Of a DNA stretch of 64,000 bases, positions 1 to 64,000 are shown in pieces. Both the position numbers and the translations under genes were made by a program. The notes under the pieces were generated by a model. That model was not told the DNA's origin. It was given only the letters and a program-made list of their open reading frames with translations, and ran no database searches. Where the stretch lies: positions 1 through 64,000 of the forward strand of contig JADLHZ010000004.1 in NCBI GenBank assembly GCA_020848545.1, given 5' to 3'. Position 1 is the stretch's first letter; every line of letters begins with the position of its first letter. Origin of the DNA: Deltaproteobacteria bacterium. GTDB lineage: Bacteria; Myxococcota; JADLHZ01.

Positions 1-972
<972 letters not shown>

Positions 973-1054
973 CAATCCGCTTACAAAACATAAGCGCTAG
1001 AAATGTGTGCCCGACTTGTCGCTGTGTCCGATAACGGCGCAAGGGGCAACACAC

Positions 1055-2032
1055 ATGATGCAGCGAAAGACCCAGCTTTCGGCGCTCGCCTTCACCGCCA
1101 CTCTCTTCGCCGTCACAGGCGCGTCCGCGGTCACCTACGAGCCGAACGTCACCGGCATCAACAACTTCACCTTCGTCGATCGCATCACTTGGAAGGACTC
1201 GAAGGGCTTGGACCGCGAGCTCTTCTTCGCCAAGGACTATCCGAACTCGGTGGTCCCGAAGATCGCCGGCTACGTGACGCGCCTCTCGTGGCAGCCGGAC
1301 GCCGTCACCGCGCGCATCGTCGCCGAAGAAGATCCCGCGGCCATCAACACGAGCGCGACCCAAGGTTGGGGCACGAACGTGATGCACATGCACTTCAGCC
1401 AATACGGCGGCGTGCACCCCTACTTTCCGAACGAGACCGGCTTCTCCGCGACGACGACCAAGCGCGACGGCTTCAACTTCAACCAAGCGCCGATCTTCTT
1501 CGGCCCGCACCACATGATCTTCCGCGTGACCTACGGGCAGTACACGTCGCTCGTGAAGAACGGCGTCGACGACAGAAAGTCGGTCAACGTCACGATCGAT
1601 TGGTTCATCACCGACGGGCTCGACCACGCGATCTACGCGATCACGATCGACGCCACGCCAGGCTTCGCGAGCGACCCGGCGTCGTTCCGCAACAACACGC
1701 TCGCGCCCTACTCGTTCATGGCGCCGGCGTCGTGGAAGAACACGTTCGACTGGGCCGGCGGCAGCGACGGCCCGGACGGCCAGAGCTTCGGCGACATGCG
1801 CACGTTCATCACGAACAACATGGCAAACTGGACCTACGGCGGCACGAACACGATCCCGTTCGTCTGGCAGTGGGTCACGCCAACGAGCGGCCGCGGCAAC
1901 GCCGAAGCGGCGTTCATTCAGACGCAGACCTTCGCGCAGCATCCGGCCGGCGAAGGCTTCGCGCAAGGCAACCCGGCGGCCGGCACGCACATGCCGGTGT
2001 ATCCGGATCTGCAGGGCCAAGAGTACGCGTAA
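1055..2032 (+). CDS. Secreted protein, N-terminal part of an interrupted thrombospondin type 3 repeat protein
   Basis: I chose the ATG at 1055 (a second ATG follows directly) because AAGGGG lies at 1041-1046 at good spacing. It opens on a Sec-type signal peptide: KTQ, a hydrophobic stretch, then ASA before VTYEP, so cleavage after about residue 25 is likely. The remaining 300 residues are rich in Asn, Thr and aromatics; I do not recognise the fold. The frame stops at TAA 2030-2032, and the same frame reopens one codon later (CAA, then ATG at 2036). The next ORF has no signal peptide and begins mid-domain, so the two ORFs are best read as one ancestral secreted protein of about 1040 residues broken by a single stop. 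A natural two-gene arrangement or a base-call error cannot be excluded. Confidence 0.75.
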   Translation: MMQRKTQLSALAFTATLFAVTGASAVTYEPNVTGINNFTFVDRITWKDSKGLDRELFFAKDYPNSVVPKIAGYVTRLSWQPDAVTARIVAEEDPAAINTSATQGWGTNVMHMHFSQYGGVHPYFPNETGFSATTTKRDGFNFNQAPIFFGPHHMIFRVTYGQYTSLVKNGVDDRKSVNVTIDWFITDGLDHAIYAITIDATPGFASDPASFRNNTLAPYSFMAPASWKNTFDWAGGSDGPDGQSFGDMRTFITNNMANWTYGGTNTIPFVWQWVTPTSGRGNAEAAFIQTQTFAQHPAGEGFAQGNPAAGTHMPVYPDLQGQEYA

Positions 2033-2035
2033 CAA

Positions 2036-4183
2036 ATGAACTTCTTCGACAACTATCAGTCGAAGCGGCTCACCTGGGGCTCGCACTACGACTCGCTCTA
2101 CGGCGGCTACGGCGCGACGCCGGGCTATCAGAACTATTCACTCGCGCTGCACATCGGCAAGTACACGGACAATGGCGCGCTCGAGCTCTTGCAGGAGACG
2201 GAGAACATCCACAACGGCACGATCGCCGTCCAGGCGGTCGTCGGCACGCTCGTCACGGCCGGCCGTGAAGGCAACGGCAACCCGACGTCTAGGGCGTTCG
2301 TGCCGGCGGGCTACAACCACGTCTATCGAACGTGGGAAATCGTTGGCGCGAACAACAGCGCGACGATCGCGTTCGACACCGGCCTCGCCACCTACAAGAA
2401 GCCGATCTTCGTCCTGCGCGAGTTCTCGGGTACGACGAGCGCGCTCACGGTGAGCTTGAACGGCACCCCGCTCGACGCGAACGCGTACGCGGCGTCGGTC
2501 GACACGACCACACACAAGCTCTTCGTCACGCTCAGCGCGACCTTGAGCGGCAGCAACGTCGTCAGCATCGTGGCGCCGCCGGTCGATCCCGAAGGCGACA
2601 ATGACGGCGACGGCATCGCGAACGCGAGCGACAACTGCCCGTTCATCGCGAACGCATCGCAGACCGACACCGACGCCGACGCGCGCGGCGATGCCTGCGA
2701 CAATTGCCCGACGACGTCGAACCCGACGCAAGAAGACAGCGACGGCGACGGCCTCGGAGACGCGTGCGAGCCTCCTCCTCCTCCTCCTCCCCCTCCGCCG
2801 CCAGTGTGCACGCTCGGCGATCAAGACGGCGACACCGTTTGCGACAACAGCGACAACTGCACGGGCTGCTACAATCCCACGCAAACCGACGCAGACCAGG
2901 ACGGCCTCGGCGACTGCTGGCGCTGTGACTGGTGCAGCGGCCCGGGCACCGACGGCGACTGGGACGGCGTCTGCGACGGCGCTGACAACTGCCCGGGCAC
3001 GTGGAACCAGAGCCAGCAAGACTTGGACAGCGACGGCGTCGGCGACGCTTGCGACAACTGCGCCTTGATCGATAATTCGGACCAAGCCGATGCCGACGCC
3101 GACGGCCGCGGCAACCTCTGCGACAACTGCGGCGGCGTCGCGAACTTCAACCAAGCGGACGGCGACGCCGACGGCGTAGGCGACGTCTGCGACAACTGCG
3201 CGACGCTCTCGAACACGACGCAGACCGACTTCGACCTCGATGGCCGCGGCGACGTCTGCGACAACTGCACGACGCTGAGCAACAGCAACCAAATGGACAG
3301 CGACTCAGACGGGCGCGGCGACGTCTGCGACAACTGCGTCACCATCTCGAACGGCAACCAAGCCGATACGGACAACGACGGCCGCGGCAACGTCTGCGAC
3401 AACTGCGCGAGCGTCAGCAACGCGAGCCAGCAGGACACGGACGCGGACGGCGTCGGCAACGCGTGCGACAACTGCGCTTCCGTCGCGAACAGCAACCAAG
3501 CCGACGGCGACAACGACGGCCGCGGCAATGTTTGCGACAACTGCTCGACGATCGCGAACGCGGACCAAGCCGACAGCGACAACGACGGTCGCGGTAATGT
3601 GTGCGACAACTGCGCGACGGTCAGCAACGCCAATCAGCAGGACAGCGACAGCGACGGTCGCGGCAACGTCTGCGACAACTGCGTGTCGATCGCCAATGCG
3701 AACCAACAAGACAGCGACGGCGACGGCAAGGGCAACGTTTGCGACAACTGCGTGAGCGTCGCCGACGCGACCCAGTTCGACTCCGATCGCGACGGCGTGG
3801 GCAACGCGTGCGACAACTGCGCCAGTGTCGCCAACACGAACCAGGCGAACGCCGACGGAGACTCGCGCGGCGACGCCTGCGACACCTGTCCGAGCCTCGA
3901 CACCGCCGGCAACTACACCGACACGGACAAAGATGGCGTCGGCAACGCGTGTGACAACTGCGCCGGCGTCGCCAACGCCAGCCAGAGCGACGCGAACAAC
4001 AACTGGATCGGCGACGCGTGCGAAGCTTCGTACCCTGCAACCTGCAGCAACGGCGTGAAGAACGGCACCGAGACCGACGTCGATTGCGGCGGCAGCGGTT
4101 GTCCGCCGTGCGCGGCGCCGCTGAAGTGCAAGCTCAACTCCGACTGCCGCAGCTACAGTTGCATCAGCGGCGCTTGCCGCTAG
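2036..4183 (+). CDS. Thrombospondin type 3 repeat (Ca-binding) protein, C-terminal part of interrupted gene
   Basis: This 715-residue ORF is in the same frame as the upstream secreted ORF and separated from it only by TAA-CAA. Residues 1 to about 185 continue a beta-rich domain. About 18 thrombospondin type 3 repeats of roughly 23 residues follow, with Asp-rich Ca-binding loops and the recurrent CDNC motif. A poly-Pro linker of 11 residues follows the second repeat. The end is a Cys-rich module (DVDCGGSGCPPC, then six further Cys) often seen on myxobacterial surface proteins. TSP3 repeats bind calcium and form stiff extracellular spacers. There is no signal peptide of its own and only a weak purine stretch (AAGAG, 2019-2023) before ATG 2036, so export probably depends on read-through or the gene is inactive. 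Confidence 0.85.
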   Translation: MNFFDNYQSKRLTWGSHYDSLYGGYGATPGYQNYSLALHIGKYTDNGALELLQETENIHNGTIAVQAVVGTLVTAGREGNGNPTSRAFVPAGYNHVYRTWEIVGANNSATIAFDTGLATYKKPIFVLREFSGTTSALTVSLNGTPLDANAYAASVDTTTHKLFVTLSATLSGSNVVSIVAPPVDPEGDNDGDGIANASDNCPFIANASQTDTDADARGDACDNCPTTSNPTQEDSDGDGLGDACEPPPPPPPPPPPVCTLGDQDGDTVCDNSDNCTGCYNPTQTDADQDGLGDCWRCDWCSGPGTDGDWDGVCDGADNCPGTWNQSQQDLDSDGVGDACDNCALIDNSDQADADADGRGNLCDNCGGVANFNQADGDADGVGDVCDNCATLSNTTQTDFDLDGRGDVCDNCTTLSNSNQMDSDSDGRGDVCDNCVTISNGNQADTDNDGRGNVCDNCASVSNASQQDTDADGVGNACDNCASVANSNQADGDNDGRGNVCDNCSTIANADQADSDNDGRGNVCDNCATVSNANQQDSDSDGRGNVCDNCVSIANANQQDSDGDGKGNVCDNCVSVADATQFDSDRDGVGNACDNCASVANTNQANADGDSRGDACDTCPSLDTAGNYTDTDKDGVGNACDNCAGVANASQSDANNNWIGDACEASYPATCSNGVKNGTETDVDCGGSGCPPCAAPLKCKLNSDCRSYSCISGACR
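2597..4024 (+). repeat. Tandem array coding TSP3 repeats
   Basis: About 18 degenerate units of roughly 69 bases each encode one Asp-rich loop and a CDNC core. The most regular block, about 3050-3890, keeps the same purine-rich core in nearly every unit. Divergence between units is mostly non-synonymous in the residues after CDNC, which suggests an old array and not a recent amplification. The first two units are separated from the rest by the poly-Pro codon run near 2771-2803. Confidence 0.85.
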
Positions 4184-4249
4184 CGGACCCGTCCCGGAAA
4201 TTTTGAGAATTGCCGGCGCGGACCTATCCTCACAAGTCGAGGAGCATCG

Positions 4250-5233
4250 ATGCCGACGGCCGCGAAACGCGCGACGATTTCGATCGTCTCGCCGTGTTTC
4301 AACGAAGCAGAGGTCGTACCGCTCTTTTACGACGCGTTGATCGCTGTCCTCGCAGCCGTGCCCGACTATGGTTTCGAAATCGTTCTCGTGGACGACGGCA
4401 GCGCCGACGCCACCCTCAGTGTGCTGAACACAATCGCCGCCAAAGATCCGCGCGTCCGTGTGGCGTCTCTCTCACGCAACTTCGGCCACCAAATGGCGCT
4501 GACCGCCGGCATCGACCTCGCTTCTGGTGACGCCGTCATCGTCATGGACTGCGATCTCCAACATCCGCCCACGTTGATCCCCGAGCTCATCGTACAGTGG
4601 CGCGCCGGCAACGACATCGTGTCGGCCGTCCGCAAGGACACGACCGGGGCATCGCTATTCAAGAAAATTTCTTCGCGGGCGTTCTATTGGCTCATCAACG
4701 CATTCGGATCCGTGCACATCCCGAACGGCGTAGCGGACTTCGGTTTGCTCTCCCGACGCGCAGCGAATGAGCTCCGGCGCATGCGTGAGCATCATCGCTT
4801 CTTGCGCGGGATGATCTCGTGGTCCGGTTTTTCGCGTTCGCTGGTTCCCTACAAGGCTGATGCGCGCGCTGCTGGCCGCTCGAAGTACACGTTGTTCAAG
4901 ATGATCGGCCTGGCGCTCGACGCGGTGATCTCGTTTTCAACGGTGCCGCTCAGACTCGCGACGCGCGTCGGTTTCTCAGTGACCGTCGCCGCGTTCGCCT
5001 ATCTGACTTGGAACATGGTCAACGCGGTTCGCACGGGCAACTTTGCACCCGGTTGGGCGTCACTCATCGCGGTCACGATGCTGATGGGTGGGTCTCAGCT
5101 CATCTTCGTCGGGATCTTGGGCCAATACGTCGCGCGCATGTTCGAAGAGCTGAAGGATCGACCGCTCTACATCTTGAAACAAGATCCTCGCGTTACCTCG
5201 GCGTCGGCTGAGACGCTGCCCCCGCCTTCTTGA
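4250..5233 (+). CDS. GT2 glycosyltransferase, GtrB/DPM1-like, membrane anchored
   Basis: The 327-residue protein has a GT-A domain: SIVSPCFNEAE near residue 11, VDDGSAD near residue 48 and the metal-binding MDCDLQHPP near residue 100. Two membrane helices follow in the last 100 residues (VTVAAFAYLTWNMV and the region ending IFVGILGQYVARM). This is the layout of polyprenyl-phosphate glucose/mannose/Ara4FN transferases (GtrB, DPM1, ArnC families), which load a sugar on undecaprenyl phosphate at the inner membrane for later transfer outside. GAGGAG sits a few bases before the ATG. Its 3' end overlaps the convergent TPR gene by 41 bases. The sugar is unknown; several GT-C proteins in the window are candidate users of its product. 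Confidence 0.88.
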   Translation: MPTAAKRATISIVSPCFNEAEVVPLFYDALIAVLAAVPDYGFEIVLVDDGSADATLSVLNTIAAKDPRVRVASLSRNFGHQMALTAGIDLASGDAVIVMDCDLQHPPTLIPELIVQWRAGNDIVSAVRKDTTGASLFKKISSRAFYWLINAFGSVHIPNGVADFGLLSRRAANELRRMREHHRFLRGMISWSGFSRSLVPYKADARAAGRSKYTLFKMIGLALDAVISFSTVPLRLATRVGFSVTVAAFAYLTWNMVNAVRTGNFAPGWASLIAVTMLMGGSQLIFVGILGQYVARMFEELKDRPLYILKQDPRVTSASAETLPPPS

Positions 5234-5933
5234 GATCGATCTTGCGCTGTGCGACCTCCAGGTTGTTTCGCGCCCGCGGAAACGCTGGTTTCAACATGAG
5301 CGCCTTGCGAAACGCGGCGATGGCATCATCATCCTTGTTGAGCATGAGGAGCGACCAGCCGAGATCGTTCCACGCGTCCGCAGTGCGTTCGGTGTCGGGC
5401 AGGACGGCTATCGCGGCGTTGAACAATTCAGCCGCGCCGGCATGGTCGCCCGCGCCTTGCCTGCTGCTCGCCCGCGCGAAGAGACCGGTGAAATCTCGAC
5501 CGCGCCGGGTGTTCGCGCCCTGAAGCTGCAAACCAACGACGATGACGACGGCGATCAAGAGGCAAACAACGGCCAAGATCTGAACCGGAGACCAACGAGA
5601 GAGAGCTTGGCGTACCGCCTTCAGACCTGTGTCGCGCTCTTGCTCCACGCGTGCGACGGCGAGCGAGACCAGCGCCCGCAGGCTGCGCAAAGCCTCCGCG
5701 GAAAACGGATCCACGGCCACCGCACCGCGCACGACGTTCGCCAAGCCGGTCGCAGTCGCGTCACCCGAGCCAACGAGATGGAGCACGTCCTCGACGAGCG
5801 CTTCAGCCAAGAGCGAAGCGTCTCTAGGCGCAACGCCGGAGAGCGTCTCGACCGAGTTGAGCCGGACAAGGCAATCTTCGATCTTCGTCTGGCGTGCTGC
5901 CCTCACCGCCCTTGCCGGATCGCGCTTCGTCAT
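5193..5933 (-). CDS. Membrane-anchored TPR protein
   Basis: The start is the ATG at 5933, preceded by GGAAAGG and overlapping the upstream acetyltransferase stop as ATGA, so the two are translationally coupled. The first 115 residues look cytoplasmic and helical. One membrane helix (VQILAVVCLLIAVVIVVGL) follows, then about 100 residues of TPR-like helices containing AWNDLGWSL and NNLEVAQRKI. It is clearly related to the TPR half of the lipoprotein at 13164-13667, which carries the same AWNDLGWSL core and spacing. TPRs bind partner proteins; a scaffold role in envelope assembly is inference. It converges on and overlaps the preceding glycosyltransferase. Confidence 0.75.
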   Translation of the reverse strand: MTKRDPARAVRAARQTKIEDCLVRLNSVETLSGVAPRDASLLAEALVEDVLHLVGSGDATATGLANVVRGAVAVDPFSAEALRSLRALVSLAVARVEQERDTGLKAVRQALSRWSPVQILAVVCLLIAVVIVVGLQLQGANTRRGRDFTGLFARASSRQGAGDHAGAAELFNAAIAVLPDTERTADAWNDLGWSLLMLNKDDDAIAAFRKALMLKPAFPRARNNLEVAQRKIDLKKAGAASQPTPR

Positions 5934-6535
5934 GCGCCCTTTCCTTGGTTGTCGTCGCCAAAAACTTTCGCATAGCGACGGTAGTCCGCACCGAATTGAC
6001 GGTACTGGCCGATCTGCACCATCCCGTGCCGTTCGTAGAATCCAATCGCTGCGGAGTTCGCCGTTTCGACGCTGAGCTCGTAGCGTCGCGCTCCGCGCGC
6101 GGCAAGTGCCTGCTCGAACGCCCGGACCAACTGGCTGCCAATCCCGGAGCGTCCCTGACCCGATCGAACGGCGATGTAGGTGAGCTCGGGCGCCCGCGTA
6201 TCGAACGCGCTTGCGCGCAGGCCGGTGGCGCCGCCGACGATCAACGGAACGAGGCTCGGTCGGCGCAGCGCGGCGAACCCGAGCCGCGAGAAGATCCGCC
6301 ACCGCCTGGCGCGCAGAGCCTGGCTGCGCATCGCTTCGGGCTCATCCGAGCCCAAAATGAACCCACGAACGCCACAATTGCCGAGATCGACGAAGGCGAT
6401 GCACGCCGGGCTCGCGACGTACCCGTCGTAGAAAGCCGCCGTCGCGCTCGGCCCGAGCGCGCTGAGAAGGCCAGTGAGAGTCTCGCAGTGTAAACGGGCG
6501 ACGCTCACTATGTGGGCGCTCGTCAGCGGGATCAA
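5930..6535 (-). CDS. GNAT family N-acetyltransferase
   Basis: The 201-residue protein has the GNAT fold. The acetyl-CoA loop is seen as RSGQGRSGIGSQLV (Q/RxxGxG/A-like) near residue 135, followed by the C-terminal motif FYERHGMVQIGQYR typical of the family. I place the start at TTG 6535, five bases after GGAGG, because the protein then begins with the usual pattern of a short strand followed by a helix at HIVSVARLHCETL. No ATG is available in a sensible position. The stop overlaps the TPR gene start (ATGA). Substrate unknown; with FemAB-like, deacetylase and glycosyltransferase genes around it, acylation of a sugar amine or envelope peptide is plausible but unproven. Confidence 0.8.
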   Translation of the reverse strand: MIPLTSAHIVSVARLHCETLTGLLSALGPSATAAFYDGYVASPACIAFVDLGNCGVRGFILGSDEPEAMRSQALRARRWRIFSRLGFAALRRPSLVPLIVGGATGLRASAFDTRAPELTYIAVRSGQGRSGIGSQLVRAFEQALAARGARRYELSVETANSAAIGFYERHGMVQIGQYRQFGADYRRYAKVFGDDNQGKGA

Positions 6536-6622
6536 CGCTCCTCCAAGTAGTTTTCGTGTGCGCACATTTGTTGGTTGCGAAGTGTCTGATATGCGCAGAT
6601 CGATGTCTAGAAAAGGGCGGCC
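6536..6622. promoter_or_regulatory. Divergent intergenic region with 10-base palindrome
   Basis: These 87 bases separate the divergent GNAT and FemAB-like genes and should hold both promoters. A perfect palindrome TGTGCGCACA lies at 6557-6566, a possible operator. I do not see convincing -35/-10 pairs. An AAAAGGGCGG run just before the ATG at 6623 is a reasonable ribosome binding site. Confidence 0.3.
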
Positions 6623-7639
6623 ATGCGCATCGAGCGGCTGAGCGAGGTCGACGGCGTGCGTTGGGATGCCTGGGTGAAGCCGCGCACGCGAACCGCCACG
6701 GATCTCGACGCCTGGCGAAACATCGTCCGAGAGACTTATGGAATGGGGTCGTATTTTCTCGTCGCCATCGACGCCGGCGAAATCCAAGGTGCGCTCGCCC
6801 TCTACGAAGTTCGTCATCGCATCTTCGGGCACTACCTGACGACCGCGCCGTTCGCGAACGACGGCGGCTTGATCTACGAATCGCGAGCGGCGCGAGACGC
6901 GCTGTTGGCCGAAGCGAAGCGTCTCTGCAACGCGCAGGGCGCGGCGTATGCGCTCATTCGAACGGCCGGCGAAGATTTGCCGAACTATGTGCCGCATCAC
7001 CACTACCGCACCGCGATCATCGACCTCCGTGGCGGCCCTGAAGCGTTGTGGAAGCGCCTGCCGGCAAAGACCCGCAATCAAGTGCGCAGGGGACAAAAGG
7101 AGAGCTTCACGATAAGCCAAGGCGACATAGATGGATTCTTCGAGGTGTTCCACGAGCACATGCGCGATCTTGGCTCGCCCGCGCATCCTCGTCGCTACTA
7201 TCGCGCGATCGCCAAGCACCTCGGCGGCATCGCGCGCTTCTTCGTCGTGCGCGACGGAGCTCTACCGGTCGCTGGAGCGATGGTCTTCGCCCTTAATGAC
7301 ACCGTCGCCAACCTGCACACGGTGGCGCTGCGCGAGCACAACCGCCGCTGCCCCAACTACTTGCTCTATTGGCACATGCTCGAGACAGCGGCGCGCGAAG
7401 GGTACGCGCGCTTCGACATGGGGCGCTCGGTCGAAGGAAGCAGCAACCTGCATTTCAAGGAAAACTGGGGGCCAGAGATCTCGCCGCTCAGCTACAACTT
7501 TCATTTGCAAACGGCGCCAGCAGTGCCGTTCTCAGATCCGCGCAACCCTGTCTATCGATTGCCAATTGCGGTCTGGCGAAAGCTCCCGCTCGCGGTGACG
7601 CGTTTGCTCGGACCTCACATAATCAATGGCTTGGCATAG
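6623..7639 (+). CDS. FemAB-like GNAT-fold protein (exopolysaccharide/exosortase-associated type)
   Basis: The 338-residue protein resembles the FemAB-related proteins of PEP-CTERM/exopolysaccharide loci (Acetyltransf_6-type double GNAT fold). Supporting features are WKRLPAKTRNQVRRGQKE near residue 140, HEHMRDLGSPAHPRRYY near 170 and the conserved end motif FDMGRSVEGSSNLHFKENWG near 270. FemAB proteins transfer amino acids from aminoacyl-tRNA to envelope precursors; the role of this subgroup is not established. The ATG at 6623 has a purine-rich upstream stretch. The gene overlaps the convergent YdjC-like gene by 17 bases. No exosortase is visible in the window. Confidence 0.82.
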   Translation: MRIERLSEVDGVRWDAWVKPRTRTATDLDAWRNIVRETYGMGSYFLVAIDAGEIQGALALYEVRHRIFGHYLTTAPFANDGGLIYESRAARDALLAEAKRLCNAQGAAYALIRTAGEDLPNYVPHHHYRTAIIDLRGGPEALWKRLPAKTRNQVRRGQKESFTISQGDIDGFFEVFHEHMRDLGSPAHPRRYYRAIAKHLGGIARFFVVRDGALPVAGAMVFALNDTVANLHTVALREHNRRCPNYLLYWHMLETAAREGYARFDMGRSVEGSSNLHFKENWGPEISPLSYNFHLQTAPAVPFSDPRNPVYRLPIAVWRKLPLAVTRLLGPHIINGLA

Positions 7640-8486
7640 TCCAACGCGAAACGCTGGCCCGCATCGCTTCGCTGCAAAGCACGGCTGCTTCTCTGCGATG
7701 CCAAGGCGAGAGGTAGTACGTCACGAGGTCGGGGCGCTCTGGCCAGATGCCCTTCTCGCTCGGATCGGCTTCGCCCGGGTGAAACAAGACCTCGACTTCG
7801 GCGCTGTGACCGACGCGGCGATGGACCCGAGCCAATGCCATGTCGAGCGCTTCAACGCTCATGCGACCGGACAAGAGCGCCCCAACGAACCAATCGTTTC
7901 GGCCGAGTTTTCTTCGATGCGGCGCGGCGAGCGCGTTCAAGAGAAAGTGTCTGCCGATGCCCGGGATCGTCTGCCGAGGCCCGAGGAAGAACGGCTCGTG
8001 GACAAGGCGCACGCCGTTGGCGCCGAGATCCCGGGCGATCTCGGCTGTGACGGCGAAGACATAGGGGATGTGATGCAGGTGTCCGTGACTATCGAGGCGC
8101 AGGGGCACATGCGGGCCAAGCGCGGTTCGGACACGGCTCACTTGCGCCGCTAGCTCGCGGCGAATTTGCGTACGGAGATCAGCCGACACACCCCGCGGAC
8201 CATACGCTCGCGTCAGAGACGCAAAGCTATTCGAGAGATCGCCGCGATGATCGAGGAGACGACTCACCTCCGCGCGCGGGCTCAACGGCGGCTGCTCGAC
8301 GAGGTTCAAGTGCACCGACACGGCCACGTGCGGCCTGGCTTTTAGTGCGACGATCGCGTCGTCGAAGCCGGCGCCGTTCGCGACGACGCTCACACTATTG
8401 AGCGCGCCCTCGTCGATGCAGCGCGTGATGGCCCGGGTGACTCCCGGTGAAATTCCAAAATCATCGGCGTGAATGCGCAGATGCAT
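7623..8486 (-). CDS. YdjC/ChbG-like carbohydrate deacetylase
   Basis: The 287-residue protein begins MHLRIHADDFG, the metal-binding Asp-Asp of the YdjC (PF04794) family. It also has the second metal motif DSHGHLHHIP near residue 131. The fold is a TIM-barrel-like carbohydrate esterase that removes N-acetyl groups from sugars such as diacetylchitobiose. In glycan clusters it is usually thought to act on lipid-linked or free acetamido sugars. The ATG overlaps the stop of the upstream membrane protein by one base (TGATG), so the genes are co-translated. There is no signal peptide, which argues for cytoplasmic action. Confidence 0.85.
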   Translation of the reverse strand: MHLRIHADDFGISPGVTRAITRCIDEGALNSVSVVANGAGFDDAIVALKARPHVAVSVHLNLVEQPPLSPRAEVSRLLDHRGDLSNSFASLTRAYGPRGVSADLRTQIRRELAAQVSRVRTALGPHVPLRLDSHGHLHHIPYVFAVTAEIARDLGANGVRLVHEPFFLGPRQTIPGIGRHFLLNALAAPHRRKLGRNDWFVGALLSGRMSVEALDMALARVHRRVGHSAEVEVLFHPGEADPSEKGIWPERPDLVTYYLSPWHRREAAVLCSEAMRASVSRWTMPSH

Positions 8487-11476
8487 CAGTAGAGATTCAC
8501 GAACGCGGGCAGCGCATCCGGAGGAACTTCGAGCGCGCGGTCGACACTTTTTCCGTGGTTGAAAGAAACGTAAATCTTCCGTGCTTCAGCGTCCCAGTAG
8601 GCGAGATCGAGGCGCCGGTCGCCGTCATAGTCGTGAGGCAATGGGACGCCGGCGCCCGTGCCGAATGTCCAACGCTCGACAGCCCCGGACTTTGGATCGC
8701 GGCGATACCAAGACTGATCCTTCGGCCGCCAAACGACGAGCTCATCCAACCCGTCGCCGTCGTAGTCGCCCGGCACGAGGATGTCACCGGGAGCGCCGAA
8801 CTGAATCGTGACCAACGGTTTGGCTTCGGCGCCGATCTGCGACAACGTCCAGTTACCGGTCGCCGTGTCGTAAGCTCCGAGCGTTTGAGCGCCGGCGGCG
8901 AAATGACCCACCACCGGCACCGTACTCAGCCCACTCGGTGTCGCTGGGCCTTTGAGGTTCCCATTGTCCCGGAGCCACTCCCCGCTTGCGCGACGCCAAG
9001 CGATGACTTCCTGCGTGCCCTTGCCTTCGACATCTACGACGAGCGGAACTTCGAGATCCCAGGTCCAACGCCGGCGCTCTTTGCTCCAAACGCCGTCCAC
9101 GCCCGCCGTGGACCAATACCAAGCGCTGTATTCGGTGAGATCCGACATCTTCACGCCGCGCGAAAAATAGCTATCCGCCATGCGCGCAACGGTGAAGCCT
9201 TGCGCTTGCCCAAAGTGGCCGCAGAGCACCAGCGCGTAATCGTCGACGAAGTCGCGAGGCAGCGCTTGGCGACGATCGCCGGTCAAGACTTCTTGATGCG
9301 CACGATCGTAGAACGAGATCGGGCTGCTCGGTTCACCTTGTAGCACGACGCGCGGACGCCAGTAGCGTTCGATGCCGGCATCGACGTCGCGCGTAGTGCC
9401 GGCGATTCTGTAGATATTGCGATCGCCCGCGCGAATCGTGGGGAGGAAGATCTTTTCGGCGACCAGCTTCGCGAAGCGGCTGCGCACGATGAGCGGCATT
9501 CGCTCGAGATCGTTCGAGCTCTCGTAGTACCAAAGAGCCCCCGAATCGGCTTCCGCGCCAGGACGCAAGCGCGCCATCCGTCCGCTCTTGCGCACCTGCT
9601 CGGCCACGAGCGTCGCGTCGATGAGAAAGCTCCCTGTTCGTTCGTAGCGCCGTGGCGTGACGCTGAAGATGCTGCCGCTGTGGATCTGGAGCTCGTCGAG
9701 GAAGCCGCGCCGCGATTCGCTGTCCCACGCCACGTCGAAATAGACATCGCGATTCGACTGCTTGAGCCCTGCTAGCTTCTGACCGATCTCGACGACGTCC
9801 GCGTACGCTGGCAGTGGGAACGGCGACTCGTAAAAGCCGAGCCACTCATTCTCTTTGGAAAACGCAGCGGCGTAGACGTGAATGCAAGGTACGATGGCCA
9901 TCGCAAGGAGCGCAGGCGCCACGATCCACCAACGCCAAAGCCGCACGGAGAGTGCGAGCGCGAAGGCAGACAAGATCGCGAGCGCGAGGTGGGACACGAA
10001 GAAGAACTTCGCTATTTCGGTGTACTCTTCGATCGCGCGAGCGCCGTAGGAATAGTAGAGAAACTGCGCCGGCAAATACGACACGATCAGCATCACGAGA
10101 AAATAGTGAAACACGAAGCGACGTGGCTCGGCGCTGAGACGTCGAGAGCGACGCCAGGCGACCATCGCGACAACAGCGAGCACGAGCGGCAAACCAAAGC
10201 CGGCGACGTTCCAATTGATAAATCCGAGGACACCGCCCTCGGAGTAGCCAAAGCCGGGCCGAACGCTCAGCGTGGTCAAGTCGAGGCCGTAGAAGTCACC
10301 GCGAGACAAGACGCCGCCATGGGCAAACGCGAAGAAAGCAACGAGAACGGTGAACAACGCGGCATCGGTGAAACCGCGCAGGGTCGGCCGGCTCACCCAG
10401 CGTCCCGCCAAGAGCAGCCCTGCCGTGACTGCGCTCACCGCCCCGAACACCGCATGACACAAGAAGAGGAGCCCGAACGTGAACGCACAAGCCGCTAGCA
10501 GAGACCGCCGTTCGCTCCGCATCCACGTGCCGAGCAGCCACGCGGCAAAGATCGCGACCGCGACTCCGAGCGCGACCGCATGCTGTTGCAGTTGATTAGC
10601 GATGTCCCAAGGCAGATTCGAATTGCTCCCATCGAGATTGCGCAAGTGAAAGACCGCTGTGCGCCCTGCTTCCAGCAGATTCGCAAAGTACCCGCGCGAA
10701 GCGTCATAGTGATGCACGAGCTGCGCTGGACTGCCTTGACGCGGGTAGCCCGAGTAGGTCTCGACCCAGGGGACGTAGAGCCACGCTAGACTGCCGCCAA
10801 GCAGCACCGAGAAGCTTCCCCAAAAACAGGCAAGCCAACGAAAGCCGATCTGCGCGAGCCAGAAAAAGAGAAACAGAAAGACGAACAGGTGAAGGGCCAC
10901 GGTCACGACGTCGACGCTGACGTTCGGCGAGAGGCGTAGAGTCCACGTCAACGCGCCGGCCAGCATAGTGACCGCATAGTGGTACTTGATCGGCACATCC
11001 GGAAAGGCGTTGTGCCGCGGCGGGAACAGCCCTTCCGCGAACTGGCTCGGCGCCGTCAGGTGAATCGCGCTCGACGCGACCTCGTCCCAATAGGGAGTGC
11101 TTACGGCGAACAACCATTGCGGAACGCCGATGGCCATTGCGATAGGAATCAACGGCGCCCACGTGCGCCACTGCACGAAAAGCGCGCGCGCCGAAAGCTC
11201 TTCACGGCGCGCAGCGATCAGCCAAACGCAAGTCGCCAGGTTGAAGGCAAACCAAGCTCCCATAGCGATAATCGAGTTCTGCGTGATCCTTCCGATCAAG
11301 TTGACGACGCCGAGCCAAGCGACCAAGGCGCCGCCGATCGCGGCGAGGACGCGCAAGAACGGAGCTGTGTCTTTCAAGCGTCCGACGGCCCACCACATCG
11401 GGAGGAAAAAGACGAAGGTGACGGCGGCGAGCAACCCGCACCGAGCGACGAACATGATCACGCTCTGCTCGTTCAT
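8486..11476 (-). CDS. Polytopic GT-C-like membrane protein with C-terminal FG-GAP-like repeats
   Basis: The 996-residue protein has about 12 hydrophobic segments in residues 1-550. An acidic motif in an early loop (TPYWDEV) and KYHYAVTML before the next helix resemble catalytic loops of GT-C lipid-linked-sugar transferases. Residues about 560-800 form a soluble domain. Three FG-GAP/VCBS-like blades follow: VVDVEGKGTQEVIAWRR, PGDYDGDGLDELVVWRP and PHDYDGDRRLDLAYWD, the latter two with Ca-binding DxDGDG-type loops. FG-GAP blades normally bind Ca and partners outside the cell, so the C terminus should be periplasmic. The family is unassigned. A related YHY motif occurs in the membrane protein at 58705-60573. 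It is part of a run of minus-strand genes with a 7-base gap to the methyltransferase upstream. Confidence 0.75.
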   Translation of the reverse strand: MNEQSVIMFVARCGLLAAVTFVFFLPMWWAVGRLKDTAPFLRVLAAIGGALVAWLGVVNLIGRITQNSIIAMGAWFAFNLATCVWLIAARREELSARALFVQWRTWAPLIPIAMAIGVPQWLFAVSTPYWDEVASSAIHLTAPSQFAEGLFPPRHNAFPDVPIKYHYAVTMLAGALTWTLRLSPNVSVDVVTVALHLFVFLFLFFWLAQIGFRWLACFWGSFSVLLGGSLAWLYVPWVETYSGYPRQGSPAQLVHHYDASRGYFANLLEAGRTAVFHLRNLDGSNSNLPWDIANQLQQHAVALGVAVAIFAAWLLGTWMRSERRSLLAACAFTFGLLFLCHAVFGAVSAVTAGLLLAGRWVSRPTLRGFTDAALFTVLVAFFAFAHGGVLSRGDFYGLDLTTLSVRPGFGYSEGGVLGFINWNVAGFGLPLVLAVVAMVAWRRSRRLSAEPRRFVFHYFLVMLIVSYLPAQFLYYSYGARAIEEYTEIAKFFFVSHLALAILSAFALALSVRLWRWWIVAPALLAMAIVPCIHVYAAAFSKENEWLGFYESPFPLPAYADVVEIGQKLAGLKQSNRDVYFDVAWDSESRRGFLDELQIHSGSIFSVTPRRYERTGSFLIDATLVAEQVRKSGRMARLRPGAEADSGALWYYESSNDLERMPLIVRSRFAKLVAEKIFLPTIRAGDRNIYRIAGTTRDVDAGIERYWRPRVVLQGEPSSPISFYDRAHQEVLTGDRRQALPRDFVDDYALVLCGHFGQAQGFTVARMADSYFSRGVKMSDLTEYSAWYWSTAGVDGVWSKERRRWTWDLEVPLVVDVEGKGTQEVIAWRRASGEWLRDNGNLKGPATPSGLSTVPVVGHFAAGAQTLGAYDTATGNWTLSQIGAEAKPLVTIQFGAPGDILVPGDYDGDGLDELVVWRPKDQSWYRRDPKSGAVERWTFGTGAGVPLPHDYDGDRRLDLAYWDAEARKIYVSFNHGKSVDRALEVPPDALPAFVNLY

Positions 11477-11483
11477 CGCGTCG

Positions 11484-12179
11484 TCAACGCGTCGGTTTCG
11501 TCGCTCTAACGCCGAGGTTCACCATCAGTGGGCCGATCCTCGCGCCGAGCTTGTCGATGCGTCTGAGCAGCGGGTACGTGATGGGAAGAACGAAGGGGAT
11601 CAGGTGAAACCCTTTGATAGAGTCGACGCGAAGACCCGCGGCTTCAACATGTCGCCGCAGCTTCCACCAGCTGACCCAGTTCTCGTAGCCCTCGTACGGG
11701 CGAAGCTTCAACAGATTCGCGAGGTCGATCGCCCAATGCCAAGTCTGGTTCGGCACCGTAATCGCCGCGACACCGCCAGGTCGTAGAACGCGCCCGAGCT
11801 CTGCGACCGCGCGCTTCGGGTCGGTTGTATGCTCTATGACTTCGGAGCAGACGACATAGTCGAAATGAGCGTCCGGGAACGGCAGCTCGAGTACGCTGCC
11901 GACGACACGCGTTGAATCACACTTCTTCGCTACCTGCGCGAGCAAGTTCTCGCCGACATCAAGCGACGTCACCCGGGCGCCGCGATCACAAGCACGCTTG
12001 CTGAACCAGCCTGTGCCGGAGCCGGCGTCGAGCAGCTTCTTGCCGTGCAGATCGTCGGTCAAGAATTCGTCGTAGATCACCTCGATGCGCCGCTCGAGAT
12101 CGTACATGTTCATCTTGGCGTCGAACTGATCGGCGAAGCGCTCGTAAAACATCGAACGGCGATCTTCCTGCAGGGTCAT
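11484..12179 (-). CDS. Class I SAM-dependent methyltransferase
   Basis: The 231-residue protein has motif I LLDAGSGTGWFS near residue 49, an acidic residue ending strand 2 (SLDVGENLL), motif III YVVCSEVIEHTTDP and LGRVLRPGGVAAITVPN, all typical of Methyltransf_11 enzymes. C-terminal hydrophobic stretches (FHLIPFVLPITYPLL) could associate with membrane or lipid-linked substrates, as in ubiquinone- or glycan-modifying methyltransferases. It sits directly upstream of the GT-C/FG-GAP gene, so methylation of a glycan intermediate is the likeliest role. It starts 13 bases after the cyclophilin gene stop. Confidence 0.85.
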   Translation of the reverse strand: MTLQEDRRSMFYERFADQFDAKMNMYDLERRIEVIYDEFLTDDLHGKKLLDAGSGTGWFSKRACDRGARVTSLDVGENLLAQVAKKCDSTRVVGSVLELPFPDAHFDYVVCSEVIEHTTDPKRAVAELGRVLRPGGVAAITVPNQTWHWAIDLANLLKLRPYEGYENWVSWWKLRRHVEAAGLRVDSIKGFHLIPFVLPITYPLLRRIDKLGARIGPLMVNLGVRATKPTR

Positions 12180-12192
12180 CGTATCCTCGAAC

Positions 12193-12846
12193 TCAGTCGA
12201 CTATGGTCGCCATGCGCACATAGTCGAGATTGGGAAATTCTTTGTCGAGATACGCGTTCCCTTCGTCGAGGATCCGGGTCTGATTCGGTCCGCTCGGCGC
12301 GTCTCCATACTGGGTATTGATCTTGTCGACCACCTCCATCCCGGAGATGACTTGCCCGAAGGGCGTGAATCCGCTCGGATCCAGCCGGGAGTTGTCGACG
12401 AAGTTGATGAAGAATTGCGTCGTGCGAGAATTCGGTCCGGCCTTTGCGAAAGTCACGTATCCGCGCTTGTTCGACTGCGCAAACTTGGGTTTGGGATCGT
12501 CCTGGATCAGGGCGTTGCGCCATTTCTGATTCACTGTCGGCGAGCCGTGAAGGCCGAGCTGAACCATGAAGCCTTTCACTGCCCGGAACATCGCGACGTT
12601 GTCGTAGTAGCCTCTTTGCACGAGGTGAAAGAATCGATCGGCCCCGAGCGGTGACCATTCGCGGCGCACCATGATCACAAACTCGCCTTTGGTCGTGATG
12701 AACTTTGCTTTGTAGACCGCCGGAGCTTGCGCTGTTGCCGTCTCGGGTTGCAGCAACGCAGCATGCGACGCTTCGGGCGTTGGCTTTTCCCTGCACGCCG
12801 TTTGAGCGAGCGAGAGAAAAGCAATGATGGCGAACAGAAGTCTCAT
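12193..12846 (-). CDS. Cyclophilin-type peptidyl-prolyl isomerase, exported
   Basis: The 217-residue protein has an N-terminal hydrophobic leader ending QTAC near residue 18. The cysteine suggests a lipoprotein, although Gln at the -3 position is atypical, so simple secretion is also possible. The cyclophilin domain shows FRAVKGFMVQLG (active-site Arg and the GFM-Q motif) and TTQFFINFVDN (QFFI core). Cyclophilins isomerise X-Pro bonds and help fold exported proteins. Gene order suggests co-transcription from the TPR lipoprotein at 13667 downwards. The canonical Trp of eukaryotic cyclophilins is not conserved, as is usual in bacterial members. Confidence 0.88.
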   Translation of the reverse strand: MRLLFAIIAFLSLAQTACREKPTPEASHAALLQPETATAQAPAVYKAKFITTKGEFVIMVRREWSPLGADRFFHLVQRGYYDNVAMFRAVKGFMVQLGLHGSPTVNQKWRNALIQDDPKPKFAQSNKRGYVTFAKAGPNSRTTQFFINFVDNSRLDPSGFTPFGQVISGMEVVDKINTQYGDAPSGPNQTRILDEGNAYLDKEFPNLDYVRMATIVD

Positions 12847-13161
12847 AATGCTTCGTTCTCCTGCGAAACCACGGGTTGTATCAAGAAAATGTCACTTTTT
12901 TGAAACAAATGGCGTCGGCTCTTATGTCCCGGCCCACACGCCGGCGCCATCAACGCCCGCACATTGCATTCGTTCACACTGCCCATCTTGCACGCGGCGC
13001 GAAAGTGATCCACCGCGCCCTTGTCGTCTCTGGTGTTGCACGTACCGGCGTGCGCAGCGGCCGAGTTCGACGCACCCGTCCGGACTCGCCAGCTTTGCAG
13101 GGGCGGCGAACTCGAAGGACGCGACGTCGAGCGCGACGAGGCGATCGCGCTGAGCACGCAC
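12843..13161 (-). pseudogene. Frameshifted Sel1-like repeat remnant
   Basis: Starting at GTG 13161, three bases after the TPR gene stop, one frame reads sensible sequence ending SPDGCVELGRCA. A different frame then reads AGTCNTRDDKGAVDHFRAAC and CKMGSVNECN, down to a stop at 12843. Joined, these match the Sel1-type stretch of the peptidase at 20374-22098, which reads GCAEIGRCARAGTC and later AIEHFKNACAKGS. The join lacks two bases (a GC in CGCGCC would restore it). It is either a decayed gene or an assembly error. This accounts for the otherwise gene-free 317 bases between the cyclophilin and TPR genes. Confidence 0.6.
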
Positions 13162-13163
13162 CG

Positions 13164-13667
13164 TTATTTCTTGCCACTCGACGCCTTGGCTCCCGTCGAG
13201 CCCGTCACGGTCTTCACGTTCGCCAGCCGCTGCAGGGTCATCTGCAAGTTGTTCTTCGCGATCTGAAAGCTCGGCCGCAGCTCGAGCGCTTTCTTGAACG
13301 CCGCGACGGCTTCCTCGTCGCGGTTCAAGGAATAGAGCGACCAACCGAGATCGTTCCATGCCGGCGCAGTCGTGTTTGTGTCCGGCAAAGCGGCGATGGC
13401 GGCCTTGAACAGATCGATCGCCATCGCGTGATCGGCGGCCTTCTGGCGGATCGTCGCCTGCGCGAAGAGCGCGTTGAAGGCGCCGAGCTGACTCGCTTGC
13501 TTCAACTGCTCCACGGTCGCGTTGCTCATCGCGCCGGTCGCAGCGCTGGCGGCGTTCAATCCGGTGCCGGCGCTCGGTCCGGGCGGGGCCTTCAGCGGAT
13601 CTTTTGCGGTGCACGCGGCCATGACGCTGCATACGGCGAACGCCATGGCAAGTCCTGCGTTATTCAT
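13164..13667 (-). CDS. TPR-repeat lipoprotein
   Basis: I start at ATG 13667, which has GAAGGTGG upstream and opens on a lipoprotein signal (AFAVCSVMAACTAKD, lipobox VMAAC). A low-complexity Ala/Gly linker follows, then TPR-like helices with ADHAMAIDLFKAAIAALPD, AWNDLGWSLYSLNRDEEAV and KKALELRPSFQIAKNNL. Predicted location is a lipid-anchored periplasmic TPR scaffold. It closely resembles the TPR half of the protein at 5193-5933. It heads a minus-strand gene run and is divergent from the TMTC-like gene. Confidence 0.82.
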   Translation of the reverse strand: MNNAGLAMAFAVCSVMAACTAKDPLKAPPGPSAGTGLNAASAATGAMSNATVEQLKQASQLGAFNALFAQATIRQKAADHAMAIDLFKAAIAALPDTNTTAPAWNDLGWSLYSLNRDEEAVAAFKKALELRPSFQIAKNNLQMTLQRLANVKTVTGSTGAKASSGKK

Positions 13668-13711
13668 ATCGCCACCTTCATGCCAATTCCGCGGCGAGAT
13701 CAAGAAAGCGC

Positions 13712-15553
13712 GTGCGGGAAAAAATACCCCTCGCCCGCGTTGCGAGCTACGACTCCCCTGTGTCCAAAGCGTCTCAGAAACGCGCGCGGCCGAAGACCGC
13801 CGGAGATCCCGATGTTTCTTCGTCTCTGTCGGCGCCGAAGAGCGACCTCGCCCGCCCGAGCACGGCGTGGATCATCGCCGCGGTCATTGCCGTCGCGGTC
13901 GGCCTCGCCTATGCGAATCACTTCGACAACACCTTTCACTTCGACGATCACCACGTCATCCAGAACAACCCGGACATCCGCCAGCTCGCGAACATTCCGC
14001 GCTTCTTCACCGGCGACGCCGTGTTCAGCGTGCTGGCGCCGAACCGCACCTACCGGCCGCTGCTCTCGACCACCTTCGCGATCGACTACGCGATCGCCGG
14101 CGGCTACACGCCGCGCACCTACCAAGTGCACAGCTTCCTTTGGTTCGTGGCGCAGCTCGCGTTGATGGTGCTCCTGTTCCGAAAGCTGCTCGCCACGATC
14201 ACGCCGCACGCGACGCTGCTCTCGCTCGCCGCTGTCGCCTTCTACGGCCTACATCCGGTGAACGCCGAGACCGTCAACTACATCTGCCAGCGCTCGGACA
14301 TCATCTCGGCCGTCGGCGCCGTGCTCGCGCTCATATTGTTCATCCGCCGGCCGCAACCTTGGGGCTGGCACCTCGTCGCGATGCTCGTCGCGTGCTTCGG
14401 CAAGCAGACGACGGTGATGTTCGCGCCGACGCTCGCCGTCTACGTGTATCTGTTCACCGACGGCTCACGCATGAAGCGCGCAGACACGGCGCTGCGCATG
14501 GCGTGGCCGGCGCTGCTCCTCGCCGGCATCTTCTACATCGTGCAAGGCAAGCTCACGCCGAGCTCGTTCTCTGCGAGCGACACGCCGGCGTGGCAATACG
14601 CGCTCACGCAGCCGGCGGTGATCGCGCACTACTTCCGCTCGTTCTTCTGGGCGGACGACCTGAGCGCCGACTCCGACTTCGAGCTCGTCAGCGGCCTCTC
14701 TGATCCGCGCGTGTGGCTCGGCCTCGGCTTCTTGGCGCTCCTCGGCATGGCGTTCTCGTGGTGCAGCAAGCGCGAAGAATGGCGCGCCGTCGCCTTCGGC
14801 CTCGCCTGGTTCGTGCTCGCGCTCTTGCCGACGTCGAGCGTCATTCCGCTCGCCGAGCCGATGAACGATCACCGCATGTTCTACCCCTTCGTCGGCCTCG
14901 TGCTGGCGTTGGCTGCCGCGCTCTACCTCGTGATGGAGCGCGGCCGCGGCGCGGATCGGGCGATCCGCACCCTGCTCCTCTGCCTGATCCCGGTAGGGAC
15001 GCTCGCGGCGGCGATGACCGTGCAGCGCAATCAAGTCTGGAAGACCGAAGAGTCGCTCTGGTTCGACACCGCGAAAAAGAGCCCGAAGAACGGCCGCGGC
15101 CTCATGAACTACGGCTTGTCGCAGATGGCGGTCGGCCGCTACGAGATCGCGCTCGACTACTTCGAGCGCGCGCGCCAGCTCTTGCCGCAATACGCAAACG
15201 CCGAAGTGAACGTAGCCATCGCGCAGAACGGGCTCGGCAAGCCGGACGCCGAGATCGAGAGCCACTTCAAGCGCGCGGTCACGCTCTCGGTGCGGGCACC
15301 GATCGGCCACACTTTCTACGCATCGTGGCTGACGAAGCGAAAGCGCTACGCCGACGCGATCTCTGTGCTCGAACAGGGCTTGAAGATCGACCGCGCGAGC
15401 TACGAGATCTACATGCAGCTCATGGCCAACTACGAAGCGCAGGGCGACTGGGGCAAGGTGGCGAGCACTGCGAAGGCCGCGCTCACGCAGTACCCGAACA
15501 ACGCCGAGCTGCAGCGCCGCCTCGCCGAAGCCGAACAGAAGGCGCCGCATTGA
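13712..15553 (+). CDS. TMTC-like GT-C membrane protein with C-terminal TPRs
   Basis: The protein is about 613 residues. After a basic N-terminal tail, about ten membrane segments begin at AWIIAAVIAVAVGLAYA. The first loop carries an acidic FHFDDHHVIQNNP motif. The segment HPVNAETVNYICQRSDI matches the conserved loop of eukaryotic TMTC1-4 O-mannosyltransferases and bacterial relatives. The last 180 residues are TPR-like (LMNYGLSQMAVGRYEIALDYFERAR and following). TMTC proteins transfer a sugar from a polyprenyl-phosphate donor to exported protein; a protein O-glycosylation role here is inference. The longest start is GTG 13712, 44 bases from the divergent gene. GTG 13760 would leave more promoter room. 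The stop overlaps the next gene (TTGA). Confidence 0.82.
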   Translation: MREKIPLARVASYDSPVSKASQKRARPKTAGDPDVSSSLSAPKSDLARPSTAWIIAAVIAVAVGLAYANHFDNTFHFDDHHVIQNNPDIRQLANIPRFFTGDAVFSVLAPNRTYRPLLSTTFAIDYAIAGGYTPRTYQVHSFLWFVAQLALMVLLFRKLLATITPHATLLSLAAVAFYGLHPVNAETVNYICQRSDIISAVGAVLALILFIRRPQPWGWHLVAMLVACFGKQTTVMFAPTLAVYVYLFTDGSRMKRADTALRMAWPALLLAGIFYIVQGKLTPSSFSASDTPAWQYALTQPAVIAHYFRSFFWADDLSADSDFELVSGLSDPRVWLGLGFLALLGMAFSWCSKREEWRAVAFGLAWFVLALLPTSSVIPLAEPMNDHRMFYPFVGLVLALAAALYLVMERGRGADRAIRTLLLCLIPVGTLAAAMTVQRNQVWKTEESLWFDTAKKSPKNGRGLMNYGLSQMAVGRYEIALDYFERARQLLPQYANAEVNVAIAQNGLGKPDAEIESHFKRAVTLSVRAPIGHTFYASWLTKRKRYADAISVLEQGLKIDRASYEIYMQLMANYEAQGDWGKVASTAKAALTQYPNNAELQRRLAEAEQKAPH

Positions 15554-16521
15554 CCACGCCGCTTCGCCAGGCGCGCGTGGGCGTCGTCATCCCCTGCTTT
15601 CGCGTGCGGGACCAGGTGCTCAGCGTGATCGCGGGCATCGGCCCCGAGGTGTCGCGCATTTACGTGGTCGACGATGGCTGCCCCGAGCATTCCGGCGCGC
15701 TCGTCAGCGAACGCTGCAAGGATCCGCGCGTCACCGTCTTGCGTCACGAGAAGAACAAGGGCGTCGGCGGCGCCGTCGTCACGGGCTACAAGCGCGGCCT
15801 CGAAGACGGCTGCACGATCCTCGTGAAGGTCGACGGCGACGGGCAGATGGATCCGGCGTTGATCCCGCGCTTCTTGAAGCCGATCCTCGCCGGCGCCGCC
15901 GACTACACGAAGGGCAACCGCTTCTTCGAGCTCGCGCCGCTGCGAAAGATGCCGGCCGTGCGCCTCTTCGGCAACGCCGGCCTCTCGTTCGTCAACAAGC
16001 TGAGCTCCGGCTACTGGGACGTGATGGATCCGACGAACGGCTACACGGCGATCCACGCGAGCGCGCTCCGCCGCCTGCCGCTCGACAAGCTCGCCGAGCG
16101 TTACTTCTTCGAGTCCGACATGCTCTTTCAGCTCGGCCTCGTCCGCGCCGTCGTGCGCGACGTGCCGATGCAGCCACGCTACGCCGGTGAAGCGAGCAGC
16201 CTGCGGATTTCACGCGTGCTCTTCAGCTTTCCGCCGAAGTACCTTTGGCGCTTCGTGCAGCGGATCTTCTTCATGTACTTCATCCGCGACTTCAACGTGG
16301 GGACGCTCGAGATCTGCGCCGGTGTGCCTTCGCTGCTCTTCGGCGTCGGCTTCGGCCTGTGGAAATGGATCGAGGCGTACCAAACCGCGCAGCCGACGCC
16401 GACCGGCACGATCATGCTCGCCACGCTGCCGACGCTGCTCGGCAGTCAGCTCCTGCTCAGTGCGCTCATGTTCGACGTGAGCCACGTGCCGCGCATCCCG
16501 CTGGCCGAGAACGATCCGTGA
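15550..16521 (+). CDS. GT2 glycosyltransferase, polyprenyl-phosphate sugar synthase-like
   Basis: The start is TTG 15550, overlapping the TMTC stop as TTGA, with AGAAGG seven bases upstream. The GT-A domain shows VVIPCFRVRDQV, YVVDDGCPEHSG near residue 40 and the metal motif VKVDGDGQMDP near residue 95. Two C-terminal helices follow (VPSLLFGVGFGLWKW and LATLPTLLGSQLLLSALMF). The layout is that of DPM1/GtrB-type enzymes that make polyprenyl-phosphate sugars. Its position directly behind the TMTC-like gene suggests it supplies the lipid-linked sugar that TMTC uses, since TMTC proteins take dolichyl-phosphate mannose in eukaryotes. Confidence 0.87.
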   Translation: MTTPLRQARVGVVIPCFRVRDQVLSVIAGIGPEVSRIYVVDDGCPEHSGALVSERCKDPRVTVLRHEKNKGVGGAVVTGYKRGLEDGCTILVKVDGDGQMDPALIPRFLKPILAGAADYTKGNRFFELAPLRKMPAVRLFGNAGLSFVNKLSSGYWDVMDPTNGYTAIHASALRRLPLDKLAERYFFESDMLFQLGLVRAVVRDVPMQPRYAGEASSLRISRVLFSFPPKYLWRFVQRIFFMYFIRDFNVGTLEICAGVPSLLFGVGFGLWKWIEAYQTAQPTPTGTIMLATLPTLLGSQLLLSALMFDVSHVPRIPLAENDP

Positions 16522-16913
16522 GCACCCTCGCCGAAGAAGGCCGCTACCTCGCGCGCTTCCTATTCGCGGCGCCGCTCGCCGAAGCGGTGATCGATCACTA
16601 CGTGGCCGCGCACGTGCATTTGTTCACCGGCGCGATCACACGGCCGGTCGACGTCGCGAAGATCGTCGAGCGCCGCTTGGACGCCGAGGCCGTGGAGCTC
16701 GTGTTGCGCCGGCGCGATCCGATGAACGCGCTGTCGCAGAAGATGCAGATCCTCGTCTACGTCGCCGAAGCGCGGCGCGAGCTCTATCCTTTGTTCGTCT
16801 CCGAGCACGCGCGGCCGTTCACCGCATTCGTGCGGCTCGCGTGGGGCGTCGTGCGCGCGGCGTACAAGCTCGTGAAGGGTCGCTACCTCTTGAGCGCGCA
16901 CCGTGACCTATGA
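16518..16913 (+). CDS. Unknown 131-residue protein coupled to GMC-like flavoprotein
   Basis: GTG 16518 overlaps the upstream stop (GTGA), and the 3' end overlaps the next start by 11 bases, so it is translated as part of one operon. The product is Cys-free, Arg-rich and mostly helical, with an amphipathic stretch FVRLAWGVVRAAYKLVKGRY near the end and no clear membrane helix or signal peptide. I do not recognise the family. Its position just before a GMC-like oxidoreductase recalls the small subunit of membrane gluconate dehydrogenase-type complexes, but I see no sequence motif that proves this. Confidence 0.7.
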   Translation: MSTLAEEGRYLARFLFAAPLAEAVIDHYVAAHVHLFTGAITRPVDVAKIVERRLDAEAVELVLRRRDPMNALSQKMQILVYVAEARRELYPLFVSEHARPFTAFVRLAWGVVRAAYKLVKGRYLLSAHRDL

Positions 16914-18477
16914 AGTGATCATCGTCGGCGCCGGCGCGTCGGGCACCTTCGCGGCGATGCAATTGCGCGGCAAGAAGGTGCTCGTCGTCGACGTCGGCAA
17001 CACGCCATCCGCCGGCGCCGCCGCGCTGCAGGGGAACCTCTACGATCTGCGCCGCGCGCGCGAAGAGATGCACGACGAGCTCATCGGCGAAGCCTACGAG
17101 AGCCTGCACAACATCAGCCACGAGTACCTGAGCCCGAAGCTCAAGGCGCCGCTCTTGCGTTACGTCGTCGACGAGACCGCCGCGTTGAGCCCGATCGTGA
17201 GCGACGGCTTCTACACCGTGACGAGCCACGCCCGCGGCGGCATGGCGAACGCATGGGGAGCCGGCGTGTTTCCGTTCACCGACCGCGAGCTGAAAGGCTT
17301 TCCGATCACCGCCTCCGATCTGGCGCCGTACTATCGCGCGCTGACGGAGCACATCGGCATCTCCGGCACGACGGACGATCTCGCCGCAGATTTTCCGGAC
17401 AACGGCGCGCTGCAACCGCCGCTCGCCCTGAGCCGCATCGGCACGGACTTGCTCTCGCGTTACGAGCAGCGCCGGAGCGCCGTGCAGCGCCGCGGCATTC
17501 GCATCGGCCGCTCGCGCCTCGCGGTGCTGACGCGCGAGCATCACGGGCGCGCCGCGTGCGAGTACGACAACCTCGAGTTCTTCAAGCCGCACATCCCGGC
17601 CGTCTATAATCCGGCGTACACCTTGGACGAGCTCGTGCGCGACGGGCAGATCGACTACCGGCCGCGATCGCTCGCGCTGTCGTACGAAGAGCGCGAAGAC
17701 GGCGTGGCGCTGCGCGTGCGCGATCTGACGACGCAGACCGAGCACACGGTCACCGCGAAGAAGATCGTGATCGCCGCCGGCACCTTGAACTCGTCGCGCC
17801 TCGTGCTGCGTTCGCGCAACGATCTCTCTGCGCGGCTGCCGCTCCTCGACAACAAGATCTCGTACGTGCCGTTTTTGCAGCCGTGGCTCATCGGCGGCGC
17901 GCTCGAAGAGAAGAGCTTCGCCACGGCGCAGCTGTCGGTCGTGTACGAGCGCGATCCGGCGCCCTTGTTCTCGACCTTCTACGGACTCACGGGGCCGCTG
18001 CGCAGCGACTACTTGCTCAAGTTCCCGCTCACGCTGCGCGACAACATCGCCGCCGCGAAGTACCTGTCACCGGCGATGGCGATCGTGCAGGTGTTCTATC
18101 CGGACGTGCCGCACCCCGAGAACCACGTGTCGTTGAACGCCGGCGGCGCGCTGCAGATCGCCTACGGCCGCCAGGAGGCCGAGCTCATCGAGCGCGAGCT
18201 CATCCGCGCGTTCTTGCGCTTGGGCTACTTCAGCCACCCGTCGCTGTGTCAGTTCCCGACGGCGGGCAACAGCTTTCACTACGCCGGCACGCTGCCGATG
18301 CAGCGCGAGCCCGGGCCGTACCAGACGCACGCGAGCGGCAGGCTGAGCGACACGCGGCACGTGTACATCGCCGACGGCGCCGCGTTGACGTGGCTGCCGT
18401 CGAAGAACCTCACGTTCACGCTGATGGCGAACGCGATGCGCGTCGCCGATCACGTGCGGAAGGATCTCGGTGGCTGA
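16903..18477 (+). CDS. GMC-like FAD-dependent oxidoreductase
   Basis: The 524-residue protein begins YEVIIVGAGASGTFAAM, a dinucleotide-binding GxGxxG motif, and ends with the second FAD contact region YIADGAALTWLPSKNLT before a final helix. This is the order seen in GMC oxidoreductases (GMC_oxred_C, often with His/Asn catalysis). The middle segment KKIVIAAGTLNSSRLV is the typical GMC signature 2-like region. Members oxidise alcohols or sugars. It begins with GTG inside the preceding small gene, has no signal peptide and is followed with 8 bases overlap by an SDR. A role in oxidising a glycan or its lipid carrier is inference. Confidence 0.85.
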   Translation: MTYEVIIVGAGASGTFAAMQLRGKKVLVVDVGNTPSAGAAALQGNLYDLRRAREEMHDELIGEAYESLHNISHEYLSPKLKAPLLRYVVDETAALSPIVSDGFYTVTSHARGGMANAWGAGVFPFTDRELKGFPITASDLAPYYRALTEHIGISGTTDDLAADFPDNGALQPPLALSRIGTDLLSRYEQRRSAVQRRGIRIGRSRLAVLTREHHGRAACEYDNLEFFKPHIPAVYNPAYTLDELVRDGQIDYRPRSLALSYEEREDGVALRVRDLTTQTEHTVTAKKIVIAAGTLNSSRLVLRSRNDLSARLPLLDNKISYVPFLQPWLIGGALEEKSFATAQLSVVYERDPAPLFSTFYGLTGPLRSDYLLKFPLTLRDNIAAAKYLSPAMAIVQVFYPDVPHPENHVSLNAGGALQIAYGRQEAELIERELIRAFLRLGYFSHPSLCQFPTAGNSFHYAGTLPMQREPGPYQTHASGRLSDTRHVYIADGAALTWLPSKNLTFTLMANAMRVADHVRKDLGG

Positions 18478-19324
18478 GATCTTCATCACCGGCATCTCGG
18501 GCCTCATCGGCGCGGCGTTGGATGAGCGTCTTCGCGCCGACGGCCACAGCATCACCGGCTCCGCGCGCCCCGAAAATCGCGCGAAGGTGCAGCAGCGCAT
18601 GCCGGACGCGCGCATCGTCGGCCACACCCTCGGAGATCCCATCGACGTCTCCGGCGCCGGCGCGGTGATCCACTGCGCGCACGACTTCACGAAGGGCCAC
18701 CGGCGCCAGAACGTGGAAGGAACGCAGCGCATCGTCGAGGGCAGCGGCAAAGCGCACCACGTCTTTCTCTCTTCGTACTCCGCACACGGCGGAGCCAAGA
18801 GCGAGTACGGCGCCGTGAAGCTCGAGCTCGAACGCTGGTTCCTTGCGCGCGGCCAGACGATCGTGCGGGCCGGCCTCGTGATCGGCCCCGGCGGCCTGTT
18901 CTTGCGCTTGCGCCGATCGATCGAGCGGTCGCCGGTGCTGCCGATGCTCGACGGCGGGAGGAAGCGCGTCGCCGTCATCGCGATCGCGGATCTGTGCGGG
19001 GCGATCTCGGCGATCGTGGCTGGGGGCGAGCGCGGCGCGTTCAACCTCGCCAACGCCGGGCTCGTCACGATGGCGGAGATCGTCGAAGCGATCGAACGCG
19101 CGGCGGACAAGCATCCGTTCCACGTGCCGATCCCGGCGAAGTGGCTGCTCTTTCCGCTGGCGATCGCCGAGACGCTGCGCCTGCCGCTGCCGGTGACGCG
19201 CGAGAACGTGAAGGGCTACATCGCCAACGACGCCGGCGGGTTCGCTTCGGATCTCCTACGCTTCGTGCCTGCGCCGCAGACGCTCGCGCAAATGATCGAG
19301 AGCAGCGACGCCGCACGACGCTGA
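18470..19324 (+). CDS. NAD(P)-dependent epimerase/dehydratase-type SDR
   Basis: The start is GTG 18470 overlapping the oxidoreductase gene by 8 bases. The 284-residue protein starts AEIFITGISGLIGAAL, a TGxxGxxG Rossmann motif of extended SDRs, and shows SSYSAHGGAKSEYGAVKLE with the YxxxK catalytic pair. A later region RAGLVIGPGG is typical of nucleoside-diphosphate-sugar epimerases. Together with the GMC-like enzyme it could carry out a two-step oxidation/reduction of a sugar. The substrate is not deducible. The gene ends just before a non-coding repeat block. Confidence 0.85.
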   Translation: MAEIFITGISGLIGAALDERLRADGHSITGSARPENRAKVQQRMPDARIVGHTLGDPIDVSGAGAVIHCAHDFTKGHRRQNVEGTQRIVEGSGKAHHVFLSSYSAHGGAKSEYGAVKLELERWFLARGQTIVRAGLVIGPGGLFLRLRRSIERSPVLPMLDGGRKRVAVIAIADLCGAISAIVAGGERGAFNLANAGLVTMAEIVEAIERAADKHPFHVPIPAKWLLFPLAIAETLRLPLPVTRENVKGYIANDAGGFASDLLRFVPAPQTLAQMIESSDAARR

Positions 19325-19545
19325 CACGAGCCCCATCGAGCCCTGGCTCGAAACCCTGGCCCCAAAACCCTGGCCCTGACCGAACGCCCTGGCCGCGCTC
19401 GCGAGCCTGAGCCTGAACGTGGCCCTGGCCTCGGACATCGCTCGAGCGGCCAGGGCCAGGGCCAGGGCCAAGCTCAGGCTCGCGAGCGCGGCCAGGGTGA
19501 TGGGCCAGGGTGATGGGCCAGGGCGATGGGCCAGGGCTGGCGTCC
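19325..19545. repeat. Intergenic block of CCAGGG-based inverted and tandem repeats
   Basis: Non-coding, between two plus-strand genes. A perfect 26-base inverted repeat pairs 19387-19412 with 19472-19497 (core GCTCGCGAGC), and both arms are flanked inside by runs of GGCCCTGG/CCAGGG. A 13-base unit GGCCAGGGTGATG then repeats about four times at 19490-19540, the last copy shortened. The RNA would fold into a long hairpin, so transcription termination or mRNA protection of the upstream operon is possible. No protein-like frame is present. Confidence 0.85.
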
Positions 19546-19576
19546 ATCCTCATTTTCGTGGACAGGTTCCCACCGC

Positions 19577-20377
19577 ATGAGCGTCCTCGAACGCGTCGTC
19601 AGCGCCCTGCGCGAGCCGCGACTCGGAAGCACCGAGGTCGACACCGACGATCTCATCCGCGTGCACCGCGAGGTCCTCGGCGAGAAGCCGATGCTGCGCG
19701 AAGTCTTCCGCGAGCTCTACGCCTACTGTTGGGAAACGGATCAGCGCCTGTTCTCGGGCGACGGCCTGCGCATCGAGCTCGGCGCCGGCGTGTCGTTGTT
19801 CAAGAAGTTCTACCCCGACGTCGTCTCCACCGACATCAAGCGCGCGCCGCACTTGGATCGCGTGCTCGACGCGCAGAACATGGATCTCGCGGACCACTCC
19901 GTGCGCGCCGTCTACGGCATCAACTGCTTTCACCACTTCCCGGATCCCGAGCGCTTCTTCGCTGAATTGCAGCGCGTGCTCGTCCCGGGCGGCGGCTGTG
20001 TGCTCATCGAGCCGTTCCATGGCCCGCTCGCCGGCTTCTTCTATCGCAACATGTTCAAGACCGAGCACTTCAACAAGGCGCAGAAGGAGTGGACCGGCAG
20101 CGACATGGGCGTGATGACCGGCGCGAACCAGGCGCTGTCGCACATCGTGTTCGTCCGCGATCGCGCGCGCTTCGAGAGCCGCTTTCCGTCGCTCGAGATC
20201 GTGCGCGAGGATCGCTTGCCGAGCTACGTGCGCTACATCTTGAGCGGTGGTTTGAATTTTCGCTCGCTCGTGCCCGGTGCGCTCGCGCCGGCGTTGAAGG
20301 GAATCGAAACCCTGCTGAAGCCGGCGGACAAGCTGCTCGCGCTGCACCATGCGATCGTGCTGCGGAAACGCCCTTAA
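19577..20377 (+). CDS. Class I SAM-dependent methyltransferase
   Basis: The 266-residue protein is taken from ATG 19577 because upstream codons run into the repeat block and are not protein-like. It has motif I IELGAGVSLFKKF near residue 70, NCFHHFPDPERFF near residue 120 and LQRVLVPGGGCVLIEP, the usual Methyltransf_11 order. A C-terminal region rich in Leu/Ala could be peripheral to the membrane. The gene converges with the Sel1 peptidase gene and overlaps it by 4 bases. Substrate unknown; glycan or lipid methylation fits the surroundings. Confidence 0.82.
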   Translation: MSVLERVVSALREPRLGSTEVDTDDLIRVHREVLGEKPMLREVFRELYAYCWETDQRLFSGDGLRIELGAGVSLFKKFYPDVVSTDIKRAPHLDRVLDAQNMDLADHSVRAVYGINCFHHFPDPERFFAELQRVLVPGGGCVLIEPFHGPLAGFFYRNMFKTEHFNKAQKEWTGSDMGVMTGANQALSHIVFVRDRARFESRFPSLEIVREDRLPSYVRYILSGGLNFRSLVPGALAPALKGIETLLKPADKLLALHHAIVLRKRP

Positions 20378-22098
20378 CGCGCCGTCAGCCCATCGTCGCA
20401 CGCGTCTTCGTCGCCGCCTTCGCACGCGCGCTTCATCAACGCCCGCACGCGCTCGACAGCGACGCCGCGGCGCAACCACAGCTCGCCGACCACCCGGCAG
20501 GTGGAAGCGTCGTGCCGGCACGCGGCCATGAACATGCGCTCCGCCTCGTCGGGATCGCGCGCGACGCCCTTACCCTTCTTGTACATCTCGCCGAGCGCGA
20601 CGCAGCTTGGCGCGTGCGATCGCGCGCAGCCCAGCAAGTAGTACGCGGCCGCCCGGGCGCCGTCCTGCGCCACACCGTCGCCCTCGGCGTACGCCTGCGC
20701 CAGGTACGAGCAACCCGCGAGGCTGCCCTTCGCGCACGCGTTCTTGAAGTGCTCGATCGCCACGTCGGCGTCGAGGCTGGCGCAGGTTCCGGCGCGGGCG
20801 CAGCGGCCAATCTCCGCGCAGCCGTCGCCGCTGCCGAGCTTGCATGCCCGCTCATAGAAGACGGCTGACGCGGCCATGTGCCCGACCGCAGCGCTGAGAC
20901 CGCCGGCCCGCGCGCATGCCTGCGAGTGGCCTGCCTTGCACGCGACTTCGAGGTAGCGCGCGTCCTTGTCGATGTCCCGGGCTTGCCCTGCCATCGTCGC
21001 GATCGAGAAGCAGGAGCCCGCGTCGCCGATGCGGCAGAGCTCTTCGAGCATCACGTCGGCCGCGGCGAGCTCGAGCTTCTGCACGTCGCTCGTCGACGCC
21101 TCGACCCACGGCGCGAAGACGACGGCCTCCTGCGAGCGATCGCCGAGGGCGAGCTGGTACCAAAGCGACTTCCCGGAGCTGAGGCCCGCGGGCGCCACGC
21201 ACGTGCGATCACCGCGCGGCTCGCCGTAGACGGCCGGCCCCTTCGGCGTGAAGCGAAAGCGGCAGAGGAGCGTCGTGTTCGCGGGCAGCGCCGCGTCGAG
21301 CGCCACGTAGTAGCTCGCGCCGGAGCGCAGCACCTTCGCGGTCAGCGTCGCGAGCCCACGCAAGGGTTCGGCGTTGTCGCGGCCGAGCGCGGCGAGCTCG
21401 CGGCCAAAACGGGCGAGCACCGCGCTCATCTTGCACCCGGCGTTCTCGAGCGCACCCGGCCAGATCTCGGCCGCCGGCAAACGCGGCAGCAACGGGTGCT
21501 TGCGCAGCGCCTTCAGCACGCGCGTCGCCGCGCCATCGCCGCAGGTCGCGAGGAACGCGCCGGTCCAAACGGCCGCCAGCGCGTAGAAGGCCTCGACGCC
21601 GTCGCTCGCGCCGACTCTCTCCGGATCGAGCAGCTGAGCGAAGGTGCCCCGCTTCCTCTGCGCCATCGCCGCGGCCCGCGCCTGCACGTCTGCGCGCGTA
21701 CTCGGATCGCCCGCCGCGATCAGCGCGACGTGCGTCGCCAAGCCTTCGTGAAAGTAGCTCCCGCGCGAGCCCATATCGTCGAGCAGGCCTCCCGAGAGTC
21801 GATCGATGAACACGTGCGCGGTCTCGTGGGCCAGCGTGTTCGCGAGATCCGCCTCCGGCTGATCGTCGAGCACCATGTCGATGCGCGTGCCGCGCGTGAT
21901 GCCGATCCAGCTACCGTCGTCGGGAGCGGAGCCGAGCGCGACCTGGATCGGCACGTCGAGCGGGCCGCCGAAGAACGCCGCAACCCGCGCATAGATGTCC
22001 GGCGCCGCGGCGATGACGAGGTCGGCGTCCTTCTCGCGGCCCTCCGCCACCGTGAACTTGTACGGCGCGGCGGCGATGAGGAGGAGCACGGCGAGCAT
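20374..22098 (-). CDS. Predicted gluzincin-type metallopeptidase with C-terminal Sel1-like repeats
   Basis: The 574-residue protein opens with a short hydrophobic leader (LAVLLLIAAAP), so it is probably exported. A zinc motif HETAH sits at residues 91-95, and FHEGLATH at 116-123 supplies the likely third ligand Glu, a gluzincin pattern. From about residue 385 to the end come Sel1-like repeats with regular Cys (GDAGSCFSIATMAG, KAGHSQACARAGGLSAAVG, EGGDEDACDDGLTAR). Sel1 repeats are TPR-like helical hairpins that bind proteins, so they may present substrates to the peptidase. It is divergent from another predicted HExxH peptidase 50 bases away. Confidence 0.8.
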   Translation of the reverse strand: MLAVLLLIAAAPYKFTVAEGREKDADLVIAAAPDIYARVAAFFGGPLDVPIQVALGSAPDDGSWIGITRGTRIDMVLDDQPEADLANTLAHETAHVFIDRLSGGLLDDMGSRGSYFHEGLATHVALIAAGDPSTRADVQARAAAMAQRKRGTFAQLLDPERVGASDGVEAFYALAAVWTGAFLATCGDGAATRVLKALRKHPLLPRLPAAEIWPGALENAGCKMSAVLARFGRELAALGRDNAEPLRGLATLTAKVLRSGASYYVALDAALPANTTLLCRFRFTPKGPAVYGEPRGDRTCVAPAGLSSGKSLWYQLALGDRSQEAVVFAPWVEASTSDVQKLELAAADVMLEELCRIGDAGSCFSIATMAGQARDIDKDARYLEVACKAGHSQACARAGGLSAAVGHMAASAVFYERACKLGSGDGCAEIGRCARAGTCASLDADVAIEHFKNACAKGSLAGCSYLAQAYAEGDGVAQDGARAAAYYLLGCARSHAPSCVALGEMYKKGKGVARDPDEAERMFMAACRHDASTCRVVGELWLRRGVAVERVRALMKRACEGGDEDACDDGLTAR

Positions 22099-22148
22099 CT
22101 TTTCGCTCTTACCCGGAACCTTTTGTCCTGTGCTACGTGCAAGCGGTC

Positions 22149-23429
22149 ATGACGCTCCTTCTCTGCCTCATCGCCGCCGTCCCCGTCGTCGAAACGAAAG
22201 AGCTCCGCGCCGAGATCCACGTCTCTGAGACCGCGCAGATTTTCCACATCGTCGATCAGCTCTCGAACTGGGGGAAGTACCAGCATCAGCAGTACCGGCG
22301 GGCGCTGACGCTCGACGCGGAGGACGAAGCGCTCCTCCGAGAGCACGCGGCGATCCGAAAAGCGCGCGGCTACGGGCTGCTCGACCACGCGTTCTACACC
22401 GACGATTCGCGTGAAAAGGCGCTCGCGACGCTGCCCGAGAAAGAGCGCGACGTGGAGCGCCGCGTGCTCGATCGGCTGGCGCCGAAGCTCCTTCCGTTCA
22501 TCGCCGCGCATGCGAAGAACGTGGCGGCCGCGCGCGATCGTTTGCAGGCGACGCCGGAGCTGCAACGCTTCACCGCCGAAGCGTCGCGCTTCTTCCTCGG
22601 CGCTCACGCAGACGTGCCGGTGTACCTCATGCCGAGCGTGGAAGGCGCCTCCGGCGGCGGCTACAACGGCGATCGGCTGACGCTCGAAGTCGCCGAGAAG
22701 AAGGGCGGCGTCGACGCAGAGGGCTTGGACGACCTCTTCTTTCACGAGCTGTGGCACGCGTTCGCCGCCGGGCAGCGCGACGCGATGAAGGCAACGGGCC
22801 TCGACGTGACGACGCTGAGCGAAGGCTTCGCGCACGCGGCGGCGCCCGGCATCTATGGCAAGCGCCAAGATCTCGTCGACGCCGTGTCGAGGGCGAAGGC
22901 GCAGCCTTGGTCGGACAACTCCGCGCGCTTCGATCGCCTCGGGCTCGCGCTCCTCCCGTCGTTGAACGAAGCGCTTCGCAACGGCGAGACGTTCACCGCC
23001 TACTTGCCGCGCGCGGTCGCAATCTACCGCGGCCTCGAAGCCGTGAGCGCAGCGCTGGAGAACACAAAGCCGCGCTTCTTCTGCTTCGGCGAAGCGAGCT
23101 TCGAGCTCGGCAAGCTGATCTTCGATCAGGGCTACGACACGTGGATGCGCGCGATGAACGCGAAGGCGCTCGCGGAGCTGCGCTCGAAGTTCCGGCCGAG
23201 CGACGTGGTCGTCTTCGTGCTCGCCGGCGACGAGGCGATCCCGCCCGAGTTTCGCGAGCTGTTCAGCGGCCAGTGGAGCGACGTCGAAGCGAGCCGGAAG
23301 CAGCACGCGATCGGGACATGGAGCGGCAAGTTCGTCGATCGGCAGCTCGTCGTGACGTGGGCGAAGGACGTGGCAGCGCTGCGGCCGCTCGTGGCGAAGG
23401 TGCCGGGGATGCAGACGGCGCAGCGGTAA
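22149..23429 (+). CDS. Predicted HELWH zinc metallopeptidase, exported
   Basis: From ATG 22149 the product has a short hydrophobic leader (TLLLCLIAAVPVV). GTG 22137, four codons upstream, is an alternative start. A zinc motif FFHELWHAFAAG places HExxH at residues 199-203, and TLSEGFAHA at 222-230 provides a candidate third ligand. The approximately 426-residue protein has no recognisable accessory domain. Such peptidases are often assigned only to the peptidase-MA-like clan. The gene is divergent from the Sel1 peptidase and convergent with the calpain gene (6-base gap). Confidence 0.75.
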   Translation: MTLLLCLIAAVPVVETKELRAEIHVSETAQIFHIVDQLSNWGKYQHQQYRRALTLDAEDEALLREHAAIRKARGYGLLDHAFYTDDSREKALATLPEKERDVERRVLDRLAPKLLPFIAAHAKNVAAARDRLQATPELQRFTAEASRFFLGAHADVPVYLMPSVEGASGGGYNGDRLTLEVAEKKGGVDAEGLDDLFFHELWHAFAAGQRDAMKATGLDVTTLSEGFAHAAAPGIYGKRQDLVDAVSRAKAQPWSDNSARFDRLGLALLPSLNEALRNGETFTAYLPRAVAIYRGLEAVSAALENTKPRFFCFGEASFELGKLIFDQGYDTWMRAMNAKALAELRSKFRPSDVVVFVLAGDEAIPPEFRELFSGQWSDVEASRKQHAIGTWSGKFVDRQLVVTWAKDVAALRPLVAKVPGMQTAQR

Positions 23430-23435
23430 CGGCAG

Positions 23436-24410
23436 TCACCGCGCCGGTGGCAAGTCGCCGATCGTCGCTTCGTTGACCATCCCATAGAGCGCCGTCGCCG
23501 GGATCCAGAACGTTCCCTCGGCGTCCGCCGGCGTCGAGTTCGTATCGAAGCCCCACGGGTTGCGGAGCAGAAACTCGGTGTGGCCGTCGCGCTCGCGCAC
23601 GTCGAGCACCGTGTATTCGTGCGGGCCTTCGAGCACGATGCCGCCGCGCGTGGAGGTTTCATGCACGCCGACGCAGACCGGTTGCCGGGCACGAACGGCA
23701 TCGCTGACGCGGGCGATCCAATCGGCGCTCGGCATCTTCGCGGTGCCGAGATCGTGCGACGCGATGCCGAGCTCGGTCAGCGCGAACGAGACGAGGTCGC
23801 CGTCGATCGATGCGTAGCGCCGCGGCGCGCGGTCGAGGAAGCGCTGCGCGAAGCGCTTCTCGATGAGGCCGACCCAGAGCGCCGGGCCTGCCGTGTCGGC
23901 GAAGATAGAACGGCCACTCGCGACCGGAAAGTCGGTGTCGACGAGCTCGCCGAACACGCGAAAGGTCGACGGGCTGATCTGGCGAATGCCGGCGGCGATG
24001 ATCTCGGGGTGCGTATGCGCGAGCGCGGCGAAGGTCGCGAGCAGCCAGCAATCGCCGAGCGCGCCCTGGCGAATGTGCTCGGGGCGTGGGAGCGGGCGAT
24101 AGCCGGCGGGCACCCGTTGGCGCTGCAAGTGGATGGGCGGCCCCCGATCGATCCCGGCGACGCCGCGCAAAGAGGGATCCGGAATGTCGGCGCCGGGCGG
24201 ATCGATCGTCGACAACAAGCTGCGCGGGATCGCTGGCGGCGGCTCCACGCCAAAGACGCGGCGTTCCTCGCGGCGGATCGCGATCTCGCGCTCGTAGGTT
24301 TCGGTGGCGTCGGCGCGCGCGACCGGGAGCGGTGGAGTCATCGTTTGCTCGCCGAGCGCGGCACGCGGCGGCGGTTCGAGGAGCGTGCGGCGGACGCGGA
24401 GAACAGTCAT
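23436..24410 (-). CDS. Calpain-family (C2) cysteine protease
   Basis: Counting from ATG 24410 (324 residues), the peptidase C2 catalytic triad is complete. QGALGDCWLLA gives Cys121 with its oxyanion Gln, GPHEYTVLDV gives His264 and LLRNPWG gives Asn284. The N-terminal 110 residues are Pro/Arg-rich with no signal peptide that I can see. ATG 24479 would add 23 residues. Calpain domains in bacteria occur as secreted or effector-like proteases and lack the Ca-binding EF-hands of animal calpains, as here. Two predicted metallopeptidases lie next to it, but on different transcripts. Confidence 0.87.
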   Translation of the reverse strand: MTVLRVRRTLLEPPPRAALGEQTMTPPLPVARADATETYEREIAIRREERRVFGVEPPPAIPRSLLSTIDPPGADIPDPSLRGVAGIDRGPPIHLQRQRVPAGYRPLPRPEHIRQGALGDCWLLATFAALAHTHPEIIAAGIRQISPSTFRVFGELVDTDFPVASGRSIFADTAGPALWVGLIEKRFAQRFLDRAPRRYASIDGDLVSFALTELGIASHDLGTAKMPSADWIARVSDAVRARQPVCVGVHETSTRGGIVLEGPHEYTVLDVRERDGHTEFLLRNPWGFDTNSTPADAEGTFWIPATALYGMVNEATIGDLPPAR

Positions 24411-24517
24411 ACGGCCGGTATCGGAGCAGCGAGCTGCTCGCGGCGCGAGGAAGTGCGGACATGTGTCGGTGAAGGACATCTTGGCGTTGACGTCGCCGTT
24501 GACGTCAGCGCGCCGAA

Positions 24518-25732
24518 TCAGCGGCGATGCCGAGCCTGCGTCAACGACGCGACGTCGCCCGTCGGCCCGGCGTGGCTGAAGCTCTGCCACACCCCTTCGA
24601 GCAAGCTCTTCATCTCGCCCAAGAAGCGCTCGCCGTGAAAGCGCCGCGCATGCTCGCTGATCGACGCGGGCAGAAACTTCTCGCGGCTCGCCTCGAAGCG
24701 CTCGATCGCCTGCAAGAGCGCCGGCGTCGTCTGCGCATCGAACCACACGCCGGTCGGCGCCTTGCCCTCGCCCTTGACGTGGCCGAGCGGAACGACGCTC
24801 TCGGTGGCGCCGCCCCGCGCGAACGCGATCACCGGGCGGCCTGCGGCCATCGCTTCGACTGGCGTGATGCCGAAGTCTTCCTCGCCCGGGAACAGGAGCG
24901 CCTGTGCGTTTCGATAGTGCTCGGCGAGCTGCGCGCTCGTTTGGTAGCCAAGGAAGCGCACGTTCGGGCCAGCTTCGCGTTCTAGCCGTTCGCGCTCGGG
25001 GCCGTCACCGATGATGACGAGCTTGCGTGAGCCAGTCTTGAACGCGTCGATCACGAGATCGATGCGCTTGTACGGCACGAGCGCGCTGACGACGAGGTAC
25101 GGCGCGTCCTTGTCGAGGGGCGTCACGGCGGCCGGCGCGAAGCGATCGACGTCGACCGGCGGATAGATGACGTGCGCGTCGCGGCGGTAGCGCTTGTGGA
25201 TGCGGCGCGCCACCGTGCGCGAGTTCGCAACGAAGTGATCGACGCGGCGCTCGCTGCTCTCGTCCCACAGGCGGAGGAGCGGCGCGACGATCGACACCGC
25301 AGCGCGCACCGGCCGGCTCATGCCGCGCATGTAGTCGCCCGTGAGCTCCCAGACGTAGCGCATCGGGGTGTGCACGTAGCAAACGTGGACGGCGTCGGCG
25401 CGCGTGATGACGCCCTTGGCGACGGCATGGCTGGTCGAAACGACGAGATCGTACGCCGAGAGATCGAACTGCTCGATCGCCCACGGGTAGAGCGGCAAGA
25501 GCAAGCGGTGGCGTTTCCTCGCGCCCGGGATCTTCGCGAGCGGGCTCTCGATGATCGTGTGCCGCTCGATCGACAGCGGCTGCGACCCCTTCTCGTGCAG
25601 CAGCGTGTGGATCGGCGCGCTCGGAAACAGCCGGCAGAGCCCCTCGAGCACCTTCTCGCCGCCACGGTACGTGACGAGCCAATCGTGCACGAGCGCGACC
25701 TTCAGCGAGGACAGCGGCGATTCCATCGGCAC
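24518..25732 (-). CDS. GT4 glycosyltransferase (GT-B fold)
   Basis: The 404-residue protein has an N-terminal acceptor domain beginning VALVHDWLVTYRGGEK and the donor domain motif EEDFGITPVEAMAAGRPVIA, whose paired Glu residues are the GT4 hallmark. It resembles WbaZ/WcaC-type mannosyl- or rhamnosyltransferases of O-antigen and exopolysaccharide clusters. Soluble and cytoplasmic, it would add a sugar to a lipid-linked chain. A short gap separates it from the calpain gene downstream. The upstream region holds the hairpin and operator described separately. Confidence 0.9.
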   Translation of the reverse strand: MPMESPLSSLKVALVHDWLVTYRGGEKVLEGLCRLFPSAPIHTLLHEKGSQPLSIERHTIIESPLAKIPGARKRHRLLLPLYPWAIEQFDLSAYDLVVSTSHAVAKGVITRADAVHVCYVHTPMRYVWELTGDYMRGMSRPVRAAVSIVAPLLRLWDESSERRVDHFVANSRTVARRIHKRYRRDAHVIYPPVDVDRFAPAAVTPLDKDAPYLVVSALVPYKRIDLVIDAFKTGSRKLVIIGDGPERERLEREAGPNVRFLGYQTSAQLAEHYRNAQALLFPGEEDFGITPVEAMAAGRPVIAFARGGATESVVPLGHVKGEGKAPTGVWFDAQTTPALLQAIERFEASREKFLPASISEHARRFHGERFLGEMKSLLEGVWQSFSHAGPTGDVASLTQARHRR

Positions 25733-25744
25733 GCCGTTAGCGAA

Positions 25745-25766
25745 AAAAGGTCCCAGGGACCATTAT
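25745..25766. repeat. Small REP-like hairpin GGTCCC-A-GGGACC
   Basis: GGTCCC and GGGACC (25749-25761) flank a single A and are bordered by an A-run on the left and an AT-rich stretch on the right. The same GGTCCC/GGGACC words with adjacent TTTT/AAAA form the larger palindrome at 27732-27839, so both belong to one family of extragenic palindromes. It lies in the divergent region between the GT4 and hydrolase genes. Confidence 0.5.
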
Positions 25767-25800
25767 TTTGTCCACTTTTTGTACACCTGCGGGTCGCGGG

Positions 25801-25829
25801 TTGACGATTGCTGACCGATCGGTCAGGAT
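25801..25829 (+). promoter_or_regulatory. TetR-type operator palindrome over a likely promoter
   Basis: CTGACCGATCGGTCAG at 25811-25826 is a perfect 16-base palindrome of the TGACCG-CGGTCA type bound by TetR-family repressors. TTGACG at 25801-25806 looks like a -35 box and CAGGAT at 25824-25829 is a poor -10 at 17-base spacing, so the palindrome fills the spacer and would block RNA polymerase. No TetR gene is in the window. The start ATG of the hydrolase is only 10 bases further, leaving little leader. Confidence 0.55.
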
Positions 25830-25835
25830 GCGGGC

Positions 25836-27707
25836 ATGCGTGCTCTGCTGACAACCGTGTTTCTTGCCGCGTGCGCGGCGCCCGCACCGATCGATCACGC
25901 GGCGCTACACCCGGCCGGCGGCGCCGAGTGCGACGGCAAGACCGCGTGGCTGTACGCGCCGGAGTCCAAGGAATTGAACGCGTTCCCGGACGACTTCTGG
26001 AGCGAAGACACGCCGGCCGGGCTGCGGCTCGCGATCCGCCCGGACGACAACGTGCGCTTGCCGCGCGCCGCCGTCAGCTTCCGGCAAGCGTTCGTCGACC
26101 TCAACACGCTCGACGGCTTTGGCGTGACGGCCGGAATGGAGCTGATGTTCTCCGGCCCGCTCGATCCCGCGTCGCTGCCGGCGCCGGACGCGACCCCGTC
26201 ATGGAGCGACAGCGTGCTCTTGTTCGCGCTCGATGCGCCGGGCGACCCGATCGCGGTCGACCTGAAGCTCGTCGACGATCCGGGCGACCAGGTGATGATC
26301 GTCTCACCGCGCGCGCCGCTCTCGCCGCGAACGCGCTACGGCCTCGCCGTCACCCGCGCCGTTCTAGCGGCGGACGGGGGCTGCGTGCGCCAGTCGAACA
26401 CGCTGCGCCAGCTGCTCGCGGGTCGCGGCGCCACACCTGCGCTGCAGCGCTTGCACGCCCGCTACTCCGCGCTCCTCGCCCGCTCCGGCTTCCACCCGGT
26501 CGACCTCAGCGCCGCGATCGTCTTCACCACCGCCAGCACGGTCGACGACAGCGTGGTGATCGCCGACTTCATCGGCCACGCACCGCCGCCGATCGCCAAA
26601 GGCACGTGCGCGGCGCCGGCGTCGGGCGAAGCGTTTCGCCGCTGCGAGGCCACGTACGTCGCGGACGACTTTCGCGTCGATCACCGCGCGATCGATCCCG
26701 CCGATCCGCTCGGCCATCGCACGCCGTACACCGTGCCAGTGAGCGTCTATCTACCGGCGAGCGGCGCTGCCCCCTACCCGACCATCCTGTTCGGCCACGG
26801 CCTCAGCGGCACGCGCAAGAACGCCGACATCCTCGCGCGCGTGGTCGCACCCGAGGGCTACGCGGTCGTTGCGATCGACGCGGTGATGCACGGTGAGCAT
26901 CCGACGCACCGCTCGACCGGAGTCTTCACGCTGCTCGACTTCTTCGCGCTGAACCCGAGCGGTGAAGACAAGCTCGACGGGCTCCAACTGCGCGACAACT
27001 GGCGGCAGGCGACCTTCGACAAGCTGCAGCTCATCGAAGCGCTGCGCGCCGGCTTCGACGTCGACGGCGACGGCGGCTCCGACTTCGACGGCAATCGCTT
27101 GAGCTACTACGGCATCAGCCTCGGCGGCATCATGGGCGCCGAGCTCCTCGCGCTCTCGCCGCACCTCGAAGCCGCAGTGCTCAACGTGCCGGGCGCGCGC
27201 GTGTCGAACATCATCCAAGACGGCGCCATGTTCGCCGTCGTCATCCAAGCGTTTCGCGGCACGGCGTCCGACGGCGAGGTCGCGCGCTTCTTCCCCGTGC
27301 TTCAGACCCTGCTCGATCGCGGCGACTCCGGGGCCTACGCGCGCCACGTCGTCAGCGAGCGCTTGCCCATCGCCGCCGCACGCACGCCGCGCGTCCTGAT
27401 GCAGATGGTCATCGACGACGAGGTCGTGCCGAACACCTCGAACCGCTTCTTCGCGCGCGGGCTCGGGCTGCCGCAAGTCGGCGCCGTGCTCCAGGCGATG
27501 CCGCCGCTCGCAATCGATTCTCTCCCGATCGCGGGCGGCGGCGTCTACCAGTTCGACGTCGTGTGCGAAGGCGCGTGTCCGGGTCGCACGGTGAAAGCGT
27601 CGCACGGCAACACCGCCGCGAACCCGGTCGCCGTTCGCCAAGCCGTGCACTTCATGAAGACCGGCGAGATCATCGACAGCTACCGCGTGCTCGGCGTCAA
27701 ACCGTAG
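25836..27707 (+). CDS. Lipoprotein alpha/beta hydrolase with N-terminal Ig-like region
   Basis: The 623-residue protein starts with a clean lipoprotein signal: TTVFLAAC, lipobox LAAC with Cys13. Residues about 60-240 look like a bacterial Ig-like region of the kind that precedes such hydrolases. The hydrolase domain from about residue 295 has the oxyanion motif FGHGLSG (319-325) and the nucleophile elbow YGISLGG with Ser428. A later DDEVVP near 535 and SHGN near 598 may supply the acid and histidine. It probably acts as an esterase or lipase at the cell surface. It stands alone between divergent and convergent neighbours and appears controlled by the TetR-type site upstream. Confidence 0.82.
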   Translation: MRALLTTVFLAACAAPAPIDHAALHPAGGAECDGKTAWLYAPESKELNAFPDDFWSEDTPAGLRLAIRPDDNVRLPRAAVSFRQAFVDLNTLDGFGVTAGMELMFSGPLDPASLPAPDATPSWSDSVLLFALDAPGDPIAVDLKLVDDPGDQVMIVSPRAPLSPRTRYGLAVTRAVLAADGGCVRQSNTLRQLLAGRGATPALQRLHARYSALLARSGFHPVDLSAAIVFTTASTVDDSVVIADFIGHAPPPIAKGTCAAPASGEAFRRCEATYVADDFRVDHRAIDPADPLGHRTPYTVPVSVYLPASGAAPYPTILFGHGLSGTRKNADILARVVAPEGYAVVAIDAVMHGEHPTHRSTGVFTLLDFFALNPSGEDKLDGLQLRDNWRQATFDKLQLIEALRAGFDVDGDGGSDFDGNRLSYYGISLGGIMGAELLALSPHLEAAVLNVPGARVSNIIQDGAMFAVVIQAFRGTASDGEVARFFPVLQTLLDRGDSGAYARHVVSERLPIAAARTPRVLMQMVIDDEVVPNTSNRFFARGLGLPQVGAVLQAMPPLAIDSLPIAGGGVYQFDVVCEGACPGRTVKASHGNTAANPVAVRQAVHFMKTGEIIDSYRVLGVKP

Positions 27708-27731
27708 CCACCGAATCCCTACCGAATTCCT

Positions 27732-27839
27732 CCCCGGTCCCTTTTCGTCCGAAATCTTCCCCGGTCCCTTTTCGCGAAAAGGGACCGGGGAGCGTCGCGG
27801 CGAAAAGGGACCGGGGAAGATTTCACGGGGAAGATTTCA
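27732..27839. repeat. REP-like nested palindrome between convergent genes
   Basis: CCCCGGTCCCTTTTCG occurs at 27732-27747 and 27759-27774, and its exact reverse complement at 27775-27790 and 27801-27816. The inner pair makes a perfect 32-base palindrome at 27759-27790. A longer 24-base arm pair, 27751-27774 with 27801-27824, is also perfect. GGGGAAGATTTCA repeats directly at 27813-27825 and 27827-27839, the last overlapping the stop of the minus-strand glycosyltransferase. It probably serves as a bidirectional terminator; it also looks like a mobile extragenic palindrome. Confidence 0.85.
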
Positions 27840-29378
27840 GCGCCAGCGGCCGTCGGCGACGAGGCGGGAGAAGCTCGGGCTCACGTAGGGATCGTGGGCG
27901 ACGCGGTCCTCGTACGCCGTGAGGAACGCCCGCTCTTCGCGCATGTCGACGCGGGCGCCGCGCGACTTCGACTCGTGGTGCACGAGCGTGACGTGCGGCG
28001 TGTAGACCGTGCGCCACCCGTGCTGCTCGAGGCGTAAACAGAGATCGAGATCGTTGAACGCCACCTTGTACTTCTTCTCGTTCATGCCCGAGACGGCGCG
28101 CCACTTGCGCCGCTCGATCATCAGACACGCGCCGGTGACCGCAGACAGATTACGCAAGACCCGCAGCTCGCCGCCGTGCCCCGCGTGGTCTTCGCCGAGA
28201 CCGGCGTAGGCGTGCGCCGCGAGGCCGGCGACGCCGAGCCAAACGCCGGCGTGCTGTAGCGTGCGATCGGGATAGAGCAGCTTGCAGCCGACGGCGCCGA
28301 CGTCTTTTTGCGCCGCGAGCTCCATCAGCGGCTCGAGCCAGTCGTCGTGCAACACCTCGGTGTCGTTGTTCAGGAGCAAGAGGTGCGAGCCGGTGGCGTC
28401 GCCGGCCCCGCGGTTGTTGAGCGCCGCGAAGTTGAACGGACCGGGCAGCGGCAGCACCGAGACGTTCGCGCGCTGCGTCCACTTGCCGACGATCGCCGCG
28501 GTGCGAGGCTCGAGGCTGCCGTTGTCGAGCAAGCGCACGTCGAAGCGGCGCGGATCCGTGTGCGCGAACACCGAGTCGAGGCAGCGATCGAGGAGCTCCG
28601 GCTGATCGCGAAACGGGATGAGCACGCTCGCACGGGCGGCTTTCGGTAACGGAAAACGCGCGCGCCAGCCGCCGCTCGCCTCGACGATCTCGGCCGGGCC
28701 CGACTCACGCGCGACGTCCATGCAGCCCGCACGCGAGAGCGGTCCGTGCGCATGCACGAGCGGCACGGCGATGTGCTCGGCGCGGCGCACCCGATCACGC
28801 ACATGCAGCGCGATGGCATACAACGTCGCCTCGGCGCTGGCCCCGATCGGCGGCGAGAACCCGGCGAGCAAGGTGTCGCGCACGAGAAACGCCGGCAGAA
28901 GATAGGGATCTTCCAGCAAGCGCGCCGGCGACCACGCGGGCAGAAAGCGCGGCCTCGCCAGGCGACCGCCGGCGTCGCGCTCATCGTGATCGCAAGTGAC
29001 GACGTCGGCGCCGCGCGCAAACGCCGCCGCGAAGAGCCGCTCGGCCCCGGGCTCCACCTCGTCGCCCGCGCGCACGAAGAGCGTGGCCGACGGCGACTGC
29101 TTCGGCTCCGGCGCGAAGGCACCGCCGCGCACGAAGACGATGCGCACGTCCTCGGCGCCGGCCGCGTCGGCGCGCTTCCACTCCTTGGCGAAACGCGACT
29201 TCTGCCGCCGCAGCCAGCGCGCGTAGGCCTTCGGATCATCCTGCGCCGCCGGAGGATCGCCTTTGCTGCGCACCTTGCGAACGAGCCGCGCCGTCAGCTC
29301 CTTCCACTCGCCGGACACGAGCAGCTGGCCCGCGCGCAGCGCCCGTGTGGCGACGAGGCTCGTCCTCTTCCGCGTCAT
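27837..29378 (-). CDS. GT2 glycosyltransferase with N-terminal extension
   Basis: From ATG 29378 (overlapping the upstream stop as ATGA) the product is 513 residues. The first 240 contain a degenerate glycan-related domain. The GT-A catalytic domain begins ASVLIPFRDQPELLDRCL, with LLLLNNDTEVLHDDWLEPL as the metal motif and VAFNDLDLCLRLEQHGWR as the acceptor-side ED-like motif. This family (rhamnosyl/O-antigen GT2, often in tandem-domain proteins such as the one at 32530-34377) builds surface polysaccharide backbones. It is last in a four-gene run with DUF2304 and two further GT2 genes. Confidence 0.87.
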   Translation of the reverse strand: MTRKRTSLVATRALRAGQLLVSGEWKELTARLVRKVRSKGDPPAAQDDPKAYARWLRRQKSRFAKEWKRADAAGAEDVRIVFVRGGAFAPEPKQSPSATLFVRAGDEVEPGAERLFAAAFARGADVVTCDHDERDAGGRLARPRFLPAWSPARLLEDPYLLPAFLVRDTLLAGFSPPIGASAEATLYAIALHVRDRVRRAEHIAVPLVHAHGPLSRAGCMDVARESGPAEIVEASGGWRARFPLPKAARASVLIPFRDQPELLDRCLDSVFAHTDPRRFDVRLLDNGSLEPRTAAIVGKWTQRANVSVLPLPGPFNFAALNNRGAGDATGSHLLLLNNDTEVLHDDWLEPLMELAAQKDVGAVGCKLLYPDRTLQHAGVWLGVAGLAAHAYAGLGEDHAGHGGELRVLRNLSAVTGACLMIERRKWRAVSGMNEKKYKVAFNDLDLCLRLEQHGWRTVYTPHVTLVHHESKSRGARVDMREERAFLTAYEDRVAHDPYVSPSFSRLVADGRWR

Positions 29379-29722
29379 GACTTCGGCGTCGTCTCGGCGC
29401 CGTGCAGCGCGACGGCGCGGGTGAGATCGGCGATGCGCTTCTGCTCCTCCCACCGCGTGTAGCGCGACACGATCGACTCGCGCACGAGCCACACGATCAG
29501 CGGGTAGACGACGAAGTCGACGCCACGGCCGACGCCGAAGAAGTTCGCGAACTCCTGCGCCACGGTCGGCACCGCGACGAAGCAGCCGCCGACGAAGAAC
29601 ACCATGAGCTCGAACCAGAACAAGCGACGCAGGCGGCGCCCGAACTTCAGCCAGTCGAGCGTGAGCAAGACGCCGATGAACGCGAGGAGCGAGAGTGCGT
29701 AGAGGCCGAGCCCGACGTGCAT
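29375..29722 (-). CDS. DUF2304 family small membrane protein
   Basis: The 115-residue protein has three hydrophobic segments (LYALSLLAFIGVLLTLDWL, FWFELMVFFVGGCFVAVP and VDFVVYPLIVWLVRE) followed by a basic cytoplasmic tail beginning SRYTRWEEQKRIADLTR. These match DUF2304 (PF10066), a small protein repeatedly found next to GT2 polyprenyl-phosphate transferases and presumed to be a membrane partner. Start and stop both overlap their neighbours (TAATG upstream, ATGA downstream), so it is made together with the GT2 at 29722-30441. Confidence 0.9.
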   Translation of the reverse strand: MHVGLGLYALSLLAFIGVLLTLDWLKFGRRLRRLFWFELMVFFVGGCFVAVPTVAQEFANFFGVGRGVDFVVYPLIVWLVRESIVSRYTRWEEQKRIADLTRAVALHGAETTPKS

Positions 29723-30441
29723 TAGGATCTCCGCGTGCCGAAGAAATAACCGTAGAGCAAGTCGATGATGATCTGCAGCGCCCCGAGCGACGACTGCCCC
29801 TTCTGCAAGGTCTCCGCGCTGTAGCGGATCGACACCGCGACCTCGGCGATCTTCAGATCGTGCTCGGCGACGCGCTGCTTGATCTCGGTCGCATGCGCCA
29901 TCCGACCCTGCTCGATGCGCACGACCGCGAGCGCGTCGCGGCTGAACGCTCGGTAGCCATTGTGCGCGTCGGCGAGGGCCAGGCCGGTGATCGCGTATTC
30001 GAAGAAGCGCGCGCCGGCGAGCACCACGCGGCGCGTCGCCGGCACGTTCGAGTCGCCGGCGAAGCGGTTGCCGAACGCGACGTCGGCGCCGCCCGCGATC
30101 GCGGCCACGAACGCGTCGAGGTTCTCCGGCGCGTGCTGGCCGTCCGAGTCCATCGTCACGTAGGCGTCGAAGCCCGGCTCGTGCTTCAGCGCCTTTAGCC
30201 GCGCCGTCTCGAGGGCGCCGCCTTGGCCGAGGTTGATCGGATGGCGCATCAGCGTGACGACGAAGCCGGGCTCGGTGATCGCGGCGATCTCCGAGCGATC
30301 CACGCGCGCGGCGCCGCCGTCGTCGACGAGAAACACGTGCACCTCGTGCCGCCCGCGGGTCTTCTCGCGCAGGTTCACGAGCGTGGCAAAGAGCCGCGCG
30401 CCCTCGTTGTACGCCGGCATCAAGATCGCGACGCGACTCAC
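29722..30441 (-). CDS. GT2 glycosyltransferase, DPM1-like, partner of DUF2304
   Basis: GTG 30441 overlaps the upstream stop (GTGA), giving 239 residues that begin directly on the catalytic fold: RVAILMPAYNEGARL, FLVDDGGAARVD near residue 38, VTMDSDGQHAPENL near residue 85. There are no membrane helices, which fits a dolichol-phosphate mannose synthase-like enzyme whose membrane anchor is the DUF2304 protein encoded immediately downstream. It would transfer a sugar from a nucleotide donor to polyprenyl phosphate. The sugar is unknown. Confidence 0.88.
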   Translation of the reverse strand: MSRVAILMPAYNEGARLFATLVNLREKTRGRHEVHVFLVDDGGAARVDRSEIAAITEPGFVVTLMRHPINLGQGGALETARLKALKHEPGFDAYVTMDSDGQHAPENLDAFVAAIAGGADVAFGNRFAGDSNVPATRRVVLAGARFFEYAITGLALADAHNGYRAFSRDALAVVRIEQGRMAHATEIKQRVAEHDLKIAEVAVSIRYSAETLQKGQSSLGALQIIIDLLYGYFFGTRRS

Positions 30442-31361
30442 GCGAGCGCCCTCGGCAGGATGCGCCGCAGCGCCGTCAAGCGCGTAGCCAAGAAGCGCAC
30501 CTTCTTGCTCGCCGACGCGACGTCGCGGTGAGCGAGATCCGACGCCGCCGCAAACGCGACGCGCAGCTTCAGCACGTTCTTCTTGCGCCCGATCCGCGCG
30601 GCACGATCCCAGCCGCGGGCCTCGGCCTGCCGCGCGAGCGCGTCGTAGAGCCCTGCTTCCTCTTCGAAGCGGCGCAGCCCGCGCGCGTGATCGAGCTCGG
30701 CGTGCCGGCGCCAGCGATACGCGAGCGCGTGCGTGCCAACGATCGTGCCGCCGGCGAACAGGATGCGCGTAGTGAAGTCGAGATCCGGGATCGCCTTCCA
30801 CGTCGCCAAGAAGCGCTCGTCGAAGAGGCGGCTCTTTCGGTAGCAGAGCGCCGGCGCCGTGATGAAGTTGCCACGCAAGAGCGCCATCAAGCCGATCTCG
30901 CCGCGCAGCCGGATCGGTTCCTCTTTCGGCGTCACCCGCTTCTTGTACGCCCCGGCGATCGAACGGACGCGACGGCCGCGCCGATCGATCGTGCTGGCCA
31001 TGCAGAAGCCGAGGCTGGCGTCGGGCGCCCGATCCATCACGCTGAGCAGGGTGCGCGCATAGTCGGGCGCCAGCTCGTCGTCAGCGTGGAGCAAGGTGAC
31101 GAGATCGCTCGTCGCGGCGTCGAGGCAGCGGTTCCAGTTGCCGGCCATCCCGACGTGCGCGTCGTTCCGCTCGTAGCGCATGCGCGGATCAGCATACGAG
31201 GCCACGATCGCCCGCGCCGCATCCCCGTGCGGGCTCTTGTTGTCGACGACGACCAGCGTCCATGCGCTCTCGCTCTGCCGAACGACGCTGTCGATCGCGG
31301 CGCGCAAGAGCTCGGGCGCGGAGTAGAACGGGATCGCAAAGGTGATCTGCGGGTCGGCCAA
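30438..31361 (-). CDS. GT2 glycosyltransferase
   Basis: The start is TTG 31361 (ADPQITFAIPFYSAPELL follows). The 307-residue protein has VVDNKSPHGD near residue 38 and LLHADDELAPDYART as the metal-binding motif near 90. A segment WKAIPDLDFTTRILF provides the D-D motif of the acceptor side, followed by a basic C terminus. This is a soluble backbone or side-chain glycosyltransferase of the type common in O-antigen loci. It is first in the four-gene minus-strand run and divergent from galE (53 bases between). Confidence 0.87.
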   Translation of the reverse strand: MADPQITFAIPFYSAPELLRAAIDSVVRQSESAWTLVVVDNKSPHGDAARAIVASYADPRMRYERNDAHVGMAGNWNRCLDAATSDLVTLLHADDELAPDYARTLLSVMDRAPDASLGFCMASTIDRRGRRVRSIAGAYKKRVTPKEEPIRLRGEIGLMALLRGNFITAPALCYRKSRLFDERFLATWKAIPDLDFTTRILFAGGTIVGTHALAYRWRRHAELDHARGLRRFEEEAGLYDALARQAEARGWDRAARIGRKKNVLKLRVAFAAASDLAHRDVASASKKVRFLATRLTALRRILPRALA

Positions 31362-31414
31362 AGCACGACGCGGGTAGCATGCACCAGGCGCGCGATGCTA
31401 CATCCGCGCTCGTC

Positions 31415-32440
31415 ATGGCACACGTGTTCGTCACCGGCGGCGCCGGCTTCATCGGCTCGCACACCGTCCTCGTCCTGCTCGAAGCCGGCCATCGCGTCAC
31501 CGTGCTCGACAATCTGTGCAACGCGTCCGAAGCCGCGCTCGAACGGGTGCGCGCTCTCACCGGGAAGCCGGTCGCGTTCGTGCAGGGCGACGTACGTTCG
31601 CCGCAGGATCTCGATCGCGCGTTGGCCGATCGCCCGGACGCCGTCATCCACTTCGCCGGGCTGAAGGCGGTCGGCGAGTCGGTGGAAAAGCCGCTCGCGT
31701 ACTACGACAACAACGTGAACGGTACGCTCCGCCTCTTGGAAGCGATGGCGCGCGCCGGCTGCAAGCGCATGGTGTTCTCGTCGTCGGCGACCGTCTACGG
31801 CGAGCCCGATGCGCTGCCGATTCGCGAGGACGCCCCGTTGCGCACCACGAACCCCTACGGGCGGACGAAGCTCGTCATCGAGGACATGCTGCGCGACGCC
31901 GCCGCCGCGGACAAGAATCTGCGCGCGGTGATGCTCCGCTACTTCAACCCGGTCGGCGCGCATCCGAGCGGGCAGATCGGCGAAGATCCGCGCGGCGCGC
32001 CGAACAACCTCATGCCCTACGTGATGCAAGTGGCTGTCGGCCGGCGCGACAAGCTGAGCGTCTTCGGCGGCGACTATCCGACCAAAGACGGCACCGGCGT
32101 GCGCGACTACATCCACGTGATGGACCTCGCGCGCGGCCACGTCGCGGCGATCGATCGCATCGTTGCGCTAAACGACGCGCTGCCCTCGCCCTTCGCCGTC
32201 AACCTCGGCACGGGCCGTGGCTACTCCGTGCTCGAGATCGTCAAGGCCGCGAGCGCCGCCGTCGGCCGTGCGCTGCCGTACGCGATCGTCGCGCGTAGGC
32301 CGGGCGACGCGGCCGCGGTGTACGCCGATCCTACGCTCGCGAAGGCGCAGCTCGGGTGGGAAGCGAAGCTCGGGATCGATGAGATGTGCCGCGACGCGTG
32401 GAAGTGGCAACAACAGAACCCGAATGGATACTCCGCCTAA
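31415..32440 (+). CDS. galE: UDP-glucose 4-epimerase
   Basis: From ATG 31415 the 341-residue protein shows the full GalE pattern. FVTGGAGFIGSHT binds NAD; HFAGLKAVGESV, SSSATVYGEPD and NPYGRTK contain the Ser-Tyr-Lys catalytic residues; LRYFNPVGAHPSGQIGEDP and YPTKDGTGVRDYIHVMDL are characteristic. The enzyme interconverts UDP-glucose and UDP-galactose (or the N-acetyl forms), supplying donors for the surrounding glycosyltransferases. It is monocistronic and is followed by an inverted repeat that likely terminates its transcript. Confidence 0.95.
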   Translation: MAHVFVTGGAGFIGSHTVLVLLEAGHRVTVLDNLCNASEAALERVRALTGKPVAFVQGDVRSPQDLDRALADRPDAVIHFAGLKAVGESVEKPLAYYDNNVNGTLRLLEAMARAGCKRMVFSSSATVYGEPDALPIREDAPLRTTNPYGRTKLVIEDMLRDAAAADKNLRAVMLRYFNPVGAHPSGQIGEDPRGAPNNLMPYVMQVAVGRRDKLSVFGGDYPTKDGTGVRDYIHVMDLARGHVAAIDRIVALNDALPSPFAVNLGTGRGYSVLEIVKAASAAVGRALPYAIVARRPGDAAAVYADPTLAKAQLGWEAKLGIDEMCRDAWKWQQQNPNGYSA

Positions 32441-32441
32441 C

Positions 32442-32528
32442 TCGTGGCCGTGAACGTGGCCGTGGCCGTGGCCGAAATCGCCGCGCAGCACATCTCGGCC
32501 ACGTTCACGGCTACGGCCACGGCCACGA
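32442..32528. repeat. GGCCGT-rich 34-base inverted repeat between convergent genes
   Basis: The arms are 32442-32475 and 32495-32528, matching at 29 of 34 positions, with a 19-base loop. Each arm is made of TGGCCG units. It starts one base after the galE stop and ends two bases before the stop of the convergent GT2, so it is well placed as a bidirectional terminator. Its sequence family differs from the other two palindromic blocks in the window. Confidence 0.8.
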
Positions 32529-32529
32529 T

Positions 32530-34377
32530 TCAGACCCCGAAGCGATAGTCCTCGTACTCCAGCGACAAGTTCGGCGAAAAGTACGGATCGCTCGTCAGCA
32601 TCGGCCCCCACCGCGTCTGCATCTTCCGGCGAAACCCATCATCCTTCGCCTTGCCGCGGCTGTATGACTCGTAGTGCACGAGCTGCGCGAGGCCGGTGTA
32701 GACGTTGCGATAGCCCTTCTGGCGCAGGCGCAGGCAGAAATCGACGTCGTTGTAGCTCGTCGGCAGCTCGCGCTCGTCGAGCCCTTGCACCTCGTCGTAA
32801 ACGGCCTTTCGCACCATGAGGCACGCGCCGGTCACCGCGCTCACGTTCGCCGTCGTGCGGACGCTGCCGTAATAGCCGAGGCACTCTTCGCCGTATCCTT
32901 TATACGGATGGCCGGCGACGCCGCCGATGCCGAGCACGATGCCGGCGTGCTGGATCGATCGGTTCGGAAAGAGGAGCAAACAGCCGACGGCGCCGACGCG
33001 GGCCTTCTGCGCGTGAACGAGCATCTGCTCGAGCCAATCGGCCGACTCGACCTCGATGTCGTTGTTCAAGAGCAAGAGCACGTCGCCCGTCGCATGACGC
33101 GCGCCGAGGTTGTTCAACGCCGAGTGGTTGAAGGGGTTGTCATCGCGCAAGCAAACGGCGTTTCGGTGGTGCGAGACGAAGCGCTCGACGCCGTCGCGGG
33201 TCTCCTCCTCCTTCGAGCCGTTGTCGACGAGCACGATCTCGTAGTTCAAATAGCTCGACTTGCCGACGATGCTGTCGAGGCAGCGCTGCGTCACGTCCCA
33301 CGCGTCGCGAAACGGAATGATGATCGACACCTTAGGCGCCGGGCCGAGCACACCGCCCCTGCCGATCTTGTAGCCGAGCGCGAAGGTGCCGGGCGCGAGG
33401 CCGTCTTCTACGTGTACGTCGCAGCCGTCGCGGCCGTCTTGGTGATCGGTCTGCACAGCGAGCCCACGCCGCACGAGCGCGGTCCGCAGCGCGCGCTTGG
33501 CCGCTTCGTTCGCGTAGGGCTTGGCGTCATAGCGCTCGGTCGTCGAGCCGGGGATCACGCGCCAGTGGTAGAGCACCTTTGGCACGTGGGCGATCGCCTC
33601 GGTCTTCTCCATGAGCCGCAGCGCGAGATCGAAGTCCTGCGCGCCGTCGAAGCCCGCGCGAAAGCCGCCGGCGCGGCGCACGAGCTCGGTGCGCATCACT
33701 TGCAGGTGGTTCGTGTACATGCCGCTCATCAGCCGCTCCGGCGAAAAGTCCGGCTTGAAGAACGGTGAGAAGCGCTTTCCGTCCAGGCGCTCGAGCACGA
33801 AGTCCGAGTACAGCCACTCCGCCTGCGTCTCGTGCTGCGCGAGGATCATCTCGGCGATCGCCGAGGGGGTGAGCGCGTCGTCGTTGTCGAGGAGCGCGAT
33901 GAACTCGCCCTTGGCTGCGTCGAGCGCCGTCTGCGTCGCTGCAGAGATGCCGCCGTTCTCTTCGCGGTAGACGACGCGCACGCGCTCGTCACGCAGCGAT
34001 GCGTCGTGCAGCGTCGGGCGAATGTGCGGCGCCGTCGAGCCGTCGTCGACGAGCACGTGCTCGACGCGGGTGTAGACCTGCGCCCGCACGCTCTCGATGC
34101 ACGCGATGAGCAGCGCTTTGTCCACGTTGTAGACGGGCGTCAGCACACTGACGAGCGGCCGCTCCGGCAGCCGATCGAGCGCACGCAGCAGCACCTCGGC
34201 CGATCGCTCCGGGTGCGCCGCCTCCCACGCGGCGTAGAACTTCGGGTTCTCGGGATCGAAGCCGCCGAAGACCCGCGCGCCCTGCTTCACCACGCGATCG
34301 GCGATGCCGGCAAAGTCGCCCCGGCGGACGAGCCCGGCCATCGTCTTCCACTTGCGCTGCAAATTGGCTAACGCCAC
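32530..34377 (-). CDS. Tandem-domain GT2 glycosyltransferase
   Basis: The 615-residue protein has two GT-A domains. The first, about residues 75-320, has VLTPVYNVDKALL, LVDDGST and LLDNDDALTPSAIAEM. The second, about 355-600, has SIIIPFRDAWDVTQRCL, LLLLNNDIEVESADWLEQM and YNDVDFCLRLRQKGYR. Such fused GT2 enzymes often make an alternating polymer such as a rhamnan, each domain adding a different linkage. That fits the full dTDP-rhamnose pathway nearby. It is divergent from rmlB by 70 bases. Confidence 0.88.
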   Translation of the reverse strand: MALANLQRKWKTMAGLVRRGDFAGIADRVVKQGARVFGGFDPENPKFYAAWEAAHPERSAEVLLRALDRLPERPLVSVLTPVYNVDKALLIACIESVRAQVYTRVEHVLVDDGSTAPHIRPTLHDASLRDERVRVVYREENGGISAATQTALDAAKGEFIALLDNDDALTPSAIAEMILAQHETQAEWLYSDFVLERLDGKRFSPFFKPDFSPERLMSGMYTNHLQVMRTELVRRAGGFRAGFDGAQDFDLALRLMEKTEAIAHVPKVLYHWRVIPGSTTERYDAKPYANEAAKRALRTALVRRGLAVQTDHQDGRDGCDVHVEDGLAPGTFALGYKIGRGGVLGPAPKVSIIIPFRDAWDVTQRCLDSIVGKSSYLNYEIVLVDNGSKEEETRDGVERFVSHHRNAVCLRDDNPFNHSALNNLGARHATGDVLLLLNNDIEVESADWLEQMLVHAQKARVGAVGCLLLFPNRSIQHAGIVLGIGGVAGHPYKGYGEECLGYYGSVRTTANVSAVTGACLMVRKAVYDEVQGLDERELPTSYNDVDFCLRLRQKGYRNVYTGLAQLVHYESYSRGKAKDDGFRRKMQTRWGPMLTSDPYFSPNLSLEYEDYRFGV

Positions 34378-34447
34378 GGCGCGTGCACGCTGTCATCTTC
34401 AACGCTTGCTTGCAAACCTTCGGCGCCCTCTAGTAGCAGCCGGCCCC

Positions 34448-35467
34448 ATGGCACACGACGTCAAATCGCTCCTCGTGACGGGCGGCGCTGGCTTCATCGG
34501 CGCGAACTTCGTCTTCCACTTGGTCAAGCACCGGCCCGGTGTGAAGATCGTCGTCCTCGACAAGCTCACCTACGCCGGTAACTTGGAGACCTTGAAGCCG
34601 ATCGAGGGCAAGTTCCACTTCGTCCGCGGCGACATCCAGAACCAAGAGCTCGTCGAGCACTTGGTGAGCGAGCACAAGATCGACGGCGTCATCAACTTCG
34701 CCGCCGAGTCGCACGTCGATCGTTCGATCCTCGGCCCGGCGATCTTCGTCGACACCAACGTGCGCGGCACCCTGAGCCTTTTGGAAGCCGCCCGCCTGCG
34801 CAAGGTGCCGCGCTTCCTGCAAGTCTCGACCGACGAAGTCTACGGCTCGCTCGGCGCGACCGGCTACTTCACCGAGGACACACCGCTGCAGCCGAACAGC
34901 CCGTACTCGGCGTCGAAGGCCTCGGCCGACGTGCTCGTGCGCTCGTATCATCACACCTTTCACATGGACGTCGTGACCACGCGCTGCTCCAATAACTACG
35001 GGCCGTACCAGTTTCCGGAAAAGCTCATCCCGCTGATGATCGCCAACGCGCTCGAGGACAAGCCGCTTCCGGTCTACGGCGACGGCAAGAACGTGCGCGA
35101 CTGGCTGCACGTCGAGGATCACTGCTCGGCGCTGCTCACCGTGCTCGAGCGCGGCAAGGCGGGCGATGTCTACAACATCGGCGGCCATAATGAATCGGCG
35201 AACATCGACATCGTCAAGCGCGTGTTGAAGGAGCTGAACAAGCCCGAGTCGCTGATTAAATATGTGACCGATCGGCCGGGCCACGATCGCCGCTACGCCA
35301 TCGACGCGGCGAAGATCGAGCGCGAGCTCGGCTGGAAGCCGTCGTACACCTTCGAGACCGGCATCAAGCAGACGATCGCCTGGTACCTCGACAACAAGGG
35401 CTGGTGGGAGCGCATCCGCACCGGTGAATACGCGCGCTACTACGCGCAGCAGTACGGCGCGCGATGA
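34448..35467 (+). CDS. rmlB: dTDP-glucose 4,6-dehydratase
   Basis: From ATG 34448 the 339-residue protein carries VTGGAGFIGANFV for NAD, AESHVDRSI, the catalytic STDEVYGSLG (Asp-Glu instead of the plain SDR Ser-Thr) and YSASKASADVLV with the YxxxK pair. NNYGPYQFPEKLIPLMI is the RmlB signature. The enzyme removes water from dTDP-glucose, the second step of dTDP-L-rhamnose synthesis. Its stop overlaps the next start (ATGA), so it is coupled to rmlD. rmlA and rmlC lie 7 kb away on the same strand. Confidence 0.96.
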   Translation: MAHDVKSLLVTGGAGFIGANFVFHLVKHRPGVKIVVLDKLTYAGNLETLKPIEGKFHFVRGDIQNQELVEHLVSEHKIDGVINFAAESHVDRSILGPAIFVDTNVRGTLSLLEAARLRKVPRFLQVSTDEVYGSLGATGYFTEDTPLQPNSPYSASKASADVLVRSYHHTFHMDVVTTRCSNNYGPYQFPEKLIPLMIANALEDKPLPVYGDGKNVRDWLHVEDHCSALLTVLERGKAGDVYNIGGHNESANIDIVKRVLKELNKPESLIKYVTDRPGHDRRYAIDAAKIERELGWKPSYTFETGIKQTIAWYLDNKGWWERIRTGEYARYYAQQYGAR

Positions 35468-36348
35468 GCGTCGTCGTCACCGGCAGCAACGGCCTCTTGG
35501 GCTCGTCGCTCGTCGCGCACTTCGGCGCCGCGAAGAAGCCGCTCATCGGCATCGACCTCGGCTCCTCGTCGAACCAGCACCTGGGCGCGCACGAGTACTA
35601 CGACTGCGACCTTTCGAATTACGACCAGGTGACCGAGCTCATCGAGCGCTTGCATCCGCGCGTCATCATGCACGGCGCCGCGATGACCAACGTCGACGGC
35701 TGTGAAGCGCAGCGCGAGGCGGCGTGGCGCGTGAACGTAGAGGCGACCGCGCACTTGGCGGCGCTGTCCGAGACGCTCGGCGCGCACCTCATCTACGTCT
35801 CGACCGACTACGTCTTCGACGGCCGCTCGGGGAGCTACGATGAAACGTCGCTGCTCTCGCCGCTCGGGATCTATGCGCTTACCAAGGCCGCCGGCGAGCT
35901 CTCCGTGCGTACGCACGCGTCGCAGTGGGCGATCTGTCGGACGTCGGTGCCCTTCGGCCCGTTCACGCACGTGAAGAAGGACTTCGTGCGCTGGCTGCGC
36001 GACGAGCTCACGGCGAAGAAGCCCGTGCGCATCGTCACCGATCAGATCTCGAACCCGACGTACGCGCCGGACCTCGCGCGCATGCTCGTGCAAGTCGCCG
36101 ACACCGGCTACACCGGCGTGCTGCACACGGCGGGCGCCACGAGCCTCAGCCGCTTCGAGCTCGCGACGACGATCGCCAAGACCTTCGGCCTCGACGCGGC
36201 GCTGATTCAGCCGATCAAGACGGCGGACTTGCGCCAAGCGTCGCCCCGCCCGCTCGACGGCAGCCTGTCGGTGCACAAGGCGCGCTCGCTCGGCTTTCAA
36301 CCGAAGACGATCGACGAGGCGTTGGCGATCTTGAAAGCCGTGAAATAG
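35464..36348 (+). CDS. rmlD: dTDP-4-dehydrorhamnose reductase
   Basis: The 294-residue protein starts SVVVTGSNGLLGSSLV for NAD(P)H binding, then HGAAMTNVDGCE, YVSTDYVFDGRSGSYDE and PLGIYALTKAAGE with the YxxxK pair, the standard RmlD order. It reduces dTDP-4-keto-L-rhamnose to dTDP-L-rhamnose, the last step of the pathway. The start overlaps the rmlB stop and the gene is followed after 4 bases by wzm, so rhamnose synthesis and export share a transcript. Confidence 0.93.
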   Translation: MSVVVTGSNGLLGSSLVAHFGAAKKPLIGIDLGSSSNQHLGAHEYYDCDLSNYDQVTELIERLHPRVIMHGAAMTNVDGCEAQREAAWRVNVEATAHLAALSETLGAHLIYVSTDYVFDGRSGSYDETSLLSPLGIYALTKAAGELSVRTHASQWAICRTSVPFGPFTHVKKDFVRWLRDELTAKKPVRIVTDQISNPTYAPDLARMLVQVADTGYTGVLHTAGATSLSRFELATTIAKTFGLDAALIQPIKTADLRQASPRPLDGSLSVHKARSLGFQPKTIDEALAILKAVK

Positions 36349-36352
36349 GCCC

Positions 36353-37129
36353 ATGGTCGAGAACATCCGCGAATTGGTTCGCTACCGCGCGCTGCTCTTC
36401 AGCCTGATCGCGCGCGAGCTCAAGGTGCGCTACCGCGGCTCGGCGCTCGGCTTCCTCTGGACCTTCATCAATCCGCTGATCCTCATGGGCATCTACACGC
36501 TCGTCTTCTCTGTCTACATGCGCAGCGAGATGAAGAACTATTCGTACTTCATGCTCGCGGGCCTGCTGCCATGGCTGTGGTTCTCGACTTCGGTGAGCAC
36601 CGGCGCGTCGTCGATCTCGGATCGGCGCGACCTCATCTCGAAGGTGAGCTTCCCGCCGCAGATCCTGCCGATGACGGTGATCGGCGCCGCGCTGATGAAT
36701 TATCTCTTCTCGCTGCCGATCTTGCTCTGCTTCGCTTTGAGCGTCGGCGTGGATCTCGGCTGGCCGCTCGTCGCGTTTCCGTTGATCGTGGTCGTCCAGC
36801 TCGTGCTGACGACAGGCATCGTCTACTTCTTGGCGAGCGCCAACGTCTTGTTCCGCGACTTGCAGCACATCGTGCCGAACATCATCAGCTTCGCGTTCTT
36901 TCTGACGCCGATCATCTATCCGCTGACGCAGATCCCCGAACGCTACCGGCACGCGGCGACGGTCGGCAACCCGATGGCGATGCTGATCCTCTCGTACCAG
37001 GACATCTTCTATTACAACCGCTGGCCGAGCTTCGTGCACTTGGCCGCGGTGACCGGGCTCGGCGTCGTGTTGTTCACGGTGAGCTCGCTGTACATGGCGT
37101 ACAAGCGCGAAGGGTTCGCGGAGGCGTGA
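36353..37129 (+). CDS. wzm: O-antigen/polysaccharide ABC exporter permease (Wzm type)
   Basis: The 258-residue protein has about six membrane helices preceded by the amphipathic ELKVRYRGSALGFLWTFINPL motif conserved in Wzm/KpsM/TagG-type permeases (ABC2_membrane). It would carry a finished lipid-linked polysaccharide across the inner membrane with its ATPase Wzt. Unusually, wzt is not downstream in the same operon but on the opposite strand, converging. Only 7 bases separate this stop codon from the inserted IS1380-like element. Confidence 0.92.
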   Translation: MVENIRELVRYRALLFSLIARELKVRYRGSALGFLWTFINPLILMGIYTLVFSVYMRSEMKNYSYFMLAGLLPWLWFSTSVSTGASSISDRRDLISKVSFPPQILPMTVIGAALMNYLFSLPILLCFALSVGVDLGWPLVAFPLIVVVQLVLTTGIVYFLASANVLFRDLQHIVPNIISFAFFLTPIIYPLTQIPERYRHAATVGNPMAMLILSYQDIFYYNRWPSFVHLAAVTGLGVVLFTVSSLYMAYKREGFAEA

Positions 37130-37132
37130 GGG

Positions 37133-37136
37133 CTAA
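37133..37136. repeat. Left CTAA target-site duplication of the IS
   Basis: CTAA here lies directly outside the left terminal inverted repeat and matches the CTAA at 38848-38851 outside the right one. Confidence 0.8.
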
Positions 37137-38847
37137 CCCGCATCATTCATGAGTTCAACCGGAGTGCGTGGTCGAGAGCTCGAGTACAGCGCTGGCGTCC
37201 TCGCGCAGCCGGCGCTCGCCTCCCCATCGTGCAATTTGGCGCGACCGTGCCCTCCCTCCACCGGCGAGCGCCGGCATCTTGAACGCTTCGCGCAGACGTC
37301 TCCCTTGATCGACGGTTGATGCGCGGGCGTCGACCGGTCGAGACGGCTCAGGCGGATGAGGCCGGCGCCAACTTCGCAGCGATCGCCGCGAAGGCGTGGG
37401 CGAAGGGGAAGGCGCTGGGAAGTCGCAGCACGATGCGGCGGGCGGACTCGGTGACGGTGGCGGCAACCTTGAGCAGCCGCAAGCGCAAGGTGTCGAGCTG
37501 CATCGCTCCGAGCTGCGAACCGACATCCTTGGCTGCCTGCCGTACGGCGTGCATCAGCCGATAAGCAGCGGAGTACAAAAGTAGGCGCAAGGCGTTGGCT
37601 TTGAAACTGCTGCACGACAGTCGGTCGGCCTGCAACGCGTTCTTCAGATCCTTGATGAAGTTCTCGCACTGGCCGCGCGCGCAGTAACCGACGTCGTAGA
37701 TATGCTGCGGATCGAACGAACGCAGCGTGGTCACAACGAAGCGAGGATTCTCTCCGTAGCTGGAATGCTCGGCCTTCAAGACGACATGACGGATCACCGG
37801 CCATGTGTCGGCTGCGTACGCTAACGAAGAAAAGTGCCGCACGGTGTGCTTGCGCTCGGCGTAGATCGATTTCGCCTCGGCCATCGCGGTCGCGGCGAGC
37901 TTGAGCAAGCGCGCATTCTTCGCGATGCCGATGATGTAGTCGACGTCGCCGATCTCGCGGTCGAGCTTCTCGAGGCGCTCCGAAATCCGAGGCATGCAGA
38001 AACCAGAGTCAGCGCGTACGACGATTTGCGCACGCGGCAATCGCCGGCGAATGCCGCGGATGAGGCGTTCGAGCACGGTACCGGCACCGCGAGCGGCGTG
38101 AGCGTTACCAGGACGGAGCAGAACGCTCGCGAGTTGGCCGCTTTGCGCGTCGAACACGAGCAGCGGATGGAACATATGCTGGTCGTAGAAGCCGTGAAAG
38201 AACGAGAGCTGCTGGCTGCCGTGGGTTTCATCATCCGTGGAATCAATGTCGAGCACGACGACCTCGGTGCTCGGGTCCAGCGAGTCGACGTAGCTCTGTT
38301 CGAACCAGTCGCGCATGCGGTTGAGCGCGCGGCCGTCGATGGCGTTCTCGAAGCGCGAAAGCGTTGGCTGGGATGACAGAGCATCGTCCGTGTCAGGAAG
38401 GAGATCGCACACGGTCTTGAGCACCGGGTCGATGCGCAACGCGTCGGCGTCATTGCAATCCTCGTAGCCGAGACAAATCTGGTAGAGACGCTGGCGGATC
38501 TGTTCGAGCCGGGTGTGGCGCACGAATCGCCCGTCACGCTCGTCCGGCATCAGAGCGGCCAGCGCTGCGCTGACGCCGAGCCTCTCATCGGCAGCGCGAA
38601 CAAGGAGCAGCCCGCCGTCGCTCGACGACCGGGCGGCATCGAACGTGGCGACGATGTCACGGCTGGGGTGGAATCCGAACGCGAGCTGTGATGTACACAC
38701 TGTTGCCGGTCTCCTTTTCTTTCTGTTGGCTTCGCAACCGCAGAAGAAATCGAGACCGGTCTTCTTTTCCAGTCATATGCAGCGTTTTAATGTAAAACTT
38801 TTGCTACATTTGAACTATCGCTCGTTGGTGAGCGCGAATAATCCGGG
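37137..38847 (-). mobile_element. Complete IS1380-family-like insertion sequence with CTAA target duplication
   Basis: The element is 1711 bases. Its ends begin CCCGCATCATTC (left) and, read inward on the other strand, CCCGGATTATTC (right), matching at 10 of 12. CTAA flanks it at 37133-37136 and 38848-38851, a 4-base target duplication. One intact transposase fills most of it; about 210 bases left of the transposase stop hold no gene that I can support. About 150 bases on the right hold the AT-rich upstream region and a GACCGGTC-type palindrome. Before insertion, the wzm and wzt stop codons were only about 9 bases apart, so neither gene was damaged. Confidence 0.88.
37348..38700 (-). CDS. IS1380-type DDE transposase
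   Basis: The 450-residue protein is intact. It resembles IS1380-family transposases: an N-terminal SSDGGLLLVRAADERLG, the acidic VVVLDIDSTDDETHG, the second acidic motif VVRADSGFCMPRI and a basic C-terminal half with GQCENFIKDLKN, where the last Glu would complete the DDE triad. GTG 38700 is the start. It catalyses cut-and-paste movement of the element, and nothing suggests it is inactive. Confidence 0.92.
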   Translation of the reverse strand: MCTSQLAFGFHPSRDIVATFDAARSSSDGGLLLVRAADERLGVSAALAALMPDERDGRFVRHTRLEQIRQRLYQICLGYEDCNDADALRIDPVLKTVCDLLPDTDDALSSQPTLSRFENAIDGRALNRMRDWFEQSYVDSLDPSTEVVVLDIDSTDDETHGSQQLSFFHGFYDQHMFHPLLVFDAQSGQLASVLLRPGNAHAARGAGTVLERLIRGIRRRLPRAQIVVRADSGFCMPRISERLEKLDREIGDVDYIIGIAKNARLLKLAATAMAEAKSIYAERKHTVRHFSSLAYAADTWPVIRHVVLKAEHSSYGENPRFVVTTLRSFDPQHIYDVGYCARGQCENFIKDLKNALQADRLSCSSFKANALRLLLYSAAYRLMHAVRQAAKDVGSQLGAMQLDTLRLRLLKVAATVTESARRIVLRLPSAFPFAHAFAAIAAKLAPASSA

Positions 38848-38851
38848 CTAA
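38848..38851. repeat. Right CTAA target-site duplication of the IS
   Basis: This is the second copy of the CTAA duplication. It starts directly after the right end and lies two bases before the stop codon of the convergent wzt gene. Confidence 0.8.
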
Positions 38852-38853
38852 GC

Positions 38854-40176
38854 CTAAGCCGTCGCGCGCGACGTTGCCGCGCCGACGTCGATGTCCCACT
38901 GAACGCGCACGTCGCTGCTGCCGACGCCGCGCGCGCGCTCGGAAACGAAGTCGAGGCGAGCGACGTCGCGCCAGTGATCGAGCGGTGCGCCGACCATCGT
39001 TTCGATCGCGAAGTCGAGGCGCACGTTGCGCGCGTTCAAGGCGATCTCCTTGAACGTGCAGACCACGCGGCCTGGACCCGCATTCACCGGCACCGGCGCG
39101 ACGTTGAACATCTGGCTGTTGGCGCCGAAGTAGCAATGGTTGTCGGACGACCACAGCCCAACGGCGAAGTGGATTCCGGGCAGCGCCTCCTTCGCGTCGA
39201 ACTGCACCTCGATCGAAAACGACGCCTGCGACGGCAGCACGAGGCTCGGCTTTCCGTGCGCGTCGAGCACGCGAATGCTGCGGATGGTCACGCGCTGATC
39301 GCCCCAACGGTTCGGCTCGGCAGTCGACGCTTGCGCCGGCGTCGTGTCTGGCACCGGCGCGGGCGTCGCTTCGGCCGCGCTCAACCGCGCCTGATTCTCG
39401 CGCTCCGAGACCTTCGCCCGATAGCGGTTGCACACCGTCGACGGATCGCCGTACGCCGCAGCGACGCCCTCGTCGAGCCACAGCGCCTTCGTGCACCACG
39501 TCTCGACCGTCGGCAGCGAGTGCGTGACGAGCACGATGGCCACGTTCTTGCGTTTGAACTCATCGAGCTTCTCCCGCGACTTGTGCGCGAAGTGCTCGTC
39601 GCCGACGGCCAAGATCTCGTCGATGATCAGAATGTCCGGATCGACGTTGACGGCGATCGAAAACGCCAGGCGCATGTACATGCCGCTCGAATAAGTGCGC
39701 ACCGGCGCGTCGATGAACTCTTCGATCTCGGAGAACGCGATGATCTCTTCCTCGCGCTTCTTCAGCTCCTTGCGACTCAAGCCGAGCAACATGCCGTTCA
39801 TGTAGATGTTCTCGCGGCCCGAGAACTCCGGATGAAAGCCGGCGCCGAGCTCAAGCAGCGCCGAGACGCGACCGCGGCGCTCCACGGTGCCGGTCGTCGG
39901 CTTGTAGATGCCGGTGAGCAGCTTCAAGAGCGTGCTCTTACCGGCGCCGTTGCGCCCGATGACGCCGAGCGTCTCGCCGCGCTTCACGTCGAACGAGATG
40001 CCCTTCAGCACTTCGAGCCGCTTACGCGCGATCGCTTCTTTGTACTTGCTCGGGCGCAGCGCTTGCACGATCTGCGTCTTGAACGTGGTGTAACCGCCGC
40101 TGATGAGCTTGCGGTCGAACGACTTGCGTACATCGTTGACGACGAGCATCGCGTCGTCGGGCGAAGACAAGCTCAC
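38854..40176 (-). CDS. wzt: O-antigen ABC exporter ATPase with C-terminal Wzt-type domain
   Basis: From GTG 40176, which overlaps the upstream stop (GTGA) and has GAAGGGA at good spacing, the protein is 440 residues. Walker A GRNGAGKSTLLKLL, signature YSSGMYMRLAF and Walker B ILIIDEILAVGDE are intact. After about residue 255, an Ala/Pro linker leads into a beta-sandwich domain (residues 285-430) like the Wzt C-terminal domain, which in Escherichia coli O8/O9a recognises the terminating cap of the finished chain. This implies capped-chain export. The matching permease is the convergent wzm. Confidence 0.92.
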   Translation of the reverse strand: MSLSSPDDAMLVVNDVRKSFDRKLISGGYTTFKTQIVQALRPSKYKEAIARKRLEVLKGISFDVKRGETLGVIGRNGAGKSTLLKLLTGIYKPTTGTVERRGRVSALLELGAGFHPEFSGRENIYMNGMLLGLSRKELKKREEEIIAFSEIEEFIDAPVRTYSSGMYMRLAFSIAVNVDPDILIIDEILAVGDEHFAHKSREKLDEFKRKNVAIVLVTHSLPTVETWCTKALWLDEGVAAAYGDPSTVCNRYRAKVSERENQARLSAAEATPAPVPDTTPAQASTAEPNRWGDQRVTIRSIRVLDAHGKPSLVLPSQASFSIEVQFDAKEALPGIHFAVGLWSSDNHCYFGANSQMFNVAPVPVNAGPGRVVCTFKEIALNARNVRLDFAIETMVGAPLDHWRDVARLDFVSERARGVGSSDVRVQWDIDVGAATSRATA

Positions 40177-41492
40177 AAGAGTCCCTTCACTCGTTGCCAC
40201 ACCCGCTTCGCCTGCCGCTCGACCGCCGGAAAGCGCTCGATGTTGCCGCGCAGCTTCCGCAAGAGCGGCGCGTAGTGCTTGACGTCGTGCAACGTGCGCA
40301 GCTCTTCGTCGCGCTGGCGCAGCTCTTGTTGCAGCGCGACGACAGCGCGCTCTTTGGCGGCGAAGGCGCGCGCCAACGCGTCGGCTGCATCCGCTGGCAG
40401 CGTCTCGTTCTTGCGCACGCGATCCAAGATATCGTCGACCACCGATCGTCCTTCGAGCGCCGCGGCCGTCGCCTGCAAATAGGCGTGCCCATACTGCGCG
40501 TCGGGTTCGAGGTAGCACCCCTCACCCCACTCGTTCCAGGCATTGATGAACAAGAGCTGCGCGTCCGGCCGGTGCGTACGCCGGGTCTGCTCGGCGATGC
40601 GCGCGAGCCAATAGCGGTACTCGGTGGGCGAGCCGTTCACGAACACGTGTGGCGTATGCTGCCGGCGCGCGGTGTTGTCCCAGCGGGCCATGACGCCGCG
40701 GTAGCAGGTGTAATCGGGCGCCGGCCGGTTCAACGCCTGCGCCATCACTTTTCGGTAATCGAACACTTTGCCGCGAAATTCATTGTTTGTCGGCGCGGGC
40801 GGCACGGTCGCCAAGTTGTCGTCGTTGACGAAGTGGTGCGGCGGAAATTCCACGGCGGCGTCGAAACCGTAGGGCCTCGGATCATGGCACGCGCCGAACT
40901 GGACGGCGACGAGGTGCAGGTCCGCAAACCCCGCCGCCTTCGCCGCCGCGCGCCAGAGCTCGGTCGCTTCATGCATCAGCGGACGGTCCACCTTGTAGAC
41001 GAGCAGCACTGGCCGGTCGTTCACGCGCACGTACCGCGGATCTTTGAACAGCGGCATCACGGCGGCGATGAACGCCCGGTCGTCTTCCGGCGAATAGTTC
41101 TGTGCGAGGAGCACGTGCTTCTCGTGCCCATCCCACGTGCGCGTCCAGTTCTCGTTCGCCCAGCAGACGCAAAAGCCGAGGTCGAGGTCTTTTCGCGCGG
41201 CGAAGGTGTCGAGCGGCATCTCGAGCACGCGCCGGCCGTTGAACCAATAGTAATAGAAGCAGAACGCGGCGATGCCGTAGCGCTTGGCCAACGCCACCTG
41301 CCGCGCTTGCACGGAGGGATCGCGCAGGTCGTAGTAGCCGAGCTCGCCGGGGACGCGCGGCTGCTCGTGGCCAAGGAAGTTGGGCGTCGCCCGCTTCACG
41401 TTCGTCCACTCGGTGAAGCCCGCGCCCCACCATTCGTCGTTCTCGGGGATCGGGTGGAACTGCGGGAGGTAAAAGCAGATTGGCTTGACCAC
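40173..41492 (-). CDS. WbsX family glycosyl hydrolase 99-like protein
   Basis: The 439-residue protein starts PICFYLPQFHPIPENDEWWG and contains GFTEWTNVKRA, FYYYWFNGRRVLE, CWANENWTRTWDG and LFINAWNEWGEGCYLEPD, the motifs of the WbsX/Glyco_tran_WbsX family (PF14307). Members are common in O-antigen loci and are related to GH99 endo-mannosidases; their function is largely unproven. The C-terminal 80 residues look coiled-coil-like and basic. It is co-translated with wzt, so it may process or cap the exported chain. Confidence 0.9.
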   Translation of the reverse strand: MVKPICFYLPQFHPIPENDEWWGAGFTEWTNVKRATPNFLGHEQPRVPGELGYYDLRDPSVQARQVALAKRYGIAAFCFYYYWFNGRRVLEMPLDTFAARKDLDLGFCVCWANENWTRTWDGHEKHVLLAQNYSPEDDRAFIAAVMPLFKDPRYVRVNDRPVLLVYKVDRPLMHEATELWRAAAKAAGFADLHLVAVQFGACHDPRPYGFDAAVEFPPHHFVNDDNLATVPPAPTNNEFRGKVFDYRKVMAQALNRPAPDYTCYRGVMARWDNTARRQHTPHVFVNGSPTEYRYWLARIAEQTRRTHRPDAQLLFINAWNEWGEGCYLEPDAQYGHAYLQATAAALEGRSVVDDILDRVRKNETLPADAADALARAFAAKERAVVALQQELRQRDEELRTLHDVKHYAPLLRKLRGNIERFPAVERQAKRVWQRVKGLL

Positions 41493-41557
41493 GGTCGAGG
41501 ACGGCGGCTATCAGCGCGGGTCATTTTGGTCAATTCGGCCGCGGCCTTAGCGGCGGG

Positions 41558-42439
41558 GTGTACATTCGCGTGAGCGTCACGGTCATCGTTCCATGCCATA
41601 ACCACGAGGGCTTCGTGGCGGAGTGCCTCGCGAGCCTCGATGCGCAGACCTACAACGACACGCGCGTCATCGCGATCGACGACGGCTCCACCGACGCGAC
41701 GTGGGACGTCATCCAGCGCACGAAGATGACGAAGCCCATCGAGCGCATCCGGACCGAGAACCGCGGCGCCCACGCGGCGTTGAACCATGGGCTCAGCCTG
41801 GCGCAAACGGAGTACGTGGCCATTTGCAACTCCGACGACACCTTCGCGCCTTCGCGCCTGGAGCGGATGATCGAGGTCCTTCGCAGCGAGAACGGCCGCT
41901 TCGCGTTCAGCCACGTGCGTTACATCGATCCCGAAGGCGCGGACGTGTCGGCGACGTGGGACTACGCGAGAGACCTCCACCACAAGCAACGCGCGATCGA
42001 AAGCTTCGCCGCCGTCGGCTATGCGCTCATGCTCACGAACGTGGCGATCTCCACCGGCAACTTCGTCTTCGCGCTCAGCTTGATCGACGACGTCGGCCAC
42101 TTTCGCCCGTATCGCTACGTGCACGACTGGGACTTCGCGTTGCGCGCGCTGCTCGTCACCGAGCCGCTTTACGTTCCAGAAGCGCTGTACAACTACCGCC
42201 TGCACGCGGCGAATTCGTTTCGCTCGCTCGACGCCGCCGCCGCCGTCGAGTGCCCTGAGCTGATGCGGCGCTTCATGAAGAGCGCGATGACCAGCACGCG
42301 CCTCGACAACGAACGCTGTCCATCACCGGCGAACTGGCCCGGCTACTTCGAATACTTCGTGCAGCATCACGGCTACGAGATGTACCAACACGGCTGGGAC
42401 ACGATCGACCCGCCCTACTTCGCTTGGAGACAATCATGA
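41558..42439 (+). CDS. GT2 glycosyltransferase
   Basis: The protein has about 293 residues from GTG 41558; GTG 41570, four codons later, is equally possible. The catalytic domain shows [27 protein letters not shown] and [16 protein letters not shown] as the metal-binding motif, with [13 protein letters not shown] on the acceptor side. It is a soluble enzyme, first in a three-gene run with rmlA and rmlC, so it may be a rhamnosyltransferase. Its stop overlaps the rmlA start (ATGA). Confidence 0.86.
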
Positions 42440-43308
42440 AAGGCATCATCCTGGCCGGCGGCTCTGGCACGCGGCTCTATCCCCTGACGCGCGTCATCTC
42501 GAAGCAGCTCCTGCCGATCTACGACAAGCCGATGATCTACTATCCGCTGAGCACGTTGATGCTCGCGGGCATTCGCGAAGTCCTGATCATCTCGACGCCG
42601 ACCGATCTGCCGCGCTTTCGCGAGCTGCTCGGCGACGGCAAAGACTGGGGCATCGAGCTCTCTTACGCCGAGCAGCCGCGACCGGACGGCCTCGCGCAGG
42701 CGTTCATCATCGGCAAGTCGTTCGTCGCCGGGCAGCCGAGCGCGCTCGTGCTCGGCGACAACATCTTTCACGGCCACGGGTTTGCGGAACAGGTGCAGCG
42801 CGCGGCGAAGATCACGCACGGCGCCACGGTGTTCGGCTATCAAGTGCGCGACCCCGAGCGCTACGGCGTCGTCGAGCTCAACGACAAGAACCTCGCGATC
42901 TCGATCGAGGAGAAGCCGAAGCAACCGAAGTCGCACTGGGCCGTCACCGGGCTCTACTTCTACGACAAGCAAGTCACCGACATCGCCGCGAGCTTGAAGC
43001 CGTCGGCGCGTGGTGAGCTCGAGATTACCGACCTGAACCGGGTGTACTTGGAGAAGAAACAGCTCACCGTCGAGCTGATGAGCCGCGGCTACGCGTGGCT
43101 CGATACCGGCACGCACGAGTCGTTGATGGAGGCGTCGCAGTTCATCCAGATCTTGGAGCACCGCCAGGGCCTAAAGGTCGCGTGCGTCGAAGAGATCGCG
43201 TGGCGCATGGGCTTCATCGACACGGCGCAGGTGTTGAAGCTCGCCGAGCCGATGAAGAAGAACAACTACGGCCAGTACCTCGCGTCGATCGTGAAGGACG
43301 CGCAATGA
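42436..43308 (+). CDS. rmlA: Glucose-1-phosphate thymidylyltransferase
   Basis: From ATG 42436, with GGAGA five bases upstream and an ATGA overlap, the 290-residue enzyme has [17 protein letters not shown], the phosphate-binding motif, [23 protein letters not shown] and [19 protein letters not shown], all typical of RmlA. It makes dTDP-glucose from glucose-1-phosphate and dTTP, the first step of rhamnose synthesis and the step usually feedback-inhibited by dTDP-rhamnose. Confidence 0.96.
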
Positions 43309-43856
43309 ACGTCGTGGAAACGGCGCTCCCCGGCGTGCTCATCATCGAGCCGAAGGTGTTCAAGGACTCGCGTGGATTCTTCGCCGAGACCTTTCACGCC
43401 GAGCGCTATCAGAAGCTCGCCGGGCTCGCGCTGCCGTTCGTGCAGGACAACTGGTCGCGCTCGATCAAAGGGACGCTGCGCGGGCTGCACTTTCAGAACC
43501 CGCGCGCGCAGGGCAAGCTCGTGCAGGTCCTGCGCGGCGCCGTGTTCGACGTGGCGGTCGACATTAGGAGGAGCTCGAAGCACTTCGGCAAGTGGGTCGG
43601 CGTCGAGCTCAGCGACGAGAACGCACGCCAGCTCTGGTTGCCGCCGGGCTTCGCGCACGGCTTCCTCACGCTGAGCGAGGTCGCGGACTTCAGCTACAAA
43701 TGCACCGACGTCTACGCGCCCGAGGCGGACGGCGGCGTCGTGTGGAACGATCCGGAGATCGGGATCGCCTGGCCGGACGTGGGCATCGCGCCGTTGTTGT
43801 CGGCGAAGGACGCGGCGGCACCGAGGCTGAAGGACTGTGCGAAGCTGCCAGGGTGA
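43305..43856 (+). CDS. rmlC: dTDP-4-dehydrorhamnose 3,5-epimerase
   Basis: The 183-residue protein has the RmlC cupin pattern: [30 protein letters not shown] with the catalytic His, and [16 protein letters not shown] with the catalytic Tyr. It epimerises dTDP-4-keto-6-deoxyglucose at C3 and C5. ATG 43305 overlaps the rmlA stop (ATGA). With rmlB and rmlD upstream, all four dTDP-L-rhamnose genes are present in the window. It converges with the next GT2, one base between stops. Confidence 0.95.
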
Positions 43857-43857
43857 G

Positions 43858-44754
43858 CTACGCCGCGCGCTCGCGTGTTGCGTGGCTTTCTAAGACCGCG
43901 AGCAAGCCGGCCGCTCGTTGGGCGCTCTCTTGCGTTAGGCGCTGCGCGTCGGAGCGTCCGGCGATCAGCCGACGCAGGTGCAAGCGAAGATCTTCGAGCG
44001 CCGCCGCGGAGAGGCTGTAGTGCAAAGGAGCACCGCGATCGTCTGCGCCCGCCCACGGTGGCGTCTGCCCGCGGCGCACCTGAACGAGATCGATCCCGAT
44101 CTGATTGCCACCGTGCTGGCGGTAGCGCACGACGGGCTCCGCAATCGCGTGCAAGCGTCCGAGTACGGCGGCGATGAGCGCGATCCAATAGTCGTGCACC
44201 CAGTGCGGCGAGACCGGCAGGAAGAACGAGCGCAGGCGCCGTGGAAACGCGCTCGTGCAGCCGGTGACCACGTTCTGCTTGAGGAGGGCAATCGCTGCGC
44301 CGTCCGAGAGGAGGCGATCGCCCATCTTGGCTTCGAAGCCGATGCTCTGCCATAGCCGGCAACGAAGCGGCTGGGCATTGCCATCGATCATGTCGGCGTC
44401 GCTGAAGCTGAGCGAAGCACCCGCCGCGAGCGCCTCGCCAGCTCGGGTGAGACGGTCTTCTCCCCAGACGTCGTCTTGATCGCAGGGCGCGACCACCTCG
44501 GCGCGAGCGAGGCGGATTGCCTTTTCAAACGCGCGCGTCGACCCCATATTGAGCCGGTTTCTGTAGATGCGCACCGGGAAGCGTGCGCGCTGAGCAAAGC
44601 GCTCGAGCACCGTGACTGTATCGTCGCGCGAGTCGTCGTCGCACACGACCAGCTCTTCCGGCTGAGTGCGCTGTGCCTCGAGCGAGGCGAGTTGCTCGGG
44701 AAGGAAGCGCGCCCCGTTGTAGGTCGCCATCACTACCGAGATGGACGAGCTCAC
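43858..44754 (-). CDS. GT2 glycosyltransferase, rhamnosyltransferase-like
   Basis: From GTG 44754, overlapping the upstream stop (GTGA), the product is 298 residues: SISVVMATYNGARFLPEQL, VCDDDSRDDTVTVLE and VAPCDQDDVWGEDRLTRA as metal motif. The sequence HWVHDYWIALIA and VVRYRQHGGNQIG follows, matching the rhamnosyltransferase-like GT2 group that ends in RYRQHxxNxxG. It is last in a five-gene minus-strand run. Donor is probably dTDP-rhamnose, by family resemblance and context. Confidence 0.88.
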   Translation of the reverse strand: MSSSISVVMATYNGARFLPEQLASLEAQRTQPEELVVCDDDSRDDTVTVLERFAQRARFPVRIYRNRLNMGSTRAFEKAIRLARAEVVAPCDQDDVWGEDRLTRAGEALAAGASLSFSDADMIDGNAQPLRCRLWQSIGFEAKMGDRLLSDGAAIALLKQNVVTGCTSAFPRRLRSFFLPVSPHWVHDYWIALIAAVLGRLHAIAEPVVRYRQHGGNQIGIDLVQVRRGQTPPWAGADDRGAPLHYSLSAAALEDLRLHLRRLIAGRSDAQRLTQESAQRAAGLLAVLESHATRERAA

Positions 44755-47700
44755 TTGCGTTCTCCCTCTACAAAGAGCGCGTCGAGGATTCTCACCGCGC
44801 TCAGCTCCGGCGTGTACTTCACCACGTCGACCACGGCATTCTTGCGGAGCTCCGCTTGCAGTGCGGCGTCGCCGAGCAAGCCGATCAGGGCGTCCACGCA
44901 CGCCCGCTCGCTCGCAGTGTCGACGAGGATCCCGTTCTTACGATCAACGACGAACTCGCCGGCGCCGCCGCGTTGAGGGCCGATGCAGGCCACGCCGCAC
45001 GCCATCGCTTCGAGCATCGTGAGGCCCATCGCCTGCCAGCCCGAGCAGTCGAGAAACACGTCCATCTCGGCGAAGAGCGCCGCCGTCTGCTCGCGCGTGA
45101 TCACGCCGACGTTCGTCCACCCGGCCCTGACGTGTCGCGCGACCCGTTGGTCGTCGGTGCTCGCGCCGAAGAGCACGACATCAAAATCGCCGCCGCGCGC
45201 TTTCCACGCCGTTTCCAGCACGCGCAACGTCAGCTCTGGGTTCCGTCGCGGCGTCTCGAAGCGAATCATCGCCAGCACCCGAGGGCGACGGTGGTCCGGC
45301 CGCTCGCCCCGCGGTGCGAACAAGGTCGTTTCCAGACTCGGCCCCACGACCGTACAGTCGACGCGATGGTGCTGGAGGACTTCCCTCTTGTTCCACTGCG
45401 ACTTCGTGAAGCGCACGAGATCCGGCAAGCACGTGTACGACTGCGCCGCCACCCGCCAGGGAGCGCTGCCGGTCGGATAGAAGTACGGCTCGTAGTCCTG
45501 AATGTAGTAGCCTCGCACCACGCGGGGCGGGAGCTGCGCCATCCACTGCACGCTGCGATCGGCGGTGGCGATCACCGCGTCGAATGACGAAGCGAGCGGC
45601 CGGATGCTCTCCGCTGTCTCCGATGGAGCCCACACCACGGGCAAATCAACGCCCGGGAAGCCCGCGGTGTACTGTTCTCGATGCGCGCTCAGGTTGATGA
45701 GGTGCACGTCGACACCGAGGCTCTGCTTCATCGCGAGCGCTTCTTGGATCACGACGTTGGCGCCGCCTCCTGGATAGCAAACTGGGAGCAAGAACGCGAC
45801 GCGCTTGCCAACGAAGCGCGCGTGCGCCGCGGCGATGATCTCGCGTTGCTCCATGGCCAGCGCTTGCCGCGCACGCGCCCCGGCGACCGCGAGGCTGCGC
45901 TGCATGGCCGAGAGCCGCTCGCCAATGAGGGCCTGCGTGTGCAGAGTGCCGAGGATGTGCCCGGCGCGCTCCGCCAACGCCTTTCGGCGCTCGTGGCTGT
46001 AGCTCTTGGATTGATGGTGAAAGACATACGCATCGTCGGCGATCGCGAGCTCGAAGCCGGCTTTGCCGAGGCGAAGTGAGTAGTCGTTCTCTTCACCGTA
46101 GCCGGCCCCGAAGTGCTCTTCGTCGAAGATGCCGACGCGGGCGATCGCTGTCCGCTTGATCATGTAGCAGAAGCCGTTGAGAAAAGGTACGCGCGGATAC
46201 GCGACCGCGCTCCGCATCGCTACGAGCTCACCCATCTGCGCGACGGTCATTCCGTGCGGCAACGGGTTCATCGACCAATCGCCGTCCGGCCCGAGGACCA
46301 AGGGGATCGACTGCTCCGACGCGCAGTTCGAGAACGGACCGATCGCGCCGATCGCATCCGACGACTCGCCGCACCTGACCATACGATCGATCCAGCCCGG
46401 TGTGACGATGGTGTCGCTGTTGAGCAGCACGACATATTCAGCGGCGCTCTCGCGCAGGCCTTGGTTCGCGGCGAAGGTGTAGCCGCGCGCTTGCTCGTTC
46501 CGACGTAGGACGGCCCCTTGTTCGGCCGCGAAATCGCGCAGCAGGGCCGCGGTGTCTTCGCGACTGCCGTCGTCGATGAGGATGAGATTGTACGGCGGCG
46601 TCGTGTGCTCGATGAGCGACTCGAGGCAAGCGCGCACGTCGTCGAGCGCGTTGTGGACGCAAACCACGATATCGACGGTCGCGCGGTGCGCTCGAAGCAC
46701 CGGGCGCTCGATCGCCCTCTGCGTGGAAGCATTGCGCGGGCGCAGCGTCGCCAACGCGCGCTCGATCTGACGCGCGATGAGATCGATTTGCGCTTGGGCA
46801 AGATCGAGCGCGCTAGGGAGCAGCTCGACCGGCCCCGGCTCTGGTCGCGAAAGCTTGGCGACGTTGAAGGCTTGCGCCGCGACGCGGCCGAAGCGCAGTC
46901 GGTTGCTCTGCAGCACCTCGCGCGCGAGCGCTGCGAAAGCATCGAAGCGGTGTCGTTGGCCGGCGACCCACGCACGCGGATCATCCTCGTTCGCAGTCGC
47001 GGTCTGTAGCCCCTCGATCGCCGCGTAGAGTTTGTGAGCCAGCATCGGTACCGGCCGTCCTCTGGCGGTGCTGATGAAGTCGCCAACATTGGTGCCGAGC
47101 TGCCAAGAACGACTCTGCAAGAGTTGACTCGCGAGCGCGGCGAGGCGCGTGCTCGTAAGGCGCCATTGCTCCGCTTCGCTCCTGACGAAAGCGCGCAGAA
47201 CGTCGGTCGCGGCGCGTCCCTGCTGTATGGCGCGGTCGAGCTCGGCTTCGAGCTCTGCCCGGGCGGCAATAAGCTCTCGGCGTTCGGCCTCCCGCGAGCT
47301 GCCGGCCGCATCGAGCTCGCGGCGCAAGCGCGCGACCTCGCGGTCGAGCAGCTCGAGCTCCGCGCCAGCGTTCACGCGGACGCCGAACTCGGCCAGCTGC
47401 CGAGTCACCGCCAAGTAGTCGGCCGACTTCGGCCAAGACATCACAAGCTCGACCCTCGCCGTCTGTCCAGCAACGCCGTCGGGCAGCGTGAGCAAGAACC
47501 ACGGGTCGAATCCTGTCGCCACCGCGATCACTTCGGAAGAGCCACGATCGCATGCGAAGTACAGGTCGTTGCTGCGACAGGACCCGAGGTACTCCGTCGA
47601 TCCGTCCCACGCGAAGACGCAATCGCCGGCGCCGGAAAAGAGCCGCAGATCATGAAGATGCACGAACCCCGGCCGGTCGCAGGGATCGATGCGGATTGCG

Positions 47701-48608
47701 GTCACGGTCCGGGCGCCGGACTCAATCGCCAGGCTGATCTCCTGGTGCTCGCGGCCGATGGTGGCCATTTGGAAGGTACTGCGCGATTCGTCGAAGTTGT
47801 CTTCGCGGCCGCGCCAATACGCCCTGCAGGAGAACTGCAGCTCCACGCGCGGCGCTTCGGAGACGAGCAGCGCCACGTTGTCGCGCGCGTCCGCGTGGGC
47901 CGGGATCGCTTCGACGATGAACTGATAAGTCTGCGCCTCCGGCCGGCCGAGCAAGTAGTGAGAGAGCCCCGCGGGAAAAGCGTCAACGAAGAGCTCGCGA
48001 AACTCGGACTGATAAAGCCCCACGGTGACGCGGTCCATCCGCCGCACCTCCATGCCAGCGCTGCCGAGCAACTCGAACAAGCCCGAGCGCGTGTAAAAAC
48101 GCAAATGCGTCGTGTCGAGCAGGCCAGCCGGGGTGTAGGCAAATTCGCCCGCAAGCAGCCCAGCGATCACACCCGCGTAGGCCACGTTCGGCATCGAGAT
48201 CAGGACGCGGCCACTGTCGCTCAGGAGCGACGGCAGCTGGCGAAGCACGAACGCGGGATCGCGCAGGTGCTCGAGCACGTCAGCGCAAACAATGACATCA
48301 TAGCGCGCGCTGGCCACGAGCGCGCCGAGATCGGTATTCTCGAGGTCGACGATGTGTAGCTGACGATAGTAACCGCGAGCCGCATCGGCCACCGCGCGAT
48401 CGATCTCCACGCCGTCGACGGTGCAGCGCTTCGCGTCGCGCAAGTAGCGACCGAGCGCGCCGGGGCCGGTGCCGAGGTCCAGCACCGTCGAGCCAGGAGG
48501 GATCCAGCGCGCGATCTTCGCCAGCGAGTCTTCGCCGTTCTCGCTGACTTCCCGGTCGTAGCTCTGCGCCACGCCGTTCGCCAACTCTTCGATCTTGGAA
48601 CGCGCCAT
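44751..48608 (-). CDS. Trifunctional methyltransferase-GT2-GT4 fusion
   Basis: The 1285-residue protein has three enzyme domains. Residues about 15-230 are a SAM methyltransferase with VLDLGTGPGALGRYL and VIVCADVLEHLRDP. About 240-420 is a beta-rich segment with no assignment, and about 430-500 is coiled coil rich in Glu/Arg/Ala. About 650-890 is a GT2 with DIVVCVHNALDDVRACL, LIDDGSREDT and LLNSDTIVTPGWIDRM. About 960-1285 is a GT-B domain with FLLPVCYPGGGANVV and GLTMLEAMACGVACIGP. Such fusions occur in O-antigen chain-terminating and length-controlling enzymes (WbdD-type methyltransferase, Wbd-type polymerases). It may extend and methyl-cap the chain that Wzt recognises. Confidence 0.88.
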   Translation of the reverse strand: MARSKIEELANGVAQSYDREVSENGEDSLAKIARWIPPGSTVLDLGTGPGALGRYLRDAKRCTVDGVEIDRAVADAARGYYRQLHIVDLENTDLGALVASARYDVIVCADVLEHLRDPAFVLRQLPSLLSDSGRVLISMPNVAYAGVIAGLLAGEFAYTPAGLLDTTHLRFYTRSGLFELLGSAGMEVRRMDRVTVGLYQSEFRELFVDAFPAGLSHYLLGRPEAQTYQFIVEAIPAHADARDNVALLVSEAPRVELQFSCRAYWRGREDNFDESRSTFQMATIGREHQEISLAIESGARTVTAIRIDPCDRPGFVHLHDLRLFSGAGDCVFAWDGSTEYLGSCRSNDLYFACDRGSSEVIAVATGFDPWFLLTLPDGVAGQTARVELVMSWPKSADYLAVTRQLAEFGVRVNAGAELELLDREVARLRRELDAAGSSREAERRELIAARAELEAELDRAIQQGRAATDVLRAFVRSEAEQWRLTSTRLAALASQLLQSRSWQLGTNVGDFISTARGRPVPMLAHKLYAAIEGLQTATANEDDPRAWVAGQRHRFDAFAALAREVLQSNRLRFGRVAAQAFNVAKLSRPEPGPVELLPSALDLAQAQIDLIARQIERALATLRPRNASTQRAIERPVLRAHRATVDIVVCVHNALDDVRACLESLIEHTTPPYNLILIDDGSREDTAALLRDFAAEQGAVLRRNEQARGYTFAANQGLRESAAEYVVLLNSDTIVTPGWIDRMVRCGESSDAIGAIGPFSNCASEQSIPLVLGPDGDWSMNPLPHGMTVAQMGELVAMRSAVAYPRVPFLNGFCYMIKRTAIARVGIFDEEHFGAGYGEENDYSLRLGKAGFELAIADDAYVFHHQSKSYSHERRKALAERAGHILGTLHTQALIGERLSAMQRSLAVAGARARQALAMEQREIIAAAHARFVGKRVAFLLPVCYPGGGANVVIQEALAMKQSLGVDVHLINLSAHREQYTAGFPGVDLPVVWAPSETAESIRPLASSFDAVIATADRSVQWMAQLPPRVVRGYYIQDYEPYFYPTGSAPWRVAAQSYTCLPDLVRFTKSQWNKREVLQHHRVDCTVVGPSLETTLFAPRGERPDHRRPRVLAMIRFETPRRNPELTLRVLETAWKARGGDFDVVLFGASTDDQRVARHVRAGWTNVGVITREQTAALFAEMDVFLDCSGWQAMGLTMLEAMACGVACIGPQRGGAGEFVVDRKNGILVDTASERACVDALIGLLGDAALQAELRKNAVVDVVKYTPELSAVRILDALFVEGERK

Positions 48609-49888
48609 TATCTTTGCCGGAGACGGAGCAAGCGCGACACCATCTTCTCGAACGGCGCGCGGTGCTCGCCCGCCCCGTTCGCCGAACGCGCTGCCACCGC
48701 CGAGAGCACTTCGACCATGCGATCGCGGCCGAGCAACGCCTTCACCATGCGAAGGGTCAAGAAGCCGCGGGAGCGCTGGATATCGCGCATCGCCTGCTGC
48801 GCGGCCGCGTGCGCTTGCTCTTTGACGAACACCTCGTCGTTGAGCCGGGCGGTCTCACGGCGCAGGAGCACCATCGCGTCGCTCGTCGCCCTCAACATTT
48901 CCTGATGCTTCGCCAACGCTTGTTTCAGAACAGCGAGGTCCTCCTCGAGGCGAGTGATCTGGCGTTGGGCCAGACGCTCGCGCTCCGACGCCGCCTCGAT
49001 CTCGTCAATGGCGGCGTCCTGCCTTTGGTCTTGTTCCGCCTGTCTATCCAGACGTTGTTGCAGATCTGCCGCGTGCTGCTCGACCTGCCTACGGGCCAGC
49101 TCTAGCCGTTCGCACTCTAGGTAGAGTCGGCTCATCTCCATGAGACGCGCAGTTTCGAGGGCTTCAACGTGCGCGCGGATCCGGGGCGCCAGCTCGAGCT
49201 CCTTCACCACGGCGGCGAGCTCTGGCCCGTCTCGCAAGCGCTGGCCTTCCACGATGAGCCCGAGCCCAAAGAACCCTGGGACGACGAGTAGGTTCAGGTC
49301 TCGCTTCGACCCGTTGACGAAGTCTTCCGCCGCAGTCAGGACCCCATTCTGAAGATCGTTCTCGTAGACGGCGTTGAAAAGTTCGCGGTTGATCGGCGCC
49401 TCGGCGTGCGGCTCGCTCTTGCCCGGCTCGAGGCCCATGCGCCGATACGGCTTTCTGTACGCGGCAGGGATCATCTCGGGATCGTAGTACATGTCGCGCC
49501 GTCCGTATGGCCAACCGACGTCGTGCAGCAGCAGCAGCGGCAGCGCCCGATCCGGCGCGGTGTGCTTCTCGATTAACGCGAGCTCGTTGAAGACCGTGTA
49601 CCAGTTGTGATCGCCGTCAACGAGCACGAGGTCGAGCCCCTCGATGCGGGGCAACGCGCTGAGGCTCGCCTCGCGGTAGAAGCGGAGCTTGTCGCCGTGC
49701 TCTCTCTGCCACGCGTCGACGTCATAGAGCGGCTTCGGATCGATGACGTGCACGACGCCGCCGTGCGCTTTGGCGAAGGCGAGCAGCTTCTTCGTTTGGT
49801 GGCCATGCTCGGAGCCAATCTCGAGAATGCTCGCAGGCCGCATGGCTTCGAGGATCGGCAGAACGAATGTATCCCACTGATTGTCCAT
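48608..49888 (-). CDS. SAM methyltransferase with long C-terminal coiled coil
   Basis: I start at ATG 49888 (AAGGGA upstream); TTG 49909 would add seven residues and overlap the previous stop. Residues 1-190 form a Methyltransf_24-like domain: ILEIGSEHGHQTKKLL, VIDPKPLYDVDAW and LVLVDGDHNWYTVFNE, the latter with the GDHxYxxV-like motif of catechol/cephalosporin-hydroxylase-type methyltransferases. Residues about 220-390 are coiled coil (RLELARRQVEQHAADLQQRL and following), then a short basic tail. The coiled coil suggests an oligomer or a length-measuring role, as in WbdD of the O9a system. Confidence 0.82.
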   Translation of the reverse strand: MDNQWDTFVLPILEAMRPASILEIGSEHGHQTKKLLAFAKAHGGVVHVIDPKPLYDVDAWQREHGDKLRFYREASLSALPRIEGLDLVLVDGDHNWYTVFNELALIEKHTAPDRALPLLLLHDVGWPYGRRDMYYDPEMIPAAYRKPYRRMGLEPGKSEPHAEAPINRELFNAVYENDLQNGVLTAAEDFVNGSKRDLNLLVVPGFFGLGLIVEGQRLRDGPELAAVVKELELAPRIRAHVEALETARLMEMSRLYLECERLELARRQVEQHAADLQQRLDRQAEQDQRQDAAIDEIEAASERERLAQRQITRLEEDLAVLKQALAKHQEMLRATSDAMVLLRRETARLNDEVFVKEQAHAAAQQAMRDIQRSRGFLTLRMVKALLGRDRMVEVLSAVAARSANGAGEHRAPFEKMVSRLLRLRQR

Positions 49889-49905
49889 CCTAGAGTTCCC
49901 TTGGC

Positions 49906-50997
49906 TCAAGCGACCGCGTCACGCGCGCGGTACAGCTCGAACACCGACAGCTCCGCGTTGCCGCAGAACTGATCTTCGACCACCAGGTATTGGTGCACCT
50001 GCTGCGGCACCATGTCGTAAGCAAGCAGGTGGCGGAAGACCTGCTGCGTGCTGTGCGCGTCGATTCCGAGTGATTCGATACTCGACCCACAAAGCTCGAG
50101 CGTCTGGCGGATATATTGTTCGCTCCCGTCTCGGATCGCCATCAGCATGGGCAGGTGGCGCTGAGCTGAGCCGGCGGCTGCGAACAACGGCACCGAACCG
50201 GTCTGGCCCTGTTCGAAGCGAATGAGCTGGCCGTCGGGTGAGGTCAACCACGCTTCCAGCAAGAGGGAGTCGCCGTAGACAGGAAACGGCCGTGTGCCGT
50301 CGCTGCGATCGATCGTGCCGAAACAGCTGAACGCTGCGTTTCTCTCACACGACCAACGCGCCGCCACCTCCGTCGTCGCGAAGTAGAAACCGCTCATCGT
50401 CTTGCCGGTGATCGTGTGCAGACATCGTTGAATCGTGCCGGAGAAGCCGAGATCGACCAGCCCGGCGTGACTCGATGCCATGAGGCCAGCGGCCGACAGG
50501 TACGCGAGGTAAGCGTCCCGCTCGACGCCTGTGCGCTCGGCACAAAGGGCGCGGGCGCGGCGAAGCGCGACGGCCACGACACTGACGTCCTCCGGCAGGA
50601 CCACCGGACGGTCGACGAGGCCAAGGCGAGCGAAGTCGCTCGGCGTGATGCCGATGCGCCGATCGAGCAAATCGCTGAGCGTGCCCTTGAACGACGGCGT
50701 CAGCGCGATCTCGACGAACTCCGGATCACTCGGGTTCTTGGCGATCGCGCCGATGCATGCGCGGCGCGAAGTCAGCAGATAGGTGCTCGGCGGCAGCGTG
50801 CCGAACCGAGCCCGGATCTGGGGAAGGTCGGCGAAGCGATCATAGAAATGCTTGAGCATGTAGCCTTCGCGCGCGAGGAAAAACAGGCGATCGACACCAC
50901 GTTTCTGCGCGCGCTCGGCGAGCCAGAGCAGCATCTGCAAGATGATCGGCCCGTAGGCGGCGTAGCCAAGCGAGAACAATATCGTCCGAGGATCCAT
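49906..50997 (-). CDS. COG5610-like second half: HAD-associated protein
   Basis: The 363-residue protein begins MDPRTILFSLGYAAYGPIIL and RLFFLAREGYMLKHFYD, the characteristic start of the C-terminal half of COG5610-type proteins (HAD hydrolases fused to a second region). The first half of such proteins is present at the end of the upstream gene (51002-52987), four bases away and in a different frame. So this is either a natural split or a frameshifted gene. No catalytic residue is certain. Its ATG follows the upstream stop by four bases, which allows coupled translation. Confidence 0.75.
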   Translation of the reverse strand: MDPRTILFSLGYAAYGPIILQMLLWLAERAQKRGVDRLFFLAREGYMLKHFYDRFADLPQIRARFGTLPPSTYLLTSRRACIGAIAKNPSDPEFVEIALTPSFKGTLSDLLDRRIGITPSDFARLGLVDRPVVLPEDVSVVAVALRRARALCAERTGVERDAYLAYLSAAGLMASSHAGLVDLGFSGTIQRCLHTITGKTMSGFYFATTEVAARWSCERNAAFSCFGTIDRSDGTRPFPVYGDSLLLEAWLTSPDGQLIRFEQGQTGSVPLFAAAGSAQRHLPMLMAIRDGSEQYIRQTLELCGSSIESLGIDAHSTQQVFRHLLAYDMVPQQVHQYLVVEDQFCGNAELSVFELYRARDAVA

Positions 50998-51001
50998 CGG
51001 G

Positions 51002-52987
51002 TCAGCGGCCCTCGAATGGATCGTTGAAACGCTGCGCGATCACCGGCCCGAGGTAAAGTGCGTCCGGTGTCCGCGACATCCCCACCTCGCCAGCGAGCTT
51101 GCGGCCGAGCATTGACAGCATGAATAAGTTGTACGGCGACATCACGTGGAACAAGCCGAGCCGACGATCCCCGACCATCTGCACGTCGGAGTGTTCGTTA
51201 TCCCCAATGTGCAAGAACCGACGATCGGCGATGCCCTCGTGAGCGATCAAGTAATCCCACATCGCGCCGGTGTCTTTGCGCACACCGATCTCGGAGGACA
51301 TGTAGATCGCTGAGTGACCGCGGACGCCAGCTTTCGCGAGCAATCGTTCGACGTGTCTTGATCTCAGGTACATGTCGCTCACGAGAAGCACTCGCTTGCC
51401 TCGCGTCACCGCGTAGCGAAATGCTTCGATGACGCGCAAGCGCGGAACGCTCACCTGCTCCTCGATCTCCAACTCCAGCGTCTCCGCCCGCGTGGCCAGC
51501 TGCTCGCCGAGCGTCCCCTGACGCAGCACCTCATAGATTTCGTCGTAGGATACGTCACCGGCGCGTTTGCTTTGTCGAACCCGCGCCTCGGCGTCTTTGC
51601 GCAAGCGTTGGAAATACGTTGGCCGCCCGGCGTCAACGTCCAGCCGGTGCTGAACGAGCGTGTGGACTTGATCCGGCAAGGTGACGCTGCGCGTGAGGAG
51701 CGTGTCGAAGATATCGAACGAGACGACCTCGGCCTCATCGATGTCCTTGAGCAGGTGACGCAACCCGCGCGCGCGGTAGTCACACAAGCGCTTCTGACCC
51801 CAATCCACCGAACGGTAGCCCGTGTCTGCGTTGAACTCGATCGAGCGGTAGCCATTTGAGCGCGCGAGTAGGACAAAGCTGCGCTCCACGGCGTGGGAGA
51901 GAGTGCCGTCGTTTTGGCCGCTCTCGATGGGAAAGTCGTCCATCGTCAGACGTCCGTCGAGCATTTGGTGGATCGCTGCCGGACGGAACCAGAACATCGA
52001 CCCTGCGGGAAAGTCGATGTAGCTGCTGAGCGAAACGGACAGTCCCAAGCGATCGTGCAACAAGCGCCCTGAGTGCTGATTGCTCAACCAAGTGTGTGCC
52101 ATGTAGGGCACGTCCGAATGCGTCTCGGGATAGAGCACGCCGAGCTTCGGGTCGGCATAGAATGTCGCGAGATTCTTCATCACGATGGACGGCGACCCGA
52201 GCAAGTTGTGCAACAGATATTGACGCCAACCCCAACGCTCGCGCCCGGAATAGAGCGATTTCTTCGTGTGGATGTGACACGCGAGATCGTAGCCGAGCAG
52301 GTCCTGCCCCCACGCGGCCACGAAGGGAGCGATGTCTCGGCCGCGATTTTCCACGAGGCGAGGACGAAAACGCACACGCAAATGCGGTCTGCGCGCCAGC
52401 CAGTCCCGCGCATGCTCAATCGTACTTTCGCTCACGGCAGTGAGGAGGATGTCGCAAGGGATTGGGATGCGCGCCGTCGCCTCGAGAAGCTCCTCGAGAA
52501 GGTCGTCGTAGAATGCGTGCAGCATGACGGCGACGTGCTGCTGCGCCGGGTTGTGCGGCCGTGCCAAATAGTGGTCGGAGCCGAGCTGAGGATGCGTCGC
52601 GAGGCCCTGATCCAAGCCGTAACGTAGGAAGTGGCTCAGCGGGTTGATCTCTGCAACCGCCACCTCCTTGTGCTCGTTGAGGTACCAGCCGGTGTCGAAC
52701 CATGGCCCCGGATCACGCCGCTCGCGCCACCCGGAGATCCCGAAGTGGACGAGCGGGTTCGCTCGGCTCGGGTCGATGTCGTGGTACTTGGCGCAGTACC
52801 AGCGCGTCGAGAACCAGGGGTGGGGATCGCGACCTTCCGCCGCCCCGCGCTCCAAGTAGTGCTCCACCGGATCGACCCCGGACCGTCGCACGTCAGGATA
52901 CTGATCGAGGTAGAAAGTCGCGTCGAACAAGCCGAGATGCCGCAGAAACGCGGGCTTGTCGACGGAGCTATCCAGGCGTTCAAACAC
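51002..52987 (-). CDS. RgpF-type polysaccharide protein fused to HAD-like domain
   Basis: The 661-residue protein starts at GTG 52987. Residues 1-150 contain three repeats of the type FDATFYLDQYPDVRRSGVDP and PWFDTGWYLNEHKEV. About 150-400 is the rhamnan synthesis F (PF05045) region with LLTAVSESTIEHARDWL, VENRGRDIAPFVAAWG and CHIHTKKSLYSG. About 410-640 is a HAD-like domain with VVSFDIFDTLLTRSV (DxDT-type motif), VLLVSDMYLRS and HIGDNEHSDVQM. RgpF proteins help make side chains of streptococcal rhamnose-glucose polysaccharide, consistent with dTDP-rhamnose genes here. It heads a five-gene run. Confidence 0.86.
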   Translation of the reverse strand: MFERLDSSVDKPAFLRHLGLFDATFYLDQYPDVRRSGVDPVEHYLERGAAEGRDPHPWFSTRWYCAKYHDIDPSRANPLVHFGISGWRERRDPGPWFDTGWYLNEHKEVAVAEINPLSHFLRYGLDQGLATHPQLGSDHYLARPHNPAQQHVAVMLHAFYDDLLEELLEATARIPIPCDILLTAVSESTIEHARDWLARRPHLRVRFRPRLVENRGRDIAPFVAAWGQDLLGYDLACHIHTKKSLYSGRERWGWRQYLLHNLLGSPSIVMKNLATFYADPKLGVLYPETHSDVPYMAHTWLSNQHSGRLLHDRLGLSVSLSSYIDFPAGSMFWFRPAAIHQMLDGRLTMDDFPIESGQNDGTLSHAVERSFVLLARSNGYRSIEFNADTGYRSVDWGQKRLCDYRARGLRHLLKDIDEAEVVSFDIFDTLLTRSVTLPDQVHTLVQHRLDVDAGRPTYFQRLRKDAEARVRQSKRAGDVSYDEIYEVLRQGTLGEQLATRAETLELEIEEQVSVPRLRVIEAFRYAVTRGKRVLLVSDMYLRSRHVERLLAKAGVRGHSAIYMSSEIGVRKDTGAMWDYLIAHEGIADRRFLHIGDNEHSDVQMVGDRRLGLFHVMSPYNLFMLSMLGRKLAGEVGMSRTPDALYLGPVIAQRFNDPFEGR

Positions 52988-53047
52988 GTGGTCGACCTCG
53001 AAAATGGCCGCTCACCATAGCGCAACCGGGGTCGCCGAGCTAGAGGG

Positions 53048-53899
53048 CTACGCGCGAGTCGCCCGCAGTAAGTAGTTGGTTCCGAGATATTTTTTCTCGT
53101 CGGAGAGGAAGTAGTAGAAGGTCGGGTCCACCCAGCCGATGTCCTTCATCGTCGCAATGAGATCCCAGCCGTAGTCGAAGACGAGCAGCGCGCCGTCCTT
53201 GCTCATCGGATCTCCGTGGTAGACCGGCGGCAGCAGGTGCGTGAGCTTGCCGCCATCGAGAGCCGCGCGTCGGACGGTGACCGCGGCATCGAAGAGGAAA
53301 GGCACGGTGATGAGGCAAACCCCGCCCGGCGCCAACACCCGGTGCATCTCGCTCAAGGCAGCCCGAAAAGAGAACACGTGCTCGAGAACGTCGAGGGAAA
53401 CGACGGCATCGAAACAGGCATCCGGAAACGACAGCCGCTCCAAGTCTTCGCAGCGCAGGCCATGGTCATCGGCGGAGCCAGGCGCAATGCGACTGACGAA
53501 CTCGCTGCCGATGGCGAACGGATGTTTGGCGAGCAGCGCACGAAAAAAAGGCGTCGTCGCTTCCGTGCAGTAGACGCCGCGATTCGCTGCAATCTTCTCG
53601 CGCGTCACCATCCAGTCGAGCATCGAGCGCATCCGCGTGTTCATTCCGCACCTGCAGATCGCCGTTTCACGCCAGCAGGCCGTGCGCGATCCGTCCGCGT
53701 TGTGGTGCGCCCAGTCGTCGGTCACATGCAGGTTGCCCCAACCGCACCGCGGGCAGTAGCCGTTGACCACGAAGCTCTTCTCCGGGCCGCGGAAACGATG
53801 CGGCACCTCGCAAGCCCAGAACTCTTCGATGCGCCGGAGGCTCGCGGGCCATTCGGCCATGGTTCGGATGGGTTCGACGAACATGGAGTCCTTCATCAT
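53048..53899 (-). CDS. SAM methyltransferase with N-terminal Cys cluster
   Basis: ATG 53899 overlaps the upstream stop (ATGA); the product is 283 residues. Near residue 48 is CPRCGWGNLHV and near residue 83 is CRCGMNTRMRSML, a CxxC-CxC set that could bind zinc. The methyltransferase part has FDAVVSLDVLEHVFSFRA and MHRVLAPGGVCLITVPF. Motif I is weak (GVYCTEATTPFFRALL). Methyltransferases of this layout occur in glycan loci and act on sugars. It is co-translated with the GT-C protein upstream. Confidence 0.8.
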   Translation of the reverse strand: MMKDSMFVEPIRTMAEWPASLRRIEEFWACEVPHRFRGPEKSFVVNGYCPRCGWGNLHVTDDWAHHNADGSRTACWRETAICRCGMNTRMRSMLDWMVTREKIAANRGVYCTEATTPFFRALLAKHPFAIGSEFVSRIAPGSADDHGLRCEDLERLSFPDACFDAVVSLDVLEHVFSFRAALSEMHRVLAPGGVCLITVPFLFDAAVTVRRAALDGGKLTHLLPPVYHGDPMSKDGALLVFDYGWDLIATMKDIGWVDPTFYYFLSDEKKYLGTNYLLRATRA

Positions 53900-56800
53900 C
53901 GGTGCGGGAAGATCGCGCTCTCGTTGAGCAACCGCCAATGCACGGCCCCTGGCGCGGCGTCGTGCCAGAGATAGACCGGATCGCGCTCGAACGCACGCCA
54001 TTGCGGACAGTTCTCGAGCGGCACCGTGATCGCTTGCGGCCCAGCCGCGTTCGTGCGGAAGCTGACCCGGCGCGAAGACGTGGGCCCATCGGCCTCGCCG
54101 GGGATGCGATCCGAGAGTGTGAACGCATGATCGCCGGGCATGTCGAGGCATATCGCCAGGGTCTTCGCGTCGCGAGCGTTCGTGCGGTCCACGATCCAAC
54201 CACGCTCGCCCACGGTCATCGCATCCACCCAACCCCTGCCTACATCCGCGCGCACTGGATATCGGCGGCCCCCAACCTCTATCTCCTTCGGCAGCTCGCG
54301 GGCCTCTCCCAGCGCAAAAGCGCTTCCTCCAGCCGTCAGGCCGTACCATGCGATCGTCGCGCCCGCGCGGCTCGGCAAACTGACGCGAAAGCCAGCCATC
54401 GCGCAAGCTGCGCACTTTGTTTCCCTTGCGACGTCCATGCGCGCTTCGGCCGGGCGCACCCGCGCGCGCACTCGTCCTTCGCTCAGCGCAACCACCTCTG
54501 CGGCGGGCGCCTGTCCTTGCAGGTCGACCGCCCACCCGATCGCGTGCGAGACGACAGCCTGCGCCGACCCTCCCGTCTCGACGACGGCGTCAACGCGTCC
54601 GGCGCTCGCTGGACCGCCGTCGGAACGCGACCATCCGAATCCTCGGGCGGCGTCGTGCTCGAGCTCGACCGCCTTGCCATCGGCACCCACCGCGACGAGC
54701 CGAACGCTGGCGGCGATGTCATCCGGCACCGTCGCATCCAACTCGAAGCCGGCGGTGAGACAAGCGCTGCAACCGGTCGCGGCGGCGACATCGGGCCGCG
54801 GAAGCTTCGGGGCCGCGCGCGCGAGCGTCCGGTCGCCCGCCTCGAGCCGCACCTCGGCGGCCGGCTGTTGCGCGCCTCGATCGATCGCCCAACCGCGTAA
54901 ATGCCACCGCCGACCGACCAAGCCACAGTCGGGGCTCGCTTCGGACGCGAAAAAGCTCGGCGCGAAACCCCAGTCGCACGGGCTGTGCGGCTCCTCCGAT
55001 GAGGGATCCAAGAAGCGTACTCCGGCAGCGCGCAGATCGTCGCGCGGCGTGATCCCTGCGTCGATGCGCGCCCAGATCTGCCATCCGCTCACGTCGGCGA
55101 ATGGCGCGTAGTGCTCGAGCAGATAGGTACTGACCGCGTAATAGCGCACCGTCCGAGGAACTCCATCGCCCAAACCATAGCCACGCGGTGAATCGTAGAT
55201 CACGAAGAGAGGGCGCGTACGCTCGAAATGCGCAATCAGATCGAGCTGCGAGCGGCGGCGCACGGCCAACGACACGTGATAGTACGGGCTGAGCAGCGGC
55301 CGATCGAGGATGTAGTGTGTGAGCAGTGGTGTGTCGGCGAAGTCAAAGAGCGGTGCGTCCTTGCTTTCGTAGGCCGCGAAAAAGCGCGTGAGCGACGCCC
55401 ATTCGTCAACCTCTTGCGCGAGCGCGCGACCGGCGAGCGGCCCCAGTCGGTCGACGTAGCGCGAGCCGCCAGCCCGCTTCACGAAACGATCGTGCGCCTT
55501 GGAAACCTGCGCATAACCCGCGGGCGCGGCCAACGCGACCAGGGCGGCGGCCAAGAGCGCGGACCCGCCCACGGGCACGCGGCGAAGCAGCGGCGCGGCC
55601 AACCGCAGCCCCACCAACACGCAGCAAGGCAGCGCCATCGCGAGCACGTGCGTCACGTGGTAATCTGCGCGGCTCATGTACTTTTGGTAGTAGGTGGCGA
55701 TGACCAGCGCCATCGCCATGATCGACGCATCGGCCGGCGTCGCCTGCGCACGCCGCGGCCATCCCAAATAGACGAGCCACGCGACGACCAGCACCGTCAT
55801 GACCGGCGCGATGACCCCGATGAGATAGTAAGCGTCGGCGAGCAGCCCGGCATTCACCGGCAACCCGCCGACGAGCCGGTGCCCGTCGGCGAAGGTCGTA
55901 TAGTACGAGATGACACCGCGCAGCGCTCCCACGGCAGCCAGCACTGCGGTGATGGCGATGAGACAGGTCGCGGCTCCGGCGCCAGTCGCTATCGTAAGCG
56001 GATAGTTCTTCAACCCCCCGCCTGGACGCGCATCACGCCATTCCCAGAGGACGATCATGGCAACGATCGCGATCGCCGCAAAGGCGAGCTCGGGCGTCAG
56101 CAAGTTCGCAACCCCGCAAAGCCACGCGAGCCCGAACGCCGCCCCGCGCGAGCGCTTGGCGAGGGCCCGATGCAGGACGATGAGCGCGACGGGAAAGACC
56201 ACCGCGCGCGGGTGAAACGCCGGCAGGCAGAGGAGCGTCAGGAGCAACGCCGCTTGCGGGAGCGGGCGGCGCTCAGTGGCGTCACGAACGTAGAGAAAGG
56301 TGGCGAACGCGCAGATCGCCGGCGTGTAAACGACGAACGTGCCGTCGGCGCCCCAGGCCGAGGCATCGAGCGCAAACCATCCGAGCATTGGAAAGAGGAT
56401 GTCCTGCAGGGGTCCATGGATGACCAAGATGTCGCGCCACGGCCAGAGCCCACGTTGTACCGTGCGCAACGCGGCGAGCTGTTCGCCGAGGTGGTAGTGG
56501 TCGACGAAGGACAGCGGCTCAGGCACTGCGGCGTAAAGAAGAAGCAGCGCGCTCGGAAAAACCACGAAGGCATTGAGACGCTCCTGCAACACCGAGGACG
56601 CGTGGCGGCGTGCATGAATGACGATCGCAATCGCCAAGGCGCACCAAACGAGCCCGAGCCAAACCGGAAACCAATCGAGGTGGAGCACGGCGCCGTCGCT
56701 CACTGTGAGGGCGCTCGCGCGGCTGACGAGCCCCACGGCAAGCGGCGCGAGCACACCAAGCCCGATATTCAGATGTCGCGCGCGCGCGAGCCCCCGCTCG

Positions 56801-57210
56801 ACACCACCGATGCTCGCGACGGCGCCGATGGCCAGCCAGGCCATCAGCACGCCCCACGACGAGGCGCCGAGCAGGACAGCTGCCGCGATGCCCGCCACGA
56901 GGCCCACGAGCGTTTGGTGCCAAAGCTGGGCGCCGATTTCGGCCGCGAACGCCGGCCGCCGTCGACCGAGGTCCTCTAGGCGAGGCGTCAAGGCGTAGGC
57001 GGCGATCCAGATCAGCGGAAAGACGAGCGCCACGAGATAGTAGCGATCGAAGTACACGTTGATGTTGAAGCGCGCAAAGATGGGATAGCCGACGATGTCT
57101 GTCTTCGTCACGAGCGGCGCCTCGATCGATGCATCGAGCGCGTACGCCACGCAGGCAGAGAATAAGCCGCTGGCGAAGAAACGGGCGATGTGCAGCGGCG
57201 ACGTGTTCAA
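53896..57210 (-). CDS. GT-C-like membrane protein with C-terminal Cys-containing GWA repeats
   Basis: I take TTG 57210 as start because it leaves 88 bases to the divergent gene; GTG 57288 would lengthen the basic N terminus. About 12 helices fill residues 1-600, with an acidic loop FVDHYHLGEQL near residue 265, typical of GT-C catalytic loops. The soluble C-terminal half holds two related units, GWAIDRGAQQPAAEVRLEAG and GWAVDLQGQAPAAEVVAL, each followed by DVA and a CxxC (GCSAC, KCAAC). The units look like carbohydrate-binding modules, and the paired Cys suggest a disulphide outside the cytoplasm. Overall it is a likely periplasmic-side glycosyltransferase. Confidence 0.78.
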   Translation of the reverse strand: MNTSPLHIARFFASGLFSACVAYALDASIEAPLVTKTDIVGYPIFARFNINVYFDRYYLVALVFPLIWIAAYALTPRLEDLGRRRPAFAAEIGAQLWHQTLVGLVAGIAAAVLLGASSWGVLMAWLAIGAVASIGGVERGLARARHLNIGLGVLAPLAVGLVSRASALTVSDGAVLHLDWFPVWLGLVWCALAIAIVIHARRHASSVLQERLNAFVVFPSALLLLYAAVPEPLSFVDHYHLGEQLAALRTVQRGLWPWRDILVIHGPLQDILFPMLGWFALDASAWGADGTFVVYTPAICAFATFLYVRDATERRPLPQAALLLTLLCLPAFHPRAVVFPVALIVLHRALAKRSRGAAFGLAWLCGVANLLTPELAFAAIAIVAMIVLWEWRDARPGGGLKNYPLTIATGAGAATCLIAITAVLAAVGALRGVISYYTTFADGHRLVGGLPVNAGLLADAYYLIGVIAPVMTVLVVAWLVYLGWPRRAQATPADASIMAMALVIATYYQKYMSRADYHVTHVLAMALPCCVLVGLRLAAPLLRRVPVGGSALLAAALVALAAPAGYAQVSKAHDRFVKRAGGSRYVDRLGPLAGRALAQEVDEWASLTRFFAAYESKDAPLFDFADTPLLTHYILDRPLLSPYYHVSLAVRRRSQLDLIAHFERTRPLFVIYDSPRGYGLGDGVPRTVRYYAVSTYLLEHYAPFADVSGWQIWARIDAGITPRDDLRAAGVRFLDPSSEEPHSPCDWGFAPSFFASEASPDCGLVGRRWHLRGWAIDRGAQQPAAEVRLEAGDRTLARAAPKLPRPDVAAATGCSACLTAGFELDATVPDDIAASVRLVAVGADGKAVELEHDAARGFGWSRSDGGPASAGRVDAVVETGGSAQAVVSHAIGWAVDLQGQAPAAEVVALSEGRVRARVRPAEARMDVARETKCAACAMAGFRVSLPSRAGATIAWYGLTAGGSAFALGEARELPKEIEVGGRRYPVRADVGRGWVDAMTVGERGWIVDRTNARDAKTLAICLDMPGDHAFTLSDRIPGEADGPTSSRRVSFRTNAAGPQAITVPLENCPQWRAFERDPVYLWHDAAPGAVHWRLLNESAIFPHR

Positions 57211-57298
57211 TGCGCCGCGCCGATATCCGATGCGCGACCGTCGAGCAAGGCGACGACGGAGCTTGCAAATTGGGTCGAGCTTTGGCACCCGCCAACGG

Positions 57299-58018
57299 AT
57301 GGACGTGCGCCTCGCCGACATCCCGCTTCTCATCCTGGCCGGCGGCCGCGCGACACGTCTGGGCACGCTGAGCGAGGATCTGCCGAAGTTCCTCATGCCG
57401 ATCGGCGAGCAAAAACGGTTCGCGGACGTGCAGCTCGCGTGGGCACACGCCCAGGGCTTTCGCCGCATCGTGCTCAGCGTCGGCTACCGCGGCGAGCTCA
57501 TCGAGCAATACTGCCAGAACGGCGACCGCTGGCAGCTAAGCATCAGTTATGCGAAAGACGGCGATCGCCCCCTCGGAACGGCGGGTGCGGTCAAGCGCGC
57601 CTTCGCGGATCCGCCGCCGTGCGCGTGCGTGCTCTACGGCGACACCATCCTCGAGCTCGACTGCGTTGCTGCTGTGCGACGCCTCGAGACGCCTGGCGCG
57701 GTGGCGGTCATGACCGTCCTCGCAGATCCGCCAGCTGGCCACAGACCCAACGCCGACTTCGACGGAACCCGCGTTCTCTACGCGAAAAAGACACCTGACC
57801 CGTCATGGCGCTACATCGACTACGGCTTCCTCGTGCTGAGCGATCGTTTCCTCCGCGAAGTCTCGGCGGATGTGCCCCTCGACCTGGCCGAGCCGCTGGA
57901 GATCGCTGCGCGGGCTGGACGTTTAGCCGGGATGGCCGCGACGGTCCCCTTCTGCGAGATCAACACCCCAGAAGCGCTCAATGCGTTTCGCGACCGGTTC
58001 ACGCCATGGCTGAAGTGA
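57299..58018 (+). CDS. Sugar-1-phosphate nucleotidyltransferase (HddC-like)
   Basis: The 239-residue protein begins ADIPLLILAGGRATRLGTLS, the nucleotidyltransferase phosphate loop, with LPKFLMPIGEQKRFADVQL and YGDTILELD. It is close to D-glycero-D-manno-heptose-1-phosphate guanylyltransferases (HddC), which are small enzymes like this one, but mannose-1-phosphate specificity cannot be excluded. The downstream gene is a GmhB-like phosphatase overlapping by 13 bases, which supports the heptose reading. No GmhA/HddA partner is in the window. Confidence 0.83.
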   Translation: MDVRLADIPLLILAGGRATRLGTLSEDLPKFLMPIGEQKRFADVQLAWAHAQGFRRIVLSVGYRGELIEQYCQNGDRWQLSISYAKDGDRPLGTAGAVKRAFADPPPCACVLYGDTILELDCVAAVRRLETPGAVAVMTVLADPPAGHRPNADFDGTRVLYAKKTPDPSWRYIDYGFLVLSDRFLREVSADVPLDLAEPLEIAARAGRLAGMAATVPFCEINTPEALNAFRDRFTPWLK

Positions 58019-58584
58019 TCATCCTCGACCGCGACGGCGTTCTGAACACGATCGTCGTCGACCCCGAGCATGGCACCATCGACAGCCCGCTCCACCCGAC
58101 GCAGGTCACGCTTCTGCCGGGCGTGCCCGAGGCGTTGCTCACCTTGAACCACCTCGGATTCGCCCTCGCGATCGCGACAAACCAGCCGTCCGCGGCCAAG
58201 GGCAAGACCACCGAGAAGAACCTTCGGGACACCCACGCCCGCGTCCTCGAGCTCGCGCAGGCGGCCGGCGCCCGGATCCTATCGAATCAGCTGTGCCTGC
58301 ATCGCTCCGAAGACGGCTGCGCGTGTCGCAAGCCCCAGCCAAAAATGCTGCTCGATGCGCTCCGCGATCTCGGCGCCGACCCGACGCATGCCTGGATGGT
58401 GGGTGACGGCGTGACCGACGTCGAGGCAGGGCAGCGCGCCGGCACGCGGACCGCGTTTCTCGGGCCGCGCAAATGCGACGCTTGCAAGATCTTCGACGGA
58501 CACTCCGCCGCACCGACAGTGTGGTGCGCCGATCTCCCGGCTTTCGTGCGCCACCTCGAAGCGTCGCGTCCGCCCCGTCCGTGA
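58006..58584 (+). CDS. gmhB: D-glycero-D-manno-heptose 1,7-bisphosphate 7-phosphatase-like HAD enzyme
   Basis: From ATG 58006 the 192-residue protein starts VIILDRDGVLN (HAD motif I) and includes ATNQPSAAKGK (motif II) and WMVGDGVTDVEAG (motif IV). The zinc ligands CLHRSEDGCACRKP match the C-x-H...C-x-C set of GmhB. GmhB dephosphorylates heptose-1,7-bisphosphate on the way to ADP- or GDP-heptose. An 83-CDACKIF segment near the end adds two Cys not typical of the family. Coupled to the nucleotidyltransferase gene. Confidence 0.88.
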   Translation: MAEVIILDRDGVLNTIVVDPEHGTIDSPLHPTQVTLLPGVPEALLTLNHLGFALAIATNQPSAAKGKTTEKNLRDTHARVLELAQAAGARILSNQLCLHRSEDGCACRKPQPKMLLDALRDLGADPTHAWMVGDGVTDVEAGQRAGTRTAFLGPRKCDACKIFDGHSAAPTVWCADLPAFVRHLEASRPPRP

Positions 58585-58704
58585 GCACCGCCGAGCTGGC
58601 TGGTGCAACCCCGGCTCGTGAATCGGAAGCTTGGCGACATCATTGCCGAAGTCCGAAAACCTGCCCGCGCGACGAGGCCATTTAGCTCTTGCCAGTGATG
58701 ATCT

Positions 58705-60573
58705 TCACTTTTGCTCCACTGACGGTGCGCAGCTCGACGGCGAATCCCAATGGATCGCGTAGAGTATGTGCGACTCGGCGGCGTTCGCTTCTTTGTGCAA
58801 CTCCGTCAAACGCCCGCTGCACGTCCAGCGACCGACGAGGTCATTCGCATAGCTGCCGTCGGGGCCTACGTAGAGGTGGGTAACATGCATGTCCCGCATA
58901 GCGGCCTCATCGAGCTTGTGCGCGCGGTGAATCACCTCCGGCGTGTGAGGCCACCACGGGAACGGGCTCTCGAAGCCCGTCGCCGCAATGAATCGCCACG
59001 AAGCGCCGGCGGTGATGACACGTGCGCCCGGGTCGACGTTCGCTCGCATCCAGTGTCCCATCGCGTGCTCCAGGTCGGTCAGCGGGTCGGGAGCGGGCAC
59101 GAGCTTCGACTCGCGATAGTAGGCTGCGTACGTCAATCCGGCTGCCCACAGGCTCGTCGCCATGGTCAGCCCGAGAAACGACGCGAGCGCGGTCCGTCGC
59201 AGCCCCGTGCTGCTCCGAATCCAGGCGGCCAACGCAACTCCGCTCAGCAACGCGCCAGCCACCATGAAGTAGCCGAAGAACCGAACGAGCTCCGGGTCGT
59301 GCGAGGCGTATCTGAAAAACACGGGCGCACACAGGGCCGCGCCGGCCGCGAGCCACAGCGAGCGCGAAGTGCGGTTTCGGAACGCCCACACTCCGATCAC
59401 GAAATAGAGCGGCAAGAACCAGCCGAACTCCTGAACGACGTAAGGCACCGACGACAGGTCCAGCGGCAGGTACCTGGGGTTGACGAAACCAAGCACCACC
59501 GGCGGCCAGCGCAACTCGATCGTAGCGACAACGGGTCGCGGCGCATGCGGGCTCAACAAGTTGCCCATCACCCCGCCCTGCACGAGCACGATTAACGCAG
59601 CGACGACGATCACCGCGAACGCGTACGCATCTTTTCGCGAACGTGCGCTCCACGCGGCGGTCACCACCGCCGCCGCAAGCGCCGCGGCAAACGCGCTCTC
59701 TTCGACGATCCCCAGGGTCGCCAGCATGACAGTGAAGATGCCCGCTTGCCACGGAGTAGGCCGAGGCATGAAGGCGCACGCGCGCATGCAGAGCATCCAC
59801 AGAGGGTAGCCGAGCGCGACCGGCGGCCGCAGCATGCCGAACGCGGCCGCCTGCGTGCTGTTGCCGTGAATGAAGCCCTCGAACGGCTTGAGCGTCGCGA
59901 TTTTGTCCCAGACGTCGGGCGGCGCGTTCTCACCAAAGAGCTTCAACCACAGCATGCCGCCGCCGAAAAAGCAGAGCACCATCCCGGCCACTGCGCCGAG
60001 CTTGCCCGCGAGCTCATCGCCATACATGAACGCGACCCCGATCGAGCCGATCATACAGACGAGGCCGATCAAATCGACCGCGCGGTAGCCAATACCCGAG
60101 AAGAGAGAGAGCGCGGCGACCAAGATGTCGATACCGTAGTGATACTGCAGCGCGTAGTCGGGCAAGAACGGGTCGACCAGCGGGAAATGACGGAACTGGA
60201 GGAAGGTCGTGATCGCGTAGTGGCAGTGATAGTCGTGATAGAGCGAGGGAACGACGAGGAGCGCCTGTAGCACGAGCACCGCTGCAGCGATACCACCGAA
60301 CAACGCGAGGTCGTTCCAGATGGGCCGCGGGCGACGCGTGCGCAACACGATGGCGGAGCCGACCAGGACCGCCCACGTCATCGCGAACGCGACCGGCGGC
60401 ATCACGATGCGCGCGAGGATGTTGCTCACGAAGACGAAGACCGTGAGGCCGACGATGATCCCGCAGCCGACGAGGGCGATCACGTGCCGGCTGGTGATGA
60501 TGTGTGTCGCCAAAATGACGCCGAAGGCCGTGAGACCGAGGACCCAAATGACGAAGAGCAACGCCGACAACAC
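58705..60573 (-). CDS. Polytopic GT-C-like membrane protein
   Basis: The 622-residue protein has about 12 hydrophobic segments. The loop VVPSLYHDYHCHYAITTFL and YALQYHYGIDILVAAL resemble the KYHYAVTML loop of the protein at 8486-11476, so the two are likely related GT-C enzymes. A soluble C-terminal portion of about 130 residues follows the last helix. GTG 60573 abuts the stop of the methyltransferase upstream with no gap, so they are coupled. Donor and acceptor are unknown. Confidence 0.78.
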   Translation of the reverse strand: MLSALLFVIWVLGLTAFGVILATHIITSRHVIALVGCGIIVGLTVFVFVSNILARIVMPPVAFAMTWAVLVGSAIVLRTRRPRPIWNDLALFGGIAAAVLVLQALLVVPSLYHDYHCHYAITTFLQFRHFPLVDPFLPDYALQYHYGIDILVAALSLFSGIGYRAVDLIGLVCMIGSIGVAFMYGDELAGKLGAVAGMVLCFFGGGMLWLKLFGENAPPDVWDKIATLKPFEGFIHGNSTQAAAFGMLRPPVALGYPLWMLCMRACAFMPRPTPWQAGIFTVMLATLGIVEESAFAAALAAAVVTAAWSARSRKDAYAFAVIVVAALIVLVQGGVMGNLLSPHAPRPVVATIELRWPPVVLGFVNPRYLPLDLSSVPYVVQEFGWFLPLYFVIGVWAFRNRTSRSLWLAAGAALCAPVFFRYASHDPELVRFFGYFMVAGALLSGVALAAWIRSSTGLRRTALASFLGLTMATSLWAAGLTYAAYYRESKLVPAPDPLTDLEHAMGHWMRANVDPGARVITAGASWRFIAATGFESPFPWWPHTPEVIHRAHKLDEAAMRDMHVTHLYVGPDGSYANDLVGRWTCSGRLTELHKEANAAESHILYAIHWDSPSSCAPSVEQK

Positions 60574-61251
60574 TCAGCGCTTACCTTCTGCGGTCGCGGT
60601 GACCATGACTTGGGCGCCGAGCGGCAGCCAACCGAGCTTAGACTCGAGCGGCCGCAGCGCAGCCAAGAACTTTGGGAAGAACACGATGAAATCGCGCCTG
60701 ATGCGACCGAGACCGGCGCTCGAGAGCATGCGTTGATACGACCAAGGCCAGAGCAAGATCGCGTCGTCGTCGAACGGGCAGCTGCGCACGACCCGCTGCG
60801 TGAGCGGGTTCAGCGGATTGTGCTCGAAGATCACGAGCTTGCCCCCGGGTTTGAGGCTACGACCGATGCGGCGCACGAGCTCGACGCGATCGGCCGGCGG
60901 CACGTGATGCAACACGTTCGACAGCACGGCGGCCGAAAAGTACTGCGCGGGTAGCACGGCCGCTTCGTGGTGCAAGGTCGCCGTCGGCGTCCTGCGCGCT
61001 GCCACGGCCAGGCTCTCTTTCGAAGGGTCGAAGCCATGCACCTGCTCGAAGTGCTCGCCGAGCAAGGTCAAGAGGCCGCCGACGCCGCAGCCGTAGTCGA
61101 GCACGGGCTCGCCCTGCGGTAGCCCGAGGCGCTTCATGCAGTCGAGCTTGTAGCGAGAGAAGTACTCGGCGCTCTCGCCGCTCGCGGTGACGCTGCCGGT
61201 GACGATGTCTTCGTAACCGCGCGCGTAGTCGTCGAACTTGGTTGCGCTCAT
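60574..61251 (-). CDS. Class I SAM-dependent methyltransferase
   Basis: From ATG 61251 the protein is 225 residues with YDEDYARGYED-like N terminus (KFDDYARGYEDIVTG), motif I VLDYGCGVGGLLTLL, FDPSKESLAVA and LSNVLHHVPPADR, then LKPGGKLVIFEHNPLNP. The order is that of ubiquinone/glycan-type Methyltransf_25 enzymes. It precedes the GT-C-like gene and is divergent from a GT2 by 70 bases. A role in modifying a lipid-linked sugar is inference. Confidence 0.84.
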   Translation of the reverse strand: MSATKFDDYARGYEDIVTGSVTASGESAEYFSRYKLDCMKRLGLPQGEPVLDYGCGVGGLLTLLGEHFEQVHGFDPSKESLAVAARRTPTATLHHEAAVLPAQYFSAAVLSNVLHHVPPADRVELVRRIGRSLKPGGKLVIFEHNPLNPLTQRVVRSCPFDDDAILLWPWSYQRMLSSAGLGRIRRDFIVFFPKFLAALRPLESKLGWLPLGAQVMVTATAEGKR

Positions 61252-61321
61252 GTGCGCGGTCGCCCTAGCACATCGGCTCCACCTTGACGCAACAGTTCTA
61301 GTCCCGCATTGTCGCGCGCCA

Positions 61322-62338
61322 ATGGATAAGCCCCTCACGGGTCAGGCGCCTGCCTCCGCGGCCACCCGCGTACACACGATCTCCGTGGTCGTGCCGGTCT
61401 ACCAAGGCGAGCAGACGCTCGCCGGCCTGGTCGACGAGATCGCGCCGCTCGTTGCCGTACAGACGACGCCTGCGGGCAGGCACTACCGCGTGAGTGAGGT
61501 GGTGATGGTGCACGACGGCGCCGTCGACGGCTCGCATCGCGTCATGCAGAAGCTCGCCGCCGAGCACGCGTTCGTGAGGCCGCTGTGGCTGTCGCGAAAC
61601 TACGGTCAGCACCCTGCCACCTTGGCCGGCATGGCGAGCTCGAGCGGCGATTGGGTCGTCACCGTCGACGAAGATGGGCAACAGAACCCGACCGACATCG
61701 GCAAGCTGCTCGATGTGGCGCTCAATGGCGGTCACTCGCTCGTCTACGCAAAACCCCTGAACCCTCCGCCGCATGGGTTCTTTCGCAACGCCATGAGCGG
61801 CTTGGCCAAGTGGTTCTTCGTGACTTTGCTGTCGAACGTGTCGATTGGACGCTTCAACAGCTTTCGCCTCATTCACGGCGAAATCGCGCGAAGCGTGTCA
61901 GCCTACTGCGGAAATCAAGTGTATCTCGACGTCGCGCTCGGCTGGGTCGTGCCGGGCAGCGGCCACTGCCCGGTCATGCTGCGCGACGAAGGTTCGCGCC
62001 GGTCGGGGTACAACCTGCGCAAGCTCGTCGCGCACTTTTGGCGGCTCGTGCTCACCTCGGGAACCCGTCCGCTGAGGCTCATCTCGCTGCTCGGCACGCT
62101 CTCGGTGCTCGCGGCGTTTGCGATCAGCGCGTTCGCGGTCTGGGAAAAGATCATGTCGCGCGTGCCGGTCGCAGGCTGGACGTCGCTGATGATCGTCCTG
62201 TGCTTCTTCTCGGGGCTGATCCTCTTTTCGCTAGGGGTCGCCTGCGAATACTTGGGCATCACGCTCAACATGGCCATGGGAAAACCGCTCTACATGCTGG
62301 TCTCTCGGCCGCTGAATTCAGACGAAGATCGAGTGTGA
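61322..62338 (+). CDS. GT2 glycosyltransferase, GtrB/ArnC-like, membrane anchored
   Basis: The 338-residue protein has VVPVYQGEQTLAGLV, VMVHDGAVDGSHRVM (the usual D-D pair reads H-D) and VTVDEDGQQNPTDIG as metal motif. Two C-terminal helices follow (LSVLAAFAISAFAVWEKI, then LMIVLCFFSGLILFSLGVA). The layout is that of polyprenyl-phosphate sugar transferases, parallel to the enzyme at 4250-5233. It is coupled to the SDR downstream (GTGA). Confidence 0.87.
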   Translation: MDKPLTGQAPASAATRVHTISVVVPVYQGEQTLAGLVDEIAPLVAVQTTPAGRHYRVSEVVMVHDGAVDGSHRVMQKLAAEHAFVRPLWLSRNYGQHPATLAGMASSSGDWVVTVDEDGQQNPTDIGKLLDVALNGGHSLVYAKPLNPPPHGFFRNAMSGLAKWFFVTLLSNVSIGRFNSFRLIHGEIARSVSAYCGNQVYLDVALGWVVPGSGHCPVMLRDEGSRRSGYNLRKLVAHFWRLVLTSGTRPLRLISLLGTLSVLAAFAISAFAVWEKIMSRVPVAGWTSLMIVLCFFSGLILFSLGVACEYLGITLNMAMGKPLYMLVSRPLNSDEDRV

Positions 62339-63300
62339 GCACACTCGCCTGGATCATCGGCCGAGGCGGGCTGCTCGGTTCGAGCCTGGTTCACACCGTG
62401 TCGAGCCGCTTCGAGCTGTGGCAAGGTCCGACGCAACCGTTCGCCTGGGGCGACGCAAAAACGCTGATGCAGCAGCTGCAACACGCGGCCGGCGTGTTCC
62501 GAGAACGCGCCGAGGCACATGACTCGTGGGCCATTTTTTGGGCAGCCGGTCGAGCGGTCGTGTCATCGACCGAAGCAGAGCTCTCGGTCGACACCGAAGT
62601 CTTTCGTTCGTTCCTCGAGAGCGTGGCGCAAGCGCGTCCCGGCGGCCGCGGAGCCGTCTTTTTCGCCAGCTCCGCGGGTGGCGTGTATGGCAACGCGCAA
62701 GATCGACCGCTGACCGAACGGTCTGCGTGCGTGACGATCTCGGCCTACGGCTGCTTCAAGCAGGAACAAGAGCGCGTCTTGCAGGCGTTCAGCGCAAACA
62801 CCGGCATTTCGTCGCTCGTGGGTCGCATCTCGAACTTGTATGGGCCGAACCAGAACCTCGCCAAGCCCCAGGGTCTCATCTCACAGCTTTCGCGTGCGTT
62901 CATCTTCGGTCAGCCGGCGCATGTTTACGTACCGCTCGACACGATCCGCGACTACATCTACGCGGACGATTGCGCCCGAGCGGTGACCGTGGCGGTGAAC
63001 GAGCTGCTCGCCGCGAGCGAGTCCGAAGCGCGTCTTCGTATCTTCGCCTCGGAGCAGCCGGCGTCGATCTCGTTTCTCGTGCGCTTGCTCGAGCAGATCG
63101 GCAAGCGACGGGTGCGCATGATTCAAGCCCGGACAGGTGCGCAGCTGCTGCAGCCTCGCACGCTCACCTTCCAAAGCTTGTACCCCCGTATAGCCCCCCG
63201 CACGAGCCTGCTCGAGGGAGTCAAACGCGTGCACGAGCATCAGCTGGCGCTGCTTCGTCAGGGCACGCTGCCCTTCCCTGCCCTCAAGGTGGGCAGCTGA
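62335..63300 (+). CDS. Extended SDR, NAD-dependent epimerase/dehydratase-like
   Basis: GTG 62335 overlaps the GT2 stop (GTGA). The 321-residue protein begins LAWIIGRGGLLGSSLV, a shortened Rossmann motif, and has FASSAGGVYGNA, TISAYGCFKQEQERVLQAF with the YxxxK pair, ISNLYGPNQN and RDYIYADDCARAV. These mark an NDP-sugar epimerase/dehydratase/reductase. The N-terminal glycine motif (GxGGLLG) is slightly unusual and the segment FWAAGRAVV takes the place of the usual HxAG motif. It would supply or modify the sugar used by the neighbouring GT2. Confidence 0.84.
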   Translation: MSTLAWIIGRGGLLGSSLVHTVSSRFELWQGPTQPFAWGDAKTLMQQLQHAAGVFRERAEAHDSWAIFWAAGRAVVSSTEAELSVDTEVFRSFLESVAQARPGGRGAVFFASSAGGVYGNAQDRPLTERSACVTISAYGCFKQEQERVLQAFSANTGISSLVGRISNLYGPNQNLAKPQGLISQLSRAFIFGQPAHVYVPLDTIRDYIYADDCARAVTVAVNELLAASESEARLRIFASEQPASISFLVRLLEQIGKRRVRMIQARTGAQLLQPRTLTFQSLYPRIAPRTSLLEGVKRVHEHQLALLRQGTLPFPALKVGS

Positions 63301-64000
63301 GCGTCGAGCACGTAGGTGTTCGGTGAGAGCTCACGGTACTCGAAGCGCTGGATGTGCGGCAGGAACAATCCGTTCAGGTAGCGGTTCGCGCGCGGGCCGA
63401 TCGGCGATGACGTGAAGATCATCTTGGGCATCTTTTGCGCGAGGATCGTCCGCAGCTCCGCGAGCTTCTCGTCGTCGGTCGCGCCTGGCTCGACGTTCAA
63501 CACTTCGTCGACAAAGGTGTTGAACGGCAACGCGCCCTGCCGATCGGCGAACACGTACATTCCAGGCGGCCCCAACGTGAGGATGGTGTCGTCGACAGAC
63601 GTCGTGCTCTGAATGAGGCTCACGAGCTCTGGCCCATACGGCGGCCCCCACGGAGCAAAAGTGGTGCTTGCTTGCGCCGCAATCTCTTCGCTTCGTGGGG
63701 CGAGCGCCAGCACCGCGACGACGACGGCGAGCGCATGCCGCGCCCTCGGACGGGCTGTCTCGAAGCGCTTCGAGACAGCGATCGCCGCCACGAGCGCCAT
63801 GAGCATGAGCCCGGGAACGACCATGACGAAGTAGTGGTTCCAGAAACAGTGGCCGAGCGTGACGGCGTAAACACCGCCCGCAAAGGCGGCGACGGCTGCG
63901 GCGAACGCCCGTGCGTTTCCGCGCCACGCGAGCGCCATGCAGACGACGATCGGCGCGACCACTCCCAGGATCGGGAGCGTGACGAGCCCGTTTTGTAAGT
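63258..64000 (-). CDS. GT-C-like membrane protein, 5' truncated by window edge
   Basis: The frame is open to the right edge, so only the C-terminal 247 residues are visible. Helices (CMALAWRGNARAFAAAVAAF, then VMVVPGLMLMALVAAIAV and ARHALAVVVAVLAL) are followed by about 130 soluble residues. The end FEYRELSPNTYVLDAQLPTL resembles C-terminal periplasmic domains of ArnT-like/PMT-type enzymes in O-antigen loci. The gene converges with the SDR and overlaps it by 43 bases. Confidence 0.7.
   Translation of the reverse strand, partial: LQNGLVTLPILGVVAPIVVCMALAWRGNARAFAAAVAAFAGGVYAVTLGHCFWNHYFVMVVPGLMLMALVAAIAVSKRFETARPRARHALAVVVAVLALAPRSEEIAAQASTTFAPWGPPYGPELVSLIQSTTSVDDTILTLGPPGMYVFADRQGALPFNTFVDEVLNVEPGATDDEKLAELRTILAQKMPKMIFTSSPIGPRANRYLNGLFLPHIQRFEYRELSPNTYVLDAQLPTLRAGKGSVP

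Follow-up and report, generated by a model that had tools for sequence, protein, structure and literature searches.

Organization of the locus

Within the window, the whole stretch of 64,000 nucleotides analyzed here, five open reading frames on the plus strand (13712-19324) overlap successively by 4, 4, 11 and 8 bp. They raise the question of which process unites a TMTC-like membrane protein, a GT2, a protein of 131 residues (SML), a GMC flavoprotein and an SDR. A sequence-only reading had taken the five genes for one overlapping unit, which the ORF coordinates and overlaps bear out, and knew of no described system with this gene set; likewise, we found no paper describing one in the open-access literature. 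The host genome comprises 8.0 Mb. The features are as follows.

13712..15553, + strand: TMTC-like gene (GTG start at 13712), multi-spanning with C-terminal TPRs; presumed GT-C glycosyltransferase and variable acceptor-side partner
15550..16521, + strand: GT2 gene (TTG start at 15550), 323 aa, polyprenyl-phosphate sugar synthase type with C-terminal hydrophobic segments
16518..16913, + strand: SML gene (GTG start at 16518), 131 aa, all-helical, undescribed family; proposed membrane adaptor for GMC and SDR
16815..16898, + strand: SML C-terminal helix (residues 100-127), amphipathic in the window protein as judged from model and hydropathy
16903..18477, + strand: GMC gene (GTG start at 16903), flavoprotein of the sugar oxidase/dehydrogenase type
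18277..18279, + strand: GMC His459 of HYAGTLPM, predicted catalytic base
18406..18408, + strand: GMC Asn502 of NLTFTLMANAMR, predicted second catalytic residue
18470..19324, + strand: SDR gene (GTG start at 18470), extended/epimerase type with intact TGxxGxxG and YxxxK (Tyr113/Lys117)

The TMTC-like gene has an alternative GTG start in frame at 13758. A methyltransferase gene (19526-20377) was considered as a sixth operon member and excluded because a 200-bp gap with a 13-bp tandem repeat intervenes. Methyltransferases (neighbour cluster c3) recur close to the SML-GMC-SDR module in other loci.

Predicted functions of the encoded proteins

The GT2 belongs to PF00535 (E 3.6e-15), has Pyrococcus furiosus dolichol-P-mannose synthase 5mlz as its sole PDB match (E 1.1e-12) and matches the AglJ and PpgS family models. 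In Pfam the GMC protein falls just short of the GMC_oxred_C threshold (23.6 bits, cut-off 24.6); profile and fold make its assignment clear. The profile matches FAD-glucose dehydrogenase (FAD-GDH; 5e-21), fructose dehydrogenase (FDH) and pyranose oxidase, and the best fold matches of the AlphaFold model, which is of moderate quality (pLDDT 71.6, pTM 0.81), are FAD-GDH, FDH, C-glucosyl oxidoreductase/C-glycoside oxidase and pyranose oxidases. The GMC alignment shows no variation at His459 and Asn502, which correspond to the His/Asn pair of FAD-GDH 6a2u, and the window protein has the GMC fold, the FAD motif and the predicted catalytic pair. Domains of the DprE1 family (FAD_binding_4/ALO) were not detected in it by Pfam; by sequence and fold it is a GMC protein. 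The host genome encodes one further relative (contig C95, 41% identical), the gene of which contains one in-frame TGA.

Directly adjoining the GMC oxidase gene is that of an SDR with intact YxxxK (PF01370, E 3.1e-9), as would be expected of a DprE1/DprE2-type partner. None of the GMC, SDR and SML sequences has an evident signal peptide, and for this reason we expect oxidation and reduction to take place in the cytoplasm, ahead of transfer. The sequence-only reading had the GT2 make a lipid-linked sugar, which the 5mlz, AglJ and PpgS matches support as a probable polyprenyl/dolichyl-phosphate-sugar synthase function, and had the sugar or its carrier oxidized and reduced by GMC and SDR, the predicted enzyme classes agreeing with an oxidation followed by a reduction; it placed these reactions before or after transfer, and of these two placements we favour the former.

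SML has no match in Pfam, among PDB sequences or among PDB folds (best fold E 2.2). Its model is confident (pLDDT 83.6) and all-helical, and F16, E60, R64, L72, Y81, E84, K120 and G121 are invariant in the alignment. In 10 of the 24 homologs the C-terminal helix, with a mean hydropathy of 2.2-2.7 across 19 residues, is hydrophobic enough to serve as a TM segment; the window's subgroup has an amphipathic helix, which in the window protein is no clear TM segment. We considered SML as the gamma (gluconate_2-dh3-like) subunit of an FAD-GDH and rejected this in view of the missing Pfam, PDB-sequence and fold matches. Since its helix is TM-like or amphipathic, GMC and SDR are soluble and their presumed substrate is membrane-embedded, a membrane adaptor that recruits GMC and SDR would fit, and we give this role about an even chance.

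The TMTC-like protein has about nine hydrophobic segments, an acidic 'FHFDDHH' after the first of them and C-terminal TPRs (TPR_14/TPR_2 in Pfam). An acidic motif behind the first TM has been described for TMTC proteins (PMC6801728). The membrane half matched no Pfam GT-C/TMTC family, all Pfam matches being TPR families, and no PDB chain. The window protein thus resembles the eukaryotic TMTC O-mannosyltransferases (GT105) in its GT-C-like membrane part followed by TPRs and in the acidic motif past the first TM, but differs in having no detectable sequence family match, and other loci have PMT_2-like proteins instead. The earlier designation as TMTC-like therefore holds for topology, acidic motif and TPRs and fails for the sequence family, and the labels 'TMTC' and 'protein O-glycosylation' are putative ones drawn from architecture. 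A polysaccharide or a lipid is as likely as a protein to be the sugar acceptor.

Conservation and inheritance of the SML-GMC-SDR module

Loci that carry both SML and GMC number 26, the window included, and come from Nitrospirota, Aminicenantes, Pseudomonadota, Bdellovibrionota and the window's own phylum; in 24 of them an SDR lies within 0.5 kb. The conserved-neighbourhood check proposed in the sequence-only reading thus found the set outside the host genome, and because it is conserved in other genomes, the gene grouping is not due to chance. The conserved core is SML, GMC and SDR, however, and not TMTC, GMC and SDR as first supposed: the GT-C partner differs between genomes, and the TMTC-like version was found in the window alone among the loci compared. 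As different GT-C proteins serve the other loci, the TMTC-like gene was rejected as a core member.

Of the 29 loci in which GMC scores above 300 bits, 27 have the SDR; the other two are contigs of less than 4 kb. The SDR adjoins GMC or lies at most 0.5 kb away in 26, including four in which it is fused to SML (L015, L058, L082 and L084), and is 4.4 kb off in one. SML is present in 24 of the 29; these make up the 26 SML loci together with L017, where the SML gene lies beyond the SDR on the opposite strand, and L092, where GMC is broken. Both halves of the L058 fusion were caught by first-round profiles. Those sequences that were used for the last SML profile had already been detected by profiles built without them. 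The loci include closely related genomes (L009/L010; L078-L080). No SML was detected by profile in L113, L118 and L122 or in the SDRs of Rhizobium and L115; the latter SDRs finish in a helical C-terminal extension that is hydrophobic at its tip and equivalent to SML in position only.

Distance matrices of the three proteins correlate (GMC-SDR r 0.88, GMC-SML 0.86, SDR-SML 0.86; Mantel p 0.001), and their correlation with GT2 is r 0.56-0.58. SML, GMC and SDR are inherited as a unit, and GT2 is more exchangeable. Scanning genome contigs with the GMC protein yielded ten loci, and profile searches found more. In tallies from profile searches, which take in more divergent GMC relatives, GMC is patchy within the window's own phylum (3 of 195 genomes); the phyla of L014, L010, L015 and L017 gave 7/296, 11/297, 6/399 and 11/192. 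A phage origin of the module was rejected, as a scan of viral contigs returned no relatives.

Lipid-sugar and GT-C genes around the module

A GT2 of the polyprenyl-phosphate-sugar-synthase type lies at most 2.5 kb from GMC in 15 of the 26 SML loci, a density 2.9-fold that of the outer flanks of the loci (p 0.006). Because the remaining 11 have no such GT2 within 2.5 kb, it is from neighbours that we infer a lipid-linked substrate. The GT2s near modules match PgfS/ArnC, PpgS and AglJ models, with PgfS scores of up to 305 bits, and that of L088, a GMC-SDR locus with no detectable SML, reaches 219 bits with PpgS. DUF2304 follows the GT2 in L010, L013 and L088. PMT_2-type GT-C genes are enriched about 18-fold: 13 lie within 9 kb of nine of the 27 modules, where their genome-wide density predicts 0.7. 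In this comparison genomes and loci are partly non-independent, and such genes abound in glycan clusters. Many module loci belong to clusters of the polysaccharide type, in which GT2 and GT-C genes are frequent in any case. As the triple travels beside lipid-sugar enzymes across phyla, GMC, SDR and SML probably edit the sugar on its carrier.

A proposed pathway and its alternatives

We propose, with somewhat better than even confidence, that the genes of the operon together produce a modified polyprenyl-phosphate sugar and put it to use. Judging from its family, the GT2 would load a sugar from an NDP-sugar onto polyprenyl phosphate at the cytoplasmic face of the membrane. There the C-terminal helix of SML may keep GMC and SDR. 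GMC would turn one of the secondary hydroxyls on the lipid-linked sugar into a ketone, C2 or C3 being most typical among its relatives, and SDR would use NAD(P)H to re-reduce that ketone from its opposite face, which gives an epimer. The lipid-sugar would then be flipped, in some loci by a dedicated flippase, and handed to an outer acceptor by the GT-C protein, which is TMTC-like in the window and PMT_2-like elsewhere. The window operon contains no flippase gene, which speaks against this pathway, as do the amphipathic helix of the window SML, the moderate GMC model, the patchiness of GMC in the host's phylum, the SML loci that have no nearby GT2 and the polysaccharide-type surroundings of many modules. 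LPG_synthase_TM flippase-type proteins occur in L015 and in Rhizobium plasmid clusters (L131). That the substrate of GMC and SDR is lipid-linked we consider likely, and if it is, epimerization is probably their reaction.

Alternatively, the substrate of GMC and SDR could be a sugar that has yet to be loaded on the lipid, either as nucleotide sugar or as soluble sugar phosphate, with SML as a plain oligomerization subunit. Epimerase-family SDRs usually use NDP-sugars, NDP-sugar genes are present in some loci (L131 carries heptose genes) and GT2 adjacency is inconstant, but NDP-sugar epimerases have no need of a separate flavin oxidase, the C-terminal helix of SML is TM or amphipathic and lipid-sugar and GT-C genes are the neighbours, so that we regard this alternative as unlikely. 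Net change in place of an epimer, with the keto-sugar passing from GMC to another enzyme and the SDR serving a different step, seems quite unlikely: throughout the SML-bearing clade, except in L092 with its broken GMC, an SDR partners GMC, sometimes fused to SML, and SML-bearing loci showed no DegT-type gene cluster (c17), although DegT-type aminotransferases, which would aminate such a ketone, adjoin the divergent GMC relatives of L087 and L090.

It is improbable that SML, GMC and SDR form a unit beside which the TMTC-like and GT2 genes of the window are unrelated neighbours. The weaker tracking of the triple by GT2 distances (r 0.57) and the TMTC-like partner unseen in other loci would accord with such a loose assembly; against it, overlaps of 4 bp to 11 bp link all five genes, and the combination of GT2, GT-C and triple recurs with other GT-C proteins in L010, L014, L016 and L082. 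Modification of the polyprenol carrier itself, whose alcohol would become an aldehyde and then an alcohol again as happens when eukaryotes make dolichol, would suit a membrane-associating SML and the polyprenyl-phosphate context, but is hardly to be expected when a phosphorylated carrier has no free alcohol, the nearest GMC structures belong to sugar oxidases, which attack secondary alcohols, and no double-bond reductase was recognized among the loci.

Relation to known systems

For the proposed editing of a lipid-linked sugar, the closest parallel is mycobacterial DprE1/DprE2, an FAD oxidase and an SDR reductase that convert decaprenyl-P-ribose into decaprenyl-P-arabinose and are thought to epimerize the polyprenyl-phosphate sugar ahead of GT-C transfer (PMC11127046). 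As there, oxidase plus reductase would leave zero net redox change. Here, however, the oxidase is a GMC protein and thus of another flavoprotein family, the donor would come from a DPMS-type GT2 and not from PRPP, and SML is present, which has no counterpart there. DprE1 belongs to the VAO/PCMH flavoprotein family. So far, sugar editing on a lipid carrier has been familiar mostly from how tuberculosis bacteria build their cell wall; here it is probably carried out with an unrelated oxidase, and no GMC/SDR pair acting on lipid-linked sugars was found in open-access papers.

FAD-GDH and FDH gamma-alpha complexes (6a2u, 8grj, 7w2j) and C-glycoside/pyranose oxidases share the GMC fold and catalytic His/Asn, and with them too a small protein is encoded immediately upstream; the window system differs in having neither signal peptide nor cytochrome and in an SML unlike the gamma subunit in sequence and fold. 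The PpgS-family GT2s that adjoin DUF2304 in L010 and L088 recall the mycobacterial polyprenyl-P-GalNAc synthase PpgS, which pairs with Rv3632 (DUF2304). To our knowledge, no redox pair belongs to that system.

Lipid-linked donor, flippase, GT-C and an optional epimerase also characterize three-component periplasmic glycosylation (GtrA/GtrB/Gtr; PPPRS-MATE-GT136 with the SDR ORF13 of Citrobacter O1/O2; PMC11127046), in which GMC enzyme and SML are absent. The window operon encodes a GtrB/DPMS-type GT2 and a GT-C candidate by topology only, with no flippase gene. Beyond their own ORF13-type SDR and the analogy to DprE1/E2, the authors of that work know of no epimerases for O-polysaccharide side chains (PMC11127046).

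We tentatively suggest, at somewhat less than even chances, that SML-GMC-SDR is a second, independently evolved machine for hydroxyl inversion on a polyprenyl-phosphate sugar, in which SML represents a new family of membrane adaptor and brings oxidase and reductase together at the bilayer. This machine would be spread over several phyla, probably by horizontal transfer, and feed interchangeable GT-C transferases. If so, redox editing of lipid-linked sugars would be a general bacterial strategy beyond mycobacteria that arose twice with different flavoproteins, and an unclassified small protein family would gain a function. Nitrospira, Aminicenantes, rhizobia and the host of the window would then be predicted to carry rare sugars in their envelopes, and a new route to epimeric lipid-sugar donors for glycan synthesis would become available.

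Related clusters in Rhizobium

Plasmids of Rhizobium phaseoli carry a related cluster. One Rhizobium plasmid cluster encodes a phosphoheptose isomerase (GmhA), an HddA-like kinase and a nucleotidyltransferase/GmhB-like fusion (GmhB/HddC-like), together with an AglJ-like GT2, a 656-aa membrane protein, an LPG_synthase_TM flippase-type protein, an SDR and a GMC protein. It reads like a full route from NDP-heptose to a lipid-linked, redox-edited and flipped sugar, the putative heptose assignment being one of family similarity with scores below curated cut-offs. The Rhizobium clusters sit in culturable organisms.

Related arrangements at other loci

Next to a divergent relative of the GMC flavoprotein, a conserved gene was found at three loci:

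L087:7511-10367, neighbour a DegT/DnrJ/EryC1 aminotransferase
L090:7936-10789, neighbour a DegT/DnrJ/EryC1 aminotransferase
L089:6588-9637, neighbour in the same sequence cluster as the L087 and L090 aminotransferases

This pairing suggests a sister pathway in which a sugar hydroxyl is oxidised and then aminated. GMC relatives are also carried by 55 Rhizobium plasmids. On a plasmid of Rhizobium sp. TAL182, a nine-gene cluster (L131:43-11509) contains heptose-precursor genes and encodes an AglJ-like GT2, an LPG_synthase_TM protein, an SDR and a GMC protein.

A DUF2304 small membrane protein is encoded immediately 3' of a polyprenyl-phosphate GT2 at:

L010:7208-7570
L013:8693-9103
L088:8893-9255

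The same gene order, GT2 followed by DUF2304, occurs in mycobacterial PpgS/Rv3632, and the DUF2304 protein is likely a partner of the GT2.

Other features of the window and its genome

28-5233, consecutive genes: collagen-repeat protein, unknown ORF, thrombospondin type 3 repeat protein, GtrB-like GT2
8486-11476 (-), a protein of 996 aa, predicted to have about 12 TM segments and ending in FG-GAP repeats at the C-terminus
19320-19540, tandem repeats rich in GGCCAGGG, lying between the SDR gene and the methyltransferase gene that comes next

The genes at 28-5233 may encode surface glycoproteins together with a lipid-sugar synthase dedicated to them. The 996-aa protein is GT-C-like in topology; Pfam gave no GT match for it. 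Its gene adjoins a methyltransferase gene. A second TMTC-like protein of this genome (L129, contig C95:9695-10999) is 41% identical to that of the window, and its gene contains one in-frame TGA.
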